Part shown: in pieces, positions 1 to 64,000 of the stretch
Layout of the letters: every line of letters starts with the position of its first letter
Position numbering within the stretch: the stretch's first letter is position 1
Source: an uncultured Opitutia bacterium
GTDB lineage: Bacteria > Verrucomicrobiota > Verrucomicrobiia > Opitutales > Opitutaceae
DNA length: 64,000 nucleotides
NCBI GenBank assembly: GCA_903827245.1
Contig: CAIKHO010000001.1
Location: forward strand, 1-64,000
Direction of reading: 5' to 3'
Translations under genes and position numbers: made by a program
Notes under the pieces: generated by a model
Seen by the model: only the letters and a program-made list of their open reading frames with translations
Databases searched by the model: none
Told to the model about the DNA's origin: nothing

Positions 1-82
1 CAACCTCCCACCAACTCAAACGGGGAGCGGGGGAGGAGCTTCGCCCCTCCCCCTGCACCCCCTCCCTTAAATCTAACTTAAT

Positions 83-545
83 TTACCCGATCCGCTGTCC
101 AACGGACGGGGTCCACCTCAGGCTGCCCCGCAACTTATCGACGACTTGGGCGCGGATGCCCCGGTCGAGGTCGAAATCAAAATGGTGCGGATTTTCGCTC
201 AGGGAGCCGATGCTGCCCGCTCTTGTTTAAGGGAGTCAAAGATATAGTTCCCAAAAAAAAGCCCTTGGCGGTCCGCGGAGCCCACGAAAGCCTCAGCGCC
301 TTGGCCAGCGGCCGGATGGAGTCCAGACTTTCGTCACGCTTCAGGTCCAAGCCTCCTACCACGACCCGGTTGCTGGCAATCGCAAGGCTCTCCATGAAGG
401 TCGATTTTCCGGTGGCGTTGGCCCCCATCAGGAGCACCAGCGGAGAGGTGAGCTGGAGGGAATCCAGGCTCGCGATGGTCGGGATGTTGAAGGGAAAGCC
501 TTCGAATACGGAAGGCGTTTTGGAGATCTCCTTCAGGTAAATCAT
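83..545 (-). pseudogene. Remnant of an AAA-family ATPase, frameshifted and truncated
   Basis: Reading from an ATG at 545, the first ~95 residues look like the start of a small ABC/AAA-type ATPase. A hydrophobic strand is followed by a perfect Walker A motif (GANATGKST) and the segment RVVVGGLDLKRDESLDSIRP. After about residue 98 the frame runs through a T8 run into unrelated sequence and stops at 177. The next frame (+1 T) continues as FGNYIFDSLKQER, and a third frame then stays open down to a TAA at 83-85, reading SENPHHFDFDLDRGIRAQ. No Walker B or signature motif is present, so the ATPase cannot be functional as read. The tail family is not recognised. Either two indels or fusion of two fragments would explain it; a homopolymer sequencing error could account for only part. 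Confidence 0.6.
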
Positions 546-598
546 GGGCACCATCCCGGATTTAACGTCGCCGAGGAGTGATCCAACACGTTCTTCCC

Positions 599-1945
599 TC
601 AACCCGATTTCTCGCGGCGGCCCAGTCCAAGCATGAGTAGGATCGTAGCGGAGACGAACATGGATCCGCTGAGATAATAGATGGCGCCCACGAAGGACCC
701 GGTCATCTGCTGCACCGTGCCCATGACATTCGGGCCGAGGAAGCCGCCGAGGTTGCCGATGGAGTTGATCAACCCGATGCTGCCGGCGGCCGCGGCCTCG
801 GTGAGGAAAAGACCGGGCAGCGCCCAGAAGGCGACCTGGTAGGCCTTGATCCCGCCCATCGCCACCATGAAACAGGCGACGGTCAGGGCGATATGGCCGT
901 GGGTCAGCGGGGTGAGGCCAAGAGCGGTGGCGCCGATCACGATGGGTACGATGGAGTGGAGTCGGCGTTCCTTGGTGCGGTCGGAATTCCAACCGACGAA
1001 CAGCTGTCCCGTTACCGCGACGATGGGAGGGAGGAGGATCAGCGAGGTGATATCATTCAGCTTCAGCGAATACCACTGCTGCAGGATGCTCGGCAGGAAA
1101 AACTCGATGCCGTAGTTGGCGGTCACGGTGCCGAAGAAGGCGACCGCGAGCAGCAGGACCTTGGGATGACGGAGGGCTTCGAACACGGTCATGCGGCGGC
1201 GGCCGGCCGAGCGCAGGGCCTTTTCCCGGGCCAATTCCTGCTCGAGGGCATCCCGCTCTTCCGGGGAGAGCCATTTGGCGTCACGCGGACGATCGGGCAG
1301 AAATAGAAAGACGTACAGACCAAGCAAAACGGCGGGAATGCCCCACGCGATATACACCCACTGCCAGCCGACGAGACCGAGGAGGGTCGCGTGGTGGACG
1401 ACTGCGCCGTTGACGGTTTCGTCGGTGCCGATCTTGAGCAGGGCGTTGGAGATTTTGGGACTGACGATTTGGGCCACGGGGGTGGCGATGAGGAACCAGG
1501 CCACGGCCTTGGCCCGGTCGCGATTTGGAAACCAATGGGTGAGATACACGACCACACCGGGGAAGAAACCCGCCTCGGCCAGGCCCAGAAAAAAACGCAC
1601 GCCATAAAATTGGTAGGGCGTCCGCACCACCGCCGTGAGGGCGGCCATCACGCCCCATATGACCATGATCCGTGTCAGTAGGCGGCGGGCGCTCCATTTT
1701 TCGATCAGCACGGCGCTTGGTACCTCGAGGAGAAAATAGCCCACGAAAAACAGGCCTGCGCCCCAGCCGATCACCTCGTTGTTGAAGGCCGGCATGTCCT
1801 TCGACATGGTCAGCTTGGCGATGGACACGTTGGCCCGGTCGACGTACGCGATGACGTAGCAGCAGAAGAGCAGGGGCAGCAGGTGCCAGTAGGCCTTGCG
1901 CCGGGCGGAATCGAGCGGGTTGGGGTTCAGGGACGCGTTGTTCAA
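599..1945 (-). CDS. MFS transporter, anion:cation symporter (ACS) type
   Basis: 448 residues with about twelve hydrophobic segments, the usual size for the ACS branch of the major facilitator superfamily. The N-terminus (LPLLFCCYVIAYVDRANVS) is typical of the hexuronate, galactonate, tartrate and phthalate carriers. A loop motif with GLAEAGFFPG follows the fourth helix, and the central cytoplasmic loop is charged. It should sit in the inner membrane and import an organic acid or sugar acid by proton symport; the substrate cannot be read from sequence. The only start in the right place is TTG (1945-1943), without a clear ribosome binding site. It lies 137 bases after the PQQ dehydrogenase on the same strand, with a hairpin between, so co-transcription is uncertain. 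A sugar-acid substrate would fit the pectin genes elsewhere in the window, but that is inference. Confidence 0.8.
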   Translation of the reverse strand: MNNASLNPNPLDSARRKAYWHLLPLLFCCYVIAYVDRANVSIAKLTMSKDMPAFNNEVIGWGAGLFFVGYFLLEVPSAVLIEKWSARRLLTRIMVIWGVMAALTAVVRTPYQFYGVRFFLGLAEAGFFPGVVVYLTHWFPNRDRAKAVAWFLIATPVAQIVSPKISNALLKIGTDETVNGAVVHHATLLGLVGWQWVYIAWGIPAVLLGLYVFLFLPDRPRDAKWLSPEERDALEQELAREKALRSAGRRRMTVFEALRHPKVLLLAVAFFGTVTANYGIEFFLPSILQQWYSLKLNDITSLILLPPIVAVTGQLFVGWNSDRTKERRLHSIVPIVIGATALGLTPLTHGHIALTVACFMVAMGGIKAYQVAFWALPGLFLTEAAAAGSIGLINSIGNLGGFLGPNVMGTVQQMTGSFVGAIYYLSGSMFVSATILLMLGLGRREKSG

Positions 1946-2013
1946 ACGGACCGTGGGGATGGAGGTTGGTGGGTTCCCGGGCGGGAGGGCAGAGGACGCG
2001 CGCCGGAATTCAG

Positions 2014-2060
2014 GTGCCCGCCGCGGAGGGACGCAAGGACTCAGTCACTCCGGCGGGCAC
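2014..2060 (-). terminator. GC-rich hairpin downstream of the PQQ dehydrogenase
   Basis: Arms GTGCCCGCCG and CGGCGGGCAC (10 bp) are extended inward by GGAG/CTCC with a small bulge. The hairpin lies just after the stop of the PQQ dehydrogenase and before the MFS start. No U-tract follows on the minus strand, so it may be a Rho-type or mRNA-stabilising hairpin, not a classic intrinsic terminator. Confidence 0.35.
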
Positions 2061-2082
2061 AAACGAGAACTTGGAATTGCTG

Positions 2083-4110
2083 CTAGGGTACCGCGAGTGC
2101 GACCAGCTCGGCCGGGGTGCCGCGCGCGCCGGTGGCGACCACGATGTACTGCTTGTCATTGACCATATAGGTCATGGGCACGCCGGTGGTACTGGCGGGC
2201 AGCTCCATCTCGAAGACGATGGCGCCGGTCTTCTTGTCGATCGCGCGGAAGAATTTCCCACCGCCTCCGGGACCGGCATTGAACAGGCCCGAACCGTCGG
2301 CGCCGAAGAGCAGCGTCTTGGTCACAAGCAGCGGGGAACGCTCCGGCCGGCCGGTGTTCTTGACCTCGATGCCTTTCAGGGCCGGGTTGCTTTTCACGGC
2401 GTCCGGGACATCGCCGTTGGGGATCATCCACACGTGGTCGCCGGTATTCAGGTCGATCGCGGTGATCCGGCCCCACGGTGGTTTGATCAGGGGCAGCCCC
2501 CGAGGCCCGATATTTGGCCGGGCGGGGCCTTCACCTGTGTAGCGCGGCTGTCCGCCCTGTTGCTGCGGGGCGTCGCCGGCCTTGGTCGCCGTGACGGCGG
2601 TGCTCTGCGCGCCGACATAACCCATGTCCGAGCGCTTGGGGTCGGCGGGAGCAATCGACAGGCCGTCCGGATTCGTCAGGGAGGAGACATAGAGAATACC
2701 GGTTTCGGGATCGAATGCTCCTCCCGGCCAATTGGCGCCGCCCGTGTGGTTCGGCAGGAACAGCGTGCCCAGCTTGCCGTTGGCGCCGCGGAGGCCGGGG
2801 GGCAGGAACATCGGGCCCGTTTCATACTTGGCCAGGATGTCGATGGCCTCCTTCCGCAGCTCCGGCGTGAAATCGATGAGGTCGTCGACCGTGATCCCCT
2901 GCCGGTCGAAGGGCGCGGGCTTCGTCGGGATCGGCTGCGTCGGCGACGTTTTCTCTCCGGGCACGGTGGACTGCGGCACCGGCCGTTCCACGATGGGCCA
3001 GACGGGCTTGCCGGTGACGCGATCGAACACGTAGGTGTACGCCTGCTTGCTCACCAGGGCGACGGCCTTGATCTTTTTTCCATCGACCGTGATGTCGGCG
3101 AGCAGCGGCGGCGAGGATGGCTCCCAATCCCAGATGTTGTGGTGCACGATCTGGAAGTACCAGATGCGCTTGCCGGTTTTCGCGTCGACGCACACGAGAC
3201 TGTCGCCAAAGAGATTGTTACCCGGGCGGTTTCCGCCGTAGAAATCGCCGGTGGGAGTCTCGACGGGCAGGTAGACATAGCCGAGTTCCTCGTCGGCGGC
3301 CAGAGGGGCCCAGGCGCCGGTGTTTCCGGAGTATTTCCACGAATCGTTCTCCCAGGTCTCGACGCCCTCCTCGCCCGCGTGGGGAATGGTGCGGAAGGTC
3401 CAGATGCGCTTGCCGGTATGGACGTCGTAGCCGCGGACGTAGCCGGGCACGTTCTCCTTCGAAGCCGGTGCGGTGCCGGCGAGCAGGGCCGCGCCCACCA
3501 CCACGACGTCTCGGATGACAATGGCCGGAGAACTGGACCCGATCTGACCCGGTTTCACGACGTCCCGGTCCAGGCCCTCGGTCAACTCGACGATGCCTTC
3601 CTTGCCAAATCCAGGGATCGGCCGGCCGGTCTTGGCGTCGAGCTCCACCAATTGAAAACCCGGCGAGACGAGAAGGATCCGGGTGTCGTCCTTGCCGTCC
3701 GTCCAGTAGGCGAGGCCCCGGTTTTGCGTCCGCACCGCGCGGTCGCCGCGCTCGCCCTCGTCCAGGCGGTACATCCACAGGGTCTCACCGGTGGCCGCGT
3801 CCGCCGCGACGACGTCGCGCCGGGACCCGGCTGTGAAATAGAGCACGCCACCGACCATGAGGGGGGTTACCTCCCAATTGTAGTCGGCCCGCGGGCCGAA
3901 ATTCTCGGCCTTCCACCGCCAAGCAACTTCCAGCTCTTTAACGTTGGAAGCGTTGATCTGGTCAAGGGGGGCGTACTTGGTGTTGCCGGCATCGCCGCCG
4001 TAGAAGCGCCACTCCCCGTTGGTGGTGCCGTGCTGGGCCTGCACGCGGCCGGTGGCCGCGAGGAGCATGACCGACAAGAGAACCCAAGACCGGAGTACGG
4101 ATGATTTCAT
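2083..4110 (-). CDS. PQQ-dependent (quinoprotein) dehydrogenase, beta-propeller
   Basis: 675 residues beginning with a Sec signal peptide (about residues 1-25, ending VQAQ), so it is periplasmic. The mature start GGDAGNTKYAPLDQINASNV is the hallmark of glucose/quinate-type PQQ dehydrogenases. Several propeller-blade repeats of the form D-x-x-T-G-x-x-x-W follow (DAATGETLW, DVHTGKRIW, DAKTGKRIW, DLNTGDHVW). No CxxCH is present, so it has no haem of its own. It would oxidise an alcohol or sugar using PQQ and pass electrons to the c-type cytochrome encoded just upstream. The ATG overlaps the stop of that cytochrome gene by four bases, which fixes the start and implies translational coupling. The substrate is unknown, and no PQQ biosynthesis genes are in the window. 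Confidence 0.88.
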   Translation of the reverse strand: MKSSVLRSWVLLSVMLLAATGRVQAQHGTTNGEWRFYGGDAGNTKYAPLDQINASNVKELEVAWRWKAENFGPRADYNWEVTPLMVGGVLYFTAGSRRDVVAADAATGETLWMYRLDEGERGDRAVRTQNRGLAYWTDGKDDTRILLVSPGFQLVELDAKTGRPIPGFGKEGIVELTEGLDRDVVKPGQIGSSSPAIVIRDVVVVGAALLAGTAPASKENVPGYVRGYDVHTGKRIWTFRTIPHAGEEGVETWENDSWKYSGNTGAWAPLAADEELGYVYLPVETPTGDFYGGNRPGNNLFGDSLVCVDAKTGKRIWYFQIVHHNIWDWEPSSPPLLADITVDGKKIKAVALVSKQAYTYVFDRVTGKPVWPIVERPVPQSTVPGEKTSPTQPIPTKPAPFDRQGITVDDLIDFTPELRKEAIDILAKYETGPMFLPPGLRGANGKLGTLFLPNHTGGANWPGGAFDPETGILYVSSLTNPDGLSIAPADPKRSDMGYVGAQSTAVTATKAGDAPQQQGGQPRYTGEGPARPNIGPRGLPLIKPPWGRITAIDLNTGDHVWMIPNGDVPDAVKSNPALKGIEVKNTGRPERSPLLVTKTLLFGADGSGLFNAGPGGGGKFFRAIDKKTGAIVFEMELPASTTGVPMTYMVNDKQYIVVATGARGTPAELVALAVP

Positions 4111-4565
4111 TTTTTCGGTTCGATCAAAATCTGATTCAAGAGATCCACATTGGGCTCGAGACTGCCGTTGCCGGCGGGAAACCGGTTCGCGCTGAGCAGG
4201 TAGGCCACGACGTCGGTGCAAAGCTGTCGGCTAAGCTTGCCGGGACCGTCGGACGGCATTTTTTTCCGCGTGTATTCGACCAGGGTGCCCAAAGTCTTGC
4301 CGTTCCAATTACCGAGGAAGTCCTGATCGACGAGCGGCGGCGAATCCTCACCCCCGCCCAGCGACTCGCCGTGGCAGCGGGCGCACTGCGAGTTATAGGC
4401 CTTTTGGCCGCGCGCGGCCTGGTCCGGGGAGAAGACCCCGTCCCAGACCGAGCGGGCCGCGGGCGGGGCGGCAGGCCCGGCCGTTTCCGCCACGATTGGA
4501 AAGACCAAGCCGCTCGCCAGCACCGCGCCGACGCAGGCTGTCACTCGCAGATGACGGAAGGACAT
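4107..4565 (-). CDS. c-type cytochrome, electron acceptor of the PQQ dehydrogenase
   Basis: 152 residues with an N-terminal signal sequence (about residues 1-27, cleavage near VAETAG) and one haem-binding CARCH motif in QKAYNSQCARCHGESLGG. Later KMPSDGPGKLS supplies a plausible axial methionine, as in class I cytochromes. The fold and length match the small cytochrome c proteins that accept electrons from PQQ dehydrogenases. It sits between the NHL-propeller gene (19-base gap) and the dehydrogenase gene (four-base overlap), so the three are very likely one operon. The protein would be periplasmic and feed electrons to the respiratory chain. Confidence 0.88.
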   Translation of the reverse strand: MSFRHLRVTACVGAVLASGLVFPIVAETAGPAAPPAARSVWDGVFSPDQAARGQKAYNSQCARCHGESLGGGEDSPPLVDQDFLGNWNGKTLGTLVEYTRKKMPSDGPGKLSRQLCTDVVAYLLSANRFPAGNGSLEPNVDLLNQILIEPKK

Positions 4566-4584
4566 CGCTAGCCCGGGCTGCAGC

Positions 4585-5604
4585 TCACTTCGACTGGAGC
4601 ACCCATTTTTGCACCCGCCACGACTTGATCTCGGTCGTGTAGATGCTCATGTCCGTCGGGTCGACCGTGATGGCGTGCACGTAGTCGACCTTGCCCGGGG
4701 CGCGGCCGTAGGAGCTCAGGACGCCGAGGATCTCGCCGTCGAGGCTGAGCTTGAGGATGCGAGCATAGGTGCCGTCACACATGTAGATGGCGTTTTCTTT
4801 CGCGACATAGCAGAGGCCCCACGGGGAGCCGATGCCGGTCCACTTGGTGATGAACTTGCCGTCGGCATCGAAGACCTGCACGCGCTCATTCGTACGGTCG
4901 GCCACGTAGACGCGACCCTGCGGGTCGACGGTGCAATCGTGCACGAGGTTGAACTCGCCGTCACCGGTGCCGCGCTTGCCCCAGTGGCGGACGTAGTCGC
5001 CGTCGCCGGTGTACTCGACCACGCGGCCGTTCACGTAGCCGTCGGTGATGTAGATGTTGCCGTTGGCGCGGAAGTTGACGTTGGTCGGACGGTTGAAGGC
5101 GTCCTGGGCGTCGTTGTTGCCCGCGACACCCTGGCGCTGGCCGAGGATCATGAGGATGCGGCCCTCGGTGCTGACCTTGAGGACGATGTGGCCGTCGACA
5201 TCAACCATCCAGAGGTTGCCGTCGGGCCCGACGCGGAGGCCGTGGGTGGAGACGAAGTGGAGCGTATCCGACGTCCATGACTGCAGCAGCTTGCCGCCGC
5301 GGTCGAACTCCATGACCGGCCAACGGCCGCGGTTGAGGACCCAGACGTTGCCCTTCTTGTCGACGTCGACGCCGGTGGTCTCGCCGAAGTTGAGTCCCTT
5401 GGGAAGCTGCGGCCAGTTGGGATCGACCTTGTAGGGGAGGGCAGGACCGGTCTTGAGCTTGGCAAGTTTCTCGGGGGTGGCGCGCTCGGTGGCCCGGGCG
5501 GGCATGGCGACGGCCGGGGTCGGGGCGGGAGCGGACTGGGTCTGGGCGGCGAGGCGAACGATGCCCAGGAACAGGGGCAGCAGGAAACGAAGCGTTTTTT
5601 TCAT
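4585..5604 (-). CDS. NHL-repeat six-bladed beta-propeller protein, exported
   Basis: 339 residues from the ATG at 5604. The frame stays open upstream, but that stretch looks non-coding and lacks a signal peptide. From this ATG the protein begins with a typical signal peptide (MKKTLRFLLPLFLGIVRLAAQ). The mature part carries repeated NHL blades such as GVDVDKKGNVWVLNRG, GLRVGPDGNLWMVD, VNFRANGNIYITDGY and CTVDPQGRVYVADR. It resembles the peptidyl-alpha-hydroxyglycine alpha-amidating-lyase-like propellers annotated in environmental bacteria, but the enzymatic residues cannot be confirmed by eye. It is the first gene of the run leading to the cytochrome and PQQ dehydrogenase. A periplasmic lactonase, lyase or binding role with that dehydrogenase is a reasonable inference. 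Confidence 0.78.
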   Translation of the reverse strand: MKKTLRFLLPLFLGIVRLAAQTQSAPAPTPAVAMPARATERATPEKLAKLKTGPALPYKVDPNWPQLPKGLNFGETTGVDVDKKGNVWVLNRGRWPVMEFDRGGKLLQSWTSDTLHFVSTHGLRVGPDGNLWMVDVDGHIVLKVSTEGRILMILGQRQGVAGNNDAQDAFNRPTNVNFRANGNIYITDGYVNGRVVEYTGDGDYVRHWGKRGTGDGEFNLVHDCTVDPQGRVYVADRTNERVQVFDADGKFITKWTGIGSPWGLCYVAKENAIYMCDGTYARILKLSLDGEILGVLSSYGRAPGKVDYVHAITVDPTDMSIYTTEIKSWRVQKWVLQSK

Positions 5605-6016
5605 AACACGGGAAGAGCGACGGGGGATTTCGCTGATACGGGGCAGTGAGGCGCGAGCGGCACGGAGGAAACTCCGTTGGGGAACCGCGCGCGATCCGAC
5701 CGAATGTGCGTCGGGGCGCGGTTGAGGCGAGAACAAATCGTGGGCTCTGCCAGGAGAATACAACCGAGGCGACCGCGCCGGCCGGCTGGTTGGTTGGCGC
5801 AGATTCTAGTTGGCGTGAACGGGTGAACCCATATTAGCCTGCTTGCTCTTCCGCTTTTTTGTTACCCCGCGAAGACACCCCTTCTCACGCGGGCTCGTTG
5901 TCAGTCACGTCCCATCCCCGCCACCGTCATGCCCCTGATCTGCGATCCCCTATGCCATCGCGTGCTTTTCCCCGTTGCCGCGCCCGAGTCTCAGCAAAAC
6001 TAAACGAATAAAAACG
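5605..6016. other. Divergent intergenic region, NHL operon / lactate permease
   Basis: 412 bases between divergent genes must hold promoters for both sides. A short palindromic patch GGGTGAACCC lies near 5820-5830. I recognise no riboswitch, RNA gene or confident promoter hexamers, and no convincing small gene. Confidence 0.4.
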
Positions 6017-7639
6017 ATGTTCCACCAACTTCTGACGCCGGTCGGCGACAGCCTCGGGCTCTCCTTTCTCGTGGCGGCGCTGCCGGTCATAACGATCCTC
6101 GTCTTGCTGGGCGTGCTGCGCCGGCCGGCATGGCAGGCGGCGCTGGCGGGCCTGGTGGTCGGTCTCCTCATTGCCATTTTCCCCTGGCAAATGCCGGCCG
6201 GGCTTGCCCTCGACTCGGTGCTGAACGGCTCGGTCTTTGCCCTCTGGCCGGTGATGTGGATCGTGATCGCCGCCCTGCTGCTCTATAACATCGCGGTGCG
6301 GTCGGGCCGGTTTGAGGCGTTCCGTCTCTGGGTGATCACGCATTTGCCGAACGATCGCCGCGTGGTCCTGGTGGTGATCGGCTTTTGCTTCGGCGCCCTG
6401 CTGGAAGGCATCTCCGGATTCGGCACCCCGGTGGCAATCACCAGTTCGCTGCTGATCCTGGTGGGCTTTCCGCCGCTGGAGGCCCTGGTGTTCGTGCTGA
6501 TCTTCAACACCGCGCCGGTGGCGTTCGGCGCGCTCGGCACTCCGGTGACGGTGCTCGGCGCCGTGACGGGCCTCCCCGCGGTCACGTTGGGCAAGATGAT
6601 CGGCCGCCAGCTGCCCTTCATGGCGATGATTCTGCCGTTCTACGTGATGGTGCTCTACGGCGGCTGGCGCTCGGTGCGCGCGCTCTGGCCCGTGTTGCTG
6701 GTCGCCGGCGGCAGTTTTGGCATTTCGCAGTTCATCACTTCCAACTACCTCGACTACACGCTCACCGACGTGCTGTCCTCGCTCGGCTCCCTGATCATCA
6801 CGCTCCTGTTTTTGAAGGTGTGGCGCCCGGCGCCCGATCCTGAATTCACGATCAAGGCCGCGCCGCTGGCGAGCGGGCCCTCGGCTTCGGCCGTGCCGGC
6901 GTGGCAAGGGTGGCTGCCCTGGGTGCTCGTGTCGGCCACCGTGATCCTCTGGACCGAGTTCAAGGTGGCGGCCCACGGCCTGCAGAACATCCCCTGGCCG
7001 GGATTGAACAATGCGATCTCGATCACGCTTTACCACGACAAGCCCTACGCCGCGATTTGGAAATTCGAACCGCTGGGGACCGGGACGGCCATCCTAGTCG
7101 CATGTGTGATCACGGCGATCTTTGTCAGATTGTCGCCCGCTGCATTCCTGCGCTGCATCGGGGAAACCTTCCGTCAGGTCTGGCTGGCGGTTGTCACGGT
7201 GATGCTCATCGTCGGCCTGGCTTACCTGATGAACTATTCGGGACTGGCCTACACGCTTGGCCAAGGGGTGGCATCGACGGGAAAATGTTTTGTCCTGCTG
7301 TCGCCGTTCCTCGGCTGGGTGGCCGTGATGCTCTCGGGCAGCGACTCCTCGGGCAACGCCCTGTTCGGCAACCTGCAGGTGGTCGCCGCCAAGCAGCTCA
7401 ACCTCGATCCCGTGCTGTTCGCGGCGACCAATTCCTCGGGCGGCGTCATGGGCAAGATGATTTCCCCGCAGAATATAGCGACGGGTGTTTCCGTCACCAA
7501 CCTGAAGGGCCAGGAAGGCGCGGTGTTCGCCCGCACCTTCGTGCACAGCATCGTGCTCACCCTCATCCTCGTGGTGCTGGTCGTGCTGCAGCAATACGTG
7601 TTCAAGGGGATGATCCCCATCGTACCGGCCACGCCCTGA
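6017..7639 (+). CDS. lldP: L-lactate/glycolate permease (LctP family)
   Basis: 540 residues, the normal size for LctP-type permeases, with twelve or more hydrophobic helices. Family landmarks include FGALLEGISGFGTPVAITS near residue 125, APVAFGALGTPVTVLG, and SGSDSSGNALFGNLQ with NSSGGVMGKMISPQNIA toward the C-terminus. It should import lactate or glycolate with protons across the inner membrane. The ATG at 6017 gives the family's usual N-terminus (MFHQLLTPVGDSL). No lactate dehydrogenase or regulator is adjacent, so it stands alone on the plus strand, divergent from the NHL/PQQ operon. Confidence 0.9.
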   Translation: MFHQLLTPVGDSLGLSFLVAALPVITILVLLGVLRRPAWQAALAGLVVGLLIAIFPWQMPAGLALDSVLNGSVFALWPVMWIVIAALLLYNIAVRSGRFEAFRLWVITHLPNDRRVVLVVIGFCFGALLEGISGFGTPVAITSSLLILVGFPPLEALVFVLIFNTAPVAFGALGTPVTVLGAVTGLPAVTLGKMIGRQLPFMAMILPFYVMVLYGGWRSVRALWPVLLVAGGSFGISQFITSNYLDYTLTDVLSSLGSLIITLLFLKVWRPAPDPEFTIKAAPLASGPSASAVPAWQGWLPWVLVSATVILWTEFKVAAHGLQNIPWPGLNNAISITLYHDKPYAAIWKFEPLGTGTAILVACVITAIFVRLSPAAFLRCIGETFRQVWLAVVTVMLIVGLAYLMNYSGLAYTLGQGVASTGKCFVLLSPFLGWVAVMLSGSDSSGNALFGNLQVVAAKQLNLDPVLFAATNSSGGVMGKMISPQNIATGVSVTNLKGQEGAVFARTFVHSIVLTLILVVLVVLQQYVFKGMIPIVPATP

Positions 7640-7654
7640 GCTTGCTTTCAAGTA

Positions 7655-7709
7655 GCGTGGGTCTTGGCCCCGCCCTCCGGGTCAGTCGAAGGGCAGGTCA
7701 AAGCCACGC
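7655..7709. repeat. Imperfect inverted repeat after the lactate permease
   Basis: Left arm GCGTGGGTCTTGGCC (7655-7669) pairs imperfectly with the right arm GGTCAAAGCCACGC (7696-7709). It lies sixteen bases past the permease stop and may be a terminator or a REP-like palindrome. No T-run follows. Confidence 0.3.
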
Positions 7710-7756
7710 CCGATTTCCTAAAGACCACTTCACTGGACAACATTTAAATCCTTCCC

Positions 7757-8179
7757 ATGCCCGCTCCCTTCCAACGTCTCGACCACATCGCCATCATCGT
7801 GCGCGACACCGATGAAGCGCTCAAATTCTACCGTGACCAGCTCGGGTTGCCCTTCCTGTTCAGCCAGGTGATGCCGGACGCGCCCATCCGGCTCACGCAC
7901 CTCGATGCCGGCGGCGGCGTGCACCTGCAACTCGTGCAGCCGCTGAAGGACGATCACCCGCTGAACGCCTGGCTACAGAAGAACGGGGAGGGCCTGCAGC
8001 ACCTCTGCTTCAAGGTCGACAGCGTGGCCGAGTCGATGAAAACGCTTCCTGGCCAGGGGCTGACCGTGCGCGACAAGGCGCCGCGCTGCGGCCCGAACGG
8101 CCGCGCCTCGGCCTTCCTCGACCCGGCGGCGACGCGCGGGGTGCAGCTGGAGATCACCTCCGACCCGAGCGCGGGCTGA
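7757..8179 (+). CDS. VOC-superfamily protein, methylmalonyl-CoA epimerase-like
   Basis: 140 residues forming the two beta-alpha-beta-beta-beta modules of the vicinal oxygen chelate fold. Metal ligands expected for methylmalonyl-CoA epimerase are in place: His in LDHIAIIV, Gln in VHLQLVQP, His in LQHLCFKV and Glu in VQLEIT at the end. The size also matches the epimerase. It would interconvert (S)- and (R)-methylmalonyl-CoA in the cytoplasm if that assignment holds, but glyoxalase-like or lyase roles are possible. No mutase or propionyl-CoA gene is nearby, so the context does not decide. It starts at an ATG 117 bases after the lactate permease. Confidence 0.72.
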   Translation: MPAPFQRLDHIAIIVRDTDEALKFYRDQLGLPFLFSQVMPDAPIRLTHLDAGGGVHLQLVQPLKDDHPLNAWLQKNGEGLQHLCFKVDSVAESMKTLPGQGLTVRDKAPRCGPNGRASAFLDPAATRGVQLEITSDPSAG

Positions 8180-8308
8180 GCAGGGAAAAATCAGGGTCAC
8201 ACCACGTCTCGGTTCGCCCTTGGATCGGCTCCTGTAAGATCCGGATCGGGATTTGCAGAGGAGGTAAATCGAGGACGAACCTAGGTTCGATCGACTTGGT
8301 GGCGGCGC

Positions 8309-8848
8309 CTAGGCCGGCTCAACGTATTTGGCCGGGGCGCGGTTGAACTCCTCCGATTTGCCGACGGGGATGCTCAACGTCTTCCAGGCGGAGCCTCGGA
8401 GATGCTTCGCGATATAGACGATCTGGCCCACGTGGTAGGCGTAATGGGTGAGCTGCCGGTTCACGGCCTGCAGGACCGAGAGCTTTTCGCCACGGATCAC
8501 CACGGGCCGGACGAAATCCTCGGGCTGGAGCGGCTCCAGCGCCTCGAAGAGGGTTCGCCAGCCGACCTCCCACCGCGCCATCAGGTGCGTACGGGAATCG
8601 CCGTAAAGAACCAGAAATTCATCATCGCGCCGCCGGTTGGGCTTCTCTCCGTCGGCGGTGAGAAAATCCGTCCAGCGGGAACACAGGTTGCCGGTCACGT
8701 GCTTCACGATGACCGCAATGCTGTTGTCGCCCTCGGCGGGCACGGCGAAAAACGCTTCGTCGCCGAGCTGGGCCAAGGCGCCGTCCGCCAGCTTCTTGAT
8801 GCCGCGAAATTCTCGCAGCACGACGCCGAGATAGTCTTCGGTCTTCAT
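8309..8848 (-). CDS. DinB/YfiT-like four-helix metal protein (DUF1572 type)
   Basis: 179 residues, mostly helical. A first His occurs in VIVKHVTGNLCSRWTDF (around residue 49) and a second pair in LTHYAYHVGQIVYIAKHL (around residues 135-139). This is the three-His arrangement of the DinB/YfiT metal-dependent hydrolase fold, and the wording of both motifs matches the DUF1572 group. Such proteins are cytoplasmic and often suspected to be thiol-dependent transferases, but no function is established for this group. It stands alone, 128 bases from the VOC gene with opposite orientation. Confidence 0.75.
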   Translation of the reverse strand: MKTEDYLGVVLREFRGIKKLADGALAQLGDEAFFAVPAEGDNSIAVIVKHVTGNLCSRWTDFLTADGEKPNRRRDDEFLVLYGDSRTHLMARWEVGWRTLFEALEPLQPEDFVRPVVIRGEKLSVLQAVNRQLTHYAYHVGQIVYIAKHLRGSAWKTLSIPVGKSEEFNRAPAKYVEPA

Positions 8849-9054
8849 TTTGGTGATAGTCCGTGGTTAAGGATGGACTGCGGTCCGAGCGGAGCGAGCG
8901 TGGAGTGGACGCGCATGAGCGCAGGCATCGACGCGGACGACGATGACAGTGCGGGAGCAGAGAAGGCACGCTAACCGGCCTACCTTCGGATCCGCCATTC
9001 GCCGCGGGGTGTAACCCGCCCGATGGATGGCCGACCCGAAAGCCGGCGATGAGA

Positions 9055-10722
9055 TTATTTTTTCGCCAAGGCGCGGTTGAGCGCGCTGACGACGGCCTTG
9101 ATCGAGGCGAGCTCGATGTTGGTGTCGATGCCGGCGCCGTAGAGCGTGTGGCCGCGGTCGGTTTTGACCTGGATGTAGCTCACGGCGCGCGCCTCGGCAC
9201 CTTTGCCGAGGGAATGCTCCGAGTAGCTGAGCACCTCGAATTTGGGCAGGCTGGTGGTGCCGAGGGCGCGGACGAACGCGTCGATCGGGCCGTTGCCCGT
9301 GCCCGTGAGTTTCTGCGCCCGGCCGTCGAGCTTGATCGACACCTCGCAGCTCACCGTGCCGTCGCGCTCGGCGGCCTTGAAATGCTCCAGCGTGAGGGGG
9401 GTCGTGCGGTCGAGGTACTCGCGCTGGAAGACCTCATGGATCTGCGCGGGGGTGAGCTCGGTGCCCTTTTCGTCGGCCACGTCGTTGATCAGGCGCCCGA
9501 TCTCCTTGTGCATGAGCTTGGGCAGCTGGAAGCCGAACTCGTTCTCGAGCACGTAGGCGACGCCGCCCTTGCCCGACTGGGAGTTGATGCGGATGATGGC
9601 CTTGTAGCTGCGGCCGATGTCGGCCGGGTCGATGGGAATGTAGAGCACGTCCCACGGCGCGCCGGGCTGCTGGAGCGCCCAGGATTTCTTGATCGCGTCC
9701 TGGTGCGAGCCGCTGAACGCGGTGAAGACCAGTTCGCCCGCGTAGGGCTGGCGCGGCGGCACCTCGAGGCGCGTGCAACGTTCGTAGATCTCGCGGATGC
9801 GGTTGATGTCGCCGAAGTCGAGACCGGGATGGATGCCATGCGTGTAGAGGTTCAGCGCGACCGTGACGATGTCGAGGTTGCCGGTGCGCTCGCCGTTGCC
9901 GAAGAGCGTGCCCTCGACCCGGTCGGCGCCGGCGAGCAGCGCCAGCTCGGTGGCGGCGACCCCGGTGCCGCGGTCGTTGTGGGTGTGAAGCGAGACAATG
10001 GTGCGGTCGCGCCGGGAGAGGTGCGTGCACATCCATTCGATCTGGTCGGCGTGGACGTTGGGCGTGGCGTATTCCACCGTGGCCGGGAGATTGAGGATGA
10101 TCTTGTCCGCGGCGGTGGGCTGCCAGGCGTCAGTGACCGCCTCGCAAACCTCGAGCGCGAACTCCAGCTCCGTGCTGGTGAAGCTCTCGGGCGAATATTC
10201 GAAACGCATCCGCGTGCCGGCGGCGACGAGGGGCGCGGCATACTGTTTCACCCACTTCGTGCCCTGCACGGCGATGGCCTTGATCTCGTCGCGCGTGGCC
10301 TTGAAGACGTATTCGCGCTGCTTGGGCGAGGTGGAGTTGTAGAGATGGAAGATGGCGTTTTTCGCCCCGCGCAGGGCCTCGAGGCTCCGCACGATCAGCT
10401 CCTCGCGGCACTGGCAGAGGACCTGGATGGCGACATCATCGGGGACGCGATGCTCGTCGATGAGACGGCGGCAGAAATCGAACTCGATCTGTGAGGCCGA
10501 GGGAAAGCCGACCTCGATCTCCTTGAAGCCGATCTGGACGAGCAGATCGAAGAACTCGAGTTTTTCATCGACGCTCATGGGCTGGGCGAGGGCCTGGTTG
10601 CCATCACGGAGGTCGACGCTGCACCAGATCGGTGCATGGGTGAAGGTGCGGTCGGGCCACTGGCGGTTGGGCAGGGCCACGGGCGGAAACGGGCGGTACT
10701 TGGTCACGGGTGCGGGTTGCAT
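9055..10722 (-). CDS. leuA: 2-isopropylmalate synthase
   Basis: 555 residues. It condenses acetyl-CoA with 2-oxoisovalerate in the first committed step of leucine synthesis in the cytoplasm. The N-terminal TIM barrel shows CSVDLRDGNQAL (catalytic Arg and metal Asp), GFKEIEVGFPSASQ, and the metal-binding HTHNDRGTGVAATELAL with FGNGERTGN. The C-terminal ~130 residues form the LeuA allosteric domain (LTGTGNGPIDAFVRAL and YIQVKTDRGHTLYGAGID), so leucine feedback is expected. The length matches the longer LeuA2 type. The ATG at 10722 gives the family's MQPAPVTKYRPFPPV start; a TTG fifteen bases upstream is in frame but less likely. It is monocistronic here, and ilvB, for the shared valine precursor, lies 27 kb away. 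Confidence 0.95.
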   Translation of the reverse strand: MQPAPVTKYRPFPPVALPNRQWPDRTFTHAPIWCSVDLRDGNQALAQPMSVDEKLEFFDLLVQIGFKEIEVGFPSASQIEFDFCRRLIDEHRVPDDVAIQVLCQCREELIVRSLEALRGAKNAIFHLYNSTSPKQREYVFKATRDEIKAIAVQGTKWVKQYAAPLVAAGTRMRFEYSPESFTSTELEFALEVCEAVTDAWQPTAADKIILNLPATVEYATPNVHADQIEWMCTHLSRRDRTIVSLHTHNDRGTGVAATELALLAGADRVEGTLFGNGERTGNLDIVTVALNLYTHGIHPGLDFGDINRIREIYERCTRLEVPPRQPYAGELVFTAFSGSHQDAIKKSWALQQPGAPWDVLYIPIDPADIGRSYKAIIRINSQSGKGGVAYVLENEFGFQLPKLMHKEIGRLINDVADEKGTELTPAQIHEVFQREYLDRTTPLTLEHFKAAERDGTVSCEVSIKLDGRAQKLTGTGNGPIDAFVRALGTTSLPKFEVLSYSEHSLGKGAEARAVSYIQVKTDRGHTLYGAGIDTNIELASIKAVVSALNRALAKK

Positions 10723-11022
10723 GGGACGAAACGACAAAGGATTTCAGTGCTAAACGGCGGTTCTAACGAGACATATCGGCACGCCGCCATCCAAGTGGCA
10801 GCGGAAGAAACCATCAGGCCAACGCACGACCGGCCGCTACGCGGCGCTCAGTGATCGCGCGTGTTTGTAAGTCGGAGGGCCTGGGATGTGTTTCGCATCT
10901 CGTCGGGCGGAGTGAGTCAGGCGGAGGCAGGGGTGTCAAGAAAGGCCCGGACGTCGTAACCGCGTGAATTCCAACGGCGTCTTGCATGTTGTGGCTGACC
11001 TTGCCTCCATCTCTTTAACACT
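10723..11022. other. Divergent intergenic region, leuA / ECF sigma operon
   Basis: About 300 bases with promoters expected for both directions. Short GC-rich inverted stretches occur (for example around 10838-10855), but I see no leader peptide, T-box or RNA gene. ECF sigma factors often drive their own promoter, yet no confident -35/-10 pair could be assigned. Confidence 0.35.
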
Positions 11023-11613
11023 ATGGCTGACGACCAGTCGTTCGATCTGGCTGGCTGTCTCGACCGCGTGCGCCAGCGCGATCAGGCGGCTGCGCGAGAA
11101 CTCGTGGAACACCTTCACCCGCTGGTCATACGCATTGTGCGTTCGCACCTGCCGCGGCGCGTGTCCGAAGAGGATCTATCCCAGGAGATCTTCATGAAAA
11201 TGTTCACGCGCATCGGCCAGTACCAGGGGGCGGTGCCCTTTCCGCACTGGGTTTCGCGCATTGCGGTGACAACCTGCATCGACCACCTGCGCGCGCAAAA
11301 ACGCCGGCCGGAATTCCGCTGGGCCGATCTGTCGGAGAACGAGGCCGAGGTGCTCGATTCGGTGATGACCAACGAGAACGATGTCGCCGCCAACGATTCC
11401 TTCGCCGCGCACGAACTCGTCGGCAAACTGCTCGACCAGCTCAAGCCCGACGACCGCCTAGTCATCCAGCTGCTCGACCTGGAGCAGAAGACCATCGCCG
11501 AGATTTGCGCGCTGACGGGCTGGAACACCTCGCTGGTCAAAGTTCGTGCTTTTCGCGCCCGGCGGAAGCTGCGCAAACTGTTCGAAGAACTTAAACGAAA
11601 GGAACGCTCATGA
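11023..11613 (+). CDS. ECF-type sigma-70 family RNA polymerase sigma factor
   Basis: 196 residues containing only sigma regions 2 and 4, the layout of an extracytoplasmic-function sigma factor. Region 2 includes VIRIVRSHLPRRVSEEDLSQEIFMKMF and the core/promoter segment FPHWVSRIAVTTCIDHLR. Region 4 is an HTH reading QKTIAEICALTGWNTSLVKVRAFRARRKLRK. It would direct RNA polymerase to envelope-stress or similar promoters. Its stop overlaps the ATG of the next gene by four bases, and a Spy/ZraP-like periplasmic protein follows, so the operon most likely senses envelope conditions. No canonical zinc-binding anti-sigma factor is present. Confidence 0.9.
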   Translation: MADDQSFDLAGCLDRVRQRDQAAARELVEHLHPLVIRIVRSHLPRRVSEEDLSQEIFMKMFTRIGQYQGAVPFPHWVSRIAVTTCIDHLRAQKRRPEFRWADLSENEAEVLDSVMTNENDVAANDSFAAHELVGKLLDQLKPDDRLVIQLLDLEQKTIAEICALTGWNTSLVKVRAFRARRKLRKLFEELKRKERS

Positions 11614-11915
11614 ATCCCTCTGATCCCCTCCACCCTTGGTCGCGCCTCGCCGCCGGCGCCCGCCGTCATGCCGATGACCGCGACTTGGCCGCGCCCTACG
11701 GCTTTGCGACCCGCGTCGCCGCGCTCGCCATGGCCACGGAGCGCGCCCGCGCGTCCCTGCTGGAGCGTTTCTCCCTGCGCGCCATGGGCATCGCCTGCCT
11801 GCTGCTGGTCACCAGCTTGGCCGCCAACTATTCGGCGATCAGCGCGGCCTTTGCCGAGGAACCCCTCGTGCCTGGGGATCCCGTGGCCGAATTGCTCGAC
11901 AGCAGCGCATCCTGA
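11610..11915 (+). CDS. Small single-pass membrane protein, possible anti-sigma partner
   Basis: 101 residues of no recognised family. The N-terminal ~60 residues are charged and alanine-rich, followed by one hydrophobic helix (about residues 59-78, GIACLLLVTSLAANYSAI) and a short acidic tail. Its ATG overlaps the sigma factor stop and the next gene starts two bases after its stop, so it is translationally coupled on both sides. The position is where an anti-sigma factor normally lies. A cytosolic N-terminus plus one membrane span fits that role, but no HxxxCxxC motif is present. The function is inferred from position only. Confidence 0.7.
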   Translation: MNPSDPLHPWSRLAAGARRHADDRDLAAPYGFATRVAALAMATERARASLLERFSLRAMGIACLLLVTSLAANYSAISAAFAEEPLVPGDPVAELLDSSAS

Positions 11916-11917
11916 GC

Positions 11918-12466
11918 ATGGATAAAGCCTGGAAAGTCGTCCTCGCCTTCGTGGTCATCTTCATGGCCGGTGCGGGGACGGGCAGCCTGATCGCACTGCG
12001 ATACGCCAAGGCATTCCTCCCGCAACCGCGCCAGCCGGGCGCAGTCGTCCAGCAGTTTGGCATCATGCAAATGCAGAACCTGGCCGAACGCCTCGATCTC
12101 ACCGATGCGCAGCGGGAAAAGATCAAGCCGATCGTCCAGAAGAGCGCGACGGATCTCCGTCGGTTGAGCTCGGACAGCCAGCGCGAGACGCGGGATATTC
12201 TCACCAGCATGCACAACCAGGTGGCCGCCCTGCTGACGCCGGATCAGGTCAAGAAATTCGACCAGATGCGGCAGCAGATTCAGCGGCGGATGAACCAGCA
12301 GTTTCAGGACCGTGGCCGCTGGTCCGGTGGAGCAGGTGGTATGAACGGGCGTCCGCCGGGAGCCGGGGGCCAGGGTGGTCCCGGGCAGGGGTTCCGCCCG
12401 ATGCAGCAGCGTCCCTTGGATCCGGATGGCACCACTCCGGTGGCACCGCCACCGGCGGCGGAATAA
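11918..12466 (+). CDS. Spy/CpxP/ZraP-like LTxxQ periplasmic protein
   Basis: 182 residues. An N-terminal hydrophobic segment (about residues 6-28) acts as signal or membrane anchor. A helical domain follows with the paired LTxxQ-type motifs LDLTDAQREKIKPI and LLTPDQVKKFDQM, as in the periplasmic stress proteins Spy, CpxP and ZraP and heavy-metal sensors. The last ~50 residues are Gly/Pro/Gln-rich and probably disordered. As the third gene of the ECF operon it may be the periplasmic sensor that restrains the system; family members bind misfolded protein or metal. The specific ligand is unknown. Confidence 0.78.
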   Translation: MDKAWKVVLAFVVIFMAGAGTGSLIALRYAKAFLPQPRQPGAVVQQFGIMQMQNLAERLDLTDAQREKIKPIVQKSATDLRRLSSDSQRETRDILTSMHNQVAALLTPDQVKKFDQMRQQIQRRMNQQFQDRGRWSGGAGGMNGRPPGAGGQGGPGQGFRPMQQRPLDPDGTTPVAPPPAAE

Positions 12467-12508
12467 ATAGTTGTTGCGCGCCGGGGGGTGCGACGCATGT
12501 TCCGCACC

Positions 12509-12605
12509 GGCCAGGTGCCATGCATGGGCAGGCGCGTGAACCCCGCCAGGGCCGGAAGGCAGCAACGGTAACGACGTCCTACCAGTGCCGTGGAGTGCCT
12601 GGCCA
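12509..12605 (+). ncRNA. ffs: 4.5S / small signal recognition particle RNA
   Basis: The SRP domain IV core is unmistakable at 12545-12562 (CAGGGCCGGAAGGCAGCA), preceded by GTGAACCCCGC and followed by ACGGTAACGA. The ends pair: GGCCAGG at 12509-12515 with CCTGGCC at 12598-12604, closing a single long hairpin of about 97 bases. A T5 run follows immediately (12607-12611), consistent with termination. The RNA binds Ffh and guides membrane protein insertion. It sits between the ECF operon and dnaX, as often seen, since ffs lies near dnaX in many bacteria. Exact ends are estimated from the pairing. Confidence 0.93.
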
Positions 12606-12748
12606 CTTTTTGTTTCCGCGCCACGCGCGGAAAAAACCCGCCATAGGCCTGGCGACGGCGGGTATTTCGCCCCGTCCCTTTCTCGTAGCGCCGCCCCCGC
12701 CCCAAATTTCAGTTGCACCGCGCCCGTTCCGCTTTGCACTAGCGCGCA

Positions 12749-13903
12749 GTGTCTTCACCCGGTTACCAAGTCATCGCCCGCAAGTGGCGGCCCCAGACGT
12801 TTGACGACGTGGTCGGGCAGGACCACGTGGTACGGACGCTCCGGAACGCCATCGCGCGCGGCCGCATTGCCCACGCCTACCTGCTCGTCGGGCCGCGGGG
12901 CACGGGCAAGACCTCCACCGCCCGCATCTTTGCCAAGGCACTCAACTGCACCGGCGGCCCGAAGGCGGATTTCGATGTCAACGATCCCGCCTGCGTGGCG
13001 ATCGCCGACGGCTCCCATCTCGACGTGATCGAGATCGACGGTGCCTCGAACAATGGTGTCGACCAGGTACGAGACCTGCGCGACACCGCGCGCTACGCGC
13101 CCGCCCAGGGGAAGTTCAAGATCTACATCATCGACGAGGTGCACATGCTCTCGACCGCGGCGTTCAACGCGTTGCTCAAGACCCTCGAGGAGCCGCCGCC
13201 GCACGTGAAGTTCGTCTTTGCTACCACCGAGGTGCAAAAGGTGCTGCCGACCATCCTTTCGCGCTGCCAGCGTTTCGATCTCAAGCCGATTCCCGCCGAG
13301 CTCATCGTGGAGCGGCTGAAAAAAATCGCGCTGGCGGAGAAGATCAAGGTGACCGACGCGGCCCTGGCCTGCATTGCGCGCATGGCGGACGGCGGCATGC
13401 GCGACGCGCAGTCGATCTTCGACCAGATGATTTCATTCTGCGGCAACGAAATCGCCGAGCCGGATGTGCTCGACGTCTACGGGTTGGTCGCGGCGGCCAA
13501 GGTGGCGGAACTGGCGGCCGCCCTCGCCGCGGGGGACCACCGGAAGCTCGTGGCCATTGTCGACGAATGCGATGCCAACGGCCGGGACCTGGTGCGGTTG
13601 CTGGCCGACCTGCAGGCGCTGGTGCGCACCGTCCTGCTGGATGCGATCGCCCAGGGGGGCCGGAGCGAACAGCTCGGCAGCCCGCTGACCACCGAGCAGC
13701 TCACGCGCCTGCTCGACGGGCTGCGCGAGGGCGAGGGCGGGGTGAAGCTGGGGCTGGCGGAAAAAATCAATTTCGAGGTCACGCTCCTGAAGGCCGTGGA
13801 GGCGAGCCGGGCGCGGGCAATCGACAGCCTGATCAAGGAACTGGCCTCGCTGGCCGACGAGGCGCCCGCCGCGGGTGACGGCGGCGAAAAAAAAAAGGAC
13901 TGA
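12749..13903 (+). CDS. dnaX: DNA polymerase III subunit gamma/tau, zero-frame (gamma-like) product
   Basis: 384 residues. This is the clamp-loader ATPase: Walker A GPRGTGKT at residues 48-55, DEVH at 129-132, and a sensor/SRC segment [12 protein letters not shown]. Domain III follows and the frame ends just after it, as in the E. coli gamma form. The start is GTG at 12749 with the family's [19 protein letters not shown]. The usual four-cysteine zinc module is degenerate: only Cys67 and Cys82 remain between NCTGG and PACVAI. The frame ends in Glu-Lys-Lys-Lys-Asp-stop, encoded by a ten-A run, and the -1 frame stays open to 14337. A longer tau-like protein by frameshifting is therefore likely (see separate entries). 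Confidence 0.95.
13891..13897 (+). promoter_or_regulatory. Candidate programmed -1 frameshift site in dnaX
   Basis: The heptamer A AAA AAG is positioned exactly in the zero frame (codons 13889-13897), inside a ten-A run (13887-13896), six bases before the TGA at 13901. The same heptamer drives frameshifting in E. coli dnaX. A purine-rich GGGTGA (13873-13878) lies twelve bases upstream, where an internal Shine-Dalgarno stimulator would be. A small stem GGCGC/GCGCC (13917-13921 with 13928-13932) lies downstream. Transcriptional slippage on the A10 run, as described for Thermus dnaX, is an alternative mechanism. Confidence 0.65.
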
Positions 13904-14337
13904 TTGACCGTCTGGAGGCGCAACTGGGCGCCGCACTGGGCGCAGGGCCGGAAGCAGGCGCGGCCCGGCTGGGAAATGGGCTTTCGCCGGATGCGAACGA
14001 AGCCGTAGCAGCCGTCGCCGATCGTCGCGAGGAAGGCGCATCAGGTGAAAATGGTGCCGGGCGACCCGTGCTGCCGGAAAGCGAAAGCACCAACGTCTGG
14101 TCGGACGAGGCGGCGGAGGCCGCGTTTTTTGCCGACGCCCGCGCCGGTGGGGAATCCGGTCTGGCGCGGGGTGAAGTGGCAGCCGGTGACAGCGAGGACG
14201 CGGACAGCCGGGGGCTTCCTTCGCAGGCCGAGCTGACGAAGCGCATCACGCCCGAAGTGCGTGAAATGCTGGACGAATTATTTCGCGCGAAGTTCATCGC
14301 GGTGCGCCGCGTGCCCCGCAAGGCGCTCAAAGATTAA
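13897..14337 (+). CDS. dnaX: dnaX -1-frame C-terminal extension (tau-like tail)
   Basis: After a -1 slip on the A-run the reading frame continues without a stop for 146 residues to TAA at 14335-14337, giving a fusion of 529 residues. The first ~100 residues are Ala/Gly/Glu-rich and probably a flexible linker ([19 protein letters not shown] onward). The last ~35 form a charged helical block, [19 protein letters not shown] then [17 protein letters not shown], which looks like a folded binding segment. In E. coli the tau-only region contacts DnaB and the polymerase; this tail has no recognisable similarity to it. It has no convincing start of its own, which argues for expression as an extension. 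A sequencing indel would give the same picture. Confidence 0.7.
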
Positions 14338-14595
14338 GGAGTGTTTTCGTTCCCCTGATTTTGCTCCGATTTCATTCTGCGTGCAGCGAAAATTGCCCCG
14401 ATGGAGACACGACCTCCCGGTCGTGTCCGGACAGCGACCGGAAGGTCGCAGCTCCAACGCAGAACGACAAACGGGGTTTGAAAACACGCCCTGGTTTTTT
14501 GAAGCCCGCGACCGATCGTTCGTCGGCATTCTGAGCGGACTGAAACCAGTGCGGAAGACGATTTCGCCCGGAAAAAATCTCTGCGGGTACGGGGG
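14338..14595. repeat. Intergenic stretch with two adjacent palindromes
   Basis: Palindrome one is GACACGACC-TCCC-GGTCGTGTC (14406-14427) and palindrome two is GCGACC-GGAA-GGTCGC (14434-14449). The core CGACCTCCCGGTCG recurs at 29312-29325. They lie between convergent dnaX and the GGCT gene, and may act as a bidirectional terminator or a REP-like element. The rest of the gap shows nothing recognisable. Confidence 0.55.
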
Positions 14596-14961
14596 TTACC
14601 TTGTCGGCTCCGTCCAAACCGAACCGAGATCATGACGGCCCTCCACACCGTGGGGATAAATGTAGGCTTCGACAGCGCGATCCCCAAAGGGCGGGAGGAG
14701 GTCAATGGGCTCCCGCCGATAGAGGCCCTCGGCGACGCCCTCGAGCACATCGAGCCGGGCAAGGCACGGGGCATCGACGGACCAGACCTCGCCCTGAACG
14801 CCCTCGTGGTCATCGGTGCGGAGAACCATGCCGGGAAAGCCATCGAGGGCATAAAGGCGATAGCCGGGCCCGGTGCGCGCCTCGCCGACGAAGGTCTGGC
14901 CCACCAGGTAGCGGTGGTTGCTACATCCTTGTTTTAGTGTGCCGTAGACAAAAATCAGCAT
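14596..14961 (-). CDS. Gamma-glutamylcyclotransferase-fold (AIG2/GGCT) protein
   Basis: 121 residues with the diagnostic N-terminal substrate loop VYGTLKQGCSNHRYL and the segment GEARTGPGYRLYALDGFPGMV of the AIG2/YtfP family. A Glu in LDVLEGVAEGLYRRE near residue 74 is in position to be the catalytic acid. Family members release 5-oxoproline from gamma-glutamyl compounds or act on gamma-glutamylamines; the substrate here is unknown. It is the last of three closely spaced minus-strand genes after the kinase-like protein and the PP2C phosphatase (eight-base gap). Confidence 0.85.
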   Translation of the reverse strand: MLIFVYGTLKQGCSNHRYLVGQTFVGEARTGPGYRLYALDGFPGMVLRTDDHEGVQGEVWSVDAPCLARLDVLEGVAEGLYRREPIDLLPPFGDRAVEAYIYPHGVEGRHDLGSVWTEPTR

Positions 14962-14969
14962 GGGGCGGG

Positions 14970-15842
14970 TCAGTCTGCGGCTGCCGGGATTTCAACCACC
15001 ACCGCGGTGGTGTTGTCGCGCCCCGAATTTTCCACCGCCTGTTCGACGAGCCGTTGGGCCGGGGTCCAGTCCGGGTTGGTCGCGCCCGGCGCACGGATGA
15101 GATCCTCCAGCTGCCGGTCCCACAGGCCATCGATCAGGCCGTCCGAGCAGATCAGGAAACGGTCACCGGCCCGGTAGCCCACCGCGCCGATGTGCGGCTC
15201 GATGAACTGGTGGCCGGCACCGAGGGCCTGCTGCAGGGCGTTGCGCCGCGGATGGGTGCGGGCTTCGCGTTCGTTCAGCTCGCCCTTGCGGCGCAGCCAG
15301 CCCACGTGGCTGTGGTCATGGGTGATCTGGACGAGCCCGCCCTCGCGCGGCAGATAGTAAATCCGGCTGTCGCCGATGTGGCCGAAATACATCCAGCCCG
15401 GCGTGAACCAGCCCAGGCTGAGGGTGGCGCCCATGCCGGCGCATTCCTCATAGGAAGAACCGAGCTGAAGCAGGTCATGGTGAATGGCCGAGAAAAGCTC
15501 GGTCAGGATATCGGTGAAGCCGGCGGCCAGGCCGGCGGCGGAAAGGCGGAAGCTGCGCGGGAGCAACCGGGTGATGCGATCGACGGTGATCCGGCTGGCA
15601 AATTCACCGGACTTCGCCCCGCCCATGCCATCGCTGACGGCGAAGAGAAAATCGGATCCCGCGAGCGAGGCGTGGCCCCTCTTCCCGAGATAGCGGACAT
15701 CGCGTCCGTCGAAATTCAGTGCCAGGAAGGCGTCCTCATTGTTGGGGCGGAAGCGACCGCAATGGGTCAGGCCGGACCACTGCAAGACGAGGGCTTGGGC
15801 CGGGGCGGAAACTTCGGAGCGGGGCGGGGTGGGGGCAGGCAT
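14970..15842 (-). CDS. PP2C-family serine/threonine phosphatase
   Basis: 290 residues. The metal-binding PP2C motifs are all visible: GRFRPNNEDAFLAL, FLFAVSDGMGGAKSGEFAS, FGHIGDSRIYYL, LICSDGLIDGLWD and SGRDNTTAVVVEI. The protein is soluble with no membrane helix and should dephosphorylate Ser/Thr-phosphorylated proteins with Mn or Mg. It begins two bases after the stop of a tiny kinase-like gene, an arrangement typical of kinase/phosphatase pairs. A short N-terminal extension of ~25 residues precedes the domain. Confidence 0.92.
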   Translation of the reverse strand: MPAPTPPRSEVSAPAQALVLQWSGLTHCGRFRPNNEDAFLALNFDGRDVRYLGKRGHASLAGSDFLFAVSDGMGGAKSGEFASRITVDRITRLLPRSFRLSAAGLAAGFTDILTELFSAIHHDLLQLGSSYEECAGMGATLSLGWFTPGWMYFGHIGDSRIYYLPREGGLVQITHDHSHVGWLRRKGELNEREARTHPRRNALQQALGAGHQFIEPHIGAVGYRAGDRFLICSDGLIDGLWDRQLEDLIRAPGATNPDWTPAQRLVEQAVENSGRDNTTAVVVEIPAAAD

Positions 15843-15844
15843 GT

Positions 15845-16255
15845 TCAGCCGGAAGGTTTCAGCGACACCGGGTTGGGGCTGCCGTCGAGCAGCGTGGCAA
15901 ACTCGAAATCGATCAGGCAGAAACGACCGTCGGATGCGCGGTAGGTGATATTGCGCAGTTCACGGTCCTCGTGCCGGACGCCGTATTGCTCGAGCTCGGC
16001 GAACAGTTCCTTCTGTCGGTCGGCGTTCAAATGATCCACCCGCGAGCCGCAGTTGGTAGTCACGATTTTCAGCTGCTCCGGCTCCACCTCCAGCAGACGG
16101 GGGACGAAGGTGCAGCCGCGCTGCTCCAGATGGCGGAGCACCCGGACTTCATGGTCGAAACGCTCCCGTGCCTGATGCCCGCGGAAGGTCTTGTGCACCC
16201 GGCCGTCGTAACCGATGCGCACCAGCGCGCGGGCCGTGTCTTTCATTTCATGCAT
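15845..16255 (-). CDS. Minimal protein-kinase-like protein
   Basis: 136 residues, far shorter than a normal kinase (~260). Kinase-like landmarks are nevertheless in order: a lysine in RVHKTFRG (residue 22), a helix-C-like Glu in FDHEVRVLRHLE (residue 36), a catalytic loop HEDRELRN (His95, Asp97, Asn102), and a metal-loop IDFEFA (Asp116) in place of DFG. It ends soon after, lacking most of the C-lobe and activation segment. This resembles Bud32/RIO-like mini-kinases. It lies two bases upstream of the PP2C gene. The ATG at 16255 is used; a second ATG three codons in is equally possible. Kinase activity is inference. Confidence 0.68.
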   Translation of the reverse strand: MHEMKDTARALVRIGYDGRVHKTFRGHQARERFDHEVRVLRHLEQRGCTFVPRLLEVEPEQLKIVTTNCGSRVDHLNADRQKELFAELEQYGVRHEDRELRNITYRASDGRFCLIDFEFATLLDGSPNPVSLKPSG

Positions 16256-16376
16256 GGGAGGCGCAATCAGACAGTTCCCGCAATTCGCTTACTGGCAAGC
16301 GCGAGCTATTTGCAAAACTCATTGTTGATGAAATTGATGACTGAACCTGTCCAAGAATGTAAGTTCTGATTGCCTC

Positions 16377-16392
16377 TGGCATATAAGGTGCT
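16377..16392 (+). promoter_or_regulatory. Candidate sigma-54 promoter of glnA
   Basis: The sequence TGGCATATAAGGTGCT contains GG (16378-16379) and GC (16390-16391) separated by exactly ten bases, with most consensus positions of TGGCAC-N5-TTGCA. It lies 109 bases upstream of the glnA ATG. Sigma-54 control of glutamine synthetase is well known in other bacteria. No NtrC-type enhancer site was verified. Confidence 0.45.
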
Positions 16393-16500
16393 GAATTGGG
16401 TTTTCGGTTTTTCGTTCCACAGTCAGTCAGGGGCTCAATTTCCCCGCGCTTCATCATGGCGCGAAAACCTTATCCAAACCTGTCCCGAACCCAACCAACC

Positions 16501-17532
16501 ATGGCCAAATACAAATTGGAATACATCTGGCTCGACGGCTACACGCCGCTGGCGAGCCTCCGCAGCAAGACGCAAATCAAGGAATTCGACAGCTTTCCGA
16601 AGCTGGCCGACCTACCCGCCTGGGGCTTCGACGGCAGCTCGACGCAGCAGGCGGAGGGCAAAAGCTCCGACGTGGTGCTCAAGCCTGTCGCGATTTTCCC
16701 TGACAGTACGCGCAAGAATGGCGTGCTGGTGATGACCGAGACCTACTTGCACACCGGTCAGGCTCACCCGTCCAATTCGCGGGCCACGATTCCCGATGAT
16801 CCGGGCACTTGGTTTGGCTTTGAGCAGGAATATTTCTTCTACAAGGATGGCGCCCCCCTCGGGTTTCCGACCGGTGGGTTCCCCGCCCCGCAGGGTCCAT
16901 ATTACACGGGTGTCGGTTTCAAGAATGTTGGCTCCGTGGCTCGTGAGATCGTGGAGAAGCACATCGATATCTGCTTGGATGCCGGGATCAATCTTGAGGG
17001 CATCAATGCCGAGGTCGCGAAGGGTCAGTGGGAGTTCCAGATCTTCGGCAAGGGCTCCAAGTCCGCGGCCGACCAGATGTGGGTGGCCCGTTACATTCTC
17101 ACCCGCCTGACCGAGAGCTACGGCATCGACATCGAGTGGCGCTGCAAGCCGATCCTTGGGCCGTTCAACGCGCCCTTGGACTGGAACGGTTCCGGCATGC
17201 ATTCGAACTTCTCGACGACCTACATGCGTGAAGTAGGCGGCAAGGCCTACTTCGAAAAACTTATGGCTGCCTTCAACCAGTACGTGGGCGAACATATCGC
17301 GGTCTACGGGCCGGAGAATCATCTCCGCCTCACCGGCCTGCACGAGACGCAGTCGATCGACAAGTTCAGCTACGGTCTCGCCGACCGCGGCGCCTCGATC
17401 CGTATGCCGCACAGCTTCGTCAACAGTGGCTACAAGGGCTACCTCGAGGATCGTCGTCCAAACTCGGCGGCAGACCCGTACCTGGTCGCCGGCCGGATCC
17501 TGAAGACGATCCAGTCAGTGCCGACCACCTGA
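16501..17532 (+). CDS. glnA: Glutamine synthetase, GSII (eukaryote-like) type
   Basis: 343 residues, the short GSII form, against ~470 for bacterial GSI. It ligates ammonia to glutamate using ATP in the cytoplasm. The start is the ATG at 16501 (MAKYKLEYIWLDGYTPLASLRSK), typical of the family; the frame is open further upstream but overlaps the promoter. Key segments are WGFDGSSTQQAEGKSSDV, WFGFEQEYFF with the metal-binding Glu, INAEVAKGQWEFQI, and NGSGMHSNFSTTYMR with the ammonium-pocket region. GSII enzymes are not adenylylated at the GSI tyrosine site, so control is probably transcriptional, in line with the candidate sigma-54 promoter. A strong terminator follows. Confidence 0.95.
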   Translation: MAKYKLEYIWLDGYTPLASLRSKTQIKEFDSFPKLADLPAWGFDGSSTQQAEGKSSDVVLKPVAIFPDSTRKNGVLVMTETYLHTGQAHPSNSRATIPDDPGTWFGFEQEYFFYKDGAPLGFPTGGFPAPQGPYYTGVGFKNVGSVAREIVEKHIDICLDAGINLEGINAEVAKGQWEFQIFGKGSKSAADQMWVARYILTRLTESYGIDIEWRCKPILGPFNAPLDWNGSGMHSNFSTTYMREVGGKAYFEKLMAAFNQYVGEHIAVYGPENHLRLTGLHETQSIDKFSYGLADRGASIRMPHSFVNSGYKGYLEDRRPNSAADPYLVAGRILKTIQSVPTT

Positions 17533-17557
17533 GCGTCCATTCCGCTCCGTTTGCTTC

Positions 17558-17592
17558 ACGGCGCCATCCTTTGCGGATGGCGCCGTTTTTTT
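17558..17592 (+). terminator. Intrinsic terminator of glnA
   Basis: A perfect 12-bp stem ACGGCGCCATCC/GGATGGCGCCGT with the five-base loop TTTGC is followed by T8 (17585-17592). It lies 25 bases after the glnA stop. Confidence 0.93.
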
Positions 17593-17662
17593 GTTCGCGA
17601 TGATCTGCCCCGGAACGGCAAGCTTCCCGCGCGGTGGATAGATCACCCGCTTTTTCGGTCTC

Positions 17663-19288
17663 ATGCCCAGCTCCTCCTCATCGACCCGCGCCACGGTGTG
17701 GGAATGGACCCAGGCCGTGGTTCTGGCGGTGAATCTCGCTTGGACGACACTTTGCCTGGGCGGTTACCGGTCCGACACGATGGTGGTCACGGCCGGGCTG
17801 AATGGTCTTTTGCTCCTGGTCCATTTCGCCGCTCGCTTTGCGGGCAAAACCGGAAGGGTTCATCCGGCGGGGATTTTCTTACTGCCCTTTCTGGCCTATG
17901 CCGCAGTCAATGTCCTCGGCGTGACGCCTGTTCGCTGGCATGGCTGGCAGGACTGGCTCGAATGGGCCCAAATGATTGCGGTCTTCTGGGTGGTGCTGAA
18001 CGGAGTGCATGCACCCGCGACCCGGTCGTTTTTGTTCACAGTGATAATGGGGCTGGGTGTCGTGGCGGTCGCGCTGGCGTGCTACCAGCGTTTTGTGCGG
18101 CCAGACTGGTTGATGCTCGGGCGCATCCAAGCCGACCAGTTTATCGGCCGGGCCAGCGGCCCTTTCGGCATTCCCAACAGTCTGGCGGCGTTCTTGCTGC
18201 TGTTGTTGCCGGCCGCAGTCATGCAAGCCGGCCGCCGTGATGCGGGAGCAATTCCGCGCATCCTCTACGGTGGAGCGGCTGCGTTTTTTGCGGTGGGACT
18301 GGTGCTGACGATCAGCCGGGGGGCGTGGCTGGGTCTGGCCTTGGCTCTTGCGATGTGGCCGTTGTTTGCGGGGCGCCGGCGATGGTTCTGGCGCCTTGGA
18401 GGCGCTGTCGCGGTGCTGGGTGCAGTGGTGGCGGTGGGCGCCGCACTTTATTTTGCAGTGCCGCAGGTGAAGGAGCGCCTTGACGCACTGGTGCGTGATT
18501 CAGGTGAGCGGACCCGCCCGATCATGTGGAAAGGTGCCTGGCAGATATTCCAGCAGCATCCGGCATTCGGGGGCGGCGCGGGCGCTTACAACGTTCTCTT
18601 TGAGCAGTTCCGCCCGGAACGGTATCAGGATGCACCTCAATGGGCGCATAACGATTATCTCAACACCCTGAGCGATTATGGTGTGACGGGCTTTATTTTG
18701 TTCTTTGGTGCGTGGGCCTTTATTGCCTGGCGCAGCGTCCGGGGAAGTGAGCCGGTCATGGGCCCGCCCTCGTCCAGCTTCGATCATCGGTTGGTCACGC
18801 AAGGTCTGGTGGTCGGTATGCTGGCATTCTGGTTGCAGCTTTTCGTGGATTTCCATCTCAAGATCCCGGCTCTCGCGATGATCCTGGCCGCGCTCTCGGC
18901 CTTGATCGTGCAGCACCGATGGACCTGTCCAAGCGAAGCTGGGAGTCCTTCGCGCGTGAGCCGATGTTTTGACGCGATCTTCATGGTCATGATTGTTTCA
19001 GCCACACTGGGCTTTGTCCTCCCGCACTACCGCGGCGAGGCGATACGGTCCGATGCGCGACGGGAAATCGATCAGCTGGCACGTCATCCGGTCGCACCCG
19101 AAGCCGAGCGTGGAGTCATCCTGCACGCCCGGGCCGAACTCAACCGCGCGGCGGATACCTCCATGGCAATCCACCGGTCGTGCTGGCGGCGGCCTACGCC
19201 GGCCAGGAGTTTCGCGATATCAACGGCAAACGCACGGAACGCAGCCTTCCGCTCATCCGCCAGGAGCTTCCGCCCCTGGACAAGATAG
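17663..19288 (+). CDS. O-antigen ligase-like (Wzy_C) membrane protein, C-terminus truncated
   Basis: 541 residues as read, with around twelve membrane helices. Wzy_C features are the helix block GRASGPFGIPNSLAAFL and the periplasmic loop RTRPIMWKGAWQIFQQHP then GAGAYNVLFEQF and WAHNDYLNTLSDYG. It would join or polymerise glycans on the periplasmic face. Family-like sequence continues to AEAERGVILHARAELNRAA (about 19155). There a helical tail would be expected to go on, but the remaining ~40 residues (RSCWRRPTPARSFAIS onward) are low-quality Arg/Ser-rich sequence read out of frame through the next gene. The coding part therefore ends at a junction near 19160-19170. It may still be functional because the membrane core is intact. 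Confidence 0.75.
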   Translation: MPSSSSSTRATVWEWTQAVVLAVNLAWTTLCLGGYRSDTMVVTAGLNGLLLLVHFAARFAGKTGRVHPAGIFLLPFLAYAAVNVLGVTPVRWHGWQDWLEWAQMIAVFWVVLNGVHAPATRSFLFTVIMGLGVVAVALACYQRFVRPDWLMLGRIQADQFIGRASGPFGIPNSLAAFLLLLLPAAVMQAGRRDAGAIPRILYGGAAAFFAVGLVLTISRGAWLGLALALAMWPLFAGRRRWFWRLGGAVAVLGAVVAVGAALYFAVPQVKERLDALVRDSGERTRPIMWKGAWQIFQQHPAFGGGAGAYNVLFEQFRPERYQDAPQWAHNDYLNTLSDYGVTGFILFFGAWAFIAWRSVRGSEPVMGPPSSSFDHRLVTQGLVVGMLAFWLQLFVDFHLKIPALAMILAALSALIVQHRWTCPSEAGSPSRVSRCFDAIFMVMIVSATLGFVLPHYRGEAIRSDARREIDQLARHPVAPEAERGVILHARAELNRAADTSMAIHRSCWRRPTPARSFAISTANARNAAFRSSARSFRPWTR

Positions 19289-21066
19289 AACCGCCGGAGA
19301 CTCCGGAGTTCGAGATCAGCAATGATCAGGAACACCCACAAATCTGGTCGCCGCCATTTGTCGGTTTGATCGATACCATTGACGGCGGGACCCGCTACGT
19401 GCCGGCGTTTGCGCCGACCAGTGTCAGGACTTACCCTCACTTGGCCATCGAGCTCGCCCGGCTCTACTGGGGATTGCCACCTGGTTCGGTCAAGATCGAG
19501 CCCGACCAGCTGGATTTCATGCGGCCGGACGGCACGGTGCAGGCTGCCGTGCCCCTGATCGACGGCCAGTTGATTGAGGTCAACTGGTTCTCGCGCTGGG
19601 AATCGAAGGAAAATCCGAGCATCGGCTTTTCCACCGTCTGGAAATATGCCGAATTCCTGAAATCGACCGATGCGGAGGAAAAGAAGGCCGCGCAGGAGTT
19701 TTTTGCGGATCAATTCAAGGATGCCGTGGTGCTGATCGGCCCGGTCGATCCGCTGTTGCAGGATCTGGCGACGACGTCCTTTGACGATGTGCCCGTGCCG
19801 AAAGTGGGGGTGCACGGCAACCTGCTGAAGACGATCGTCTCGGGCCTGTATCTCAAGCGTCTGCCCGTGTGGGAAGGTGTGGGCTGGATGAACATCGGGA
19901 TCATCTTCACGTTGACCCTCGTGATCAGCGCCTTTGCGTCGGCGGGCGGTGTCAAGGGCCTGCGCTCGAAGCTCACGGCGGCGTTGCTGCTCACAGCCTA
20001 CGTCTGGCTGACCTTCCAGCTATTTGCGGACCATCAGCTCGTGCTGCCCCTGACGGCGCCGTTGGGCGCCATTTTCACCACCAGTTTTGTCGCGATCATC
20101 TGGCAGTTGATCGAGGAGGAACGGCAGAAGGGCCGCATCAAGGGAATGTTCGGTGCCTATGTTTCGCCCGAACTGGTGAATCGCATGGTTGAGTCCGGCG
20201 AGGACCCGCGGCTCGGCGGGCACGAGGACGAGATCACGGCGTACTTCAGCGACATCCAGTCGTTCTCCACCTTTTCCGAAAAGCTGCCGCCGGCCCGGCT
20301 GGTGGAGCTGATGAATGAATATCTCACGGCCTGCACCGACATCGTGCAGGCGGAGGGCGGCACGCTCGACAAGTACATCGGTGACGCGGTGGTGGCGATG
20401 TTTGGCGCGCCCGTGCCGCTGTCGGACCACGCTTATCGCGCCTGCGTGGCCACCCAGCTTGTGCACCAGAAGCTCGCGGAGCTGCGGGAGAAATGGAAAG
20501 GCGAGGGCGATAAATGGCCGGACATCGTGTGGAAGATGCAATCGCGCATCGGACTGAACAGCGGCAGCGCCACGATCGGCAACATGGGCAGCCGCACGCG
20601 TTTTAATTACACCATGATGGGCGACAACGTGAACCTGGCCGCACGCATGGAAAGCGGCGCCAAGGCCTGGGGCGCCTACACCATGGTCACGGAGACGACG
20701 CGGGCGGCCTGCGTGAAGCACGGCGGCGACCGCGTCGTGTTCCGCCCGCTGGGGCGCATTGTCGTGATGGGCCGTTCCCAGCCGGTGCCGATCTTTGAAA
20801 TCGTGGGACTCAAGGAAACGGTCAACGCGGAGGCACGCGAGTGCATCGGCCTGTTCGAGCAGGCGCTCGCCCGCTATTATGCACGGGATTGGGACGGCGC
20901 CATCGCACTTTTCAAACGGAGCGCGGAGCTCGAGCCCAACCAGCCGGGCCGGACGCCGGGCGTAAAAACCAATCCCTCGATGGTCTACATCGGCATCGCC
21001 GAGGACTACAAGACCGAGCCGCCTTCGGACAATTGGGATGGCGTGTACGTCATGAAGGAGAAGTGA
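19180..21066 (+). CDS. CHASE2-domain adenylate cyclase (class III), N-terminus missing
   Basis: 628 residues as read from a GTG at 19180. The homologous frame extends a few codons upstream (GNPPVVLAAAYAG from about 19165) with no ATG. The start lies in the middle of a CHASE2 sensor domain, so the N-terminal membrane helix and first part of the domain are absent. Next come two or three helices (about residues 230-310) and a class III cyclase domain: metal Asp in YFSDIQSFSTFSEKL, LDKYIGDAVVAMFG with the adenine-specifying Lys and second Asp, and FNYTMMGDNVNLAARME with the catalytic Asn and Arg. A TPR-like tail ends the protein. cAMP synthesis is likely for the family; signal reception is doubtful in this copy. 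Confidence 0.8.
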   Translation: MLAAAYAGQEFRDINGKRTERSLPLIRQELPPLDKIEPPETPEFEISNDQEHPQIWSPPFVGLIDTIDGGTRYVPAFAPTSVRTYPHLAIELARLYWGLPPGSVKIEPDQLDFMRPDGTVQAAVPLIDGQLIEVNWFSRWESKENPSIGFSTVWKYAEFLKSTDAEEKKAAQEFFADQFKDAVVLIGPVDPLLQDLATTSFDDVPVPKVGVHGNLLKTIVSGLYLKRLPVWEGVGWMNIGIIFTLTLVISAFASAGGVKGLRSKLTAALLLTAYVWLTFQLFADHQLVLPLTAPLGAIFTTSFVAIIWQLIEEERQKGRIKGMFGAYVSPELVNRMVESGEDPRLGGHEDEITAYFSDIQSFSTFSEKLPPARLVELMNEYLTACTDIVQAEGGTLDKYIGDAVVAMFGAPVPLSDHAYRACVATQLVHQKLAELREKWKGEGDKWPDIVWKMQSRIGLNSGSATIGNMGSRTRFNYTMMGDNVNLAARMESGAKAWGAYTMVTETTRAACVKHGGDRVVFRPLGRIVVMGRSQPVPIFEIVGLKETVNAEARECIGLFEQALARYYARDWDGAIALFKRSAELEPNQPGRTPGVKTNPSMVYIGIAEDYKTEPPSDNWDGVYVMKEK

Positions 21067-21092
21067 GGCGGGGCGGCAACGCTTCGTCCCAA

Positions 21093-21115
21093 AGCGCGAG
21101 CAAGCTCGCTGCCTA
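21093..21115 (-). repeat. REP-like palindrome, copy 1
   Basis: On the minus strand this 23-base unit contains GCGAGC-TT-GCTCGC with a TAGGCA prefix. A second copy lies at 29176-29198 on the plus strand and differs at only two of 23 positions. It sits between the convergent cyclase and GH105 genes. Confidence 0.6.
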
Positions 21116-21130
21116 CTACCGCGACCCTCC

Positions 21131-22288
21131 TTACCTCAGCAGGGCCGCGGCGGTCCAGAGCACGGGCGCCTGGCCGTGCAGGTCGCCGGAATGGCGCTGC
21201 CGGTCGAAGTAATATTTGCGCTGCACGGCGAGATCGGGACCGACCTGCTGGAAGGCCTTGTTGGTACCGACACAGACGTCGGCGATCTGGTCGTCCGCCC
21301 CGATGCGTTGCACCATGCCCAGCCAGGCTTTGCGGGCTGCCGGGCCATACGTGGCGGCATCCAGCCAGCCGTTCTTGACGCCGGTCACCATGGAATAGGC
21401 GAACATGCCGGTGCCCGAGGTCTCGAGCCAGAAATCGGGCTGGTCGATCAGCTGCCGCCAGAGGCCCTCGGGTGCCTGGTACTGCAGCAGGGCCGCCATC
21501 ATCTTCGTATAGCCGGCCATGATCCGCGCGCGGCGCGGATGATCCGCAGGCAGGGAGGACAACAGCTCGGTCATGCCGGCGGCGACCCAGCCGTTGCCGC
21601 GGCCCCAGTAAAAGGGCGAGTCCTCGCTGTGGAGGAAAAGGCCGTTCGGCTTTTGCAGCTTGTCAAGGTAGGCGGCCATGGTGAGCGCGGCACGATCCAG
21701 ATAGACTTGGTTCCCAGTTGCCCGGTAGGCCTGCACCTGGATCAAGGGCAGCATGTACATGTCGTCGCTCCAATAGCGGGCCTCGGCGGTTATTCCGTCG
21801 GGCGTGGTCTTTGCCCACTGTCGGTCGGCGAAACCCTTGCCCAAGTCGAGGTACTTGGGATCCCCGGTTTGCATGTAGATCTCGAGCGGGACGGCGCCGA
21901 AGATGTGGTAATCGACATGGGCGTCGGGGCTGATGCGCTTGGAGCCCTCCGGAGTGAGAAGATAGTCGAATTTTCGGATGAGCGCGGTGCGGAGTGCTTC
22001 ATCCTTGGTAAGCTTGGCGACCGAAAGGGAACCGTACCAGCTGATGACCTCGGGATAGATGACGAACCGGCGGGGGTTGGTCTCAATCTCGAGCTTGCGG
22101 TCGACGAATTTCTGCGCGACACGCCGACCCACGTCCGCGGGGGCTGCGCCGGCGGGCCAGTCGGCGAAATATTTTGCCGTGTTTGGCTTGGCGCCCTGGG
22201 ACTGGCAGCCGGCGCCAAGGGCGAGCAGGCTTCCGGCCAGCAGCAAGCTGAGTAGGCCCGAGCGCTTTTGCGCCGGGCTTGGGTTCAT
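21131..22288 (-). CDS. GH105/GH88-family unsaturated (rhamno)galacturonyl hydrolase, lipoprotein
   Basis: 385 residues. The N-terminus is a lipoprotein signal with the lipobox LGAGC (Cys near residue 28), so it is probably anchored to a membrane. The rest is an alpha/alpha-barrel with the family landmarks HVDYHIFGAVPLEIY, ITAEARYWSDDMYMLPLIQ and FYWGRGNGWVAAGM. Members remove the unsaturated uronic acid from the end of pectin or rhamnogalacturonan fragments left by lyases. The ATG at 22288 is chosen because it directly precedes the signal; an ATG eight codons upstream is possible. It is the last gene of the minus-strand pectin block. Confidence 0.88.
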   Translation of the reverse strand: MNPSPAQKRSGLLSLLLAGSLLALGAGCQSQGAKPNTAKYFADWPAGAAPADVGRRVAQKFVDRKLEIETNPRRFVIYPEVISWYGSLSVAKLTKDEALRTALIRKFDYLLTPEGSKRISPDAHVDYHIFGAVPLEIYMQTGDPKYLDLGKGFADRQWAKTTPDGITAEARYWSDDMYMLPLIQVQAYRATGNQVYLDRAALTMAAYLDKLQKPNGLFLHSEDSPFYWGRGNGWVAAGMTELLSSLPADHPRRARIMAGYTKMMAALLQYQAPEGLWRQLIDQPDFWLETSGTGMFAYSMVTGVKNGWLDAATYGPAARKAWLGMVQRIGADDQIADVCVGTNKAFQQVGPDLAVQRKYYFDRQRHSGDLHGQAPVLWTAAALLR

Positions 22289-22358
22289 GACAGAGGGCGT
22301 AGTGTGGATCATGACGTTGATGAAAAACCGTCGACGGCGTCGAGGGACGATCGGGAAA

Positions 22359-23855
22359 TCAAGGGTTGGGCCAGACAGGGCCATTGCTTCGGAAAGGATA
22401 AGCGGGCCAGCCGGCGGTATTCATCAGATTGAATTGCCCTGTCTCATGCCAGCCAAAGCGCACGGCCACCGGACTGGTCACGGCCGGACTGAAAACATCC
22501 ACACGTGTGCCGTGAATTGCAGCCTCGGCGGGAACGAAGGCCCCGTCTTTGCCGGCGACCTCGAAACCCGTGGGAGGTTTGCCATCGCGCGTGACCAAGG
22601 CATCGGCACCGTCGAACCGCACGACAGCGTGGGGCCCGTCAATCGTGAGGCCCGAGAATACCGGACCGGAATGCACCAGATCGTGCCGACCGTAGGTTTC
22701 GGCCAAGGCGAGCGCCGCGAGACGGCCGCCGACCTCGCGCTTGTGACCGGGATGGATGTTATCGAGGTCATCGACCAGATCGGTGATCGGTACGATGCCC
22801 GTGTGCGGGAGCTGCAGCGCGCGCGCCTGGGCCTCCCACAGTTTGGGCAGTTCCTCGTCGGAGTGGGGCACGGGATCGGCCTTGCGACCGGTGTAATGAA
22901 ACGGGGCGATTTGCACGCAATAGAAAGGCAGATCGGGCCGCCGCCAGGCCGTGCGCCAGCCCTCGACGAGGGCCTGCATCTTGTCGGCGTAGCGCAGGCC
23001 GTCGTTGGTGGCGATGATGTTGGATTCGCCCTGGTACCAAAGCACCCCGCGCACGCCAAAAGGTGCCAGTGGGCGCACCATGCCATCGTAATATTTGCCG
23101 GGTGCCATGCCGTCGATCTGCAGCGGCTGGACCGCCGCTTCCCGGGCGAAGGCCGGAAGACGCGGATAAGCCTCGGCCGGGGTCCAGGGCTCGATGCGCG
23201 AGCCGCCCCATGCCGCCTGGATCAGGCCGACCGGCACGTTGAGTTCGCCCTGCAGCCTCCGGGCAAAGAAATAACCGGCCGCGGAAAAGCGGGCGATGGC
23301 CTCGCCGCGCGCCTCGCTCCAGCCGCCGCTCACGACTTCCGGGGGCTGCAGTTTTTTCTCAACCCGGAACAGACGCAGGGCCGGAAAGTCGGCGGTCTTG
23401 ATTTCCTCCGCCAGCGCCGGATCCGACTGCGTCGCGGCGGGCGCGCCGGCGGTGGACACGCCGACCGCGTATTCCATGTTCGACTGGCCCGAACAGAGCC
23501 AGACTTCGCCGACGAGAATGTTGCCGAGGTGAATGACGTTGCTGCCGGCCACGGTCATTTCCCGGGGCGTGCGGGACGCGTCCAGGGGATCGAGTGCGAC
23601 CTCCCAATGTCCGTCGGCACCGGCCACGGTGGCTTTCTCCTGGCCGGCAAATCGAACGGTGATCGCCTCGCCGGCGGCTGCGCGACCCCAGACCGGCGCG
23701 GGAATGTCCCGTTGCAGGACCATACCGTCGCCGAGAATTTTAGGCAGGCTGACCTCGGCCCGGCTGGAAAGAACTCCACCGGCGGACCAAGACAGCGCAA
23801 TGACCCACAGCGCGAGGTGCCGGAGGCTGGGTCTACGGGACAGGATTCGGAGCAT
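22359..23855 (-). CDS. Sialate O-acetylesterase-like SGNH esterase, exported
   Basis: 498 residues with a signal peptide (about residues 1-33). SGNH-type motifs are clear: catalytic Ser in EVWLCSGQSNMEYAV, AAWGGSRIEPWTP, GVLWYQGESN and the catalytic Asp/His pair in DNIHPGHKREVGG. This layout with an N-terminal beta domain (LPKILGDGMVLQRDIPAPVWG) is typical of the sialate O-acetylesterase family. In environmental polysaccharide degraders it removes acetyl groups from plant or algal glycans. Surrounded by GH28 and GH105 genes, it most likely deacetylates pectin or rhamnogalacturonan in the periplasm; that substrate is inferred. Confidence 0.88.
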   Translation of the reverse strand: MLRILSRRPSLRHLALWVIALSWSAGGVLSSRAEVSLPKILGDGMVLQRDIPAPVWGRAAAGEAITVRFAGQEKATVAGADGHWEVALDPLDASRTPREMTVAGSNVIHLGNILVGEVWLCSGQSNMEYAVGVSTAGAPAATQSDPALAEEIKTADFPALRLFRVEKKLQPPEVVSGGWSEARGEAIARFSAAGYFFARRLQGELNVPVGLIQAAWGGSRIEPWTPAEAYPRLPAFAREAAVQPLQIDGMAPGKYYDGMVRPLAPFGVRGVLWYQGESNIIATNDGLRYADKMQALVEGWRTAWRRPDLPFYCVQIAPFHYTGRKADPVPHSDEELPKLWEAQARALQLPHTGIVPITDLVDDLDNIHPGHKREVGGRLAALALAETYGRHDLVHSGPVFSGLTIDGPHAVVRFDGADALVTRDGKPPTGFEVAGKDGAFVPAEAAIHGTRVDVFSPAVTSPVAVRFGWHETGQFNLMNTAGWPAYPFRSNGPVWPNP

Positions 23856-23925
23856 CAGGGAATTTTATTTCGAGGGACATTTCCAGTGAAGTCTAAGCCG
23901 TAATAAACCTTTGGGTGGATTGAGG

Positions 23926-23991
23926 TAGGAGCCTGATTGCAAACGATTTTTGCCCTCTCCGCGTCGACCATCGCCTGCAAGCAGGCTCCTG
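23926..23991. repeat. Intergenic inverted repeat
   Basis: Left arm TAGGAGCCTGATTGCA (23926-23941) pairs with right arm TGCAAGCAGGCTCCTG (23976-23991) at 14 of 16 positions, spanning a 34-base loop. The right arm contains its own small palindrome GCCTGCAAGCAGGC. It lies between the SGNH esterase and the first GH28 gene. It is a REP-like element or mRNA hairpin; no U-tract follows. Confidence 0.5.
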
Positions 23992-24022
23992 CAACGTATG
24001 AACGCATGGCTGGCCCGAAGTT

Positions 24023-25456
24023 TCAGAGCACTGCGATCGCCTTGTCCCTTTCAGGGTGGGCCGCATCGCCCGTGAAACCGGGGTACTCCAGCCCGGTCAC
24101 ATCCTCCGCCTCGAGCGCATGGGTAAAATAATCCGGCCGGTTTTGGCCCCAGGCGAGGCGGCAATTCTTCAAGGTGACCTTGTCCGCGTGCTGGATGCTG
24201 TAGCCTGGGTTGCCGTGCTCCTCGAGGCCGGCCACCGCCGTCGTCGGCCGGTTGTCCCACAGGCCGCCCTTGTATTTCGTCGAGCGGTCCAGCGTCACGT
24301 CGACGTTCTCCAGCCGGATGTCGTGCGCCCGGCTTTGCGTTGAACCGCACACGCGCACGCTGTTTTCGGCCCGGCCCGTGACATTGACCACGCGGATATC
24401 GCTCATCGTGCCGACCTTCGTCGTCGGCGTGCGCGGAATCGCAGTGAAGGAGATCGCCTCGCCCCGGCCCCACCACGGGTCGGAATAGTAACGGGCGACA
24501 AATGTGATGTCGCGAAACTCGACATTGGAGACGTTGCCCTCGTCGCGAAGCTGGATGCAGAGCCCGCGGCAGCTGGTCTTGATTTCGCAGCGCTCGAAGC
24601 GCACGTCGCTGATGTCGTGGGTGGTCTCCGTGCCGATCTTCACGCCGGAATCCTGGGTCTCGATGACACAGTCATGCACGCGGATGTTGGAGGACGGGCC
24701 GTAGGAGGCCCCCTGGCGCGTGGTCTTCACCACGATGGCGTCGTCGCCGCACGCGATGTGGCAGTTCTTGATCTCGAGGTCGCGGCAGTGGTCCGGGTCG
24801 ATGCCGTCGCAATTCGGCACGTCGAGCTGGTTCCGGATCTTGATGCCGTCGACCAGCGTGTGTTCACAGCCCAGCAGGTGCAGCGTCCAGCTGGGCGCCT
24901 GGCTGAGCGTGATGTCGCGGATCTCAAGATCCTTGCAGCCGGTGAGAGTGACGAGCCGGGGCCGGAAAGCCTTCGGACGCCACCACTCGTTTTCCGCGTC
25001 AAAATGATCCATGAACTCGGGGGAGCGGCCGTTGATCGTGCCGGTCCCCGTGATGCGGAGGCCGTGGGCCGCGTTGGCTGAGACGGCGGCCCTGGTCCCA
25101 AACAGCTGCGGATCGGTGCCGACCAGCAACTCGGCGTCGTCCGCGAGATGAAACTCGATGCCCGCCTTCAATTCGATCGGGCCGATGAGGTAGCGGTGCC
25201 CGCCGCGGATGAGCACCTGGGCCCCGCCGCCGGCCGCATTGGCCTCGTCGATGGCGCGTTGAATCGCCGCGGTGTCGAGCGTGGTGCCATCGCCGACCGC
25301 GCCATAGTCGCGGATGTCAAACACCCGGCGGGCGGATGATCCGGTGCTGGCGGCACGGACCAAGGAGCGGAAGGAGGATGCGGCGAGCAGGGAGGCCGCC
25401 GCCAGCCTCGTGCCGGACACCAGGGCTTGCCGGCGGGTGAAGAGGGTGGGGTTCAT
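24023..25456 (-). CDS. GH28-family polygalacturonase-like hydrolase, Tat-exported
   Basis: 477 residues with a twin-arginine-type signal (TRRQALVSGTRLAAASLL). A pectate-lyase-like N-terminal strand segment (VFDIRDYGAVGDGTTLDTAAIQ) leads into a right-handed beta-helix. The GH28 catalytic signature is present: NCDGIDPDHC (first Asp), CGDDAIVVK (Asp pair) and DSGVKIGTE (the lysine motif). It should hydrolyse alpha-1,4-galacturonic or rhamnogalacturonan linkages outside the cytoplasm. It is one of three GH28 genes in a row that share little sequence outside the motifs, so different linkage preferences are likely. Confidence 0.88.
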   Translation of the reverse strand: MNPTLFTRRQALVSGTRLAAASLLAASSFRSLVRAASTGSSARRVFDIRDYGAVGDGTTLDTAAIQRAIDEANAAGGGAQVLIRGGHRYLIGPIELKAGIEFHLADDAELLVGTDPQLFGTRAAVSANAAHGLRITGTGTINGRSPEFMDHFDAENEWWRPKAFRPRLVTLTGCKDLEIRDITLSQAPSWTLHLLGCEHTLVDGIKIRNQLDVPNCDGIDPDHCRDLEIKNCHIACGDDAIVVKTTRQGASYGPSSNIRVHDCVIETQDSGVKIGTETTHDISDVRFERCEIKTSCRGLCIQLRDEGNVSNVEFRDITFVARYYSDPWWGRGEAISFTAIPRTPTTKVGTMSDIRVVNVTGRAENSVRVCGSTQSRAHDIRLENVDVTLDRSTKYKGGLWDNRPTTAVAGLEEHGNPGYSIQHADKVTLKNCRLAWGQNRPDYFTHALEAEDVTGLEYPGFTGDAAHPERDKAIAVL

Positions 25457-25615
25457 GGGGGTATTTGAGCACCGCTGCGCCTGGATGGGAAAATCATCCG
25501 GGGCATCCGGGCGGGGGGAGCGCGGCGGTTTTTTGGGCGTCGGTAACTTGACTACGGCTCGAACGGAACAGGGTGAGTCATGCGGGTGCGTTTGCTGCCG
25601 GACGCACGGCCAATG

Positions 25616-27133
25616 CTAGCGGCGGGTGACGGCCTCGCCGGTTTTCACCGTGAGTTTGAGGCCGGAGAGATCCACATTGCGGGCGTTTTCAATCGTGAGC
25701 CCGCGTTGCGCGGTGATGTCGCAATTTTCGAATGTGACGCCGTCGATGAAGCTGTCGGTCAGCCCGTGGATGATACCGGCGGAATCCACCGTGCCATGGA
25801 CGTTGATGAGCTTAACATTGCGCACGGTCGGCAGCACACGGGTGTCGCCTGCGGTATTGATGCGCATGTTCCACTCGAGATTGAATTCAACCGCCTGGCG
25901 CGTGTCTTTCAGCTCGAGGTTGCGGTAGGTGATGTTTTCCACGACGCCTCCGCGGCTTGGCTGGGTCTTGAACCGGATGGGCGCCAGGTTGCCGGAATCG
26001 GCCAGGCAGTCGCGGACCTCGACATTGCGGATACCACCGGAGGTTTCGCTGCCCATGGCGGCGCCGCCGTGGCCGAAGGCGAAATGGGTTTTTTCAATGA
26101 TGATGTCCTCGCAGGGGCGGTTGACGCGGCGGCCGTCCTCGTCCTTGCCGGACTTCAGCGAGATGCAGTCGTCGTTGCAGTCGAAGGTGCAGCCGGTGAT
26201 CAGCACGTGGCGGCAGGAATCGACGTCCATGCCGTCGGAGCTGGGAATATAATGCTCGGCCCGCGCGGTGAGTTTTTCGGCGACGACGTTGTCGCAGTAG
26301 ATGAACACGTAGCCCCAGCGGGCCTCGTTCTTGAGCATGAGGCCCGAGATGCGCACGTTGGTGCAGTTTTGGAAGACGATTGTGCGCGGCGGGGTATTGA
26401 TGCTGCCGCCGCCTCCGCGCGGCAGGGCTACGCCGGCGGCGTTGATGATCGGGATCTTGGTCGGATCTGGTGCGATGCTGACCTTGTCGGTGGTGGGCAG
26501 GGGCAGCGGAAAAACATCCTCTGGCTTCGGCAACGGGCCGGAGGCAACGGCAGGTGCCGGGCCACGGGCACCGCCGCGGGCGGCATCGGGCGGGGCTGCG
26601 CCGCGTTCAGGTTGACCGGGTTCGCCCCCGCGCCGGCCCTGACCCGGTCCACCCGGTCCACCGGGGGCCCCCGGGCCGCCGCGTCCGCGCTGGCCAAAAC
26701 CGGCCCACGCGTCGCCGGATCCATCGATCGTGCCCTCGCCCGTGACCTCGACATCCTTCATGCCGACAAAGTTGAGGAAGGCTGAGGTCCAGTAGCGCTC
26801 GATGCCCTCCCAGCGGGTGTAGATCGGAGGAAAGTCGGCGATGGTCACGGTACTCTTCAGCACGGCGTCCTTTTCCACCAGCAGGTTGACCCCCTGCTTG
26901 AAATAAAGCGCGCCGCTCAGGAACGTGCCGGCGGGCACGACGATGACGCCTCCGCCTTCGGTGGCGCAGCGATCGATGAGGGCCTGGAGGGCCTTCGTGT
27001 TCACGGTCTGGCCATCGGCGACCACGCCATAGTCCGTGACGACAAAGCGCTTGGTGGCCGACGCTCCGGCCAGCAGCGTCGTGCAGAGAAGGAACACGCC
27101 CAGAAGGGCGGAGGAGCGGGACAAGGTTTTCAA
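25616..27133 (-). CDS. GH28-family polygalacturonase-like hydrolase with Gly/Pro-rich insert
   Basis: 505 residues. The likely start is a TTG (27133) that directly precedes a good signal peptide (MKTLSRSSALLGVFLLCTTLLAG); no ATG is available nearby. After the RFVVTDYGVVADG strand the beta-helix carries the GH28 residues SSDGMDVDSC, CNDDCISLK and the later GHGGAAMGSET. Between about residues 145 and 235 lies a low-complexity Gly/Pro/Arg/Ala stretch, interrupting the fold, that the first GH28 lacks and the third matches in kind. It is probably periplasmic or outer-membrane exposed and acts on pectin-type chains. Confidence 0.85.
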   Translation of the reverse strand: MKTLSRSSALLGVFLLCTTLLAGASATKRFVVTDYGVVADGQTVNTKALQALIDRCATEGGGVIVVPAGTFLSGALYFKQGVNLLVEKDAVLKSTVTIADFPPIYTRWEGIERYWTSAFLNFVGMKDVEVTGEGTIDGSGDAWAGFGQRGRGGPGAPGGPGGPGQGRRGGEPGQPERGAAPPDAARGGARGPAPAVASGPLPKPEDVFPLPLPTTDKVSIAPDPTKIPIINAAGVALPRGGGGSINTPPRTIVFQNCTNVRISGLMLKNEARWGYVFIYCDNVVAEKLTARAEHYIPSSDGMDVDSCRHVLITGCTFDCNDDCISLKSGKDEDGRRVNRPCEDIIIEKTHFAFGHGGAAMGSETSGGIRNVEVRDCLADSGNLAPIRFKTQPSRGGVVENITYRNLELKDTRQAVEFNLEWNMRINTAGDTRVLPTVRNVKLINVHGTVDSAGIIHGLTDSFIDGVTFENCDITAQRGLTIENARNVDLSGLKLTVKTGEAVTRR

Positions 27134-27219
27134 AGGAGTGCGAGTTTCAATGGAGGAATGAGTGGGGTGCCTTCAGGTCGGGCGCCGGGTGTTTGGCGGA
27201 CGGTCGCCGGCGGCAGGGC

Positions 27220-29034
27220 TCACAGCGACTCTTGGTCGACACTGGCGCGGCGCGTGTCGGGCACACCGGCGGAGTTGGTGACGGAGAAATCCGTGACCTT
27301 GCGCAGCACGAAAAACGGCGCGCCGCCGGCGCGCTGCGCCTTGGCATGGTCGAATTCGACGCCCACGACGTCGTCCAGCACAACCGCCGGGCGCGTGTCG
27401 TCCTTGACGAAGCCGACCTCGATGTCGCGGAAGCTGAGATGTTGCGCGTGGCGGACGTAGATGCCGTAGGCCGGCAGCAGTCCGAACATGGAGGGCTCGG
27501 GATAGGCTTTTTCCTGTTCGGGCGGAAGATAGGGATCGTGCGGGCCCGCGAGACCGGGGCCGCGGAGAAAGAAGGTATTCACCAGGTCGGCCGGCTGCTG
27601 GGCCGCTTGTTCGAGGTTGAGGCCGCCGCGGGAGAGGACGCGGATGTCGTTCAGGCGGACGTCTTCGATCGGGTGGCCGGGCAGGCCGGCGATGATGATG
27701 GGATAGCGCGCATCGACGTCCGACGCCGTGACGTGGCTGATACTCACGCGGCGAATGATGCCGACGGGCGTGCCCTCGGGACCGCGCGCGCGGTTGCCGA
27801 GGCGGAGGAAGATCGCCGAATTGGAAACGTTGCGCATGGTGATGTTGCTGACGACAACATCCTCGATGACGGCGCCGTCCACCGACTCGAACGCGAGGCC
27901 GCGGCTGCGGTCGAAGACGCAATTGGTGATGGTGATGTTCTTGAAGCCGCCGTTGGACTCGGTGCCGAACTTGATGCGGCCGGTCGGGCCGTCACGGTCG
28001 TTGGCGCGTTCCTGGGTGTGCTTGAAGGTGCCGTCGAGGAAGGAGCCCGGGTCGTAGCCGCTGACCTGGCAGCCGGTGATGGTGAAGTTTTCGCAGGAGC
28101 GGAGCTCACCGAGTGCATAGGAACTCTTGAGCACGATGGCGTCATCATTGATGGCGTTGACGCTGCAGTTGACGATGCGGACGTTGCGGCACGCATCGAT
28201 GTCGAAACCATCGCGGTTGGTGTCCACTTTGAGATTGTCGATGGTGAAATTGTCGACGCCGGTGGCGAGAAGGGCGAACCAGCCGCCCTGCAGGATGGAG
28301 AAGTCACGCAGGATGACATTGCGGCAGTTTTTCAGGGCGATGGACTTGTTGCCACCGGGCCCTCCGCCGAAACCGCCGCCGCGGCCTCCCGGCGGCGGTG
28401 TGGCCCCGGCGGGCACGGGCGCGGCCGGGGGTGGCGGTGGCGGCGTGCCGGCCACTGTGGCGGGATCAGGCGTGCCATTCGGCCCGGCCCCACCGGGGGG
28501 ACCACCGCGTCCGCCGCGACCACCGCCGCCTCCGGGTCCATTCGCGCGCGAAAGGCCCTGGCCGAAGATCAGGCCGGGACCGGTGATGGCGATGTTCTCC
28601 AGATTGTCGCCCCAGATGAGGCTGTTGTGAAAATGGCTGTGGCCGTAATCCTGATATTGGAACTTGTCGCCCCATTCGTTCGGCTCGGCGGTATCGTAGC
28701 TTCCCAGCTCGGGCGAGGCAGTGGCCGCGACGATGGTGGAACCTTGGTCGAGATGGAGCGTGATGTGGCTCTTCAACCGGATCGAAAAACTCAGGTAAGT
28801 GCCGGCAGGAAACTCCACGGTGCCCCCGCCCGCGGCCGCGGCGGCCTCGATGGCCTTGTTGATGGCGGACGTATCAACCGTCTTGCCGTCGCCCGTCGCG
28901 CCGAATGCGCGGACATTATAAACCTGTCCGCCGGCTGCGGCGACGGGCGGATTGGTTTGCGCAGGAGCGTGGCTCGCGAGCAAGGGGAGGAGGAGCAAGA
29001 CCGGCAGGTGCCGGCATGAGATGGACAATGGCAT
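27220..29034 (-). CDS. GH28-family polygalacturonase-like hydrolase with Gly/Pro-rich insert
   Basis: 604 residues from the ATG at 29034, which opens a signal peptide (MPLSISCRHLPVLLLLPLLASHA); an in-frame ATG thirteen codons upstream is less likely. The pectate-lyase-like start YNVRAFGATGDGKTVDTSAI is followed by an insert of roughly 75 residues very rich in Gly and Pro (about residues 165-240). The catalytic segments then follow: NRDGFDIDAC, INDDAIVLK and GRIKFGTES. The C-terminal quarter (PDLVNTFF-like to the end) extends beyond the usual GH28 size. It is separated from the previous GH28 gene by 86 bases, so co-transcription is likely. Confidence 0.86.
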   Translation of the reverse strand: MPLSISCRHLPVLLLLPLLASHAPAQTNPPVAAAGGQVYNVRAFGATGDGKTVDTSAINKAIEAAAAAGGGTVEFPAGTYLSFSIRLKSHITLHLDQGSTIVAATASPELGSYDTAEPNEWGDKFQYQDYGHSHFHNSLIWGDNLENIAITGPGLIFGQGLSRANGPGGGGGRGGRGGPPGGAGPNGTPDPATVAGTPPPPPPAAPVPAGATPPPGGRGGGFGGGPGGNKSIALKNCRNVILRDFSILQGGWFALLATGVDNFTIDNLKVDTNRDGFDIDACRNVRIVNCSVNAINDDAIVLKSSYALGELRSCENFTITGCQVSGYDPGSFLDGTFKHTQERANDRDGPTGRIKFGTESNGGFKNITITNCVFDRSRGLAFESVDGAVIEDVVVSNITMRNVSNSAIFLRLGNRARGPEGTPVGIIRRVSISHVTASDVDARYPIIIAGLPGHPIEDVRLNDIRVLSRGGLNLEQAAQQPADLVNTFFLRGPGLAGPHDPYLPPEQEKAYPEPSMFGLLPAYGIYVRHAQHLSFRDIEVGFVKDDTRPAVVLDDVVGVEFDHAKAQRAGGAPFFVLRKVTDFSVTNSAGVPDTRRASVDQESL

Positions 29035-29175
29035 GATGAAGCAGGTTAAGGGGTAGTTGAAGCGCCTGCCCAAGACGGTCTGAACAGGCTTAAGCCAGAC
29101 GGATCATACCGGGGAAGGATGCATCCGGGAGCAAGATTGCCGCTGCTCCGTTCATCAGGGAAATCAATCGGCTGC

Positions 29176-29198
29176 TAGGCCGCGAGCGTGCTCGCGCT
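29176..29198 (+). repeat. REP-like palindrome, copy 2
   Basis: A 23-base unit with TAGGCC followed by GCGAGC-GT-GCTCGC and GCT. It matches 21 of 23 bases of the minus-strand unit at 21093-21115. Confidence 0.6.
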
Positions 29199-29305
29199 CA
29201 GGCGTTCCAAAGCGCCTGCAAGCGGGCGGCCTATCGATTGCGTCCGATAAGACCGAAAATGCTCTAACGGCGAGTGGAGCCTGGCCGAATCGATTGTGGA
29301 TGCTG

Positions 29306-29331
29306 GGACGGCGACCTCCCGGTCGCCGTCC
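29306..29331. repeat. Perfect palindrome with TCCC loop
   Basis: Arms GGACGGCGACC and GGTCGCCGTCC (11 bp) enclose TCCC. The 14-base core CGACCTCCCGGTCG is identical to the core of the palindrome at 14406-14427, 15 kb away. Confidence 0.6.
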
Positions 29332-29415
29332 GACGCGACGGGGACACCGCGCCACCATCAGGGGCGTGGCATCGAGGTTGAGCCGCGCCCGCACGATGAT
29401 TCATGCGCTCGGAAA

Positions 29416-30519
29416 TTACCGGAGCGTCACGTCCCAGACCTTGGAGCGCCGGGACTTGCCCGCCGGGCCCTCGACGTTGAGCACGACGACGTATTGGCCC
29501 GTTTTTTCGTAGGTATGGACGGGGTCCTGCTCGTCGGATGACTTGCCGTCGCCGAAATCCCATTTCCAAGAGGTGACCTTGCCGATGGATTCGTCCTGGA
29601 AGGCGACTTCCCGCCGGTCGAGATTGCGGATGGTGAAAGACCAGTCGGCCTCGATCGCCTTCTGGAACTGGGGTTCCAGCGGCATCAGCTTGAACGCGCA
29701 GAGTTCGGAGGCCTGGCCGTACATCGTGTGCTTGGGCGAGAGGTTCCAGAACGAGTGCGCGCCGCTGTTCACATCATCGTAGTCCATGATGGCCCAAGCC
29801 ATGCCGATGATCTTGTTTTCGGTCAGAACGGATTCGACCGAACGCGCGGGTCCCTCGGCGGCGGCGTAATCGAAGGGCGTGATCCAAAATTCCATGGTCA
29901 CACGGCCGGCCTCGCCAGGCTTCACCGTGTAGGAATAAGCGACGTTCGAGTAAGGCATTTTTTTTATCCATGCCGCCTGCGGGCCCCAGGCCATGCACCA
30001 GTCCTTGCCTTCCGCCGGGACGAAAATGTGATAATTCTGCGCATGGTTGCCTTGGAAAGAAAACCAGGCTTCCCGCGGAGAGATGCCCTTGTCGGGGTGA
30101 AAACGGTCGATGAACGGGCCGCCGGACCGGTCGCCGTCCACGGCGAGCTCGAAGGTGTCGTTATGGAGATCGGGCCGGGAAAAGTCCCAATAGTCATCGT
30201 ACGCCTCGTAAAGGAAATAAAGCCGGTTGAGTCCCTTGACCCAGCCGACGCGAATCTTCACGTCGAGGCTCTTCGGGTCGGGCGACTTGCCCAGGGCGGC
30301 GCCCGAGTCGCCATGCAGCTGGTCTGAGCCGATGATGTAATCGTTGGGCACGATGGCCCAATCGTCGGCTTTGCCGTCGATCTGCGGGATCTTGCCGGCG
30401 GGAAACTGGAAGATCTTGAAGTTTGCGTCCGCGCGCTCGAGGGCGCTGGCGGGGCGTCCGCTGCAAAGCGCCACAGCGGCGGCAAACGCGAAAAGATAGT
30501 GGCGGGTGATGATTTTCAT
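29416..30519 (-). CDS. Exported CBM9-like plus PKD domain protein (paralogue A)
   Basis: 367 residues. A signal peptide (about residues 1-27, ending ASALERA) is followed by a CBM9/DOMON-like sandwich beginning IPQIDGKADDWAIVP and spanning roughly residues 35-265. Near the C-terminus is a PKD domain with its signature WKWDFGDGKSSDEQDPVHTY and VVVLNVEGPAGKSRRSK. No catalytic motif is visible. The protein would bind carbohydrate outside the cytoplasm, perhaps to hold pectin or present it to the neighbouring GH28 enzymes. It is about 65-70 percent identical by eye to the gene just upstream, with 31 bases between them. Confidence 0.82.
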   Translation of the reverse strand: MKIITRHYLFAFAAAVALCSGRPASALERADANFKIFQFPAGKIPQIDGKADDWAIVPNDYIIGSDQLHGDSGAALGKSPDPKSLDVKIRVGWVKGLNRLYFLYEAYDDYWDFSRPDLHNDTFELAVDGDRSGGPFIDRFHPDKGISPREAWFSFQGNHAQNYHIFVPAEGKDWCMAWGPQAAWIKKMPYSNVAYSYTVKPGEAGRVTMEFWITPFDYAAAEGPARSVESVLTENKIIGMAWAIMDYDDVNSGAHSFWNLSPKHTMYGQASELCAFKLMPLEPQFQKAIEADWSFTIRNLDRREVAFQDESIGKVTSWKWDFGDGKSSDEQDPVHTYEKTGQYVVVLNVEGPAGKSRRSKVWDVTLR

Positions 30520-30550
30520 GGGGCGGGTGTTGGGGAGGGGAAAAGAGTGC

Positions 30551-31681
30551 TCATCTGAGCTGGATGTCCCAGACTTTTGAGCGCCGGGATTTGCCGGCCG
30601 GGCCTTCCACGTCGAGGACGACCACGGAGTTGTTCCGGGCCTGCTTGTAAGTATGGACGGGGTTCTGCTCGGTCGAGGATTCACCGTCGCCGAAATCCCA
30701 TTTCCATGCGGTGACCTTGCCTTGGGATAGATCCTTGAAGGCGACCACGCGCGCATCGGGATCGATCACCTTGAAGGACCACAGGGCCTGGATCGCCGGC
30801 ACAAACTGCGGTTCGAGCGGCATGAGCTTGAAGGCGCAGAGCTCGGTGGCGTTGCCGAACATCGTGTGCTTGGGCGACAGGTTCCAAAAGCTGCGCTTGT
30901 TGGAATTGGCGTCATCGTAGTCGATCACGGCCCAGCTCATCCCGATGATCTTGTTCTCGGTCAGCACGGACTCGACGGCGCGCTGCGGTCCCTCGGGTCC
31001 GGCGTAATCGAACGGAGTGATCCAGAACTCGAGGATCAATTTGCCCGGCTGGCCCGGCTTGAAGTCATAGACGCACTTCGAGTTGGCCCACGGGAACTCC
31101 TTGATCCAGGTCGCGGAGCTCCAGGCCATGCACCAGTCCTTGTCCCCGGGCGGCGTGAAGATGTGGTAGTTCTGCGCGTGGACGCCGTGAGTCGCCCAGT
31201 GGAGCTGGGACACCGTTAGCCTGGGGTCATTCGCGGACATTTCCGGCCCCACGGCCTCGGGGCTCCAGACGTCGCGGTGCCCGTGGTCGATCAGCGGACC
31301 GCCGGAGGCGTCGCCGTCGACCACGACCTCGAAGATGTCGTTGTGCAGGTCGGTCCGGGAGAAGTCCCAGTAGTTGTCGTAGGCCTCGTAGAGAAAATAA
31401 AGCCGGTTGAGTCCCTTGACCCAGCCGACCTTGACCTTGACGTCGAGGTCCTTGAGGTCGGGCTTGGTGTGGCCGCCTTCGTCATCGGTGAGCTGGTCGA
31501 TGCCGATGGCATAGCTGTCCGGCACCATGGCCCAGTCGTCGGTCTTGCCGTCGATCCGCGGAATCTGGTCGGCGGGAAACTGGAAGACCTTGTAGGTGAC
31601 ATTGGGTTTCTCAAGGGCAACGGCGCGCAGGCCGCCGAGAACGGCCAGGGCCGCGAGGATGATATGGCGCAGATTTCGCAT
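30551..31681 (-). CDS. Exported CBM9-like plus PKD domain protein (paralogue B)
   Basis: 376 residues with the same plan as paralogue A: signal peptide (MRNLRHIILAALAVLGGLRA), CBM9-like domain from IPRIDGKTDDWAMVP, and a PKD domain with WKWDFGDGESSTEQNPVHTY. It differs mainly by a ~15-residue insertion around residues 150-165 (WSPEAVGPEMSANDPRL). Shared blocks such as VGWVKGLNRLYFLYEAYD and SVLTENKIIGM are identical. The two genes are a tandem duplication that has diverged, in one probable operon. The function is binding or scaffolding by domain content only. It lies upstream of the pectin block on the same strand. Confidence 0.82.
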   Translation of the reverse strand: MRNLRHIILAALAVLGGLRAVALEKPNVTYKVFQFPADQIPRIDGKTDDWAMVPDSYAIGIDQLTDDEGGHTKPDLKDLDVKVKVGWVKGLNRLYFLYEAYDNYWDFSRTDLHNDIFEVVVDGDASGGPLIDHGHRDVWSPEAVGPEMSANDPRLTVSQLHWATHGVHAQNYHIFTPPGDKDWCMAWSSATWIKEFPWANSKCVYDFKPGQPGKLILEFWITPFDYAGPEGPQRAVESVLTENKIIGMSWAVIDYDDANSNKRSFWNLSPKHTMFGNATELCAFKLMPLEPQFVPAIQALWSFKVIDPDARVVAFKDLSQGKVTAWKWDFGDGESSTEQNPVHTYKQARNNSVVVLDVEGPAGKSRRSKVWDIQLR

Positions 31682-31806
31682 GGGGGTGAATAATTCGCTG
31701 GGTTTAAGGCTGGATGGGGGAAGCGGTGGGGACGTTTTTCTCAGGAGCGGACGGCGCCGGAAGCATTGGGGCAAGACGCATGTTTTGGGGGATTGAGCCT
31801 GGGGTA

Positions 31807-32943
31807 TCAGGAAAAAAATATCCGCTGCACGAGCCAGTACGCGCCCAGGGCGGAAATAACCGTCGAGACGATGACCGTACCCGCTCGGGCCAAGGCGGGG
31901 GATGAGCGCATTTTCCACAGTCCGAACAAAAATAGGACTGCCACCGCGGCCTGGGCCAGCTCAAGTCCAAGATTGAAGGAAACAAGGGCCGCCACGGGGA
32001 CCCGTCGGCTGGAGGCGGCGGCCACCCTTAACGCCTGGGCGAAACCCAGGCCGTGGATCAGGCCAAAGGCAAAGGCGGTGCCCCAGCGACCCTTGGGCTC
32101 GTCGCGGCGGACGAGATTCTCGATGCCGACGTACATGATGGAAATCGCGATCAATGGATCCACCAAATGAGAAGAGGTGGTGATCAGATTAAGGGCATCG
32201 AAGGCCAGGGTGATCGAATATCCGAGCGCAAAGCACAGCGTCACGGCCACGACAGGGCGAAGCTTGCGGCCCGCGACCAGCAAGCCGGAAAGGAAGGCGA
32301 GGTGCCCGAATCCCGTCAGCAGGTTGGTCATGCCCAACCCGACAAATTTCCAGGGTGGGATGGCGGGCTGCGGCCGCATTGGCGGCAGGACCGCGGTCGG
32401 GACCGCAGATGGCCGGGCGGGGACCGCCGGTACCGTCTGCGATGGCACGTCCAGGTAGATGCGTTCAACGTTGAGGTCGTCCCAGGCGAGGCTCTTGTGG
32501 GCGTTGTCCTCGACAAAGACCGACGACACGAAACCCTCGGGCATCCGGTCGAGATAAGTCACGCGAATGCGCCATGGCCCGGCACCTGGCGGCGGATAGT
32601 AAACGTGGAATTCGATGTCCAGCTCCTCGGTCAGTTCGACGCTGGCGTCCTTGGGGGCGAGTACCTCGCCGGCCGCGGTGACTACAAAAAGCCCCAGCGC
32701 GGCCTGCTGGAGCTCGGGCAGGTAGTCCTCGAAATTATCGGAGATCAGCGGAGGCCGGCGGGCCCCGTTCTCGAGCAGGGACTGGGCGGCATAGGAGGCC
32801 ATGGTCGTCTGAACCTCGATGCCACCGTCCTTGAGGCTGACCGTTGTCCAGCTTTGGAGCGGATCGTGGGCCTGCGCCACGCCAGCGAGGGCGAAACCCA
32901 GCGCAGCGAACCAGAACAGCGGCCGTTGAAAGGAGATGATCAT
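31807..32943 (-). CDS. HupE/UreJ-like membrane protein with large N-terminal periplasmic domain
   Basis: 378 residues. After a signal peptide (residues 1-25, ending VAQA) comes a soluble domain of ~160 residues, then about seven helices from WKFVGLGMTNLLTGFGHLAFL to the C-terminus. The membrane half matches the HupE/UreJ group that carries AFGLIHGLGFAQAL and FNLGLELAQAAVAVL motifs. HupE/UreJ proteins are known or suspected nickel or cobalt permeases. The domain order is the same as in the 336-residue protein at the other end of this operon. It is the last gene of the five-gene run, 15 bases after the previous stop. Confidence 0.75.
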   Translation of the reverse strand: MIISFQRPLFWFAALGFALAGVAQAHDPLQSWTTVSLKDGGIEVQTTMASYAAQSLLENGARRPPLISDNFEDYLPELQQAALGLFVVTAAGEVLAPKDASVELTEELDIEFHVYYPPPGAGPWRIRVTYLDRMPEGFVSSVFVEDNAHKSLAWDDLNVERIYLDVPSQTVPAVPARPSAVPTAVLPPMRPQPAIPPWKFVGLGMTNLLTGFGHLAFLSGLLVAGRKLRPVVAVTLCFALGYSITLAFDALNLITTSSHLVDPLIAISIMYVGIENLVRRDEPKGRWGTAFAFGLIHGLGFAQALRVAAASSRRVPVAALVSFNLGLELAQAAVAVLFLFGLWKMRSSPALARAGTVIVSTVISALGAYWLVQRIFFS

Positions 32944-32958
32944 GGCCCGGGAATACCG

Positions 32959-33573
32959 TTAGCCGGTCTTGTGCAGGGACCAGCCGAGCAAGAGCAGCCC
33001 GGTTGCCGCGATCCAGCTTCCGGCGACCCGCACGACAATGCGCGTCCACGGCCGTCGCAGGGAGAGCACGAGGGCGGCGAAAAGCGCCACGAGGACAAAA
33101 AGGGTCGCCATGACCCCGAGCAGCTCGAGCAGGGCGTCGGATCCCGCCTGCCTGAAGGCGGCGCCATTGAGGAAGCCATGCATGAGGCCGAGCAGGATCG
33201 TGAGGAGGGTGACCACGACGGAGGGCAGGCTCAGATCGGCGGCAACGAGTCCGCCGAGCACGAGAAACGAAAAGGATGTGATGGGAAATACCGGGGGATT
33301 GCCCGCGAGCAGTCCGGTCATCCCGCCTGCGAGCCACGCCAGGGGAAGTGTAAACAAGGCATGGCGGCCCGGCGCGGGGCCGCGCAGGCCGGCAAAGAGG
33401 GCCAGCGCGATCACGGGAAGGACGTCGTCCAACGAGAGCATGAAATGGCCGATGCCATCGTAGACCGGCCCGAGTCCCGTGGTCACGAGATGGGCCCGGG
33501 CGGCACTGGGGGACAAGGCCAGGGCGACGGCCACCCCGGCGGCGGCCAGTTTTTGTTTCGAGGAGAACGACAT
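32959..33573 (-). CDS. HupE/UreJ-like membrane protein (degenerate motif)
   Basis: 204 residues, six to seven helices after a signal segment (about residues 1-27, AARAHLV). In place of the canonical HPxxGxDH it has GPVYDGIGHFMLSLDDVLP, so the metal-site His/Asp pattern is altered, while LLGLMHGFLNGAAF and the overall size match HupE/UreJ. The ATG (33573-33571) overlaps the TGA of the upstream gene by one base, indicating translational coupling. It is probably an inner-membrane partner or variant subunit of a metal uptake system. Confidence 0.74.
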   Translation of the reverse strand: MSFSSKQKLAAAGVAVALALSPSAARAHLVTTGLGPVYDGIGHFMLSLDDVLPVIALALFAGLRGPAPGRHALFTLPLAWLAGGMTGLLAGNPPVFPITSFSFLVLGGLVAADLSLPSVVVTLLTILLGLMHGFLNGAAFRQAGSDALLELLGVMATLFVLVALFAALVLSLRRPWTRIVVRVAGSWIAATGLLLLGWSLHKTG

Positions 33574-34184
33574 CACCGGAGTGCCTGCCAGAGAAAGACC
33601 GCGCCCATCACCGAGATCACGGCCCCGGCGCCGCGCAGGGCGAGCTTGCCGGCCCGCCAGTGATGCACGAGGCCGAGGCTGATGCCCACGGCATGCAGGG
33701 TGCCGGTGGCGATGACGAAGCCCAGGCTGTAAAGCAGGCCGCTCTGCCCGGGCGGAAGCTCCGTGCCGTGGGCATGACCGTGGAAGAGGCCGAAGATTCC
33801 CACCAGCACCACGGCGACGGCCAGCTTTGGCCGGACCTCGCCGCAGACCATGGCCCCGAGCAGCAGGGCTGAAAGGGCGATGCCGATTTCCACGCCGGGC
33901 AGGGGGATGCCGACCAGTCCCATGAACCCGCCCATCGCCATCACCATGGGGAAGGCGACGGGCAGGAGCCAGATCGCCGGCGCGCCCAGCTGTGCGCCCC
34001 AGATGCCGACGGCCAGCATCGCGACGATGTGATCCGCTCCTGACCAAGGATGCTTGAAACCGCTCGCGAATCCACCGACCTCGCCTTTTTCGATATGGGC
34101 ATGGGCGGTCTGGCTGAGCGCAACAAACGCGGCGGCAATGGCGGGAAGGGTCAGTTTGCGGGGAAGGTAGCGTGCGGGTTTCAT
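33573..34184 (-). CDS. HupE/UreJ-family nickel/cobalt-type permease
   Basis: 203 residues. It is the most canonical HupE/UreJ member in the cluster, with a cleavable-looking N-terminus (ALSQTAHAHIEKGE), the motif HPWSGADHIVAMLAVGIW, and the second conserved cluster FGLFHGHAHGTELP. These His/Asp residues are those implicated in Ni or Co transport by HupE. Seven helices are expected. The ATG at 34184 overlaps the stop of the upstream gene by four bases. Neither hydrogenase nor urease genes lie in the window, so the metal's destination is unknown. Confidence 0.85.
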   Translation of the reverse strand: MKPARYLPRKLTLPAIAAAFVALSQTAHAHIEKGEVGGFASGFKHPWSGADHIVAMLAVGIWGAQLGAPAIWLLPVAFPMVMAMGGFMGLVGIPLPGVEIGIALSALLLGAMVCGEVRPKLAVAVVLVGIFGLFHGHAHGTELPPGQSGLLYSLGFVIATGTLHAVGISLGLVHHWRAGKLALRGAGAVISVMGAVFLWQALR

Positions 34185-35191
34185 AGGAGCCCTTTGATCA
34201 GGATGATGGTCCGCTGGAGGCTCCAATAGACCCCGAGCGAACCGACGGTGTAGGCCGGCAGCATTTCCGCCCAGCGTTGCCAGCGGATTTCCAACAGGCG
34301 GAAGGAACGTTCGAGCAGGAGAATGACCAGGACAAAAAAGAGCTGGCCGGCCTCGACTCCGACATTGAAGAGCAGGAGAGCCGCGGGAATCTCGGCGTGC
34401 GACAAACCCAAGCTGGTGAGACCGCTCGCAAAACCGAAGCCGTGGAGCAGGCCGAAGGCGAACGCCACCACCCACGGGTGCCGGAGCGTGAGGCTCGTTT
34501 CGCCGCGCTGCTGCCGGATGATCTCCGGCCCGAGAAAGAGAATCGAGAGCGCGATGGCGGCGTTGAGCGGCGGGAGCGGCGCGCTGGCGTAGCCAAAGGT
34601 GGCGACGGCCAGCGTGATGCTGTGGGCCACGGTGAAAGCCGTGATGGTCTTGAGGAGCATCCAGCGATCCTTCACGATCAGGAGCAGGCCCATGACGAAC
34701 AGCAGGTGGTCGACGCCCATCAGGATGTGCTCGAGCCCGAGACGGAAGAACGTCGCGGCCTGATGCCAGCGGTCAGGGGCCGACTCGACCACAAACGACC
34801 GCTGCGACGGCGTCAGGCGGGCGATCTGGGTCGTCCCGTCGGTCCGCTGCAGCCGCACCAGCACGTCAGCCAGCGCCGCCATGGATCCCTGGATGCCGAT
34901 GAGACGCCCTTCGAGCCCGCCGGGGCAGGAGAGGGTGAATCGTTCCGTGTAGGCATTGCCGGCCTGGGCGATGATCGGGTCGGACGTGACCCGGCAGTTG
35001 TCAGGCCATTGCGGGCGGATGCCACGCTGGAGGTCGTCGCGCGCGGGCACCTTCCAAAGCACGTGAAACGTGTCCGGACCGGTTTGGTTTAATTCGAGGT
35101 AGGCCGGTTGCAGCTCATGGGCCTGAAGGACGGCCCGGAAGACCAGCAGGCCGGCGAGCACCGCGAAAAAAATATGGCGCAGCCCTCTCAT
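34181..35191 (-). CDS. HupE/UreJ-like membrane protein with N-terminal periplasmic domain
   Basis: 336 residues. A signal peptide (residues 1-24, QAHELQP) is followed by a ~120-residue extracytoplasmic domain and a seven-helix membrane part that begins RLGLEHILMGVDHLLFVMGLLL. Further motifs are AFTVAHSITLAVATFG and AFAFGLLHGFGFASGL. A short His near the mature N-terminus (AHELQPAYLEL) is a common first metal ligand in this group. The ATG overlaps the stop of the upstream foldase gene by four bases and the stop overlaps the next ATG by four. Confidence 0.78.
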   Translation of the reverse strand: MRGLRHIFFAVLAGLLVFRAVLQAHELQPAYLELNQTGPDTFHVLWKVPARDDLQRGIRPQWPDNCRVTSDPIIAQAGNAYTERFTLSCPGGLEGRLIGIQGSMAALADVLVRLQRTDGTTQIARLTPSQRSFVVESAPDRWHQAATFFRLGLEHILMGVDHLLFVMGLLLIVKDRWMLLKTITAFTVAHSITLAVATFGYASAPLPPLNAAIALSILFLGPEIIRQQRGETSLTLRHPWVVAFAFGLLHGFGFASGLTSLGLSHAEIPAALLLFNVGVEAGQLFFVLVILLLERSFRLLEIRWQRWAEMLPAYTVGSLGVYWSLQRTIILIKGLL

Positions 35192-35760
35192 TTTGCCGGC
35201 TCCGGGCCCGCGCCGCCGCTGGCATCCGGCTTCGGTCGCTCCACGACGACCGTGTAGTGTTCCTTCATCTTCCGGTAGGCCTCGTCGTTGGTCTGTTTGC
35301 GCCGCGCGGCCAGCCAGGCGCGCTGCACGGCATCCCGGACTTCAGGGAGCTGCGGATTGCGTCCCTGCTGGCGGAACATGGCGGGGTTGGCCTGCAGAAA
35401 CTGATTGAGCTGTTCGTCCGTGGGCGGGGTGGTCCCGACGCTGTCCTCAGTGAAGAACTCCATCTTCTCCCGCAGCCGGCGGCGGATGACCGGATCGTCC
35501 CGGTCCAGACCCTTGGCGATGGCCTCGCGGCACAGGACTTCTTCGCGAATGTAGTCCTCGATCACGGCGTCGAGCTCGGCGGCTGAGGGCGCGTGCTGCG
35601 TGCTGCGGGTGAAGCCAAGCTGCAGGTTCTCGATCAGGCCGCTGGTGATGACGATCTTGTCCGGCCGCTCGCCGGTCCAGCGGCCGACCAAGGCGAAGAC
35701 GCCGAAAAGGAGGGCGCCCAGCACAAGAAAGTGCACCAAGGGTTCGCGCAGAAATTTCAT
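35188..35760 (-). CDS. SurA/PpiC-like membrane-anchored foldase, no parvulin domain seen
   Basis: 190 residues. One N-terminal membrane helix (LVHFLVLGALLFGVFALV, about residues 8-25) anchors a helical region resembling the SurA/PpiC N-terminal chaperone module (ELDAVIEDYIREEVLCREAIAKG). The protein ends soon after (TVVVERPKPD), without the ~90-residue catalytic parvulin fold. It may therefore act as a chaperone, not as a prolyl isomerase. It is the first gene of a five-gene operon with four HupE/UreJ-like genes, its stop overlapping the next ATG by four bases. A role in assembling or loading those membrane proteins is inferred from this arrangement. Confidence 0.72.
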   Translation of the reverse strand: MKFLREPLVHFLVLGALLFGVFALVGRWTGERPDKIVITSGLIENLQLGFTRSTQHAPSAAELDAVIEDYIREEVLCREAIAKGLDRDDPVIRRRLREKMEFFTEDSVGTTPPTDEQLNQFLQANPAMFRQQGRNPQLPEVRDAVQRAWLAARRKQTNDEAYRKMKEHYTVVVERPKPDASGGAGPEPAK

Positions 35761-36096
35761 GGTGAACCATTCAACCGGCGGCAAAGAGACAGGCCCGGAG
35801 TCCGGCCGCAGGCGACATCGAGCGTGACCGCCCGCGAAAATCGTTTGCGCCTCGGCGACAGGAAAAGGCGGGGTAATCCTGGTGCGCGGGCTGCGCACAC
35901 GTGGGGGTCGGGGCCGGTTGCTATCATGGCTGGGTCACATCCGCCTTGGACGATCCCGCGGATCGTGGTCATGGTCGTCGCCAAGGATAACGCATCCGGG
36001 CGGATTAGGTGACGATGCTATGGAATAATAAGTCATTGAGGTGTCTCCCGGGCTCATCCGGCTTGGTGCGGTGCTTTCTGGCCAGTCCCGGTTGCC
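35761..36096. other. Upstream region of the HupE/foldase operon
   Basis: 336 bases without a supported gene. Because HupE genes are often under cobalamin or nickel control I looked on the minus strand for cobalamin riboswitch boxes and found none. The paired stretch GATC-CGCG-GATC near 35951-35962 is the only clear palindrome. Confidence 0.4.
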
Positions 36097-36954
36097 CTAT
36101 TTTCCCTTGGCCAACACCTGATTCAGCCAGGCGAGCATCCTGGGTTTGTAGTCCGGATCGGCGGACTCCCAGGCAAGCAGCCCGTGAGGCGCGCCCTTGA
36201 CGGTGATCAGCTCGCACGGCACATCGTTTTCCCTCAGTTTCGCAATGAAGTTGAGTGATTGCTGGTACGGCACGGTTTTATCCGCATCGCCCTGAATGAT
36301 CAGGAATGGCGGCAGGCCGGGCTTCACATGATTGATCGGGGAAATCCCGCGCAGGATTGCGCGCGATTCGGGGGTCACGTCCTTGGGCTGGTTGAGCAGG
36401 TTTTGCAGGGAAGTGCTGAGGCCGCCGCGCTGGACAAGATCCTGCTCGTGGTCGGTCACGGGCGCAAAACCAACGACGGCTTGCACCCGGGTGTCTTCAC
36501 TTGCGAGCGTGGCGGCGAGGCAGACCAGATGCCCGCCCGCGGAATGCCCGAAGAGCACGATGCGCCGGGGGTCGCCCTTATACTCGGCCGCGTGGGCCTT
36601 GACCCAGCGGATGGCGGTCTGCACGTCGTCGAGGCAGGCCGGCCAGCGGTTTTGCGGCGCCAGCCGGTAATTGATCGAGAACCAGGTGAACCTGGCCTCC
36701 GTCAGCGGAGCGAACCACGGCGTGATATCGGCGGAGTCACCGGGGGTGTTGCTTCCGCCCTTGTCACCGCGGCTCCAACCCCCGCCGTGGACCAGAATCG
36801 CGATCGGGTAAGATCCGGCGCCGTCAGGCACACTCGCATCGAGGCGCAGGCTTTCGTTGCCAGCCCGGCCATACTCGATGTCCCGCCTCAGATCGGCCCC
36901 GGCCGCGTGTAAGCACAGCATGGCTCCGGCCAGCAGGATCAGGATTATTTTCAT
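36097..36954 (-). CDS. Alpha/beta hydrolase, BD-FAE/HSL-like esterase, exported
   Basis: 285 residues from the ATG at 36954, which opens a signal peptide (MKIILILLAGAMLCLHAAG). The oxyanion motif HGGGW, nucleophile elbow GHSAGGH, catalytic Asp in QGDADKTVP and His in GAPHGLLAW complete a carboxylesterase triad. The same layout is common in secreted feruloyl or acetyl esterases of plant-polysaccharide degraders. The substrate is unknown; given the pectin genes 5 kb away it may act on esterified plant sugars. It ends 336 bases before the HupE operon, on the same strand. Confidence 0.85.
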   Translation of the reverse strand: MKIILILLAGAMLCLHAAGADLRRDIEYGRAGNESLRLDASVPDGAGSYPIAILVHGGGWSRGDKGGSNTPGDSADITPWFAPLTEARFTWFSINYRLAPQNRWPACLDDVQTAIRWVKAHAAEYKGDPRRIVLFGHSAGGHLVCLAATLASEDTRVQAVVGFAPVTDHEQDLVQRGGLSTSLQNLLNQPKDVTPESRAILRGISPINHVKPGLPPFLIIQGDADKTVPYQQSLNFIAKLRENDVPCELITVKGAPHGLLAWESADPDYKPRMLAWLNQVLAKGK

Positions 36955-37066
36955 GGGGGTTGTCAGCGCCGGGGATTCAGCGGTCCGGATGAATAAGGCC
37001 GGGCTCCTCATGACAGCCGAAGCGGCGGTTTTGTCGAGTTTACGTCTTTGACGCGTCCCGAAAATG

Positions 37067-37097
37067 AAGAACCCGGGCCTTATGCGCCCGGGTTCTT
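37067..37097 (-). terminator. Intrinsic terminator downstream of ilvB
   Basis: Stem AAGAACCCGGGC/GCCCGGGTTCTT (12 bp, loop 7) at 37067-37078 and 37086-37097. On the minus strand it is followed by CATTTT, and on the plus strand by TAGTTTG, so it can act mainly on ilvB transcripts. It lies 45 bases after the ilvB stop. Confidence 0.8.
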
Positions 37098-37142
37098 TAG
37101 TTTGTCGCCTCGAGGGCGGCTTTGATCCCGCGATCGGCGGGA

Positions 37143-38924
37143 TCACTTCAGGATCATTTCCTTCACCGTCTTGCCGGCGGGGATCATCGGCAGCACGTGC
37201 TCGGTGTACGGCACGATCACGTCGAGGACGTAGGGACCGTCATGGTCGAGCATTTCCTTGATGGCGGACCGGAGTTCGCTTTTCTTGATCACGCGCCGGC
37301 CCTTGACGCCGAAGCCGTCGGCGATCTTGACGAAGTCGGGATAGAGGCCGGCGGGGTTGTCGGGGCTGCCGACGTTGGACTCGTCGCCGAGGATGGTGTT
37401 GCCGCGGACGCTGCCGTAGAAACGGTCCTCCCACTGCACGACCATGCCGAGGTGCTGGTTGTTCAGGATCATGGCCTTGGCGGCGATCTTCTCGATGTGC
37501 GCGGTGGCAAGCTCCTGGATGTTCATCACGAAGGAGCCGTCACCGTCGATGTCGATGACCTGCTTGTCGGGGCAGGCGACCTTGGCGCCGAGCGCCGCCG
37601 GGTAGCCGAAGCCCATCGCGCCGAGGCCGAGCGAGCTGATGTAGCGGCGCGGCTCGTTGAAACGGTAGAATTGCGCGGCCCACATCTGGTGCTGGCCGAC
37701 GCCGGTGGTGATGATCGCATCGCCCTTGGTCAGCTCATAGAGGGCCTGCACCGCCTCCTGCGGGACGATGTGCTTGCTCTCGTCGTAACGGAAGGGAGTT
37801 TCCCTTTTCCACGTGGCGATCTGGGCGTGCCACGCCTTGGTGTCGGGCGGGGCGAACTTCTGCGCGGCGGCGAGCTCGTTGAGGCGGGTGAGCGCGTACT
37901 TGATGTCGCTGACGACGGGCAGGAGCACGCGCTTGTTCTTGTTGTGCTCGGAGGCGTCGATGTCGATGTGTACGATCTTCGCCTGCGCGGCGAACTTGCT
38001 TGTGTCGCCCGTGATGCGGTCGTCGAAGCGCGCGCCGAAACACAGCAGCAGGTCGCACTGGTCCACGGCCCAGTTGCCATAGGCGGCGCCGTGCATGCCG
38101 AACCACTGCATGGAGAGCGGATGGCTTTCGGGAAAGCCACCGATGCCCATCAGGGTCGTGGCCACGGGAACGTTGGTCTTGATCGCGAAAGCCTTCAGCT
38201 CGGCGTGCGCCTCGGCGGAGATGATGCCGCCGCCGGCGTAAAGCACGGGTTTCTTCGCCGAGCCGATCAGCGCCAAGACCTGCCGGAGCTGGTCATCGGT
38301 GGCATTCTGGGTGGCCGTGGCGTACGCGCTGCGGAACTCAACCGCCGGCGGGAAGACCGGCTGGAATTTCGCCTGCTGCACGTCCTTCGGGATGTCGATC
38401 ACGACCGGGCCGGGCCGACCGCTGCGGGCGAGGTAAAAGGCCTCCTTGAAGATCCGCGGCAGCTCCTTCACGTCCATCACGAGGTAGGAGTGCTTTACGA
38501 TCGGCAGCGTCATGCCGAAGAAATCCGTTTCCTGGAAGGCCATCTTCCCGATGTACTTTGAAAAAACCTGGCCGGTGATCGCCACCAGCGGGATCGAGTC
38601 CATGTAGGCGTCGGCGATGGCGGACACGAGGTTGGTCGCGCCCGGGCCGCTGGTGGCCATGCACACGCCGACCTTGCCCGTGGCGCGGGCGTAGCCCTCG
38701 GCGGCAAATGAACCGCCCTGCTCGTGGCGCGGCAGGATCGTGCGGATCTTGTCGGTACGGGCGAGCGACTGGTGCAGCTCCTGCGAGGCACCACCCGGGT
38801 AGGCGAAGATGACGTCGACCCCCTCGCGGATCAGGCACTCGACGACGCAGTCGGCGCCTTTCATTTCGCGGCCGATCTCGGCCTTGGGAAACGATGCGGG
38901 GGAGGTGTTGGTCTTCTTTTTCAT
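37143..38924 (-). CDS. ilvB: Acetolactate synthase large subunit
   Basis: 593 residues. This ThDP/FAD enzyme makes 2-acetolactate or 2-aceto-2-hydroxybutyrate in branched-chain amino-acid synthesis. Catalytic Glu lies in [20 protein letters not shown], the FAD-binding middle domain follows ([17 protein letters not shown]), and the ThDP/Mg motif is [14 protein letters not shown] through [16 protein letters not shown]. The ATG at 38924 gives MKKKTNTSP before the domain; an in-frame longer reading is non-coding in appearance. No small subunit (ilvN) is adjacent, so it is likely elsewhere. The terminator listed at 37067-37097 ends the transcript. Confidence 0.94.
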
Positions 38925-39172
38925 GGCAAATGGCTTTCGGCAAAAAGCCCCGTAATAAAGTGGAAACGGGCCCGGTGAGGCAAGCCTCGGGATTAAGGGC
39001 CGGTATAGTCTGATTACGAACGGCGAAAGACATTTTAGCCGCCAAGTTGCGAAGATACAAAGACCAATCCGGTGAGGTTCATTGAGCCATCGTCCCTGTA
39101 AGGCTAGGTTGACCGGCATTCCCGCTCGCTTTTCGGTTGGCGCACGCCGCCGGGCTGCGCACCTTGGGCGCC

Positions 39173-39955
39173 ATGCTGAAACTTCTTTTTATCGGCGACA
39201 TTGTCGGTCGGCCCGGCCGTGACATCGTGGCCGAACGCTTGCCCCGGCTTCGTTCCGAACTGGGACTCGATTTCGTGATCGCCAACGCCGAAAACGCCGC
39301 CGCCGGCGCAGGTATTACCGGGGCACTGGCCAAATCCATTCTGGAGAGCGGGGTCGACGCCATTACGCTGGGCGACCATGTCTGGGACCAGCGTGGCTGG
39401 GAAAACGAAATTGGAGAAATGGAACGGGTATGCCGCCCGGCCAACCTGCCGGCGTCCAATCCCGGATGGGATCACCTCATCATTGAGGCGCGCGGATTCC
39501 GGGTCGCCCTCTTCACGGTGCTCGGCCGCCAGTACATGGGGCTCAAGGCGGATTGCCCATTTCTTTGTGCCGACCGCATGATCGAGCAGCTGCGTGCCCA
39601 AGCCGACGCCATCATCGTGGAGATCCATGCCGAGGCCACCTCGGAGAAGCAGGCGCTGGGCTGGCATCTCGACGGCCGCGTGACCGCCGTGCTGGGCACG
39701 CATACCCATGTGCCGACGGCGGATGCCGTCGTCCTGCCCCAAGGCACGGCCTATATTTCCGACGTCGGCATGACCGGGCCCTACGCCAGCGTGCTCGGGC
39801 GCGAAGTGAAGCCGGTGATCGCCAAGTTCCTCGATGGCATGCCCCGTCGTTTTGAGGTGGCGGAGGGCGATGTGCGCCTTTCCGGGGCGCTGATTGAAAT
39901 CAGCGCGTCAATGGCGAGGGCGGAAAAAATCGAGCTCCTGAGCGTGCGGAAGTAG
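39173..39955 (+). CDS. YmdB-family metallophosphoesterase (TIGR00282 type)
   Basis: 260 residues. The dinuclear metal motifs are [51 protein letters not shown], and [10 protein letters not shown] near the end. These are the signatures of the YmdB/TIGR00282 phosphodiesterase group, which hydrolyses 2',3'-cyclic nucleotides in Bacillus. It is cytoplasmic and affects RNA turnover in known cases. The start is the ATG at 39173 ([13 protein letters not shown]), giving the family-like length. It is convergent with accA, only 38 bases between stops. Confidence 0.9.
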
Positions 39956-39993
39956 CGGGTCGAGGGGCGGTGCACACAGGCCGCGCCAAGGGT

Positions 39994-40974
39994 TCAGCTC
40001 CGAATGGCGCCGGCTTCGGTATAAATACCCAGGCGGCGAAAGCGGTCATAGCGGGTTTCGAGGAGCCGTTCGCCGTCGAGCCCGCGCAGATCGTTGAGAT
40101 GTTTCTGCAGGGCATAGCGCAGCGCCTCGGCAGCCTGCTTGGGATCATTGTGCGCGCCACCGAATGGCTCCGAAATGACTTCATCCACGACACCGAGTCG
40201 GGCGAGGGTGTCGGCATTGAGCTGGAGCGCCTCGGCGGCCTTGGACGCGGCGGCTGCATCCTTCCATAGGATCGCCGCACAACCTTCCGGCGAAATGACC
40301 GAATAATAGCTGTTTTCGAAGATCAAAACGCGGTCTGTCACCCCAATGCCAAGCGCCCCGCCCGAGCCGCCTTCGCCGATGATGACGGAGATAGAGGGTG
40401 TGCGCAGCATGGCCATCTCCCGCAGGTTGACGGCAATCGCCTCGGAAACATGGCGTTCCTCCGAGCCAATGCCCGGGTAGGCCCCGGGAGTGTCGATGAA
40501 AGTGAGAAGGGGAAGGCCGAATTTTTCCGCCATCCGTGCGAGACGCAGGGCCTTGCGGTAGCCCTCGGGCTGCGGCATGCCGAAGTTGCGGGCGATTTTC
40601 TCCTTGGTATCGCGGCCCTTCTGCTGGGCGATGACCACCACGGCCTGTCCGTTGAAAAATGCCGTGCCGCCGATCAGAGCGCGGTCGTCGCTGAACTGCC
40701 GGTCGCCATGCAACTCCTCGAAGCCCTCGAAGATCAGTCCGATGTAGTCGAGCGCGTAGGGCCGCTTGGGGTGGCGGGCGATCTGGACCTTCTGCCACGG
40801 GGTGAGGTTGGAATAGATTTCCCGCTGGGCCGCCTCGATGTCCTTTTCCATGGCAGCGATCTGGCCGGCGAGGTCGACATTGGTTTCGAGCGCCTGCTGG
40901 CGGAGTTCCTCGAGTTTCCGTGCGAGTTCGCGGAGGGGTTTCTCGAACTCGAGGATGTAGGTCGGCTTTTCCAT
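39994..40974 (-). CDS. accA: Acetyl-CoA carboxylase carboxyltransferase subunit alpha
   Basis: 326 residues, the normal size for AccA. It carries the carboxyl group from biotin to acetyl-CoA with AccD to make malonyl-CoA, the first step of fatty acid synthesis. Characteristic blocks are LTPWQKVQIARHPKRPYALDY, FMGDRQF-like LHGDRQFSDDRALIGG, FGMPQPEGYRKALRLARMAEKF, the oxyanion-type FIDTPGAYPGIGSEERHVSEAIA and IGEGGSGGALGIGVTDRV. AccD is not in the window. A small TPR gene lies 44 bases upstream. Confidence 0.96.
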   Translation of the reverse strand: MEKPTYILEFEKPLRELARKLEELRQQALETNVDLAGQIAAMEKDIEAAQREIYSNLTPWQKVQIARHPKRPYALDYIGLIFEGFEELHGDRQFSDDRALIGGTAFFNGQAVVVIAQQKGRDTKEKIARNFGMPQPEGYRKALRLARMAEKFGLPLLTFIDTPGAYPGIGSEERHVSEAIAVNLREMAMLRTPSISVIIGEGGSGGALGIGVTDRVLIFENSYYSVISPEGCAAILWKDAAAASKAAEALQLNADTLARLGVVDEVISEPFGGAHNDPKQAAEALRYALQKHLNDLRGLDGERLLETRYDRFRRLGIYTEAGAIRS

Positions 40975-41018
40975 CGGGGCAGGCTACGGAGGGCGGATGA
41001 ACGGTGTCAACGGGTGGG

Positions 41019-41381
41019 CTAGGCCGGCCCAGCCGCATGGCCCGCCGGATCTTTGAGCTGCTCTTTCCAGCCCTGAATCTTGGCTTGGGCGCCAAAATGC
41101 TCGGCGCGGGCCTTGTCGCCCCGTTCCATCCAGATGCGGGAGAGCGTCGTGTTGATGAAAAGATCCGCTGGCTGCAGGGCGTGGGCTCGTTCGCCGGCGG
41201 CCAGTGCGGCGTCAAGGTTGCGCAGGGAGAAGTTGATCTCGGCCAGGGCGTGCCAAGCGGCGAATGAGCAGGGGGAGGCGGCGGTGGCCTGCGCCAGTTT
41301 GGCCAGCGCCGCGGCGCTTTCCCCCACGGTGTAGTCGAAGGTGGCGTCGTCAATCAGGGCCTGGAGTTCATCGGGGGACAT
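41019..41381 (-). CDS. Small tetratricopeptide-repeat protein
   Basis: 120 residues from the ATG at 41381; an in-frame stretch upstream looks non-coding. It comprises about three TPR-like helical pairs, such as AAALAKLAQATAASP, FAAWHALAEINFSLRNLDAALAAGERAHALQP and LFINTTLSRIWMERGDKARAEHFGAQAKI. It has no signal or membrane segment, so it is probably a cytoplasmic adaptor. The position between queA and accA on the same strand, with short gaps, suggests one transcript. No specific role can be assigned. Confidence 0.78.
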   Translation of the reverse strand: MSPDELQALIDDATFDYTVGESAAALAKLAQATAASPCSFAAWHALAEINFSLRNLDAALAAGERAHALQPADLFINTTLSRIWMERGDKARAEHFGAQAKIQGWKEQLKDPAGHAAGPA

Positions 41382-41554
41382 GCGGGGATGCAGCTTGGCT
41401 GGGAAAAGGAAAAAAGAAAGGCCGGCCTCAAAAGTCCGCTGTGGGAGAAACGATTCCTGAACCAAGGTGCCCGGGACTTATTTTTTGAGAACCGCTTCGA
41501 TGACGAGTGTGATCAGGACATCATTGGCCATCATCGTGCCAAGAAACGCCGCGC

Positions 41555-42664
41555 TTAGAGGATGAGCATTGCGTCTCCGTAGCTGAGGAAGCGGTATTTG
41601 CGAGCGATGGCGTCCGCGTAGATTTCCTTCAGCCAGTCAATTCCCCGGGTGGAGCCTGGGGTCAGGAAAGCGGCCACCAGGCAGAGCAGGGTGGATCGCG
41701 GCTGGTGAAAGTTGGTGATCAAGGCGTCAACACCGCGGAATATGCGGGGCGGATAAATGAAGATGCCCGCTTCGGCCACGTGGGGGGTGAGTGACGCGGT
41801 ATGATGCGACGAAAGGAAATCCTCGACCGCCCGCACGGTGGTGGTGCCCACGGCGACGCGACGGCCGGCAAACGGGGGGAAGAGCGCCTGTTGGGTGGCA
41901 GGGGGCAGCTCGTAAAGTTCACGATGGATGGGATGCGCCTCGATGGTATCGGTTGTGATGGGCTTGAATGTCCCGAGTCCGACATGAAGGGTGCCGTCGG
42001 CCGTCCGCACGCCCTGCGCCGTCAACGCAGCGAGCAATTCGGGGGTGAAGTGAAGGCCGGCCGTGGGAGCTGCGACTGCGACCTGGCGCTGGCGGCTGGC
42101 ATAGACCGTCTGGTATCGTTCGAGATCACTGGCTCGCAGGGAATCCTTGGGGCGCTCAATATAGGGAGGCAAAGGCACATCGCCGATTTGGTTGGCGACG
42201 GTGGTCATTGGTTCACCATTGCTTGTGGCGAAGCCTACCAATGCAGACCCGCCACTGAGCTTGGCTACGATTTCGCCTGAGAAGGCACCGCTCGGGTGGG
42301 TAAAGGATGCGCCGACCGGAAGTTTCTTGCCGGGTTTTAAAAGGCATTCCCATATCTCGACTCCTCGGGAGGCTCCGGGGTGCGGATCTTTCGAGGGTCG
42401 AAGCAGGAAACACTCAACATGGCCACCGCTCGCGCGCCGGGCGTGAAGTCGGGCGGGGAGGACAGAGGCATTGTTGCGGAAGAGGATATCACCCGCTCGC
42501 AGAAAGTGCGGCAGGTCGGTAAACACATGATGGGCCACCGTGCGGGCTGCACGATCGACCACGAGCAATCGGGAGCGGTCACGCCGCCCGGCGGGCGTTT
42601 GCGCGATGAGGTGCGCCGGCAGCGCGTAGTCAAAAAGTTCGGTGGCAAGTGGTGTCACAACCAA
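41555..42664 (-). CDS. queA: S-adenosylmethionine:tRNA ribosyltransferase-isomerase
   Basis: 369 residues. It adds the epoxycyclopentane group from SAM ribosyl to 7-aminomethyl-7-deazaguanine in tRNA, late in queuosine synthesis. Family signatures include FDYALPAHLIAQTPAGRRDRSRLLV, GDILFRNNASVLPARL, RYQTVYA, VAAPTAGLHFTPELL, HVGLGTFKPI and the C-terminal TNFHQPRSTLLCLVAAF. The start is a weak codon: TTG at 42664 or GTG at 42658, both matching the family N-terminus (VTPLATELFDYALP). A tRNA-Thr gene lies 64 bases upstream on the other strand. Confidence 0.94.
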   Translation of the reverse strand: MVVTPLATELFDYALPAHLIAQTPAGRRDRSRLLVVDRAARTVAHHVFTDLPHFLRAGDILFRNNASVLPARLHARRASGGHVECFLLRPSKDPHPGASRGVEIWECLLKPGKKLPVGASFTHPSGAFSGEIVAKLSGGSALVGFATSNGEPMTTVANQIGDVPLPPYIERPKDSLRASDLERYQTVYASRQRQVAVAAPTAGLHFTPELLAALTAQGVRTADGTLHVGLGTFKPITTDTIEAHPIHRELYELPPATQQALFPPFAGRRVAVGTTTVRAVEDFLSSHHTASLTPHVAEAGIFIYPPRIFRGVDALITNFHQPRSTLLCLVAAFLTPGSTRGIDWLKEIYADAIARKYRFLSYGDAMLIL

Positions 42665-42728
42665 GCGGGTCGCGATTTGAGGCTTGCGCCCTCTGCGGTG
42701 GCGAGTTTCTTCCGCTCTCCTCAGAGAT

Positions 42729-42804
42729 GCCGAGCTAGCTCAGTTGGTAGAGCAACGCTTTCGTAAAGCGTGGGTCGTCGGTTCGATTCCGATGCTCGGC
42801 TCCA
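42729..42804 (+). tRNA. tRNA-Thr (anticodon CGT)
   Basis: A 76-base cloverleaf: acceptor GCCGAGC (42729-42735) pairs with GCTCGGC (42794-42800), then T and an encoded CCA (42802-42804). The D-arm has AGCTCAGTTGGTAGAGC. The anticodon stem ACGCT/AGCGT encloses the loop TTCGTAA with anticodon CGT at 42762-42764. The T-arm has GGTTCGATTCC. Reads ACG threonine codons. Confidence 0.97.
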
Positions 42805-42816
42805 GTTTTCAGAGGT

Positions 42817-42847
42817 AAAACCCGTGATTCCAAAGATCACGGGTTTT
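42817..42847 (+). terminator. Intrinsic terminator of the tRNA gene
   Basis: A perfect 12-bp stem AAAACCCGTGAT (42817-42828) and ATCACGGGTTTT (42836-42847), loop 7, thirteen bases after the tRNA end. Confidence 0.85.
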
Positions 42848-43383
42848 GCCTGAATTGACAAGTTTGCCCGATAACCGGTCGACTTTTGGTCTGCTAAATT
42901 TGATACTAACGTCGCTTAGCAAATAGAAGACGATCACGAGAGACCCTCTGAGCCAAAATCATGCAGATTAGGCCGTAGTCGCCAAAAGGCGCACCGCTTG
43001 GCGTTGTTGATGATGTGAACAATACGATACGTTAACTTCTCCAGAGGATACGGATCGAACGGTGCGGCTTAATTTAAGATCACGCACGACCACTCTTAAC
43101 CGGACAGTCTGTCCGGGTAAGAGTGGTCAAATGCGTTTAGTTTTAGTGTTAATTGACGGTATAAATATGTAAGTAATTGGAAATAAATCTATAAAGCGGA
43201 ACGGTGGCTATAATTTAAGATGCAAATTTCAGGACAGGCTAGGCCGGCGTCATCGCTGCTTTAACGACAATAACTTTTTTACGAAAAAGATTTCAAACGC
43301 CATGGATTTGCGGTGACCTGAGGTAGTTGCCTCATTCCGGGGCAATTTTGATATAATACATAATCAGCGAAAGAATAAGTCAC
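42848..43383. other. AT-rich intergenic region before the pilin gene
   Basis: 536 bases, visibly lower in GC than any other stretch in the window. It holds a 19-bp hairpin (43088-43128), an imperfect direct repeat of about 27 bases (43057-43083 and 43198-43224, both containing TAATTTAAGAT), and a TATAAT at 43352-43357 that could be the pilin -10 box. I see no protein gene. An unannotated small RNA is possible. Confidence 0.5.
43088..43128. repeat. Long near-perfect hairpin
   Basis: Left arm GACCACTCTTAACCGGACA and right arm TGTCCGGGTAAGAGTGGTC pair at 18 of 19 positions around a three-base loop. No T-run follows on either strand, so it is not a normal terminator. The 27-base direct repeats flank it. 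Confidence 0.7.
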
Positions 43384-43737
43384 ATGAAGACCACAAACAA
43401 ATCCACCAAGGGCTTCACCCTTGTCGAAATCATGATCGTCGTCGTCATCATCGGCCTGCTGGCGGCGATTGCGATTCCCGCCTTCCAGAAGGTGCGCTCG
43501 AGCTCCCAGGACAAGGCTGTGTTGAACAACATGCGCCAGCTCGGTGCCGCCGCCGACCAGTACTTCCTTGAGAATGGCACCTCAACCGCCGCCATTGCCG
43601 CGCTCGTCGGTTCCTCCGCTTACGTGAAGGCCTTGAATACCGTGGCGAATGAGAGCTATCCGCTCAATTTCACCCAGGGTAGTCCGGTCATCGTCTCGGG
43701 CATCGCCGGTGCCCGTACGCTCACCTACATGCAGTAA
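43384..43737 (+). CDS. Type IV pilin / pseudopilin
   Basis: 117 residues. A short basic leader (MKTTNKSTKG) ends at the prepilin peptidase site, KGFTLVEIMIVVVIIGLLAAIAIP, with Gly-1, Phe+1 and Glu+5 all present, followed by the hydrophobic helix. The C-terminal part is small and lacks the cysteine pair of many major pilins. It is consistent with a compact type IV pilin or type II secretion pseudopilin. It stands alone, with its own terminator, and no secretion genes are adjacent. Confidence 0.88.
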   Translation: MKTTNKSTKGFTLVEIMIVVVIIGLLAAIAIPAFQKVRSSSQDKAVLNNMRQLGAAADQYFLENGTSTAAIAALVGSSAYVKALNTVANESYPLNFTQGSPVIVSGIAGARTLTYMQ

Positions 43738-43758
43738 ACTTTTCCTTTTTGGAATCCA

Positions 43759-43788
43759 GCCGCCCTCGGAAACGAGGGCGGCTTTTTT
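43759..43788 (+). terminator. Intrinsic terminator of the pilin gene
   Basis: Stem GCCGCCCTCG/CGAGGGCGGC (10 bp), loop GAAA, followed by T6. It starts 22 bases after the pilin stop. Confidence 0.93.
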
Positions 43789-43799
43789 GTGCCTATTTT

Positions 43800-43823
43800 C
43801 ATACGGATACGACGCTCCGTATG
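43800..43823. repeat. Small palindrome between pilin and LON-N genes
   Basis: Arms CATACGGA and TCCGTATG (8 bp, perfect) with an eight-base spacer. It lies between convergent genes and may end the minus-strand transcript. Confidence 0.4.
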
Positions 43824-43928
43824 CGCCGCTGATCCCGGGTCAAGAGCTTGCGAGACTTAAAGGCGCGCGGAGTCTTGGGGTGCCACTTCACTTGGATTTA
43901 ACTTTTGCCGAAGGAGGAGCGCCCAGCC

Positions 43929-44612
43929 TCAGTTGTTTGAAATCATGTCGTCGCTCAGGCCGCCCTCCAGTTTGCGACGAAGCTTGATGGATTCGATCTC
44001 AGCCAGCAGCTGTCGGGTGAAAAGCTGCAGGCGGCTGTGTACGTCCAGCGTCTCCAGCAGCTTCTGCTTGATTGAGGGACTATCACAGAGATTAAAGGCG
44101 GCAATATCCACAAAGGTCTCAGGATCATCGACGGTCTTGAGGAATTCGGTAATTTCGGTCGAGCTGTCGGCTGCAAACTTGCGCTTTAAGGCGAGCAGAC
44201 GGGCCAGTTCGAGCCGTAGTCGCTGATTTTCGTCCGTGGCGGCGCCGGGATCACTGGCCAAGGCCCGAATGCGGATTCGTCGATAGGGCTTGTCGGCGAG
44301 AATCTTGACTACCTCGATCCGCGCAATGCCCTGTAGGATCAGATTCGAGGTCCCGTTCTCATTTTTCTGGCAGGCGCGAATGATGCCGATGCTGGCCACG
44401 CGATGTGGCGGTTCAAACCGGTCCGGGGCTTCTGCCAGACGCGAATTCAAGCCGGCAACGGCGAAGAGACGGTCCGAAGCCAGTACATCTTTCAGCATCT
44501 GACGGTAACGCGGTTCGAAAATGTGAAGCGGCAGCAAGGCTTGGGGGAAAAACGCCACATTGGGCAGTGTCATGACTGGGACCTCCTCGGGCAGCGTAAT
44601 CTCGATTTCCAT
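43929..44612 (-). CDS. LON-N substrate-binding domain protein
   Basis: 227 residues matching the N-terminal substrate-binding (LON_substr_bdg/PUA-like) domain of Lon protease but with no ATPase or protease part. The signature is the start VPVMTLPNVAFFPQALLPLHIFEPRYRQMLKDVLASD, then RVASIGIIRACQKNENGTSNLILQGIARI. The second half is helical (VDIAAFNLCDSPSIKQKLLETLDV). Such stand-alone proteins are common and of unknown job. No partner protease is adjacent. Confidence 0.88.
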   Translation of the reverse strand: MEIEITLPEEVPVMTLPNVAFFPQALLPLHIFEPRYRQMLKDVLASDRLFAVAGLNSRLAEAPDRFEPPHRVASIGIIRACQKNENGTSNLILQGIARIEVVKILADKPYRRIRIRALASDPGAATDENQRLRLELARLLALKRKFAADSSTEITEFLKTVDDPETFVDIAAFNLCDSPSIKQKLLETLDVHSRLQLFTRQLLAEIESIKLRRKLEGGLSDDMISNN

Positions 44613-44821
44613 GTGGCAACCGTAGGGAGTAAGTCACGGAATTCAACTGTGACATTGTCTGTCGCAACTTTCGGCGCGGTGTGTCAGCAAATGCGCCAGC
44701 CTGACTTGAATCGATGAAATTAAATAGTGAGATTATCCTCCAAATATTTTTTTAATGATTTTATAGGAAGTGCTTAGGTTGAATATGGACTTGGAGGCAC
44801 ATCCATTGCTTGGGAGGATGC

Positions 44822-46753
44822 ATGAGTCGCATTCTAGGAATTGATTTAGGTACCACCAACTCTTGCATGGCAGTGATGGAGGGTGGTGAGCCCGTTGTGA
44901 TCCCAAACGCCGAGGGTGCACGGACGACGCCTTCTGTCGTCGCATTTACCAAGTCCGGCGAACGTTTGGTTGGCCAGGCAGCCAAGCGCCAGGCGGTCAC
45001 CAATCCAAGCAACACGGTTTTCTCCGCCAAACGCCTGATTGGTCGTAAATTTTCCGAAGTGAGCGCTGAGGCCAAGAATATGCCTTTCAAGGTTGTTGAA
45101 GGCAAAAACGGCGATGCTTACATTGAAGTGCAGTCGGGAGACAAGAAGGAGCAATTTGCACCCCAACAGATTGCGGCCTTCGTGCTCGGCAAACTGAAGG
45201 CGGATGCCGAGGCCTATCTCGGTGAAAAGGTGACGCAGGCTGTCATCACCGTCCCGGCTTACTTTAACGATTCCCAGCGTCAGGCCACGAAGGATGCCGG
45301 CAAGATCGCCGGTCTTGAGGTACTCCGCATCATCAATGAGCCGACGGCCGCCTCACTCGCCTATGGCCTCGACAAGAAAAAGGATGAAAAGATCGCCGTC
45401 TTCGACTTGGGTGGCGGCACGTTCGACGTCTCCGTGCTGGAGATTGGTGACGGTGTCTTTGAGGTGAAGGCCACGAATGGCGACACTCATCTTGGCGGCG
45501 ACAATTGGGACGACGCGCTCATCGGTTGGCTGGTTGAAACTTTCAAGAAGGACAACGGCATCGACCTCCGCAAGGATCCGATGGCGCTGCAACGCCTCAA
45601 GGAAGAGGCGGAGAAGGCCAAGATTGCCCTTTCCTCGACACTATCGGTCGACATCAACCTGCCCTTTATCACGGCTGACGCATCAGGCCCGAAACACCTT
45701 AATGTGCAACTTTCCCGGGCCAAGATGGAGCAGATCTGCGATTCACTGTTCGAGCGCTGCATCCAGCCGTTTAAGAACTGCCTGAAGGACGCTGACCTGA
45801 CTTCTGCGCAAATCGACGAACTGGTATTGGTCGGTGGCATGACACGGATGCCCAAGGTCGTGGATATTGCCAAGAATCTGGGCGGCAAGCCCCCCCATCA
45901 GGGCGTCAATCCCGATGAGGTCGTGGCGGTCGGTGCCGCGATCCAAGGCGGCGTGCTCAAGGGCGAGGTTCGTGATGTGCTGCTCCTTGATGTGACTCCC
46001 CTGACTCTCGGCATTGAGACGGCGGGTCAGGTCGCCACGGCGATGATCCCGCGCAATACCACGATTCCCTCGAAGAAGACCCAGACCTTCTCGACTTACA
46101 GCGACAGCCAGCCGTCGGTTGAGATCGTCGTGCTGCAGGGTGAGCGACCGATGTCGCGCGACAACAAGGTGCTCGGCACCTTCCGCCTCGACGGAATTCC
46201 GCCCGCGCCGCGCGGTGCACCGCAGATCGAGGTCACATTCGACATCGACGCCAACGGCATTCTCCACGTGTCAGCCAAGGATCTCGGCACGGGCAAGGAT
46301 CAGAAAATCACCATCCAGGGTTCATCGGGCCTCTCCAAAGACGAGGTCGAAAAAATGACCAAGGAGGCCGAGCTCCACGCCGAGGAGGATCGCAAGCGCA
46401 AGGAGGCCGTGGAAACGAAAAACCAGCTCGACAGTGCGATTTACCAGCTCGAAAAGACTCTGAAGGAGATGGGTGAAAAGCTGCCGGAGGACCAGAAGAC
46501 CAAGATCGAATCGGCCCTTGCCGCCGCGAAAAAGGACCTCGAGGGCAACGATCCTGACCGCATGAAGGCGGCCATGGAGAGCCTTTCGAAGGCAGGCGCC
46601 GAGCTTTATGCCGAGGCCCAGAAAGCGGCTGCGGCGCCCGGACCCGCGCCGGCAGGCGAGACTCCGCCCCCGGACGGCAAGAAGCCCGAGAAAAAGGCCG
46701 ATGTGGTCGATGCCGACTTTGAAGTCGTTGACGAAGACAAAAATAAAAAATAA
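44822..46753 (+). CDS. dnaK: Chaperone DnaK (Hsp70)
   Basis: 643 residues. The nucleotide-binding domain has [52 protein letters not shown] and [10 protein letters not shown]. The substrate-binding domain has [16 protein letters not shown], and the C-terminus ends [16 protein letters not shown], like other DnaK proteins. The ATG at 44822 has a good ribosome binding site (GGGAGGA, 44812-44818). It assists protein folding in the cytoplasm with DnaJ and GrpE, which are not in the window. No CIRCE element was found upstream, so HrcA control is not supported. groES and groEL follow on the same strand. Confidence 0.97.
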
Positions 46754-46766
46754 CTTTCAACCCCTT

Positions 46767-46800
46767 GCGCGCCCGCTGCGTTTGTTCGCGGCGGGCGCGC
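46767..46800 (+). terminator. Strong hairpin between dnaK and groES
   Basis: Arms GCGCGCCCGC (46767-46776) and GCGGGCGCGC (46791-46800) pair perfectly. The trailing sequence (TTGGTCG) lacks a full U-tract, so it may attenuate or protect the transcript instead of ending it. Confidence 0.45.
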
Positions 46801-46851
46801 TTGGTCGAAAACCCAAAAAACTAATCCACCTCTAGTCCAACCCAACCATAT

Positions 46852-47148
46852 ATGGCTAACGTCAAAATCAAACCCATCGGTGATCGTGTTCTTGTCGAGC
46901 ACATCGAAGAAAAAGAGCAGGTCCGCGGAGGCATTATCATCCCGGACAGCGCCAAGGAAAAGCCGCAGGAGGCCAAGGTCATCGCCTTGGGCACCGGCAA
47001 GAAAAATGAAGACGGCAAGGTCTCGCCCTTCGAGGTCAAGGTCGGTGACCGCGTGCTCATCAGCAAATACGGTGGGACCGAGGTCAAGCTGGACGAGAAG
47101 AAATACACGCTCGTCCGCGAGGACGACATTCTCGGCGTCATCGCTTGA
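46852..47148 (+). CDS. groES: Co-chaperonin GroES
   Basis: 98 residues, the standard GroES size. It has the mobile loop [23 protein letters not shown] and the roof region with [20 protein letters not shown], ending EDDILGVIA. It caps GroEL in the cytoplasm. The ATG at 46852 gives [17 protein letters not shown]. It is 44 bases upstream of groEL. Confidence 0.97.
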
Positions 47149-47192
47149 ACGATTTTTTTCAACGCACAACTCTCAACTAATCATCAATCACA

Positions 47193-48830
<1,638 letters not shown>

Positions 48831-48870
48831 GTCCTTCCGTCGCGCTGATTCATCACGCACAAGAATTCAA

Positions 48871-48901
48871 AGGCGCCCCGCGATTGCGGGGCGCCTTTTT
48901 T
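48871..48901 (+). terminator. Intrinsic terminator of groEL
   Basis: Stem AGGCGCCCCGC/GCGGGGCGCCT (11 bp), loop 4, followed by TTTTT. It lies 40 bases after the groEL stop. Confidence 0.93.
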
Positions 48902-49043
48902 ATTGGAAGGGCAGGGTATGCCGGGTGGATCGCATCCGTTCCAGGGCCGGCCGCGATTCATGGAACTCGGCGGCAGGGCTGCTTCACTTTGGACTGTGGT
49001 TTTGCTTCCGCTTCCACCGGTTCTCTGCTTCCGTCGTCAGATC

Positions 49044-49823
49044 ATGGACGTCATCTTTCTCGGCACGGGCACCTCGCAGGGCGTGCCCATGATCGGGTGC
49101 AAGTGCGCCGTGTGCATGTCGCCCGATCCGCACAACCGGCGCACGCGCACTTCGATCCATGTCGTCATGGACGGTCTGCATGTACAGGTGGATGCCGCCC
49201 CGGAACTCCGGTTGCAGTGCCTCCGCGAAGGGATCGAAAAGGCGGATATTTTCATCCTCACGCACGGGCATGCCGATCATGTTGCGGGCATGGATGACCT
49301 GCGCCGCTTTTGCGACCTGTTGGGCGGCGAAGCGCTCACGGTTTATTCAACTGACGAAGGGATGGGACGCGTCCTGGCGATTTACCCGTACGCCATCATG
49401 GAACGGCCGGTGGTGCGCGGCTATCCGGCCTTCAAGCTCGCCGAGATGCCGGTGCTGTTGGATCTGCCTCAGGGGACGATCCAATCCACCCTCCTGCCGC
49501 ACGGAGGTGTGAACACGCTCGGCCTTATTTTCAAGGAGCGCAGCAGCGGGAGAAAATTTGTCTATTACACCGACTGCAAACGGGTGCCACGGGAGGCAGT
49601 GGACTTCGCCAAGGGTGCCGACGTGGTGGTGCTCGACGGTCTGCGCCCGCTGGCTCACCCGTCGCACATGAACATCGACGAGGCGATTGCCGTGGCCCGG
49701 GAGATTGGCGCACCCAAGACGCTGCTCACGCATCTGACGCATCTCAACGATCACTCTGAACTGGCAGCGGCGCTTCCTGCGGGTATCGAGCCAGCCTACG
49801 ACGGTCTGCTGTTGAAGCTATAG
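49044..49823 (+). CDS. PhnP-like metallo-beta-lactamase-fold phosphodiesterase
   Basis: 259 residues from the ATG at 49044 (MDVIFLGTGTSQGVP). The cysteine-rich MIGCKCAVCMSPDPHN is the structural zinc motif of PhnP proteins, and THGHADHVAGMDDLRR carries the metal-binding HxHxDH. Later ligands include YYTDC and LTHLTHLNDHSE. PhnP hydrolyses ribosyl cyclic phosphates in phosphonate breakdown, and related enzymes act on other cyclic phosphates. No phosphonate genes are nearby, so the exact substrate is open. It is followed by the sulfur operon 101 bases later. Confidence 0.85.
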   Translation: MDVIFLGTGTSQGVPMIGCKCAVCMSPDPHNRRTRTSIHVVMDGLHVQVDAAPELRLQCLREGIEKADIFILTHGHADHVAGMDDLRRFCDLLGGEALTVYSTDEGMGRVLAIYPYAIMERPVVRGYPAFKLAEMPVLLDLPQGTIQSTLLPHGGVNTLGLIFKERSSGRKFVYYTDCKRVPREAVDFAKGADVVVLDGLRPLAHPSHMNIDEAIAVAREIGAPKTLLTHLTHLNDHSELAAALPAGIEPAYDGLLLKL

Positions 49824-49884
49824 ACTGCAGTTGATCAAAGGGTTATAATCCCGACTAAAAAAGCAGGAATTCCCGCTTGCTTTA

Positions 49885-49908
49885 AATCCTACTTAATCAA
49901 TGTAGATT
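49885..49908. promoter_or_regulatory. Candidate operator upstream of the Rrf2 gene
   Basis: An imperfect palindrome AATCCTAC-TTAATCAA-TGTAGATT ends seventeen bases before the Rrf2 ATG. Rrf2 proteins such as CymR and IscR bind dyads of this kind, usually autoregulating. No binding has been shown here. Confidence 0.45.
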
Positions 49909-49924
49909 AAAGAAGTCACCAAAC

Positions 49925-50530
49925 ATGAAGCTTTCCAAACGAGGCGAATACGCCCTTCGCACCCTGATCAACCTTGGCATCGCCGCCGAGGTAAAGCGTC
50001 CGCTGGTGCAGGTTTCTGAGCTCGCCGATTATGAACAGCTGCCGGTGAAATTTTTGGAGCAGATCATGCAGACCCTGAAGGAGGCCGGCCTCATCCAGAG
50101 CCAGCGCGGCAAGTTCGGTGGCTATCGCCTCGCCAAGCCGACGCGGGAAATCACCATCGGCCAGGTTGTGCGTCTGATTGATGGCCCGCTTGCCCCCATC
50201 GGCTGCGTCAGCCAGACGGCCTACGAAAAGTGCACCTGCCCGGACGAGGCCCACTGCGGCCTGCGCATGCTGATGCTCGATGTGCGCAATGCCATCGCGA
50301 ACATTCTCGACCGCTACACGCTGGCGGACGTCGTCGAGGTTACCCTGCGAAAACTGCGCCGGGACAGCGTGCCGCTGCCGTTCACTGCCGAGGCGGACGC
50401 CGCCCCGACTTCACCTTCGCGCTTGCCGGCACGGATGGCGCGCAAGCTGGCGCGGGGTAGCCCGTCACCTCGTCGGCTGACCGAGGCCGACGGCGTCCTT
50501 CATCAATTGCTCGGCGATTACACCATTTAA
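49925..50530 (+). CDS. Rrf2-family Fe-S or thiol-sensing regulator, likely of sulfur uptake
   Basis: 201 residues. The winged-helix N-terminus begins MKLSKRGEYALRTLINL and has the recognition region VKFLEQIMQTLKEAGLIQSQRGKFGGYRLAKP. A cluster of four cysteines follows: GCVSQ, KCTCP and HCGLR (about residues 98, 106, 108, 115). That layout matches the cluster-binding segment of Rrf2 sensors. The last ~60 residues are an unusual charged tail. It heads a run leading to the sulfate transporter and cysK, so by analogy with CymR it probably responds to cysteine or sulfide status. Confidence 0.88.
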   Translation: MKLSKRGEYALRTLINLGIAAEVKRPLVQVSELADYEQLPVKFLEQIMQTLKEAGLIQSQRGKFGGYRLAKPTREITIGQVVRLIDGPLAPIGCVSQTAYEKCTCPDEAHCGLRMLMLDVRNAIANILDRYTLADVVEVTLRKLRRDSVPLPFTAEADAAPTSPSRLPARMARKLARGSPSPRRLTEADGVLHQLLGDYTI

Positions 50531-50546
50531 CCACCTGCCTGTTGCC

Positions 50547-50738
50547 ATGGAAAACAGCTCTTTATCCACGCCTTCTTCCGTCCCGCCCGATTGGATCGCG
50601 CTCGTGCGCGAGAAGGTCGAGGGACTGCGCTACGGGGTCGTGCAGCTGGTCGTCCACGACGGCCGCGTGACCCAGATCGAGCGCACGGAAAAGACCCGCC
50701 TGCTTCCTTCCGGCGTGCGGGTTCCCGGTCACGAATAA
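50547..50738 (+). CDS. YezD-family (DUF2292) small protein
   Basis: 63 residues. The core WIALVREKVEGLRYGVVQLV through VHDGRVTQIERTEKTR is the DUF2292/YezD domain, a small beta-hairpin protein seen in Bacillus sulfur-assimilation operons. Its function is not established. It begins sixteen bases after the Rrf2 stop and lies before the porin and sulfate transporter genes, which agrees with the known association with sulfur metabolism. Confidence 0.88.
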   Translation: MENSSLSTPSSVPPDWIALVREKVEGLRYGVVQLVVHDGRVTQIERTEKTRLLPSGVRVPGHE

Positions 50739-50825
50739 ATTTCCGCGCCCACCGGTCAGCGCCGGAGGCTTCGTCCAAACCAAGCAAACGTCAGAGGAAT
50801 ACCGACCAGTCCACTGGAGGCTCCC

Positions 50826-52256
50826 GTGAAAACCCAACTGAAAGCCATCATGAGAACCTACACCCGGGCCATCCGCACTGCGCTGGCCGCCACATCATTG
50901 CTTGCCGCGCTGCCCGCGTTGCGCGCCCAGTCAACCGAAAGCGAAATCCAAGCGTTGCGCGCTCAGATTGAGCAGCTTGACGCCAAGCTGCGCATCCTGG
51001 AGCGCAAGAACGAGATCAAGGACGAGGCCGCGGCCACCGCTGCGACGACCGCGCCCAAGATCACCATCAACGACAAGGGCTTTACGCTGGCCTCGGCCGA
51101 CGGGGCCAACTCCGTCAAGATCCGCGGCCTCATCCAGCTCGATTCGCGCCTCTTCTTCAACGATGGCGGCGGCGTCGTGAACAACTCGTTCGTGCTGCGA
51201 CGCGCGCGCATCATCAGCGAGGGCACGTTTGCCAAGAACTATTCGTTCCAGCTCGTGCCCGAGTTCGGCGGTGGCAGTGCTGCCGGTGCCACGGCCGTCT
51301 CGATCCTGGACGCGAACATCGGCATCGCCGTCACGCCGCAGTTGCAGCTGAAATTCGGCAAGTTCAAGTCCCCCGTTGGCCTTGAGCTCCTGCAGTCGGA
51401 CGCCTGGACGTTCTTCAACGAGCGCTCCATCGTGACCAACCTTGTGCCGAACCGCGACCTCGGCATCCAGGCCTCGGGAGATGTGCTCGGCGGCGCGTTG
51501 AATTACACGGTCGGCATTTTCAACGGCATTGCCGATGGCGCCAATTCCGGCAACGCGGACTTCGACAACGAGAAGGACGGCGTGGTCCGCCTGATCGCAT
51601 CGCCTTTCAAGAGCGATGTCAGCTCGCCGCTGCAGGGCCTGTCATTTGGCGCTTCTGCGAGCCTTGGACGCGAGAAGACCGCTTCCGGACGCACCGGCGG
51701 CTACAAGACGGACGGCCAGCAGACGTTCTTCTCCTACGCCGCCTCGACGATCACGGATGGCCAGAACTGGCGGCTCTCGCCGCAGCTGGACTACCGCAAC
51801 GGTTCGTTGGGAGTGATTGGCGAGTACGTGCTCTCCGCGTCGAATGTTCGCCCCAGTGCCACGGGAACGAAGACCGAGCTGCGCAACAAGGCCTGGCAAC
51901 TGGCCGCCGGTTACGTGCTCACGGGGGAAAACTCCTCCTATGCCGGTGTCGTGCCCAACAACAACTTCGACTTCTCCGCGGGCACCTGGGGCGCCTTCGA
52001 GGTCACGGCACGCTATTCGGACCTCAAGGTCGACGACAACGCATTCCCGGTCTTTGCCTCCGCTGCGACCAACGCCGATGAGGCCAAGGCCGTCGGGGTC
52101 GGATTGAACTGGTACCTGAGCAAGGCCGTCGCGTTCAAGATCGACTATTATCAGACCAAGTTCGGGTTCAACGCCGCGGCCCCCGCCGTGTCGACGACCC
52201 AGATTCTCCGGCAGGATGAGAAGGCCTTCCTGACCCGCTTCCAGGTAGCATTCTGA
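50826..52256 (+). CDS. OprO/OprP-like outer-membrane porin
   Basis: 476 residues. A GTG start at 50826 is supported by GGAGG (50816-50820); an ATG eight codons in is an alternative. A signal peptide ends near LPALRAQ, followed by a short coiled coil ([20 protein letters not shown]). The rest is an amphipathic beta-barrel ending with the typical C-terminal Phe (LTRFQVAF). The fold matches anion-selective porins of the phosphate-porin family. In this operon, next to a sulfate-binding protein, a sulfate or organosulfur passage role is inferred. Confidence 0.85.
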
Positions 52257-52287
52257 CCACAGCTTCAACCCTCATTCTTCAACCAAC

Positions 52288-53283
52288 ATGAAATTTAAAG
52301 TTCTTCTCTCGTTCCTGGTCGCCGCGGCGCTCGCCGCGGCGGCCTCGGCCAAGAGTATCACCCTGCTCAACGTCTCGTACGATCCGACGCGCGAGCTCTA
52401 TGTCGATTTCAATGCCGCCTTCGCCAAATACTGGAAGGCCAAGACCGGCGATGATGTCACCATCAAGCAGTCGCATGGCGGCTCGGGCGCGCAAGCCCGT
52501 GCCATCAACGACGGCTTGCAGGCCGATGTGGCGACGCTGGCCCTCGCGGCGGATGTCGACGCCCTGTTCAATGTCGGCAAGCTTGTCCCGCAGGACTGGC
52601 AGAAGCGCCTGCCGAACAACAGCGCGCCCTACACCAGCACCATCGTGTTCCTCGTCCGCAAGGGGAACCCGAAGGGGATCAAGGACTGGGATGATCTGGT
52701 GAAGCCGGGTGTCACCATCGTCACGCCCAATCCGAAGACATCCGGGGGCGCGCGCTGGAACTATCTCGCGGCGTGGGGCTATGCCCTGAAAAAGTACGGG
52801 TCCGACGACAAGGCGAAGGAATTCATCGCCAAGCTCTACAAGAACGTGCCCGTGCTCGACAGCGGCGCGCGCGGATCGACGACCACGTTTGTCCAGCGCG
52901 AGATCGGCGACGTCGCCATCTCCTGGGAAAACGAGGCCTTCCTCGCCTTGAAGGAGTATGGGGCCGACAAGTTTGCGATCGTCGTTCCCTCGCTCAGCAT
53001 CCTGGCCGAACCGACGGTGAGCGTGGTGGACAAGGTCGTGAAAAAGAAGGGCACCGAGGAGGTGGCGAAGGCCTATCTCGATTACCTCTATTCCGACGAA
53101 GGCCAGGAAATCGCGGCCAGGAACTTCTATCGTCCGCGCAACGCCGCCGTGCAGGCGAAGTATGCCAAGGTCTTTCCCCAGCTCGAACTGATCACCATCG
53201 ACGAGGCCTTTGGCGGTTGGGCCAAGGCTCAGAAAACCCACTTCGCCGATGGCGGGGTATTTGATCAAATCTACCTGAAGTGA
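52288..53283 (+). CDS. sbp: Sulfate-binding protein of ABC importer
   Basis: 331 residues with a signal peptide (residues 1-21). Family motifs are [61 protein letters not shown] and the C-terminal [17 protein letters not shown]. These are specific to Sbp/CysP. It binds sulfate (or thiosulfate) in the periplasm for the CysTWA transporter encoded downstream. Confidence 0.95.
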
Positions 53284-53353
53284 TGAACGGGACGACGGCG
53301 CCGGCTTCACCCGTGCGCCGTCGTCACCCCATGGCCCAGCCACTTTTCATCCC

Positions 53354-54172
53354 ATGACGATGAATCAAAATACATCCGACCCAGCCGCGGTGACGCCGGC
53401 CCCGCCAACCGCGGCCGATTCGGAGCCGCATGCCTTTCAGGATCATCTCAGCGCACTCTACGCGCTTTCGCAAAAAAACCGCCACGTCTTCGGCTCGCCC
53501 CTTGGCCCCATTTATCATGGCGGTCGTCCTGCGTGGCTCCCGCGTTTTGTTTTCTTCGGGCCGCATGCCTCCGATGATTCCTGGCGCCTCTCGTTTCTGG
53601 CGGGGTTTGATCACCGTAATTTGTGCGCCAGTCATGCCGTGCTGCGCTTGATCGCCCGACTGGCGGAAAACGCCGGGAATGGGCACGGCCTCAACTTATC
53701 CTTCTTTCCGCTGGTTGATGCGGCAGGGTTCTTTCTCGGCGCTCCGGAGCGGGCGCTGGCGACGGCCCACTGGTCCCGTTCGTCCGCGCCGGAGATAGAG
53801 TTGCTCGAGCAGGACGCGCGGCTGTGCGGCTATCATGGGTTCATCCGCATAGAAGCGGCGCCGCACGGGGATGATATCATCAGCATTCGCGTGCGTGAGC
53901 CGGCCACGCTCAACCCTTCACCCGACATCGAGCTGATTTCTTCCGAAGATACCGATCCGTTTCCGGTGCGTTTCGAGCGCGTACCAGCTGGCGGTCTCAT
54001 GTCCGGGGGTCCGCTGACGATAGCGGACGACCTGTGCTTCCAGCCCTTCGAATTCACGCTGCGCGTTCCTCCGGCGTGGCCGGAAGAAATTCACCATGAA
54101 GCCGTGGAGAGCATCCTTACGCGTTTCATCCTGCGTTATAGGGCTTTCCAAGCATACGGCCAGCACCTCTAA
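53354..54172 (+). CDS. Degenerate M14-like (aspartoacylase-fold) protein
   Basis: 272 residues, clearly homologous along its length to the gene immediately downstream, but lacking its catalytic residues. Where the active form has VHGDEPAG, this has GFDHRNLCA: the first metal His remains and the Glu is lost. The NRGGADLNREFW segment is replaced by ATAHWSRSS, and the ligand His region is APHGDD. It looks like a pseudoenzyme or regulatory partner. It has no signal peptide, so it is cytoplasmic. It sits between the sulfate-binding protein and the active-form gene, within the transporter operon. Confidence 0.72.
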   Translation: MTMNQNTSDPAAVTPAPPTAADSEPHAFQDHLSALYALSQKNRHVFGSPLGPIYHGGRPAWLPRFVFFGPHASDDSWRLSFLAGFDHRNLCASHAVLRLIARLAENAGNGHGLNLSFFPLVDAAGFFLGAPERALATAHWSRSSAPEIELLEQDARLCGYHGFIRIEAAPHGDDIISIRVREPATLNPSPDIELISSEDTDPFPVRFERVPAGGLMSGGPLTIADDLCFQPFEFTLRVPPAWPEEIHHEAVESILTRFILRYRAFQAYGQHL

Positions 54173-54182
54173 TCGCCGCCCC

Positions 54183-54989
54183 ATGGTCATGCTGAACGAG
54201 CCAGTCCAGGTCTACCCGCACAAGCTGAGGCGGCTCTATTGGCCGTTTCTGGGTCTCGCGGAGAGCTTTGCCAACGTCGTGGGAACTGTGGCCGGTTCGT
54301 TTCAGCTCGCAGAAAGGCGTTATACCATCCCCCGGTTCACATTTCTCGGTCCGCAGGTCAGTGTGCCGCAAAAGAGAATCGGCCTCTTTGCCCTGGTGCA
54401 TGGTGACGAACCGGCCGGCGCGGTTGCCTTGCTCCAGCTGTTGCAGGCCCTGACGGACCGTCCGGAGCTGGCGTCCGGCTATGATCTGGTCCTTTACCCG
54501 GTTTGCAATCCGACGGGTTATGAGGACGACACCCGGCACAATCGCGGGGGCGCAGATCTCAACCGTGAGTTCTGGCGCGGATCCAGCCACCCGGAAGTGC
54601 TTATTATCGAGGAGGAGCTGCGAACCCAGTCCTTTGATGGGATCATTGCGCTGCATGCCGACGACACGAGCGACGGGCTGTATGGTTACGCCCACGGCCG
54701 TCTATTGAACGAGGAACTGCTCGTGCCCGCCTTGCAGGCTTCGGAGTGCGTACTGCCGCGCAATCGCGCCCCGGTGATTGACGGCTTCGCCGCGCGCGAA
54801 GGCGTGATTGGCGACTGCTTTTCCGGCATCCTGGCGCCGGCGCCGGACCACCGGCCGCGGCCCTTCGAAATTATTTTTGAAACCCCAGCCCGGCTGGCGG
54901 TCGAACGGCAGGCCGAGGCGGCGCGGATTGCACTGCTGTCCATCCTCGCCACGTACCGCGGGTTCATCGCGTACGCCGACAACCTCTGA
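54183..54989 (+). CDS. M14-family aspartoacylase/succinylglutamate desuccinylase-like hydrolase
   Basis: 268 residues from ATG at 54183 (a second ATG lies two codons later). The zinc site is HGDE (His-x-x-Glu) with a later His in IIALHADDTSDG. The substrate-binding NPTGYEDDTRHNRGGADLNREF and the C-terminal Glu region (PFEIIFETP) match the M14 aspartoacylase group. Members remove an acyl group from an N-acyl amino acid. Its substrate is unknown. Its stop overlaps the cysT ATG by one base, and it is ten bases past its degenerate partner, so all three are coupled. Confidence 0.82.
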   Translation: MVMLNEPVQVYPHKLRRLYWPFLGLAESFANVVGTVAGSFQLAERRYTIPRFTFLGPQVSVPQKRIGLFALVHGDEPAGAVALLQLLQALTDRPELASGYDLVLYPVCNPTGYEDDTRHNRGGADLNREFWRGSSHPEVLIIEEELRTQSFDGIIALHADDTSDGLYGYAHGRLLNEELLVPALQASECVLPRNRAPVIDGFAAREGVIGDCFSGILAPAPDHRPRPFEIIFETPARLAVERQAEAARIALLSILATYRGFIAYADNL

Positions 54990-55885
54990 TGGCCTCCGTT
55001 GTCTCCAGACGTTCCGTGCTGCCCGGGTTTGGCCTCTCGCTCGGCTTCACGCTGGTTTATCTCAGCCTGATTGTACTGATCCCGCTCTCGGCGGCCTTTA
55101 TCAAGACGGCGGGCATGAGCTGGGCTGATTTTGTGACGACGGTGTCGGCGCCGCGCGTTGTGGCCTCCTATAAAATAACCTTTGGGATTTCGCTCCTGGC
55201 AGCGCTGGTGAACGCATTTTTTGGCGGGATCGTGGCCTGGGTCCTGGTGCGCTATACGTTCCCGGGCCGGCGCATGGTGGACGCGCTGGTCGATCTGCCG
55301 TTCGCGTTGCCGACGGCGGTCGCGGGTATTGCACTGTGCGCGCTGTATGCCCGGAACGGCTGGGTGGGGCATTGGCTGGATCCCCTCTGGGCCGGCGGAG
55401 TTGCGCGCCTTGCCGCTTGGGTCCCGTGGATTGACTGGGCGGGATGGCTTGGGCCAAAGCTGGCCTACGATCGGCCCGGCATCTTCCTCGCGCTCACCTT
55501 CATCGGGTTGCCCTTCGTCGTGCGCACCCTCCAGCCGGTGCTGGCGGAACTGGAGCCGGAACTGGAGGAGGCCGCGGCCACGCTCGGGGCGAACCGCTGG
55601 CAGACGATGACCCGGGTGATTTTTCCCGAACTCCTGCCGGCGCTGATCACCGGATTCGCCCTGGCGTTCGCCCGGGCCATTGGCGAATACGGCTCGGTGG
55701 TCTTTATCGCGGGCAACCAGCCGCTCCACAGTGAAATTACGCCACTGCTCATCATCACCAAGCTCGAGCAGTACGACTACCGCGGCGCCACCGCGATCGC
55801 GGTCGTCATGCTCGTCGCCTCCTTTGTCCTGCTGCTGCTCATCAACCTGCTCCAGAAGTGGAGCCGACGTTACTACCGTCTCTGA
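54989..55885 (+). CDS. cysT: Sulfate ABC transporter permease CysT
   Basis: 298 residues with six membrane helices. Family signature segments are LPFALPTAVAGIALCALYA, LALTFIGLPFVVRTLQPVL, and the EAA loop LEEAAATLGANRWQTMTRVIFPELLPALITG. It forms the channel with CysW. The ATG overlaps the stop of the M14 gene by one base. An insertion-like stretch, WAGGVARLAAWVPWIDWAG, lies between helices 2 and 3. Confidence 0.94.
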   Translation: MASVVSRRSVLPGFGLSLGFTLVYLSLIVLIPLSAAFIKTAGMSWADFVTTVSAPRVVASYKITFGISLLAALVNAFFGGIVAWVLVRYTFPGRRMVDALVDLPFALPTAVAGIALCALYARNGWVGHWLDPLWAGGVARLAAWVPWIDWAGWLGPKLAYDRPGIFLALTFIGLPFVVRTLQPVLAELEPELEEAAATLGANRWQTMTRVIFPELLPALITGFALAFARAIGEYGSVVFIAGNQPLHSEITPLLIITKLEQYDYRGATAIAVVMLVASFVLLLLINLLQKWSRRYYRL

Positions 55886-55887
55886 CC

Positions 55888-56808
55888 ATGGCCGGACCTG
55901 CCACCTCCCTTGCCGGCAAGCCGGCGCGCACCGGTGCCGGCACGCCGCGCGTCATTCGCAACCCGCTTTGGGTGCGGGTGGTCTTCATGACCGTCGCACT
56001 GCTGTTCCTCGGGTGCTTTCTGCTGCTGCCCCTGGCGGCGGTTTTTGCCGAGGCGCTGCGCAAGGGCGTGGGCGCCTACTTCCATTCGTTCGCAGATCCT
56101 GATGTCCACAGCGCGATCTGGCTCACTTTGCTGACGGCAGCGATCGCAGTGCCGGCCAACCTGGTGTTCGGCGTCGCGGCCGCTTGGTGCATTGCCAAGT
56201 ACGATTTCCGGGGAAAAAGCCTGCTGGTGACATTCATTGATCTGCCCTTCGCCGTCTCGCCAGTGATCTCGGGGCTGATCTATATGCTGATCTTCGGCCT
56301 GCAGGGCTGGCTGGGTCCCTACCTGGGTTCGGGCGATCATCCGTGGTTTGGCGAATGGTTCAATCAGCAGGACATCAAGATCGTCTTTGCCGTGCCGGGC
56401 ATCGTGCTCGCCACGATCTTTGTCACTTTCCCTTTCGTGGCGCGCGAGCTCATCCCCTTGATGCAGACGCAGGGCAACGACGAGGAATACGCCGCGCTTA
56501 CCCTTGGCGCCAGCGGCTGGCAGACGTTTTGGCGCGTGACGCTGCCCAATATCAAGTGGGGCCTGTTCTATGGGGTCATCCTGTGCAACGCGCGTGCCAT
56601 GGGCGAATTTGGCGCCGTCTCGGTCATCTCGGGAAAGATTCGGGGCGAGACCACCACGATGCCGCTGCAGGTCGAGATCCTGTACAATGAAAACAACTCC
56701 GTTGCTGCGTTTGCGGTCGCTTCCCTGCTGGCGTTGCTGGCGCTTGTCACGCTCGTGCTAAAGAGTTTTATCGAATGGCGCCACGCGCAGACCCGTCCCA
56801 GTGCCTGA
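55888..56808 (+). CDS. cysW: Sulfate ABC transporter permease CysW
   Basis: 306 residues from the ATG at 55888, two bases after cysT. It has the CysW motifs IDLPFAVSPVISGLIYMLIFG, the EAA loop EYAALTLGASGWQTFWRVTLPNIKWGLFYG and MGEFGAVSVISGKIRGET. It pairs with CysT in the inner membrane. The N-terminal ~30 residues are a poorly conserved cytoplasmic lead. Confidence 0.94.
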   Translation: MAGPATSLAGKPARTGAGTPRVIRNPLWVRVVFMTVALLFLGCFLLLPLAAVFAEALRKGVGAYFHSFADPDVHSAIWLTLLTAAIAVPANLVFGVAAAWCIAKYDFRGKSLLVTFIDLPFAVSPVISGLIYMLIFGLQGWLGPYLGSGDHPWFGEWFNQQDIKIVFAVPGIVLATIFVTFPFVARELIPLMQTQGNDEEYAALTLGASGWQTFWRVTLPNIKWGLFYGVILCNARAMGEFGAVSVISGKIRGETTTMPLQVEILYNENNSVAAFAVASLLALLALVTLVLKSFIEWRHAQTRPSA

Positions 56809-56820
56809 ACCCACTGCCCC

Positions 56821-57879
56821 TTGAGCATTTCCGCCCTAAACATTCGCAAGACCTTCGGGTCGTATACGGCCCTCAGCGGGGTCGACCTCCATGTGCAAAG
56901 CGGCCGCCTGGTCGCGCTGCTCGGTCCGTCGGGCTCGGGCAAGACCACGCTGCTGCGGATCATTGCGGGACTGGAGTATGCGGACGCGGGCAGCGGGCGC
57001 ATCCAGTTCCACGGGGAGGACGTGACAGATGTCCCCGCGGGCAAGCGCAAGGTCGGGTTTGTCTTCCAGCATTACGCGCTCTTTCGCCACATGACGGTGT
57101 TCGAGAACGTCGCCTTCGGCCTGCGGGTGAGGCGCCGCCGCGATCGTCCTTCCAAGTCCGACATCGCCGACCGCGTGAACCGGTTGCTCAAGCTGGTCCA
57201 GCTTGAAAGTCTCGGCGGGCGTTATCCCAGTCAGCTGTCGGGTGGCCAGCGCCAGCGGATCGCCCTCGCGCGCGCGCTGGCCGTGGAACCGAAGGTCCTG
57301 TTGCTCGACGAGCCATTTGGTGCACTCGATGCGAAGGTGCGCAAGGAACTCCGCCGCTGGCTGCGGAAGCTGCACGAGGAGGTGCATCTCACCACGATTT
57401 TCGTCACGCATGACCAGGAGGAGGCGCTGGAGATCGCCGACGAGGTCGTGATCATGAACCAGGCCAAGGTCGAGCAGGTCGGGACGCCGCAGCAGGTCTA
57501 CGACCGCCCTTCCTCGCCTTTTGTCTACCAGTTTCTCGGCAACGTGAACGTTTTCCGGGAGCAATCCCTCGCTCTGGCTGGCAATGGGGTTTACGCCCGT
57601 CCGGGGCGGCTGGTAGAAGACGGGCTCGTTTATGTCCGCCCCCATGATATTGCCATCGCGCGGCACGAGACCGGGGCCGACGGCATCCCGGCCATCCTGC
57701 GCTACGTGCATGCCGCGGGTCCGCAGGCCCGGCTGACGCTCGAGCAGGTGCAGAACCGGGAGCTGGTCGAGGCTGAAATTTCACGGGTCGAGCTTGAACA
57801 CCTAGGCCTGAAACTTAACGATCTGGTCCTGCTTCGTCTCCGCCAGGCCCGTTCCTTCGAGCAGGATTACGCCATTTAG
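56821..57879 (+). CDS. cysA: Sulfate ABC transporter ATP-binding protein CysA
   Basis: 352 residues. The start is TTG at 56821 ([19 protein letters not shown]). Walker A is GPSGSGKTT, the signature [16 protein letters not shown], Walker [13 protein letters not shown] and the H-loop [11 protein letters not shown]. The C-terminal ~110 residues are the regulatory TOBE-like domain (YVRPHDIAI). It powers the CysTW channel. It follows cysW by twelve bases. Confidence 0.95.
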
Positions 57880-57910
57880 TTCCCAACCCAAAACGTCAAC
57901 CAATCGCATC

Positions 57911-58885
57911 ATGGCCAAGATATATAACGACATTACCGAGACGATCGGCAACACGCCGCTCGTGCGGCTCAACCGGACGGCTGCCGCCCACGGCGCCCAG
58001 GCGGAAATCCTCCTGAAGCTGGAATTCTTCAATCCGCTTTCCAGCGTCAAGGACCGGATCGGATTCTCGATGATCGATGACGCCTTGAAGAGCGGCAAGA
58101 TCACGAAGGACACCGTCCTCATCGAGCCCACCAGCGGCAACACCGGCATCGCGCTGGCGTTCGTCGCCGCGGCGAAGGGGTTGAAGCTCATCCTCACGAT
58201 GCCCGAGACGATGACCATGGAGCGCCGCCGCATCCTGAAGGTGCTCGGTGCCCGCTTGGTGCTGACCGAGGGCCCCAAGGGTATGAAGGGCGCCATTGCC
58301 AAGGCGGAGGAACTGCAGAAGCAGATCCCCAACAGCGTCATTTTGCAGCAGTTCGCCAACCCGGCCAATCCTGCCATCCACCGCAAGACCACGGCGGAGG
58401 AAATCTGGAACGATACGGACGGCAAGGTGGACATCGTCGTCTCGGGCGTCGGTACGGGCGGAACGATCACCGGCGTGGGTGAAGTCCTCAAGGCCCGCAA
58501 GCCGTCCGTGAAGATCATCGCGCTCGAGCCCGCCAGCTCGCCCGTGCTCTCCGGCGGCCAGCCTGGCCCGCACAAGATCCAAGGCATCGGCGCCGGTTTT
58601 GTTCCCTCCGTGCTGAACACCAAGATCTACGACGAGGTCATCACCGTGAAGGAGGACGACTCCGCTCCCATCAGCAAGCAGGTCGCCAAGCTGGACGGCA
58701 TTCCGATCGGCATCTCGTCCGGCGCCGCCGTCTGGGCCGCCATCCAGCTGTCCAAGCGTCCCGAAAACAAGGGCAAGCAGATCGTCGCGATCATCCCGTC
58801 GAGCGCCGAGCGCTACCTGTCCTCGTGGCTGTTCGCGGATGTGAACGTCGAGAGCGACTCGATCGACGACCTGCTGGCGAAGTAA
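57911..58885 (+). CDS. cysK: Cysteine synthase (O-acetylserine sulfhydrylase)
   Basis: 324 residues. PLP-binding Lys is in [13 protein letters not shown], followed by [30 protein letters not shown] (phosphate loop) and [27 protein letters not shown]. It makes cysteine from O-acetylserine and sulfide. It is the last gene of the run, 31 bases after cysA and before a strong terminator. Confidence 0.97.
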
Positions 58886-58917
58886 GGGGCGTGTCTCTCT
58901 ATGTTTAAGGAAGCCGC

Positions 58918-58946
58918 AAGGGCGGGCTGCATAGCCCGCCCTTTTT
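58918..58946. terminator. Terminator shared by cysK and ctaG
   Basis: Stem AAGGGCGGGCT/AGCCCGCCCTT (11 bp), loop GCAT, followed by TTT on the plus strand, after cysK. On the minus strand the ctaG stop overlaps the structure, so it mainly serves cysK. Confidence 0.85.
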
Positions 58947-59739
58947 ATTTGGATCCGTCCCGCCGTTGGCCCGCCTGGAACCAGGAGTAGAAGCTCCAGC
59001 TGAACGCGATCATGGCGACGAAGGCGCCGATGATCTGGGTCATGACCCCGGCGAGGAGCTGGTCGGCGGCCGCGTCAAAATTAGGCAGGATTCGCGGGGC
59101 GTATTCGTAGGTCGGGTAAAGCATGTCGCTCGAAAAGGTGAGGTACGCGAAGACCGGCGTCATGCCGATCAGCACGGCCACGAGGTAGATCATCCGCGTG
59201 CCGTGACTGGCAGGTGGGAAGGCCTTGGACGGGCTGAGCAACGGCCACCAGTAAAAGAGTGCGGCGCCGAAGAACAGGACATGCTCGGCCACATGCACGA
59301 GCTTGTTCTGTAGGGCCCATTCATAAAGCGCGGGCATGTGCCAGACGGACATCACCAGGGTGTAGATGATTCCGCAGATCACCGGATTGGTGAGAAAACG
59401 CAGCAGTCGCCGCAGCCCGGGGCGCCCCAGCACGGGGTCGATCATCCACGGAACCAGGCCGGAGAGGAACAGGCTCGCCGCCACGTAGATGAGCAGTTGG
59501 TGCTGCAGCATGTGCGCGCTCAGCAAAAAGCGTTCGCCGATCTGGTCGAGCGGGGAGCCCACCGTGAGGTAGAACACGACCAGTGACGCATAGAACCGGG
59601 CGGCGCGCGCGCGCGGGTAGGGCGTGCCCGGCGCCAAGCGCGGCCGCAGTGGGCCCGCGAGAATGGCGTAGAGCCATCCGAGAAGGATCAACCCCCCAAT
59701 GAGGTAGGGCTCGTTGTGCCAGTGGCGCCAGTCGATCAT
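58945..59739 (-). CDS. ctaG: CtaG-like cytochrome c oxidase assembly protein
   Basis: 264 residues from the ATG at 59739; thirteen more codons upstream are in frame. It has seven or so membrane helices, with LLSAHMLQHQLLIYVAASLFLSG and VMSVWHMPALYEWAL carrying the conserved Met/His residues and VHVAEHVLFFGAALFYWWPL. This is the caa3-oxidase CtaG (DUF1404-like) family of Bacillus, needed for oxidase assembly, perhaps copper delivery. It lies 124 bases after the subunit IV gene, behind a terminator, so it may have its own promoter. Confidence 0.85.
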   Translation of the reverse strand: MIDWRHWHNEPYLIGGLILLGWLYAILAGPLRPRLAPGTPYPRARAARFYASLVVFYLTVGSPLDQIGERFLLSAHMLQHQLLIYVAASLFLSGLVPWMIDPVLGRPGLRRLLRFLTNPVICGIIYTLVMSVWHMPALYEWALQNKLVHVAEHVLFFGAALFYWWPLLSPSKAFPPASHGTRMIYLVAVLIGMTPVFAYLTFSSDMLYPTYEYAPRILPNFDAAADQLLAGVMTQIIGAFVAMIAFSWSFYSWFQAGQRRDGSK

Positions 59740-59808
59740 TGCAGAGAGAGTCGTGAAATCACGCCCGGATGAAAACATCGAAGCGGCAGCACCCGGATTT
59801 AATCCATG

Positions 59809-59839
59809 AAAAACGGCGGCCTACGAGGAGAGCCGCCGT
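59809..59839 (-). terminator. Intrinsic terminator after the oxidase subunit genes
   Basis: Stem ACGGCGGC/GCCGCCGT (8 bp, perfect; loop 11), followed on the minus strand by TTTTTC. It falls 25 bases past the coxD stop and before ctaG. Confidence 0.85.
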
Positions 59840-59863
59840 GGGCAGGTGGGGATCAGGCCGGTC

Positions 59864-60253
59864 TCAATGCGCAGCCGGGGCCACCGCCGGAGCAACGGCC
59901 GCGGGCGGCGGGGTCGGCTCCGGGGCGGTGAGGGGGCGGCTGTCACCCACGGAAAAGATCTGGAGCAGCGCCCAGACGGTGCCGGTCGCCAGCACGAGAC
60001 CGATGAAAAACATGATCGTGCAGAAGGCCTTGTCCCACCGCAGGTGCATGAAATAGAAGATGACGAACATGAACTTCACGATCGAGAGTGTGACCAGGCC
60101 CCCGACGATCAGCCATTTCATGAAGGGCAGGTAGACCATGACTATCTCCACGCCAGTGATGACGGCGAGCAGCATGGCCAGCTGCACGAAGATCTCGAAC
60201 TTGTTGTCGACGTGCTCGGGTCCGGCGTCGGAGGCGTGGGCGGAGGAACTCAT
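59864..60253 (-). CDS. ctaF: Cytochrome c oxidase subunit IV (caa3 type)
   Basis: 129 residues with three membrane helices: LAMLLAVITGVEIVMVYLP, LIVGGLVTLSIVKFMFVIFYFMHL and FIGLVLATGTVWALLQIF. This matches the small COX4-like subunit of prokaryotic caa3/aa3 oxidases, including the FYFMHLRWD motif. A Pro/Ala-rich C-terminal tail follows. It is ten bases after the subunit III gene. Confidence 0.85.
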   Translation of the reverse strand: MSSSAHASDAGPEHVDNKFEIFVQLAMLLAVITGVEIVMVYLPFMKWLIVGGLVTLSIVKFMFVIFYFMHLRWDKAFCTIMFFIGLVLATGTVWALLQIFSVGDSRPLTAPEPTPPPAAVAPAVAPAAH

Positions 60254-60263
60254 GGTGTTCAGG

Positions 60264-61112
60264 TCAGATGTATTCGAGCAGGTAGACGGCGGTGAAGATC
60301 ACGATCCACACGATGTCGACGAAGTGCCAGTAGAGGCCCATGGATTCGACATCGACGGCATTGTGCTCGTCAAATTGCACCGGGCCGGTGGAGCGGGCCA
60401 GCCAGCGCAGGGCGCCGAAGCCGATGATCATGCCCGCCACAGGCAGGAAATTGCCGCGGATGAAGCCGCCGAGCATGCCGGCATTGAAGCCGGTGGAGAG
60501 GGCGGAGAAGACCAGGTCCAGCACCACATGCATGGAGAGCACGACGGTGGCCGCGAAGACCAGCAGGTGCACAAACGCCCAGCCGAGCCATGAGCCCGAG
60601 GTCGCCGAGGCGGGCTTGAAGGACCGGATGTACATCAGGGTCAGCCACAGCACGCCGATCGCCACGTGCGTGCCGTGCGTGCCGGTGAGCGTGAAGAAGG
60701 TCGATCCGAGGATGCTGTTCGTGATCGTCATGTGCTTCTCGTTCACGAACTCCGTGAACTCGAAGACCTGGCAGCCGAGAAAGATGCAGCCGAAGAAGAT
60801 CGTGGTCAGCAGCGACAGGCGCATGCTCTTGAGATTGCCCTTCTGGATCGCGTTCACCGCCAGCGCCATCATCAGCGACGACATCAGCAGGATGAACGTC
60901 GAGAACGAGGTGAGGCCGGGGTTGAAGATGACCTTCGGCTCCGGATTGCCCGGGGGCGGATGCAACCGGTAGATGAGGTGCGTCGCGATGAGCGCGCCGA
61001 AGAACATGCAGTCCGAGGCGAGAAACGTCCACATGAGGAGTTTCTTGTTCGGAATGCCCGTCGAGGTGGACGGATCGTGATGGTGATCGATGGTGCCGGC
61101 GTGGCTGCTCAT
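60264..61112 (-). CDS. ctaE: Cytochrome c oxidase subunit III
   Basis: 282 residues with seven helices, including SDCMFFGALIATHLIYR, LGSTFFTLTGTHGTHVAIGVLWL and the ending YWHFVDIVWIVIFTAVYLLEY. The THGTHV and WHFVDIVW motifs are diagnostic for COX3. It joins subunits I and II in the inner membrane. It begins 47 bases after the subunit I gene stop. Confidence 0.94.
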   Translation of the reverse strand: MSSHAGTIDHHHDPSTSTGIPNKKLLMWTFLASDCMFFGALIATHLIYRLHPPPGNPEPKVIFNPGLTSFSTFILLMSSLMMALAVNAIQKGNLKSMRLSLLTTIFFGCIFLGCQVFEFTEFVNEKHMTITNSILGSTFFTLTGTHGTHVAIGVLWLTLMYIRSFKPASATSGSWLGWAFVHLLVFAATVVLSMHVVLDLVFSALSTGFNAGMLGGFIRGNFLPVAGMIIGFGALRWLARSTGPVQFDEHNAVDVESMGLYWHFVDIVWIVIFTAVYLLEYI

Positions 61113-61159
61113 CTGGTAGGTGTAGGTTGGAAGGTGAAAGGTTGAACGAGACGCTGGGC

Positions 61160-63130
61160 TTAATGCTTGGCGGCGGGGGCCGAGCCATGGCCGTCCTCTT
61201 CCTCCAGATGGAGATGGTAGCCCTCATTGCCCTCCAGCGCCCAGAGGTAGGCACCGAGGAACATGACGACGCCGCCCAGCAGGCTGACCGCGATCTTGGT
61301 GCCCCAGAAGCCGGGACGGGGATCGTGATCGAGGACCGAGACGCCAATGGCGCCGATCAGGATGCCGAAACTTGTGACAAACGGCCAGATGGAGGCGAAC
61401 GGCATGTGGATGCCACCATGGGCGGCCTCGGCCTTGGCATGCTCGGCGGCTTCCTTGGCAATCTCCTCCTTGTGGTGCTTTTCGTACCACCAGGCATCGC
61501 GGGCATGCACGGTCGGGACGACCTTGAAGTTGTACTCGTGCGGCGGATTGTGGATGGACCACTCCAGCGTGCGGCCATCCCAAGGGTCCTGGCCGACCTT
61601 CTCACCCTTGAAATAGGTGTAGATCATCACGCCGAAATAGATGCCGATGCCGACGCCCAGGATCAGGGCGCCGATCGTGGCGATGAAGTTCGGGGTGTTC
61701 CAGCCGAGGTTGCTGTCGTAGGTGAACGTGCGGCGGGGCATGCCGTTCAGCCCGAGGAAGTGCATCGGGAAGAACGTGACATTGAACCCGACGAAGATGA
61801 CCCAGAACGAAAGCTTGCCCCAGAACTCACTGACCATGCGGCCGAACATCAGCGGGAACCAGTATTGGATGCCCGCGAGCAGCGCGAAGATCGAGCCGCC
61901 GATCAGCACGTAGTGGAAATGGGCGATGACGAAGTAGCTGTCCTGCTGCTGGGCGTCGGCCGGCGCGGCAGAGTGCATGACGCCGGAAAAGCCGCCGATC
62001 ATGAACATCCAGATGAAGCCGAGCGCGAACAGCATCGGGGTGCGCATCTGGATGTGGCCGCCCCAGAGCGTGCCGATCCAGTTGAAGATCTTGACGCCGG
62101 TCGGGACCGCGATGGCCATGGTGGCGAGGGAGAAGGCCGCCGTGGCGACCGTGCCCATGCCGGTGGTGAACATGTGGTGGCTCCAGACGGTGAACCCGAG
62201 GAAGCCGATGCACGCACCCGAGAAGACCACGATCGGATAGCCGTAGAGCGGCTTGCGCGAGAAGGTCGGCAGGATTTCCGAGATGATGCCCATCGCCGGC
62301 AGGATGAGGATATACACCTCGGGGTGGCCGAACACCCAGAACAGATGCTGCCAGAGGATCGGCATGCCGCCGTTCGAGACCTCGAAGAAGTTGGCGCCAA
62401 AGAGGCGGTCCATCATCACCTCGACCAGCGCGATCGTGATGGCGGGGAAGGAGAGCACGATCAGGAACGCGGTCACCAGCGTCATCCACGTGAACACCGG
62501 GAGGCGCATCATCGTCATGCCGGGGGCCCGCAGGTTGATGATCGTGACGATGAAGTTGAGCGAGGCCGCGATGGACGCGACACCGAGGAGCTGGAGCCCC
62601 ATCACCCACATGTCGATCGAGTGATCCGGGTTGTAGAGGCGGGAGGTCAGCGGCGAATAACCGGTCCAGCCGGCGTCCGGCGGGCCGTCCTTCATGAACC
62701 AGCCGAGGTTGATGATGATGGCGCCAACCACGAAGGTCCAGAGGGAGAAGGCATTCAGCCGCGGGAAGGCGACGTCACGCGCGCCGATCTGCAGCGGCAT
62801 AATGTAATTGAAGAACGCGGCGCTCAGCGGCATGACGGCGAGGAAGATCATCGTCGTGCCGTGCATCGTGAACATCATGTTGTACTGCTCGGCGGTGAGC
62901 ACCGTGTTGTTCGGCACCATCAGCTGGAGCCGGATCAAAAGGGCCTCCACGCCGCCCACCAGGAAGAAGAACAGCGCAAAGATGCCGTAGAGGAAGCCGA
63001 TGCGCTTGTGGTCGACGGTCGTCAGCCAGCTCATGAGGCCGGTCTTGGCGGTCGGGCGGTAAAGCAGGCGGGGCCGCGGGGCCGACTTCTCTTCCTTGCC
63101 GATGAAATGAGACTTAACCGTTGCGTCCAT
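61160..63130 (-). CDS. ctaD: Cytochrome c oxidase subunit I
   Basis: 656 residues. Haem and copper ligands are in place: His in NMMFTMHGTTMIF, the cross-linked WVFGHPEVYILILPAMGI, HH in WSHHMFTTGMG, and HFHYVLIGG near residue 400. Further signatures include FSGACIGFLG and NAFSLWTFVVGA. It reduces oxygen to water and pumps protons, as a caa3-type oxidase. A C-terminal extension of ~110 residues (two more helices, DPWDGRTLEWSIHNPPHEYNF) matches the long SoxM form. It lies nine bases after the subunit II stop. Confidence 0.96.
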   Translation of the reverse strand: MDATVKSHFIGKEEKSAPRPRLLYRPTAKTGLMSWLTTVDHKRIGFLYGIFALFFFLVGGVEALLIRLQLMVPNNTVLTAEQYNMMFTMHGTTMIFLAVMPLSAAFFNYIMPLQIGARDVAFPRLNAFSLWTFVVGAIIINLGWFMKDGPPDAGWTGYSPLTSRLYNPDHSIDMWVMGLQLLGVASIAASLNFIVTIINLRAPGMTMMRLPVFTWMTLVTAFLIVLSFPAITIALVEVMMDRLFGANFFEVSNGGMPILWQHLFWVFGHPEVYILILPAMGIISEILPTFSRKPLYGYPIVVFSGACIGFLGFTVWSHHMFTTGMGTVATAAFSLATMAIAVPTGVKIFNWIGTLWGGHIQMRTPMLFALGFIWMFMIGGFSGVMHSAAPADAQQQDSYFVIAHFHYVLIGGSIFALLAGIQYWFPLMFGRMVSEFWGKLSFWVIFVGFNVTFFPMHFLGLNGMPRRTFTYDSNLGWNTPNFIATIGALILGVGIGIYFGVMIYTYFKGEKVGQDPWDGRTLEWSIHNPPHEYNFKVVPTVHARDAWWYEKHHKEEIAKEAAEHAKAEAAHGGIHMPFASIWPFVTSFGILIGAIGVSVLDHDPRPGFWGTKIAVSLLGGVVMFLGAYLWALEGNEGYHLHLEEEDGHGSAPAAKH

Positions 63131-63139
63131 GAAAGGTGA

Positions 63140-64000
63140 TTATTTGAGGCTGCTGAGATAGGCCACGAGGGCGGTGATGTCCTCTTCAGTAAGCGTGAAG
63201 TTGGCCTTGCCCGTCTTCGGGTCGATATACCCGCCGTTGTACATCTTGTTGCCCGGCTTCACCTGGTTGGGGTGGCGGAGCCAGCGGGCCAGCTGGTCGG
63301 GTGTGTTCTCGAGGAGTCCCGCCGCGATCGTGGTGCGGGCGCCGACATGGGTGAGGTTGGGCCCGGTGATTCCGACGCCCTCATGCCCGCGCACGGTGTG
63401 GCAGCCAATGCAGGTTTTTTCCTGGAAGAGCTTGCGACCCTGCGCGATCAGCGCGGGATTCTCATCCTTGTTCGGGAACTGCTGCTGCTGCCAGTTCTCG
63501 AGCGGCGTCACGGATGCGCCCGGGTCCCACTTCGGCGTGAACCCGTACTCGTTGATCTTGTACGAGGCGAATTGCGCCTTGGCCTGCGGCGAGCCGGCGG
63601 CCACGGCGGCGACGACGCGGGCCGGCTCCTTTTGGGCGGAGAGCCAGGCGGCAAAATCCTTTTCATTGAGCGCAATGACCCGGAAGCGCATCACGGCATG
63701 CGAATCGCCACAGTACTCGGCGCACTGGCCCCAGAAATAGCCGGGCTGGTCGGCTTCCATCCAGATCGCGTTTCCGCGGTTGGGGATCATGTCCACCTTG
63801 CCGGCGAGCTTCGGAACCCAGAACGAGTGGATGACATCCGCCGTGCGCAGCTGGATTCGGACGGGGCGGCCGGCGGGAATCACCAGCTCGTTGCCGGTGG
63901 TCAGGGGGCCGACGCCGTTGATCTGCTCCTTGGGATACTCGAATTTGAACCACCATTGCGACGCGGTTGCCGTGACCTCGTAGGCGTTGGCCTTCTCGGC
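63140..64000 (-). CDS. ctaC: Cytochrome c oxidase subunit II fused to cytochrome c, 5' end outside the window
   Basis: The reading frame is open to the right edge (codons GCC from 64000), so the N-terminus and membrane helices are missing here. 286 residues are visible. The CuA domain starts SQWWFKFEYP and has the ligands in FWVPKLAGKVD and CAEYCGDSHAVMRF. A C-terminal cytochrome c domain carries CIGCH in KLFQEKTCIGCHTVRGHEG and an axial Met in KPGNKMYNGG. That fusion defines the caa3 type: electrons pass from the cytochrome c domain to CuA. Confidence 0.95.
   Translation of the reverse strand, partial: AEKANAYEVTATASQWWFKFEYPKEQINGVGPLTTGNELVIPAGRPVRIQLRTADVIHSFWVPKLAGKVDMIPNRGNAIWMEADQPGYFWGQCAEYCGDSHAVMRFRVIALNEKDFAAWLSAQKEPARVVAAVAAGSPQAKAQFASYKINEYGFTPKWDPGASVTPLENWQQQQFPNKDENPALIAQGRKLFQEKTCIGCHTVRGHEGVGITGPNLTHVGARTTIAAGLLENTPDQLARWLRHPNQVKPGNKMYNGGYIDPKTGKANFTLTEEDITALVAYLSSLK

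Follow-up and report, generated by a model that had tools for sequence, protein, structure and literature searches.

The window, a stretch of 64,000 nucleotides of DNA from an uncultured Opitutia bacterium (order Opitutales, family Opitutaceae), carries a dnaX gene on its forward strand (Table 1). The gene starts with a GTG codon at 12749, and a bacterial small SRP RNA is located directly 5´ of it (12509-12607). The zero-frame product matches the Pfam families DNA_pol3_delta2, DNAX_ATPase_lid and DNA_pol3_gamma3 and the NCBIfam family dnaX_nterm. Shortly after domain III, this frame closes with the codons GAA AAA AAA AAG GAC TGA (13886-13903), which contain a run of ten A's (A10) and the heptamer A_AAA_AAG in phase with the zero frame. 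An adjoining ORF under protein-level constraint occupies the -1 frame, with the A10 run at the junction, and reading from the zero frame into the -1 frame gives a product of 529 residues. A previous sequence-only reading of the same DNA had described a zero frame that ends at residue 384 after domain III, in agreement with the sequence and with the Pfam and NCBIfam matches. Its lengths of 146 residues for the open -1 frame and 529 residues for the long product are confirmed from the sequence; the TGA codon, which it placed six bases past the A-run, lies four bases past the end of the run. The proposal that one gene yields a 384-residue gamma-like and a 529-residue tau-like product, the latter requiring a shift of frame, is supported by the analysis below.

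Table 1. Features of the dnaX locus, in window coordinates.
Feature	Position	Strand	Basis or remark
dnaX zero-frame ORF, 384 aa gamma-like product	12749..13903	+	AAA+ domain, lid and domain III; Pfam, NCBIfam
A10 run, putative slippage site	13887..13896	+	only A10/T10 of the genome; at least nine A's in 87/93 order genomes
Zero-frame TGA stop, end of the short form	13901..13903	+	same-frame stop within a few codons across relatives
+1-frame TGA stop, predicted to end third-frame products	13905..13907	+	arises from an ATT codon in the tail
-1-frame tail of the predicted long tau-like form	13897..14337	+	146 codons (13897-14334) and TAA (14335-14337)
Conserved C-terminal tail segment, proposed polymerase-binding peptide	14233..14334	+	alignments; low-confidence model helices; binding inferred

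The aligned sequences indicate that the tail is protein-coding in the frame assigned to it and is under purifying selection. Across ten pairs aligned at the DNA level, mismatches in the tail number 297, 287 and 553 at the first, second and third codon positions, with 1335 sites each. dN is lower than dS in 11 of 17 pairs, which are all the pairs with a computable dS, the other six being saturated. The best conserved part of the tail in the alignments comprises its last 34 residues. Structure prediction for the tail has low confidence (mean pLDDT 63, pTM 0.21) and yields a mostly disordered chain, with a short helix just past the slip site and further short helices near the end. The tail of the window gene matches no Pfam or NCBIfam family, and no PDB chain was found at E<=1. 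The tau domain DnaX_C (PF20964) is recognized in none of the 87 order tails, compared with 21 of 55 relatives from the same class but outside the order (E<=0.1). These searches bear out the earlier remark that the tail resembles no known tau domain. Eight other families, with a best E of 0.01, each hit one or two tails and were taken as chance. The end of the tail resembles by eye the C-terminal segment of the class relatives (..NDPLIKKALEIFKG.IV.VR), but hhalign gives a probability of 5.3% (E 0.0073, 24 columns), which does not establish homology between the two. The C-terminal part of E. coli tau contacts the polymerase, according to the account consulted (PMC4703070), and the conserved C-terminal segment of the tail may have a comparable role.

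The relatives were searched in 95 genomes of the order and 141 genomes drawn from the class. The 93 readable order loci comprise 88 of the first 95 and five from the class draw. Seven genomes had no usable dnaX locus and were left out (G013, G032, G037, G061, G072, G076 and G093), as were L019, whose contig ends before the site and whose other half (L093) was counted, and L084. The latter is a second, partial dnaX copy in G034, an assembly listed with 7% contamination. The duplicates L174-L187 and the named records L094-L107 were also left out of the counts. In 87 of the 93 loci, a run of at least nine A's lies at the dnaX site, with A10 in 69, A9 in 15, A11 in two and A13 in one. The comparison among relatives proposed along with the initial reading finds the run, the stop and the tail conserved. 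In the genome of the window, which spans 3.55 Mb, A10/T10 occurs once, at dnaX, and A9/T9 in six other places (L288-L293); the dnaX run is therefore beyond chance, being the sole A10/T10 of the genome. The dnaX run is also the only A10/T10 in 26 of the 69 genomes with a dnaX run of at least ten (25 of 49 in the family).

Six of the 93 order genomes lack such a run. In L065 and L091, one ORF spans 455 and 468 codons, respectively; L068 has 475 codons and A6, and L088, L089 and L090 are short ORFs of 399, 367 and 390 codons without an A-run. The latter three belong to genomes of 0.9-1.3 Mb, and the tail profile recognizes no tail in their short dnaX genes. Within one family, L065 and L071 are sister loci. 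A long form in the +1 frame accompanies A10 in L071; L065 no longer has the A-run, is read through for 455 codons and contains a C7 run further down.

Homopolymers are error-prone, and the split might be explained by an indel introduced in sequencing or assembly, or by a broken gene. This explanation is given next to no weight, because the layout is common to 71 genomes and to the isolate Cephaloticoccus primus CAG34 (L101), and the tail is under purifying selection. L101 is one of eleven named records (L094-L104, all Opitutaceae or Opitutia), which all have A9 or A10 and a -1 tail; two further named records (L106 and L107) have A10 and a long form in frame 0. Judged by this comparison, an assembly error does not account for the dnaX split at the poly-A run.

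Among the 87 order loci with the run, the long form occupies different frames: -1 in 71, 0 in 12 and +1 in four. Within the family, 57 of 58 genes carry it in the -1 frame, and the remaining gene (L053) has A11 and a long form in frame 0. In the other families of the first draw (24 loci), it lies in frame 0 in 11, in -1 in nine and in +1 in four. The rows are related, and these gene counts are not counts of independent events. On a quick tree built from 366 N-terminal columns, the fewest frame switches number 10; 38 of the 99 inner branches of this tree are open, and with the starred branches alone, the forced changes number only 2 for the label -1, 3 for 0 and 2 for +1. Lineages thus differ in the frame of the long form but retain the A-run, a pattern that favors a stutter mechanism. 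A single continuous frame in relatives, which the sequence-only reading had named as an observation against recoding, is found in 12 of the 87 order loci, where the run is kept, and in 55 class relatives outside the order, where it is lacking.

Run length and frame are coupled within the family: genes with A10 are in phase 1, and genes with A9 are in phase 2, a TCA standing where the others have GAA or a similar codon, and the frame is thereby kept. The identity of the codon that opens the run (GAA or TCA) was not counted as evidence in its own right, as it follows from run length. This coupling bears on phase variation at the DNA level, by which mutation of the run length would switch cells between the short and the long form. 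Homopolymers are mutable and lengths from 9 to 13 are seen, but the changes of length in the family keep the frame (57 of 58 in -1), whereas random switching would mix the frames. We regard phase variation as highly improbable.

The two frames that do not lead to the long form are closed next to the run. Both stop within seven codons past the run in 78 of the 87 loci, in comparison with 5.6% of other positions in the same tails, a null that still took in L084. In 68 of 71 genes of the -1 type, the +1 frame closes within seven codons; elsewhere in the tails, this holds for 22.9% of positions. These fractions give a direction and not a probability, because related sequences are not independent draws. 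ATT, which creates the +1-frame stop, accounts for 32 of the 38 Ile codons at tail position 4, and domains I-III of the same genes prefer ATC (1025 ATC versus 326 ATT). Domains I-III of the 59 genes with A10 and a -1 long form also prefer AAG over AAA (584 versus 317).

The observations above bear directly on the mechanism suggested by the sequence-only reading, programmed -1 ribosomal frameshifting at A_AAA_AAG in the manner of E. coli dnaX but with the short form in the zero frame and the long form in the shifted one. The heptamer is in phase, 52 of the 59 genes with A10 and a -1 long form have a G directly after the run, and 57 of 58 family genes share the -1 direction; a uniform direction of shift was read as ribosomal in the published analysis of such genes (PMC3711429, main text). 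In a few bacteria, tau is seemingly the product of ribosomal frameshifting, as stated in the parts consulted of PMC5009743. Against such a shift, the run is kept at nine A's or more, and relatives with the run have the long form in frame 0 (12 of 87) or +1 (four of 87). A stop also closes the third frame in 68 of 71 genes of the -1 type, although a -1 shift never enters it. No upstream purine block or downstream structure is conserved, and a tRNA-Lys(CUU) is present. Both lysine tRNAs were found in the genome, UUU at L255 and CUU at L260, with 30 of 45 tRNA loci read; a second lysine tRNA has been linked with the use of slippage in Thermus, as set out in the consulted part of PMC5009743. We consider ribosomal frameshifting unlikely, the distribution of the long-form frame (71/12/4 for -1/0/+1), the closed third frame and the tRNA-Lys(CUU) all speaking against it.

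The stimulators assumed earlier, a GGGTGA upstream and a small GC stem downstream, are not conserved among the 59 relatives of this type. A column table of these genes, examined in place of a direct anti-SD scan, contains no conserved purine block that would correspond to a Shine-Dalgarno-like stimulator. Downstream RNA structure shows no excess, with a mean z of -0.53 compared with -0.42 in the upstream control and -0.15 in the tail control (59 genes). Between 12400 and 14700, no Rfam element was found except the SRP RNA. RNA-polymerase slippage and a measure of ribosomal -1 slippage could act together at the A-run, its letters serving either process, but no feature was found that the ribosomal part alone would need, and we consider this combination very improbable.

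Outside the order, 55 of 62 loci from the class form one ORF of at least 450 codons to the stop, and none of these 55 contains nine or more A's within 110 codons from residue 335. In the other classes of the phylum, sampled with 40 of 76 genomes, a run of at least nine A's occurs within 200 codons of residue 300 in 14 of 37 loci read to the stop; because the scanned stretches differ in length between the class and the other classes, the two fractions can be compared only loosely. The long form of these 14 loci lies in frame 0 in ten and in -1 in four (L320, L322, L326 and L328), and the other frames stop within 11 codons. The presence of the run in other classes and its lack in the 55 class loci imply that the sites arose several times or were partly lost in the class. 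The two-ORF A10 dnaX with a -1 long form in the four loci is perhaps of independent origin. In one family outside the class, two loci (L295 in G251 and L297 in G275) have two A9/A10 runs in succession, about 21-27 codons apart, each with close stops in both other frames. Viral relatives are represented by one locus.

On the comparative evidence, dnaX is very probably decoded by programmed transcriptional slippage at the A10 run. Slippage is favored because it accounts jointly for the length of the run, the closure of two frames and the variable direction, and the run is kept at nine A's or more, though A_AAA_AAG needs fewer. RNA polymerase would stutter on the ten A's and produce mRNAs with differing numbers of A's. 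Transcripts with 10 or 13 A's would stop at 13901 and encode the 384-residue gamma-like subunit, and those with 9 or 12 A's would terminate in the +1 frame at 13905, yielding an almost identical short protein. Transcripts with 11 (or 8, or 14) A's would enter the -1 frame and encode the long tau-like subunit, which in the case of 11 A's would have 529 residues and end in a flexible linker and the conserved C-terminal segment. The occurrence of slippage, its ratio and the presence of both subunits in one clamp loader are what we infer from the sequences. Several observations point the other way. The -1 direction is uniform in 57 of 58 family genes; A_AAA_AAG is present in phase; the tail profile gives weak hits or none for the tails of two of the four +1 genes (L081 and L082); and six order genomes lack the run. 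The profile was built from these same tails, and its matches to 81 of 95 are no independent proof.

Extended to the whole order, these data suggest a broader proposal, which we hold to be fairly likely. The essential dnaX would depend on RNA-polymerase stutter so steadily that the frame at the DNA level drifts almost freely, with the A-run and the stops of the losing frames kept and the tau frame changed at least several times. Tau would be cut to a linker and a short C-terminal segment that replaces the lost DnaX_C. The same run combined with different directions and a guarded frame forms a comparative test, independent of experiment, that separates transcriptional from ribosomal slippage. 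The order also offers a reservoir of genes with the gamma-to-tau switch in all three frames, in which it can be asked why gamma is kept. Automatic annotation will truncate tau or call dnaX broken in this order.

Our literature search, which lacked most subscription journals, found no paper on dnaX of this order, and the order-wide switching of the frame and the guarded third frame were not found in print. Opitutus and Coraliomargarita are both absent from the main text of the 2013 survey of two-ORF dnaX genes with recoding for tau (PMC3711429); its species list (Supplementary Figure S3) may include the family already.

Among the known systems, E. coli dnaX uses a ribosomal -1 shift at A_AAA_AAG, as described in the consulted parts of PMC5009743 and PMC3711429. 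The gene studied here shares the heptamer in phase and the pair of gamma and tau, and differs in the reversed frames, the unconserved stimulators, the longer A-run and the second lysine tRNA. Shigella mxiE, as outlined in the relevant part of PMC1088944, likewise needs slippage for a longer product from two ORFs, but that gene is unrelated and contains a U-run. Thermus thermophilus dnaX is decoded by transcriptional slippage on A9 (PMC1088944 and PMC5009743, in the parts consulted). It resembles the present gene in a run of at least nine A's, nearby stops in the two frames other than that of the long form, a single gene for gamma and tau, and two lysine tRNAs; in Thermus the template frame encodes tau, whereas here it encodes the short form. 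Orthologues that differ in the direction of shift, a feature of the Thermus type, are observed in the order (71/12/4), yet the family is uniform (57 of 58). The dnaX gene described here belongs to the two-ORF poly-A recoding kind published in 2013 (PMC3711429). The GeneTack dnaX cluster of Antonov et al. (2013), as presented in the main text, comprises 17 genes from 12 genera, all -1 and nine of them with A10, and slippage was proposed there by analogy with Thermus. In both sets, the zero frame ends after the short subunit and tau is assigned to -1 recoding; the cluster is -1 throughout, whereas a single order here combines the run with long forms in the -1, 0 and +1 frames.

Follow-up and report, generated by a model that had tools for sequence, protein, structure and literature searches.

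The window, that is, the whole 64,000-nucleotide stretch of DNA that was analysed, contains a run of five genes on the minus strand between 35760 and 31807, each of which starts with ATG:

35760-35188, minus strand: gene 1, membrane-anchored, predicted SurA-core (PpiC-family) protein without parvulin domain, 190 aa (ORF, alignment, AlphaFold model)
35191-34181, minus strand: gene 2, HupE/UreJ-2 permease-like protein with a predicted N-terminal periplasmic beta-sandwich, 336 aa (PF13795, model)
34184-33573, minus strand: gene 3, canonical HupE/UreJ permease-like protein, 203 aa (PF04955, alignment)
33573-32959, minus strand: gene 4, divergent HupE/UreJ paralogue, 204 aa (PF04955, ten-orthologue alignment)
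32943-31807, minus strand: gene 5, HupE/UreJ-2 paralogue that carries a larger periplasmic domain of its own, 378 aa (PF13795, motifs)

Genes 1 to 4 overlap one another in turn (by 4, 4 and 1 nt), and a 15-nt gap precedes gene 5, which confirms the five-gene layout described in the initial annotation. All five reading frames showed a coding-like GC distribution over the codon positions, with 0.78-0.85 at the third position. Every PF13795 match in the 3.55-Mb genome falls within this cassette. The arrangement is far beyond chance, since other phyla show the same order of genes.

Few regulatory features were found around the genes. A search of positions 28000-40000 against Rfam gave no riboswitch, and hence none for a metal within the cassette or close to it, and a promoter scan of the locus found none. 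Upstream of gene 1, the inverted repeats were short and none made a convincing operator. Terminator-like sites were modestly above shuffled sequences and positioned inside genes, and the cassette itself contains no regulator or two-component gene. The downstream genes encoding PKD domains were considered as further members and rejected, as they were not found at the related loci L043 and L045.

The HupE/UreJ paralogues and their N-termini

Genes 2 and 5 matched PF13795 (1.6e-44, 151.8 bits and 3.6e-33, 114.9 bits, respectively; cut-off 24.5), and PF04955 was matched by gene 3 (8.8e-54, 182 bits, above the cut-off) and gene 4 (7e-13, 48.9 bits; cut-off 23). The initial annotation had assigned a full metal motif to one copy and a degenerate one to another; we found instead that two copies are intact and two altered. 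Gene 2 has the membrane motifs HILMGVDH, HSITL and FGLLHG and gene 3 has HPWSGADH and FHGHAHG, and both belong to known permease families. In gene 4, FHGHAHG is lost and YDGIGH (YDGxxH) replaces HPxxGxDH, a motif missing from all ten orthologues; the residues A27, H28, L29, D39, G40 and H43 are invariant over these orthologues, which come from three phyla. Gene 5 carries NLLTGFGH, and GYSITL instead of HSITL, and keeps FGLIHG alone. In its L027 relative the motif is intact (HIWTGYDH). Since the five-gene relatives lack an orthologue of the membrane part of gene 5, the degenerate motif could reflect decay. Genes 4 and 5 are classed as divergent paralogues that do not retain the metal motif.

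All four paralogues start with a histidine after a likely signal peptide. The likely mature N-termini are HELQP in gene 2 (cleavage at LQA/HEL, judged by eye), HIEKG in gene 3, HLVTTG in gene 4 and HDPLQ in gene 5. This histidine is kept in 8/8 members of the gene-3 family and in 10/10 of the gene-4 family. It was also present in 15 of 17 PF13795 genes that had been selected on the membrane domain alone, a count in which L010 was read by eye and L019 and L020 were negative. Two of the copies, genes 2 and 5, bear N-terminal periplasmic domains of different sizes, as annotated initially, with the larger one in gene 5. When the alignments of genes 2 and 5 were searched against the PDB by sequence, no relatives were found.

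The model of gene 2 (pLDDT 85) places a beta-sandwich at 29-135, with strands over residues 30-134, ahead of the membrane helices. Among solved structures this periplasmic domain was most similar to ZrgA (VIA Z 10.0), followed by PA4063 (9.9). Its comparison with Cu-bound Ang-1 (9GCE) gave a VIA Z of 7.7 over 103 residues at 2.9 A and 16% identity, a score slightly short of the 8 that the tool regards as safe; in this alignment the histidine (model residue 25) falls on chain residue 1. As modelled, the domain has the fold of ZrgA and may resemble the Cu/Ni-binding domain of Ang-1. Gene 2 has the combination by which Ang-1 is recognised, namely an N-terminal histidine after a likely signal peptide on a modelled beta-sandwich fused to PF13795. 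HupE/UreJ-2 permeases with a metal-catching N-terminus were first described in 2025, with mostly unknown neighbours; the Ang-1 domain, for which there is a crystal structure, binds Cu (Kd 74 nM) more tightly than Ni (220 nM) (PMC12537917). As Ang-1 binds both metals at nanomolar affinity, metal capture naturally suggests itself for gene 2. The four N-terminal histidines, the ZrgA/Ang-1-like domain and the binding data for Ang-1 together lend indirect support to metal capture by the cassette.

The foldase and its pairing with HupE genes

Gene 1 gave no model above cut-off in Pfam or NCBIfam; weak Pfam matches covered the first half of Rotamase_2 (PF13145, partial and under the cut-off) and a piece of SurA_N. 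A search of the foldase alignment against the PDB by sequence yielded no relatives. The AlphaFold model of gene 1 (mean pLDDT 89) points to a SurA-core fold: it aligned with Cj1289 (VIA Z 10.2 over 130 residues), with SurA (8.4-8.7, skipping both isomerase domains) and with PpiD (7.1); Foldseek alone returned nothing with E below 0.001 for this model. As the initial annotation had claimed, the catalytic domain is absent. Alignment with the full-length relative L025 showed that a contiguous block of ~100 residues with the parvulin domain is missing, and gene 1 is classed here as an anchored chaperone of the SurA type in a parvulin-free form. Its N-terminal anchor carries EPLVHF. Across 81 sequences this EPLxHF motif is near-constant (E 0.95, P 1.0, L 0.94, H 0.96, F 1.0), and the anchor is therefore probably more than an inert membrane tether. 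E. coli PpiD can dispense with its parvulin domain but not with its membrane anchor (PMC2956729). The isolated SurA core has chaperone activity, and core-only forms make up about 0.5% of SurA homologues (PMC11401910).

To follow gene 2 across genomes, we took the closest 80 of 278 relatives from a genome scan with the gene-2 alignment; their loci were fetched by two peptide patterns, with the foldase outside the query. One of the patterns contains AHE, so the N-terminal histidine is biased in this set and was judged on the other sets described above. A foldase of the EPLxHF subfamily was encoded directly upstream of the gene-2 relative and on the same strand in 80/80 of these loci, which are the closest of the 278, so that more distant relatives of gene 2 may lack it. 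The loci belong to seven phyla (Verrucomicrobiota, Planctomycetota, Pseudomonadota, Bacteroidota, Myxococcota, Nitrospirota and Rhodothermota). In 72/80 the AHE codons lie 48-127 nt past the foldase stop, and therefore the two genes overlap or abut.

The association was equally clear when starting from the foldase. Among 194 Verrucomicrobiota genomes, matches covering the anchor occurred in four only (G000, G035, G159 and G177; E <= 2.7e-43), and in 4/4 the foldase lies beside a gene-2 relative. The remaining matches in these genomes missed the anchor and mainly covered the generic parvulin part. PF13795 genes of other types in Verrucomicrobiota have no such foldase neighbour, and HupE genes are also found alone. 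HupE relatives without the foldase had been named beforehand as evidence against the proposal; none of gene 2's type was seen in the 80 loci. Judged by gene neighbourhood, the foldase-HupE pairing is real, general and widespread, and stronger than the proposed co-occurrence of a parvulin-less foldase with HupE genes, except that most of the foldases keep their parvulin domain. A literature search on HupE with peptidyl-prolyl isomerase or PpiC returned unrelated papers only, in which a chaperone-permease pairing was not mentioned. Such a near-obligatory SurA-type partner points to an assembly route of HupE/UreJ-2 permeases and offers a clean genetic handle on it.

In the 80 loci, 77 foldases have the parvulin domain, those of L043 and L045 are without it, and that of L071 is cut by a contig end. 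The homologues of L023 and L024 miss the same block of ~100 residues and keep the anchor and the N-terminal and C-terminal parts as gene 1 does. This brings the parvulin-free foldases to five, all from Verrucomicrobiota and in two clades. A tree of the shared foldase parts placed the window with L043 and L045 (support 100/98) and L023 with L024 (99/98). A history with a single change was found in 0/200 bootstrap trees, although the strongly supported branches alone still allow one origin. The parvulin domain was probably lost in two clades, and its absence is a derived feature of some Verrucomicrobiota, outside the general foldase-HupE unit. Parvulin-free versions are natural tests of which chaperone part matters for a single, identifiable client.

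The order of genes 1-2-3-4 was found in 9 of the closest 80 loci, spanning three phyla and in most cases with overlaps of 1-4 nt. These nine loci are spread over Verrucomicrobiota, Planctomycetota and alpha-, beta- and gammaproteobacteria (Limisphaerales, Opitutae, Verrucomicrobia subdivision 3, Planctomycetia, Ferirhizobium, Rhizobium, Mesorhizobium, Burkholderiales and a gammaproteobacterium). In L043 and L045 the fifth position is occupied by the N-terminal domain of gene 5 only, the membrane part being missing. Among 387 Verrucomicrobiota genomes, a strong match to gene 4 was present only in the window's genome and in G087, which suggests that the cassette occurs sporadically and is probably passed on horizontally. 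The window holds an unusually large, modified version of the chaperone-permease pair.

A putative metal-acquisition cassette and its known relatives

We favour the view, at a probability of roughly 55%, that the locus is a horizontally spreading inner-membrane cassette for metal acquisition, with periplasmic capture and its own assembly chaperone. Gene 1 would serve gene 2 as its dedicated SurA-core chaperone, held at the membrane by its EPLxHF anchor and aiding the folding of exported periplasmic domains or polytopic permeases; the isomerase part would be dispensable for this role and was lost here. The N-terminal histidine of gene 2, on its ZrgA/Ang-1-like beta-sandwich, may capture a soft transition metal (Ni, Cu, Zn or Co), which gene 2 would pass through its own HupE membrane domain. 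Gene 3 would add a further permease, of the classical HupE type. Having kept the histidine and lost the membrane metal motif, genes 4 and 5 are most likely non-transporting capture or regulatory partners. The multi-component metal uptake system with dedicated assembly that was proposed initially is borne out as far as the foldase-HupE unit and its 1-2-3-4 extension go; of what is inferred beyond this, metal uptake is the most certain, dedicated assembly is less so and a multi-subunit complex the least. A bolder version, which we regard as tentative and rather doubtful, is that genes 2-5 form a hetero-oligomeric importer of two true permeases and two histidine-presenting pseudo-permeases, with gene 1 as a permease-specific, isomerase-free membrane chaperone. 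If so, the foldase-HupE pair would represent a family of transporters equipped with a SurA-type chaperone of their own.

Within this genome, urease would be the most obvious candidate to use the nickel. No catalytic subunit of urease or NiFe hydrogenase is encoded in the window, as the initial annotation had stated, though a complete urt and ure operon lies on another contig, without a permease of its own. A genome search found no NiFe hydrogenase, NicO or CbiM, with positive controls, and no NikA above the cut-off; Ni-SOD was not found either, but here the control was also silent. These results make nickel for urease a sensible hypothesis, and a good guess, for the local role. Urease is present in only 20/40 carrier genomes (5/9 of those with the four-gene order) and was not seen in the close relative L043. 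Nickel for urease can thus not be the general role, and we rejected urease as a universal customer.

Another candidate partner is DUF3604, which is encoded next to the foldase-HupE pair in 64/80 loci, many of the remainder being short contigs. This frequency would fit a foldase-HupE unit that supplies or loads metal for DUF3604 and not for the cytoplasm, the window cassette being an offshoot that lost its client. A search of the window's genome gave no DUF3604, an absence that is unproven because the control genomes were also silent, and none is encoded near L043, L044, L045 or L084, all of which have genes 1 to 4. We consider this explanation unlikely and have set DUF3604 aside as a client of the window's system. 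That the four paralogues are independent, redundant permeases stacked by duplication and gene transfer, with a general periplasmic chaperone co-expressed by chance, would agree with their origin from two Pfam families, the sporadic array and the HupE genes that occur alone. However, the 80/80 pairing and the two-way exclusivity of the foldase subfamily in Verrucomicrobiota are hard to reconcile with chance, as are the conserved order 1-2-3-4 and the invariant residues of gene 4 in ten orthologues despite its lost permease motif, and we find this account quite improbable. The direction of transport is unreadable from sequence and two paralogues are without the transport motif, so the cassette might export or sense metal in resistance or signalling, with the degenerate paralogues as metal sensors. 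This seems very improbable to us, since nickel uptake is the activity of those HupE permeases whose function has been studied (cited in PMC12537917) and the cassette has no regulatory gene.

The metal-acquisition cassette that we propose combines elements of several known systems. Gene 3 shares HPxxGxDH and HGHAHG with HupE of uptake-hydrogenase clusters and UreJ of urease clusters (PF04955), but stands in tandem with three paralogues and away from such genes. The SurA-core fold predicted for gene 1 is common to SurA, Cj1289 and PpiD, and the N-terminal anchor to PpiD; unlike PpiD and the SurA core, gene 1 is without any parvulin domain, is tied to one permease gene and has the conserved EPLxHF motif. 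The predicted fold of the periplasmic domain of gene 2 is that of the zinc-binding periplasmic proteins ZrgA and PA4063, where it forms a separate protein, whereas in gene 2 it is fused to a permease. A further likeness is to the Ang-1 anglerase-HupE/UreJ-2 proteins (RbAng-1a, PDB 9GCE; PMC12537917), with which gene 2 shares the likely signal peptide, the likely mature N-terminal histidine, the predicted beta-sandwich periplasmic domain and the PF13795 membrane domain. Ang-1 was described mainly from Pseudomonadota, with no mention of a peptidyl-prolyl isomerase partner (PMC12537917), whereas gene 2 comes from Verrucomicrobiota and lies in a five-gene array with a foldase upstream.

Surroundings of the cassette and a urease operon in the same genome

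Near the five-gene cassette, we found a tandem pair of paralogues (identity ~61%), both with a PKD domain as their terminal part, adjoined by a further ORF:

29416-31681, PKD-domain paralogues
27220-29073, putative glycoside-hydrolase-like ORF

None of these genes showed linkage to the cassette in relatives. On another contig of this genome (L124; C30:44000-60000), a complete urea ABC transporter and urease operon was found, which contains no nickel permease gene and is flanked by a small His-rich ORF (L124 3410-3760).

Neighbours of foldase-HupE pairs

In Luteolibacter marinus, two foldase-HupE pairs lie in tandem (L086:1769-6966), and the nearest versions of one of them are from Bacteroidota. 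A ~400-residue protein, with ACAICFSG near its start and no match in Pfam, repeatedly adjoins such units:

L049:3753-4952
L062:3717-4952
further loci L053, L089, L091, L093, L097, L099 and L057

The commonest neighbour is DUF3604 (PF12228), present at 64 of the 80 loci with the closest gene-2 relatives (L043-L122). In the literature searched, a single paper mentions DUF3604, and this adjacency provides a functional lead for DUF3604 and the foldase-HupE pair alike.
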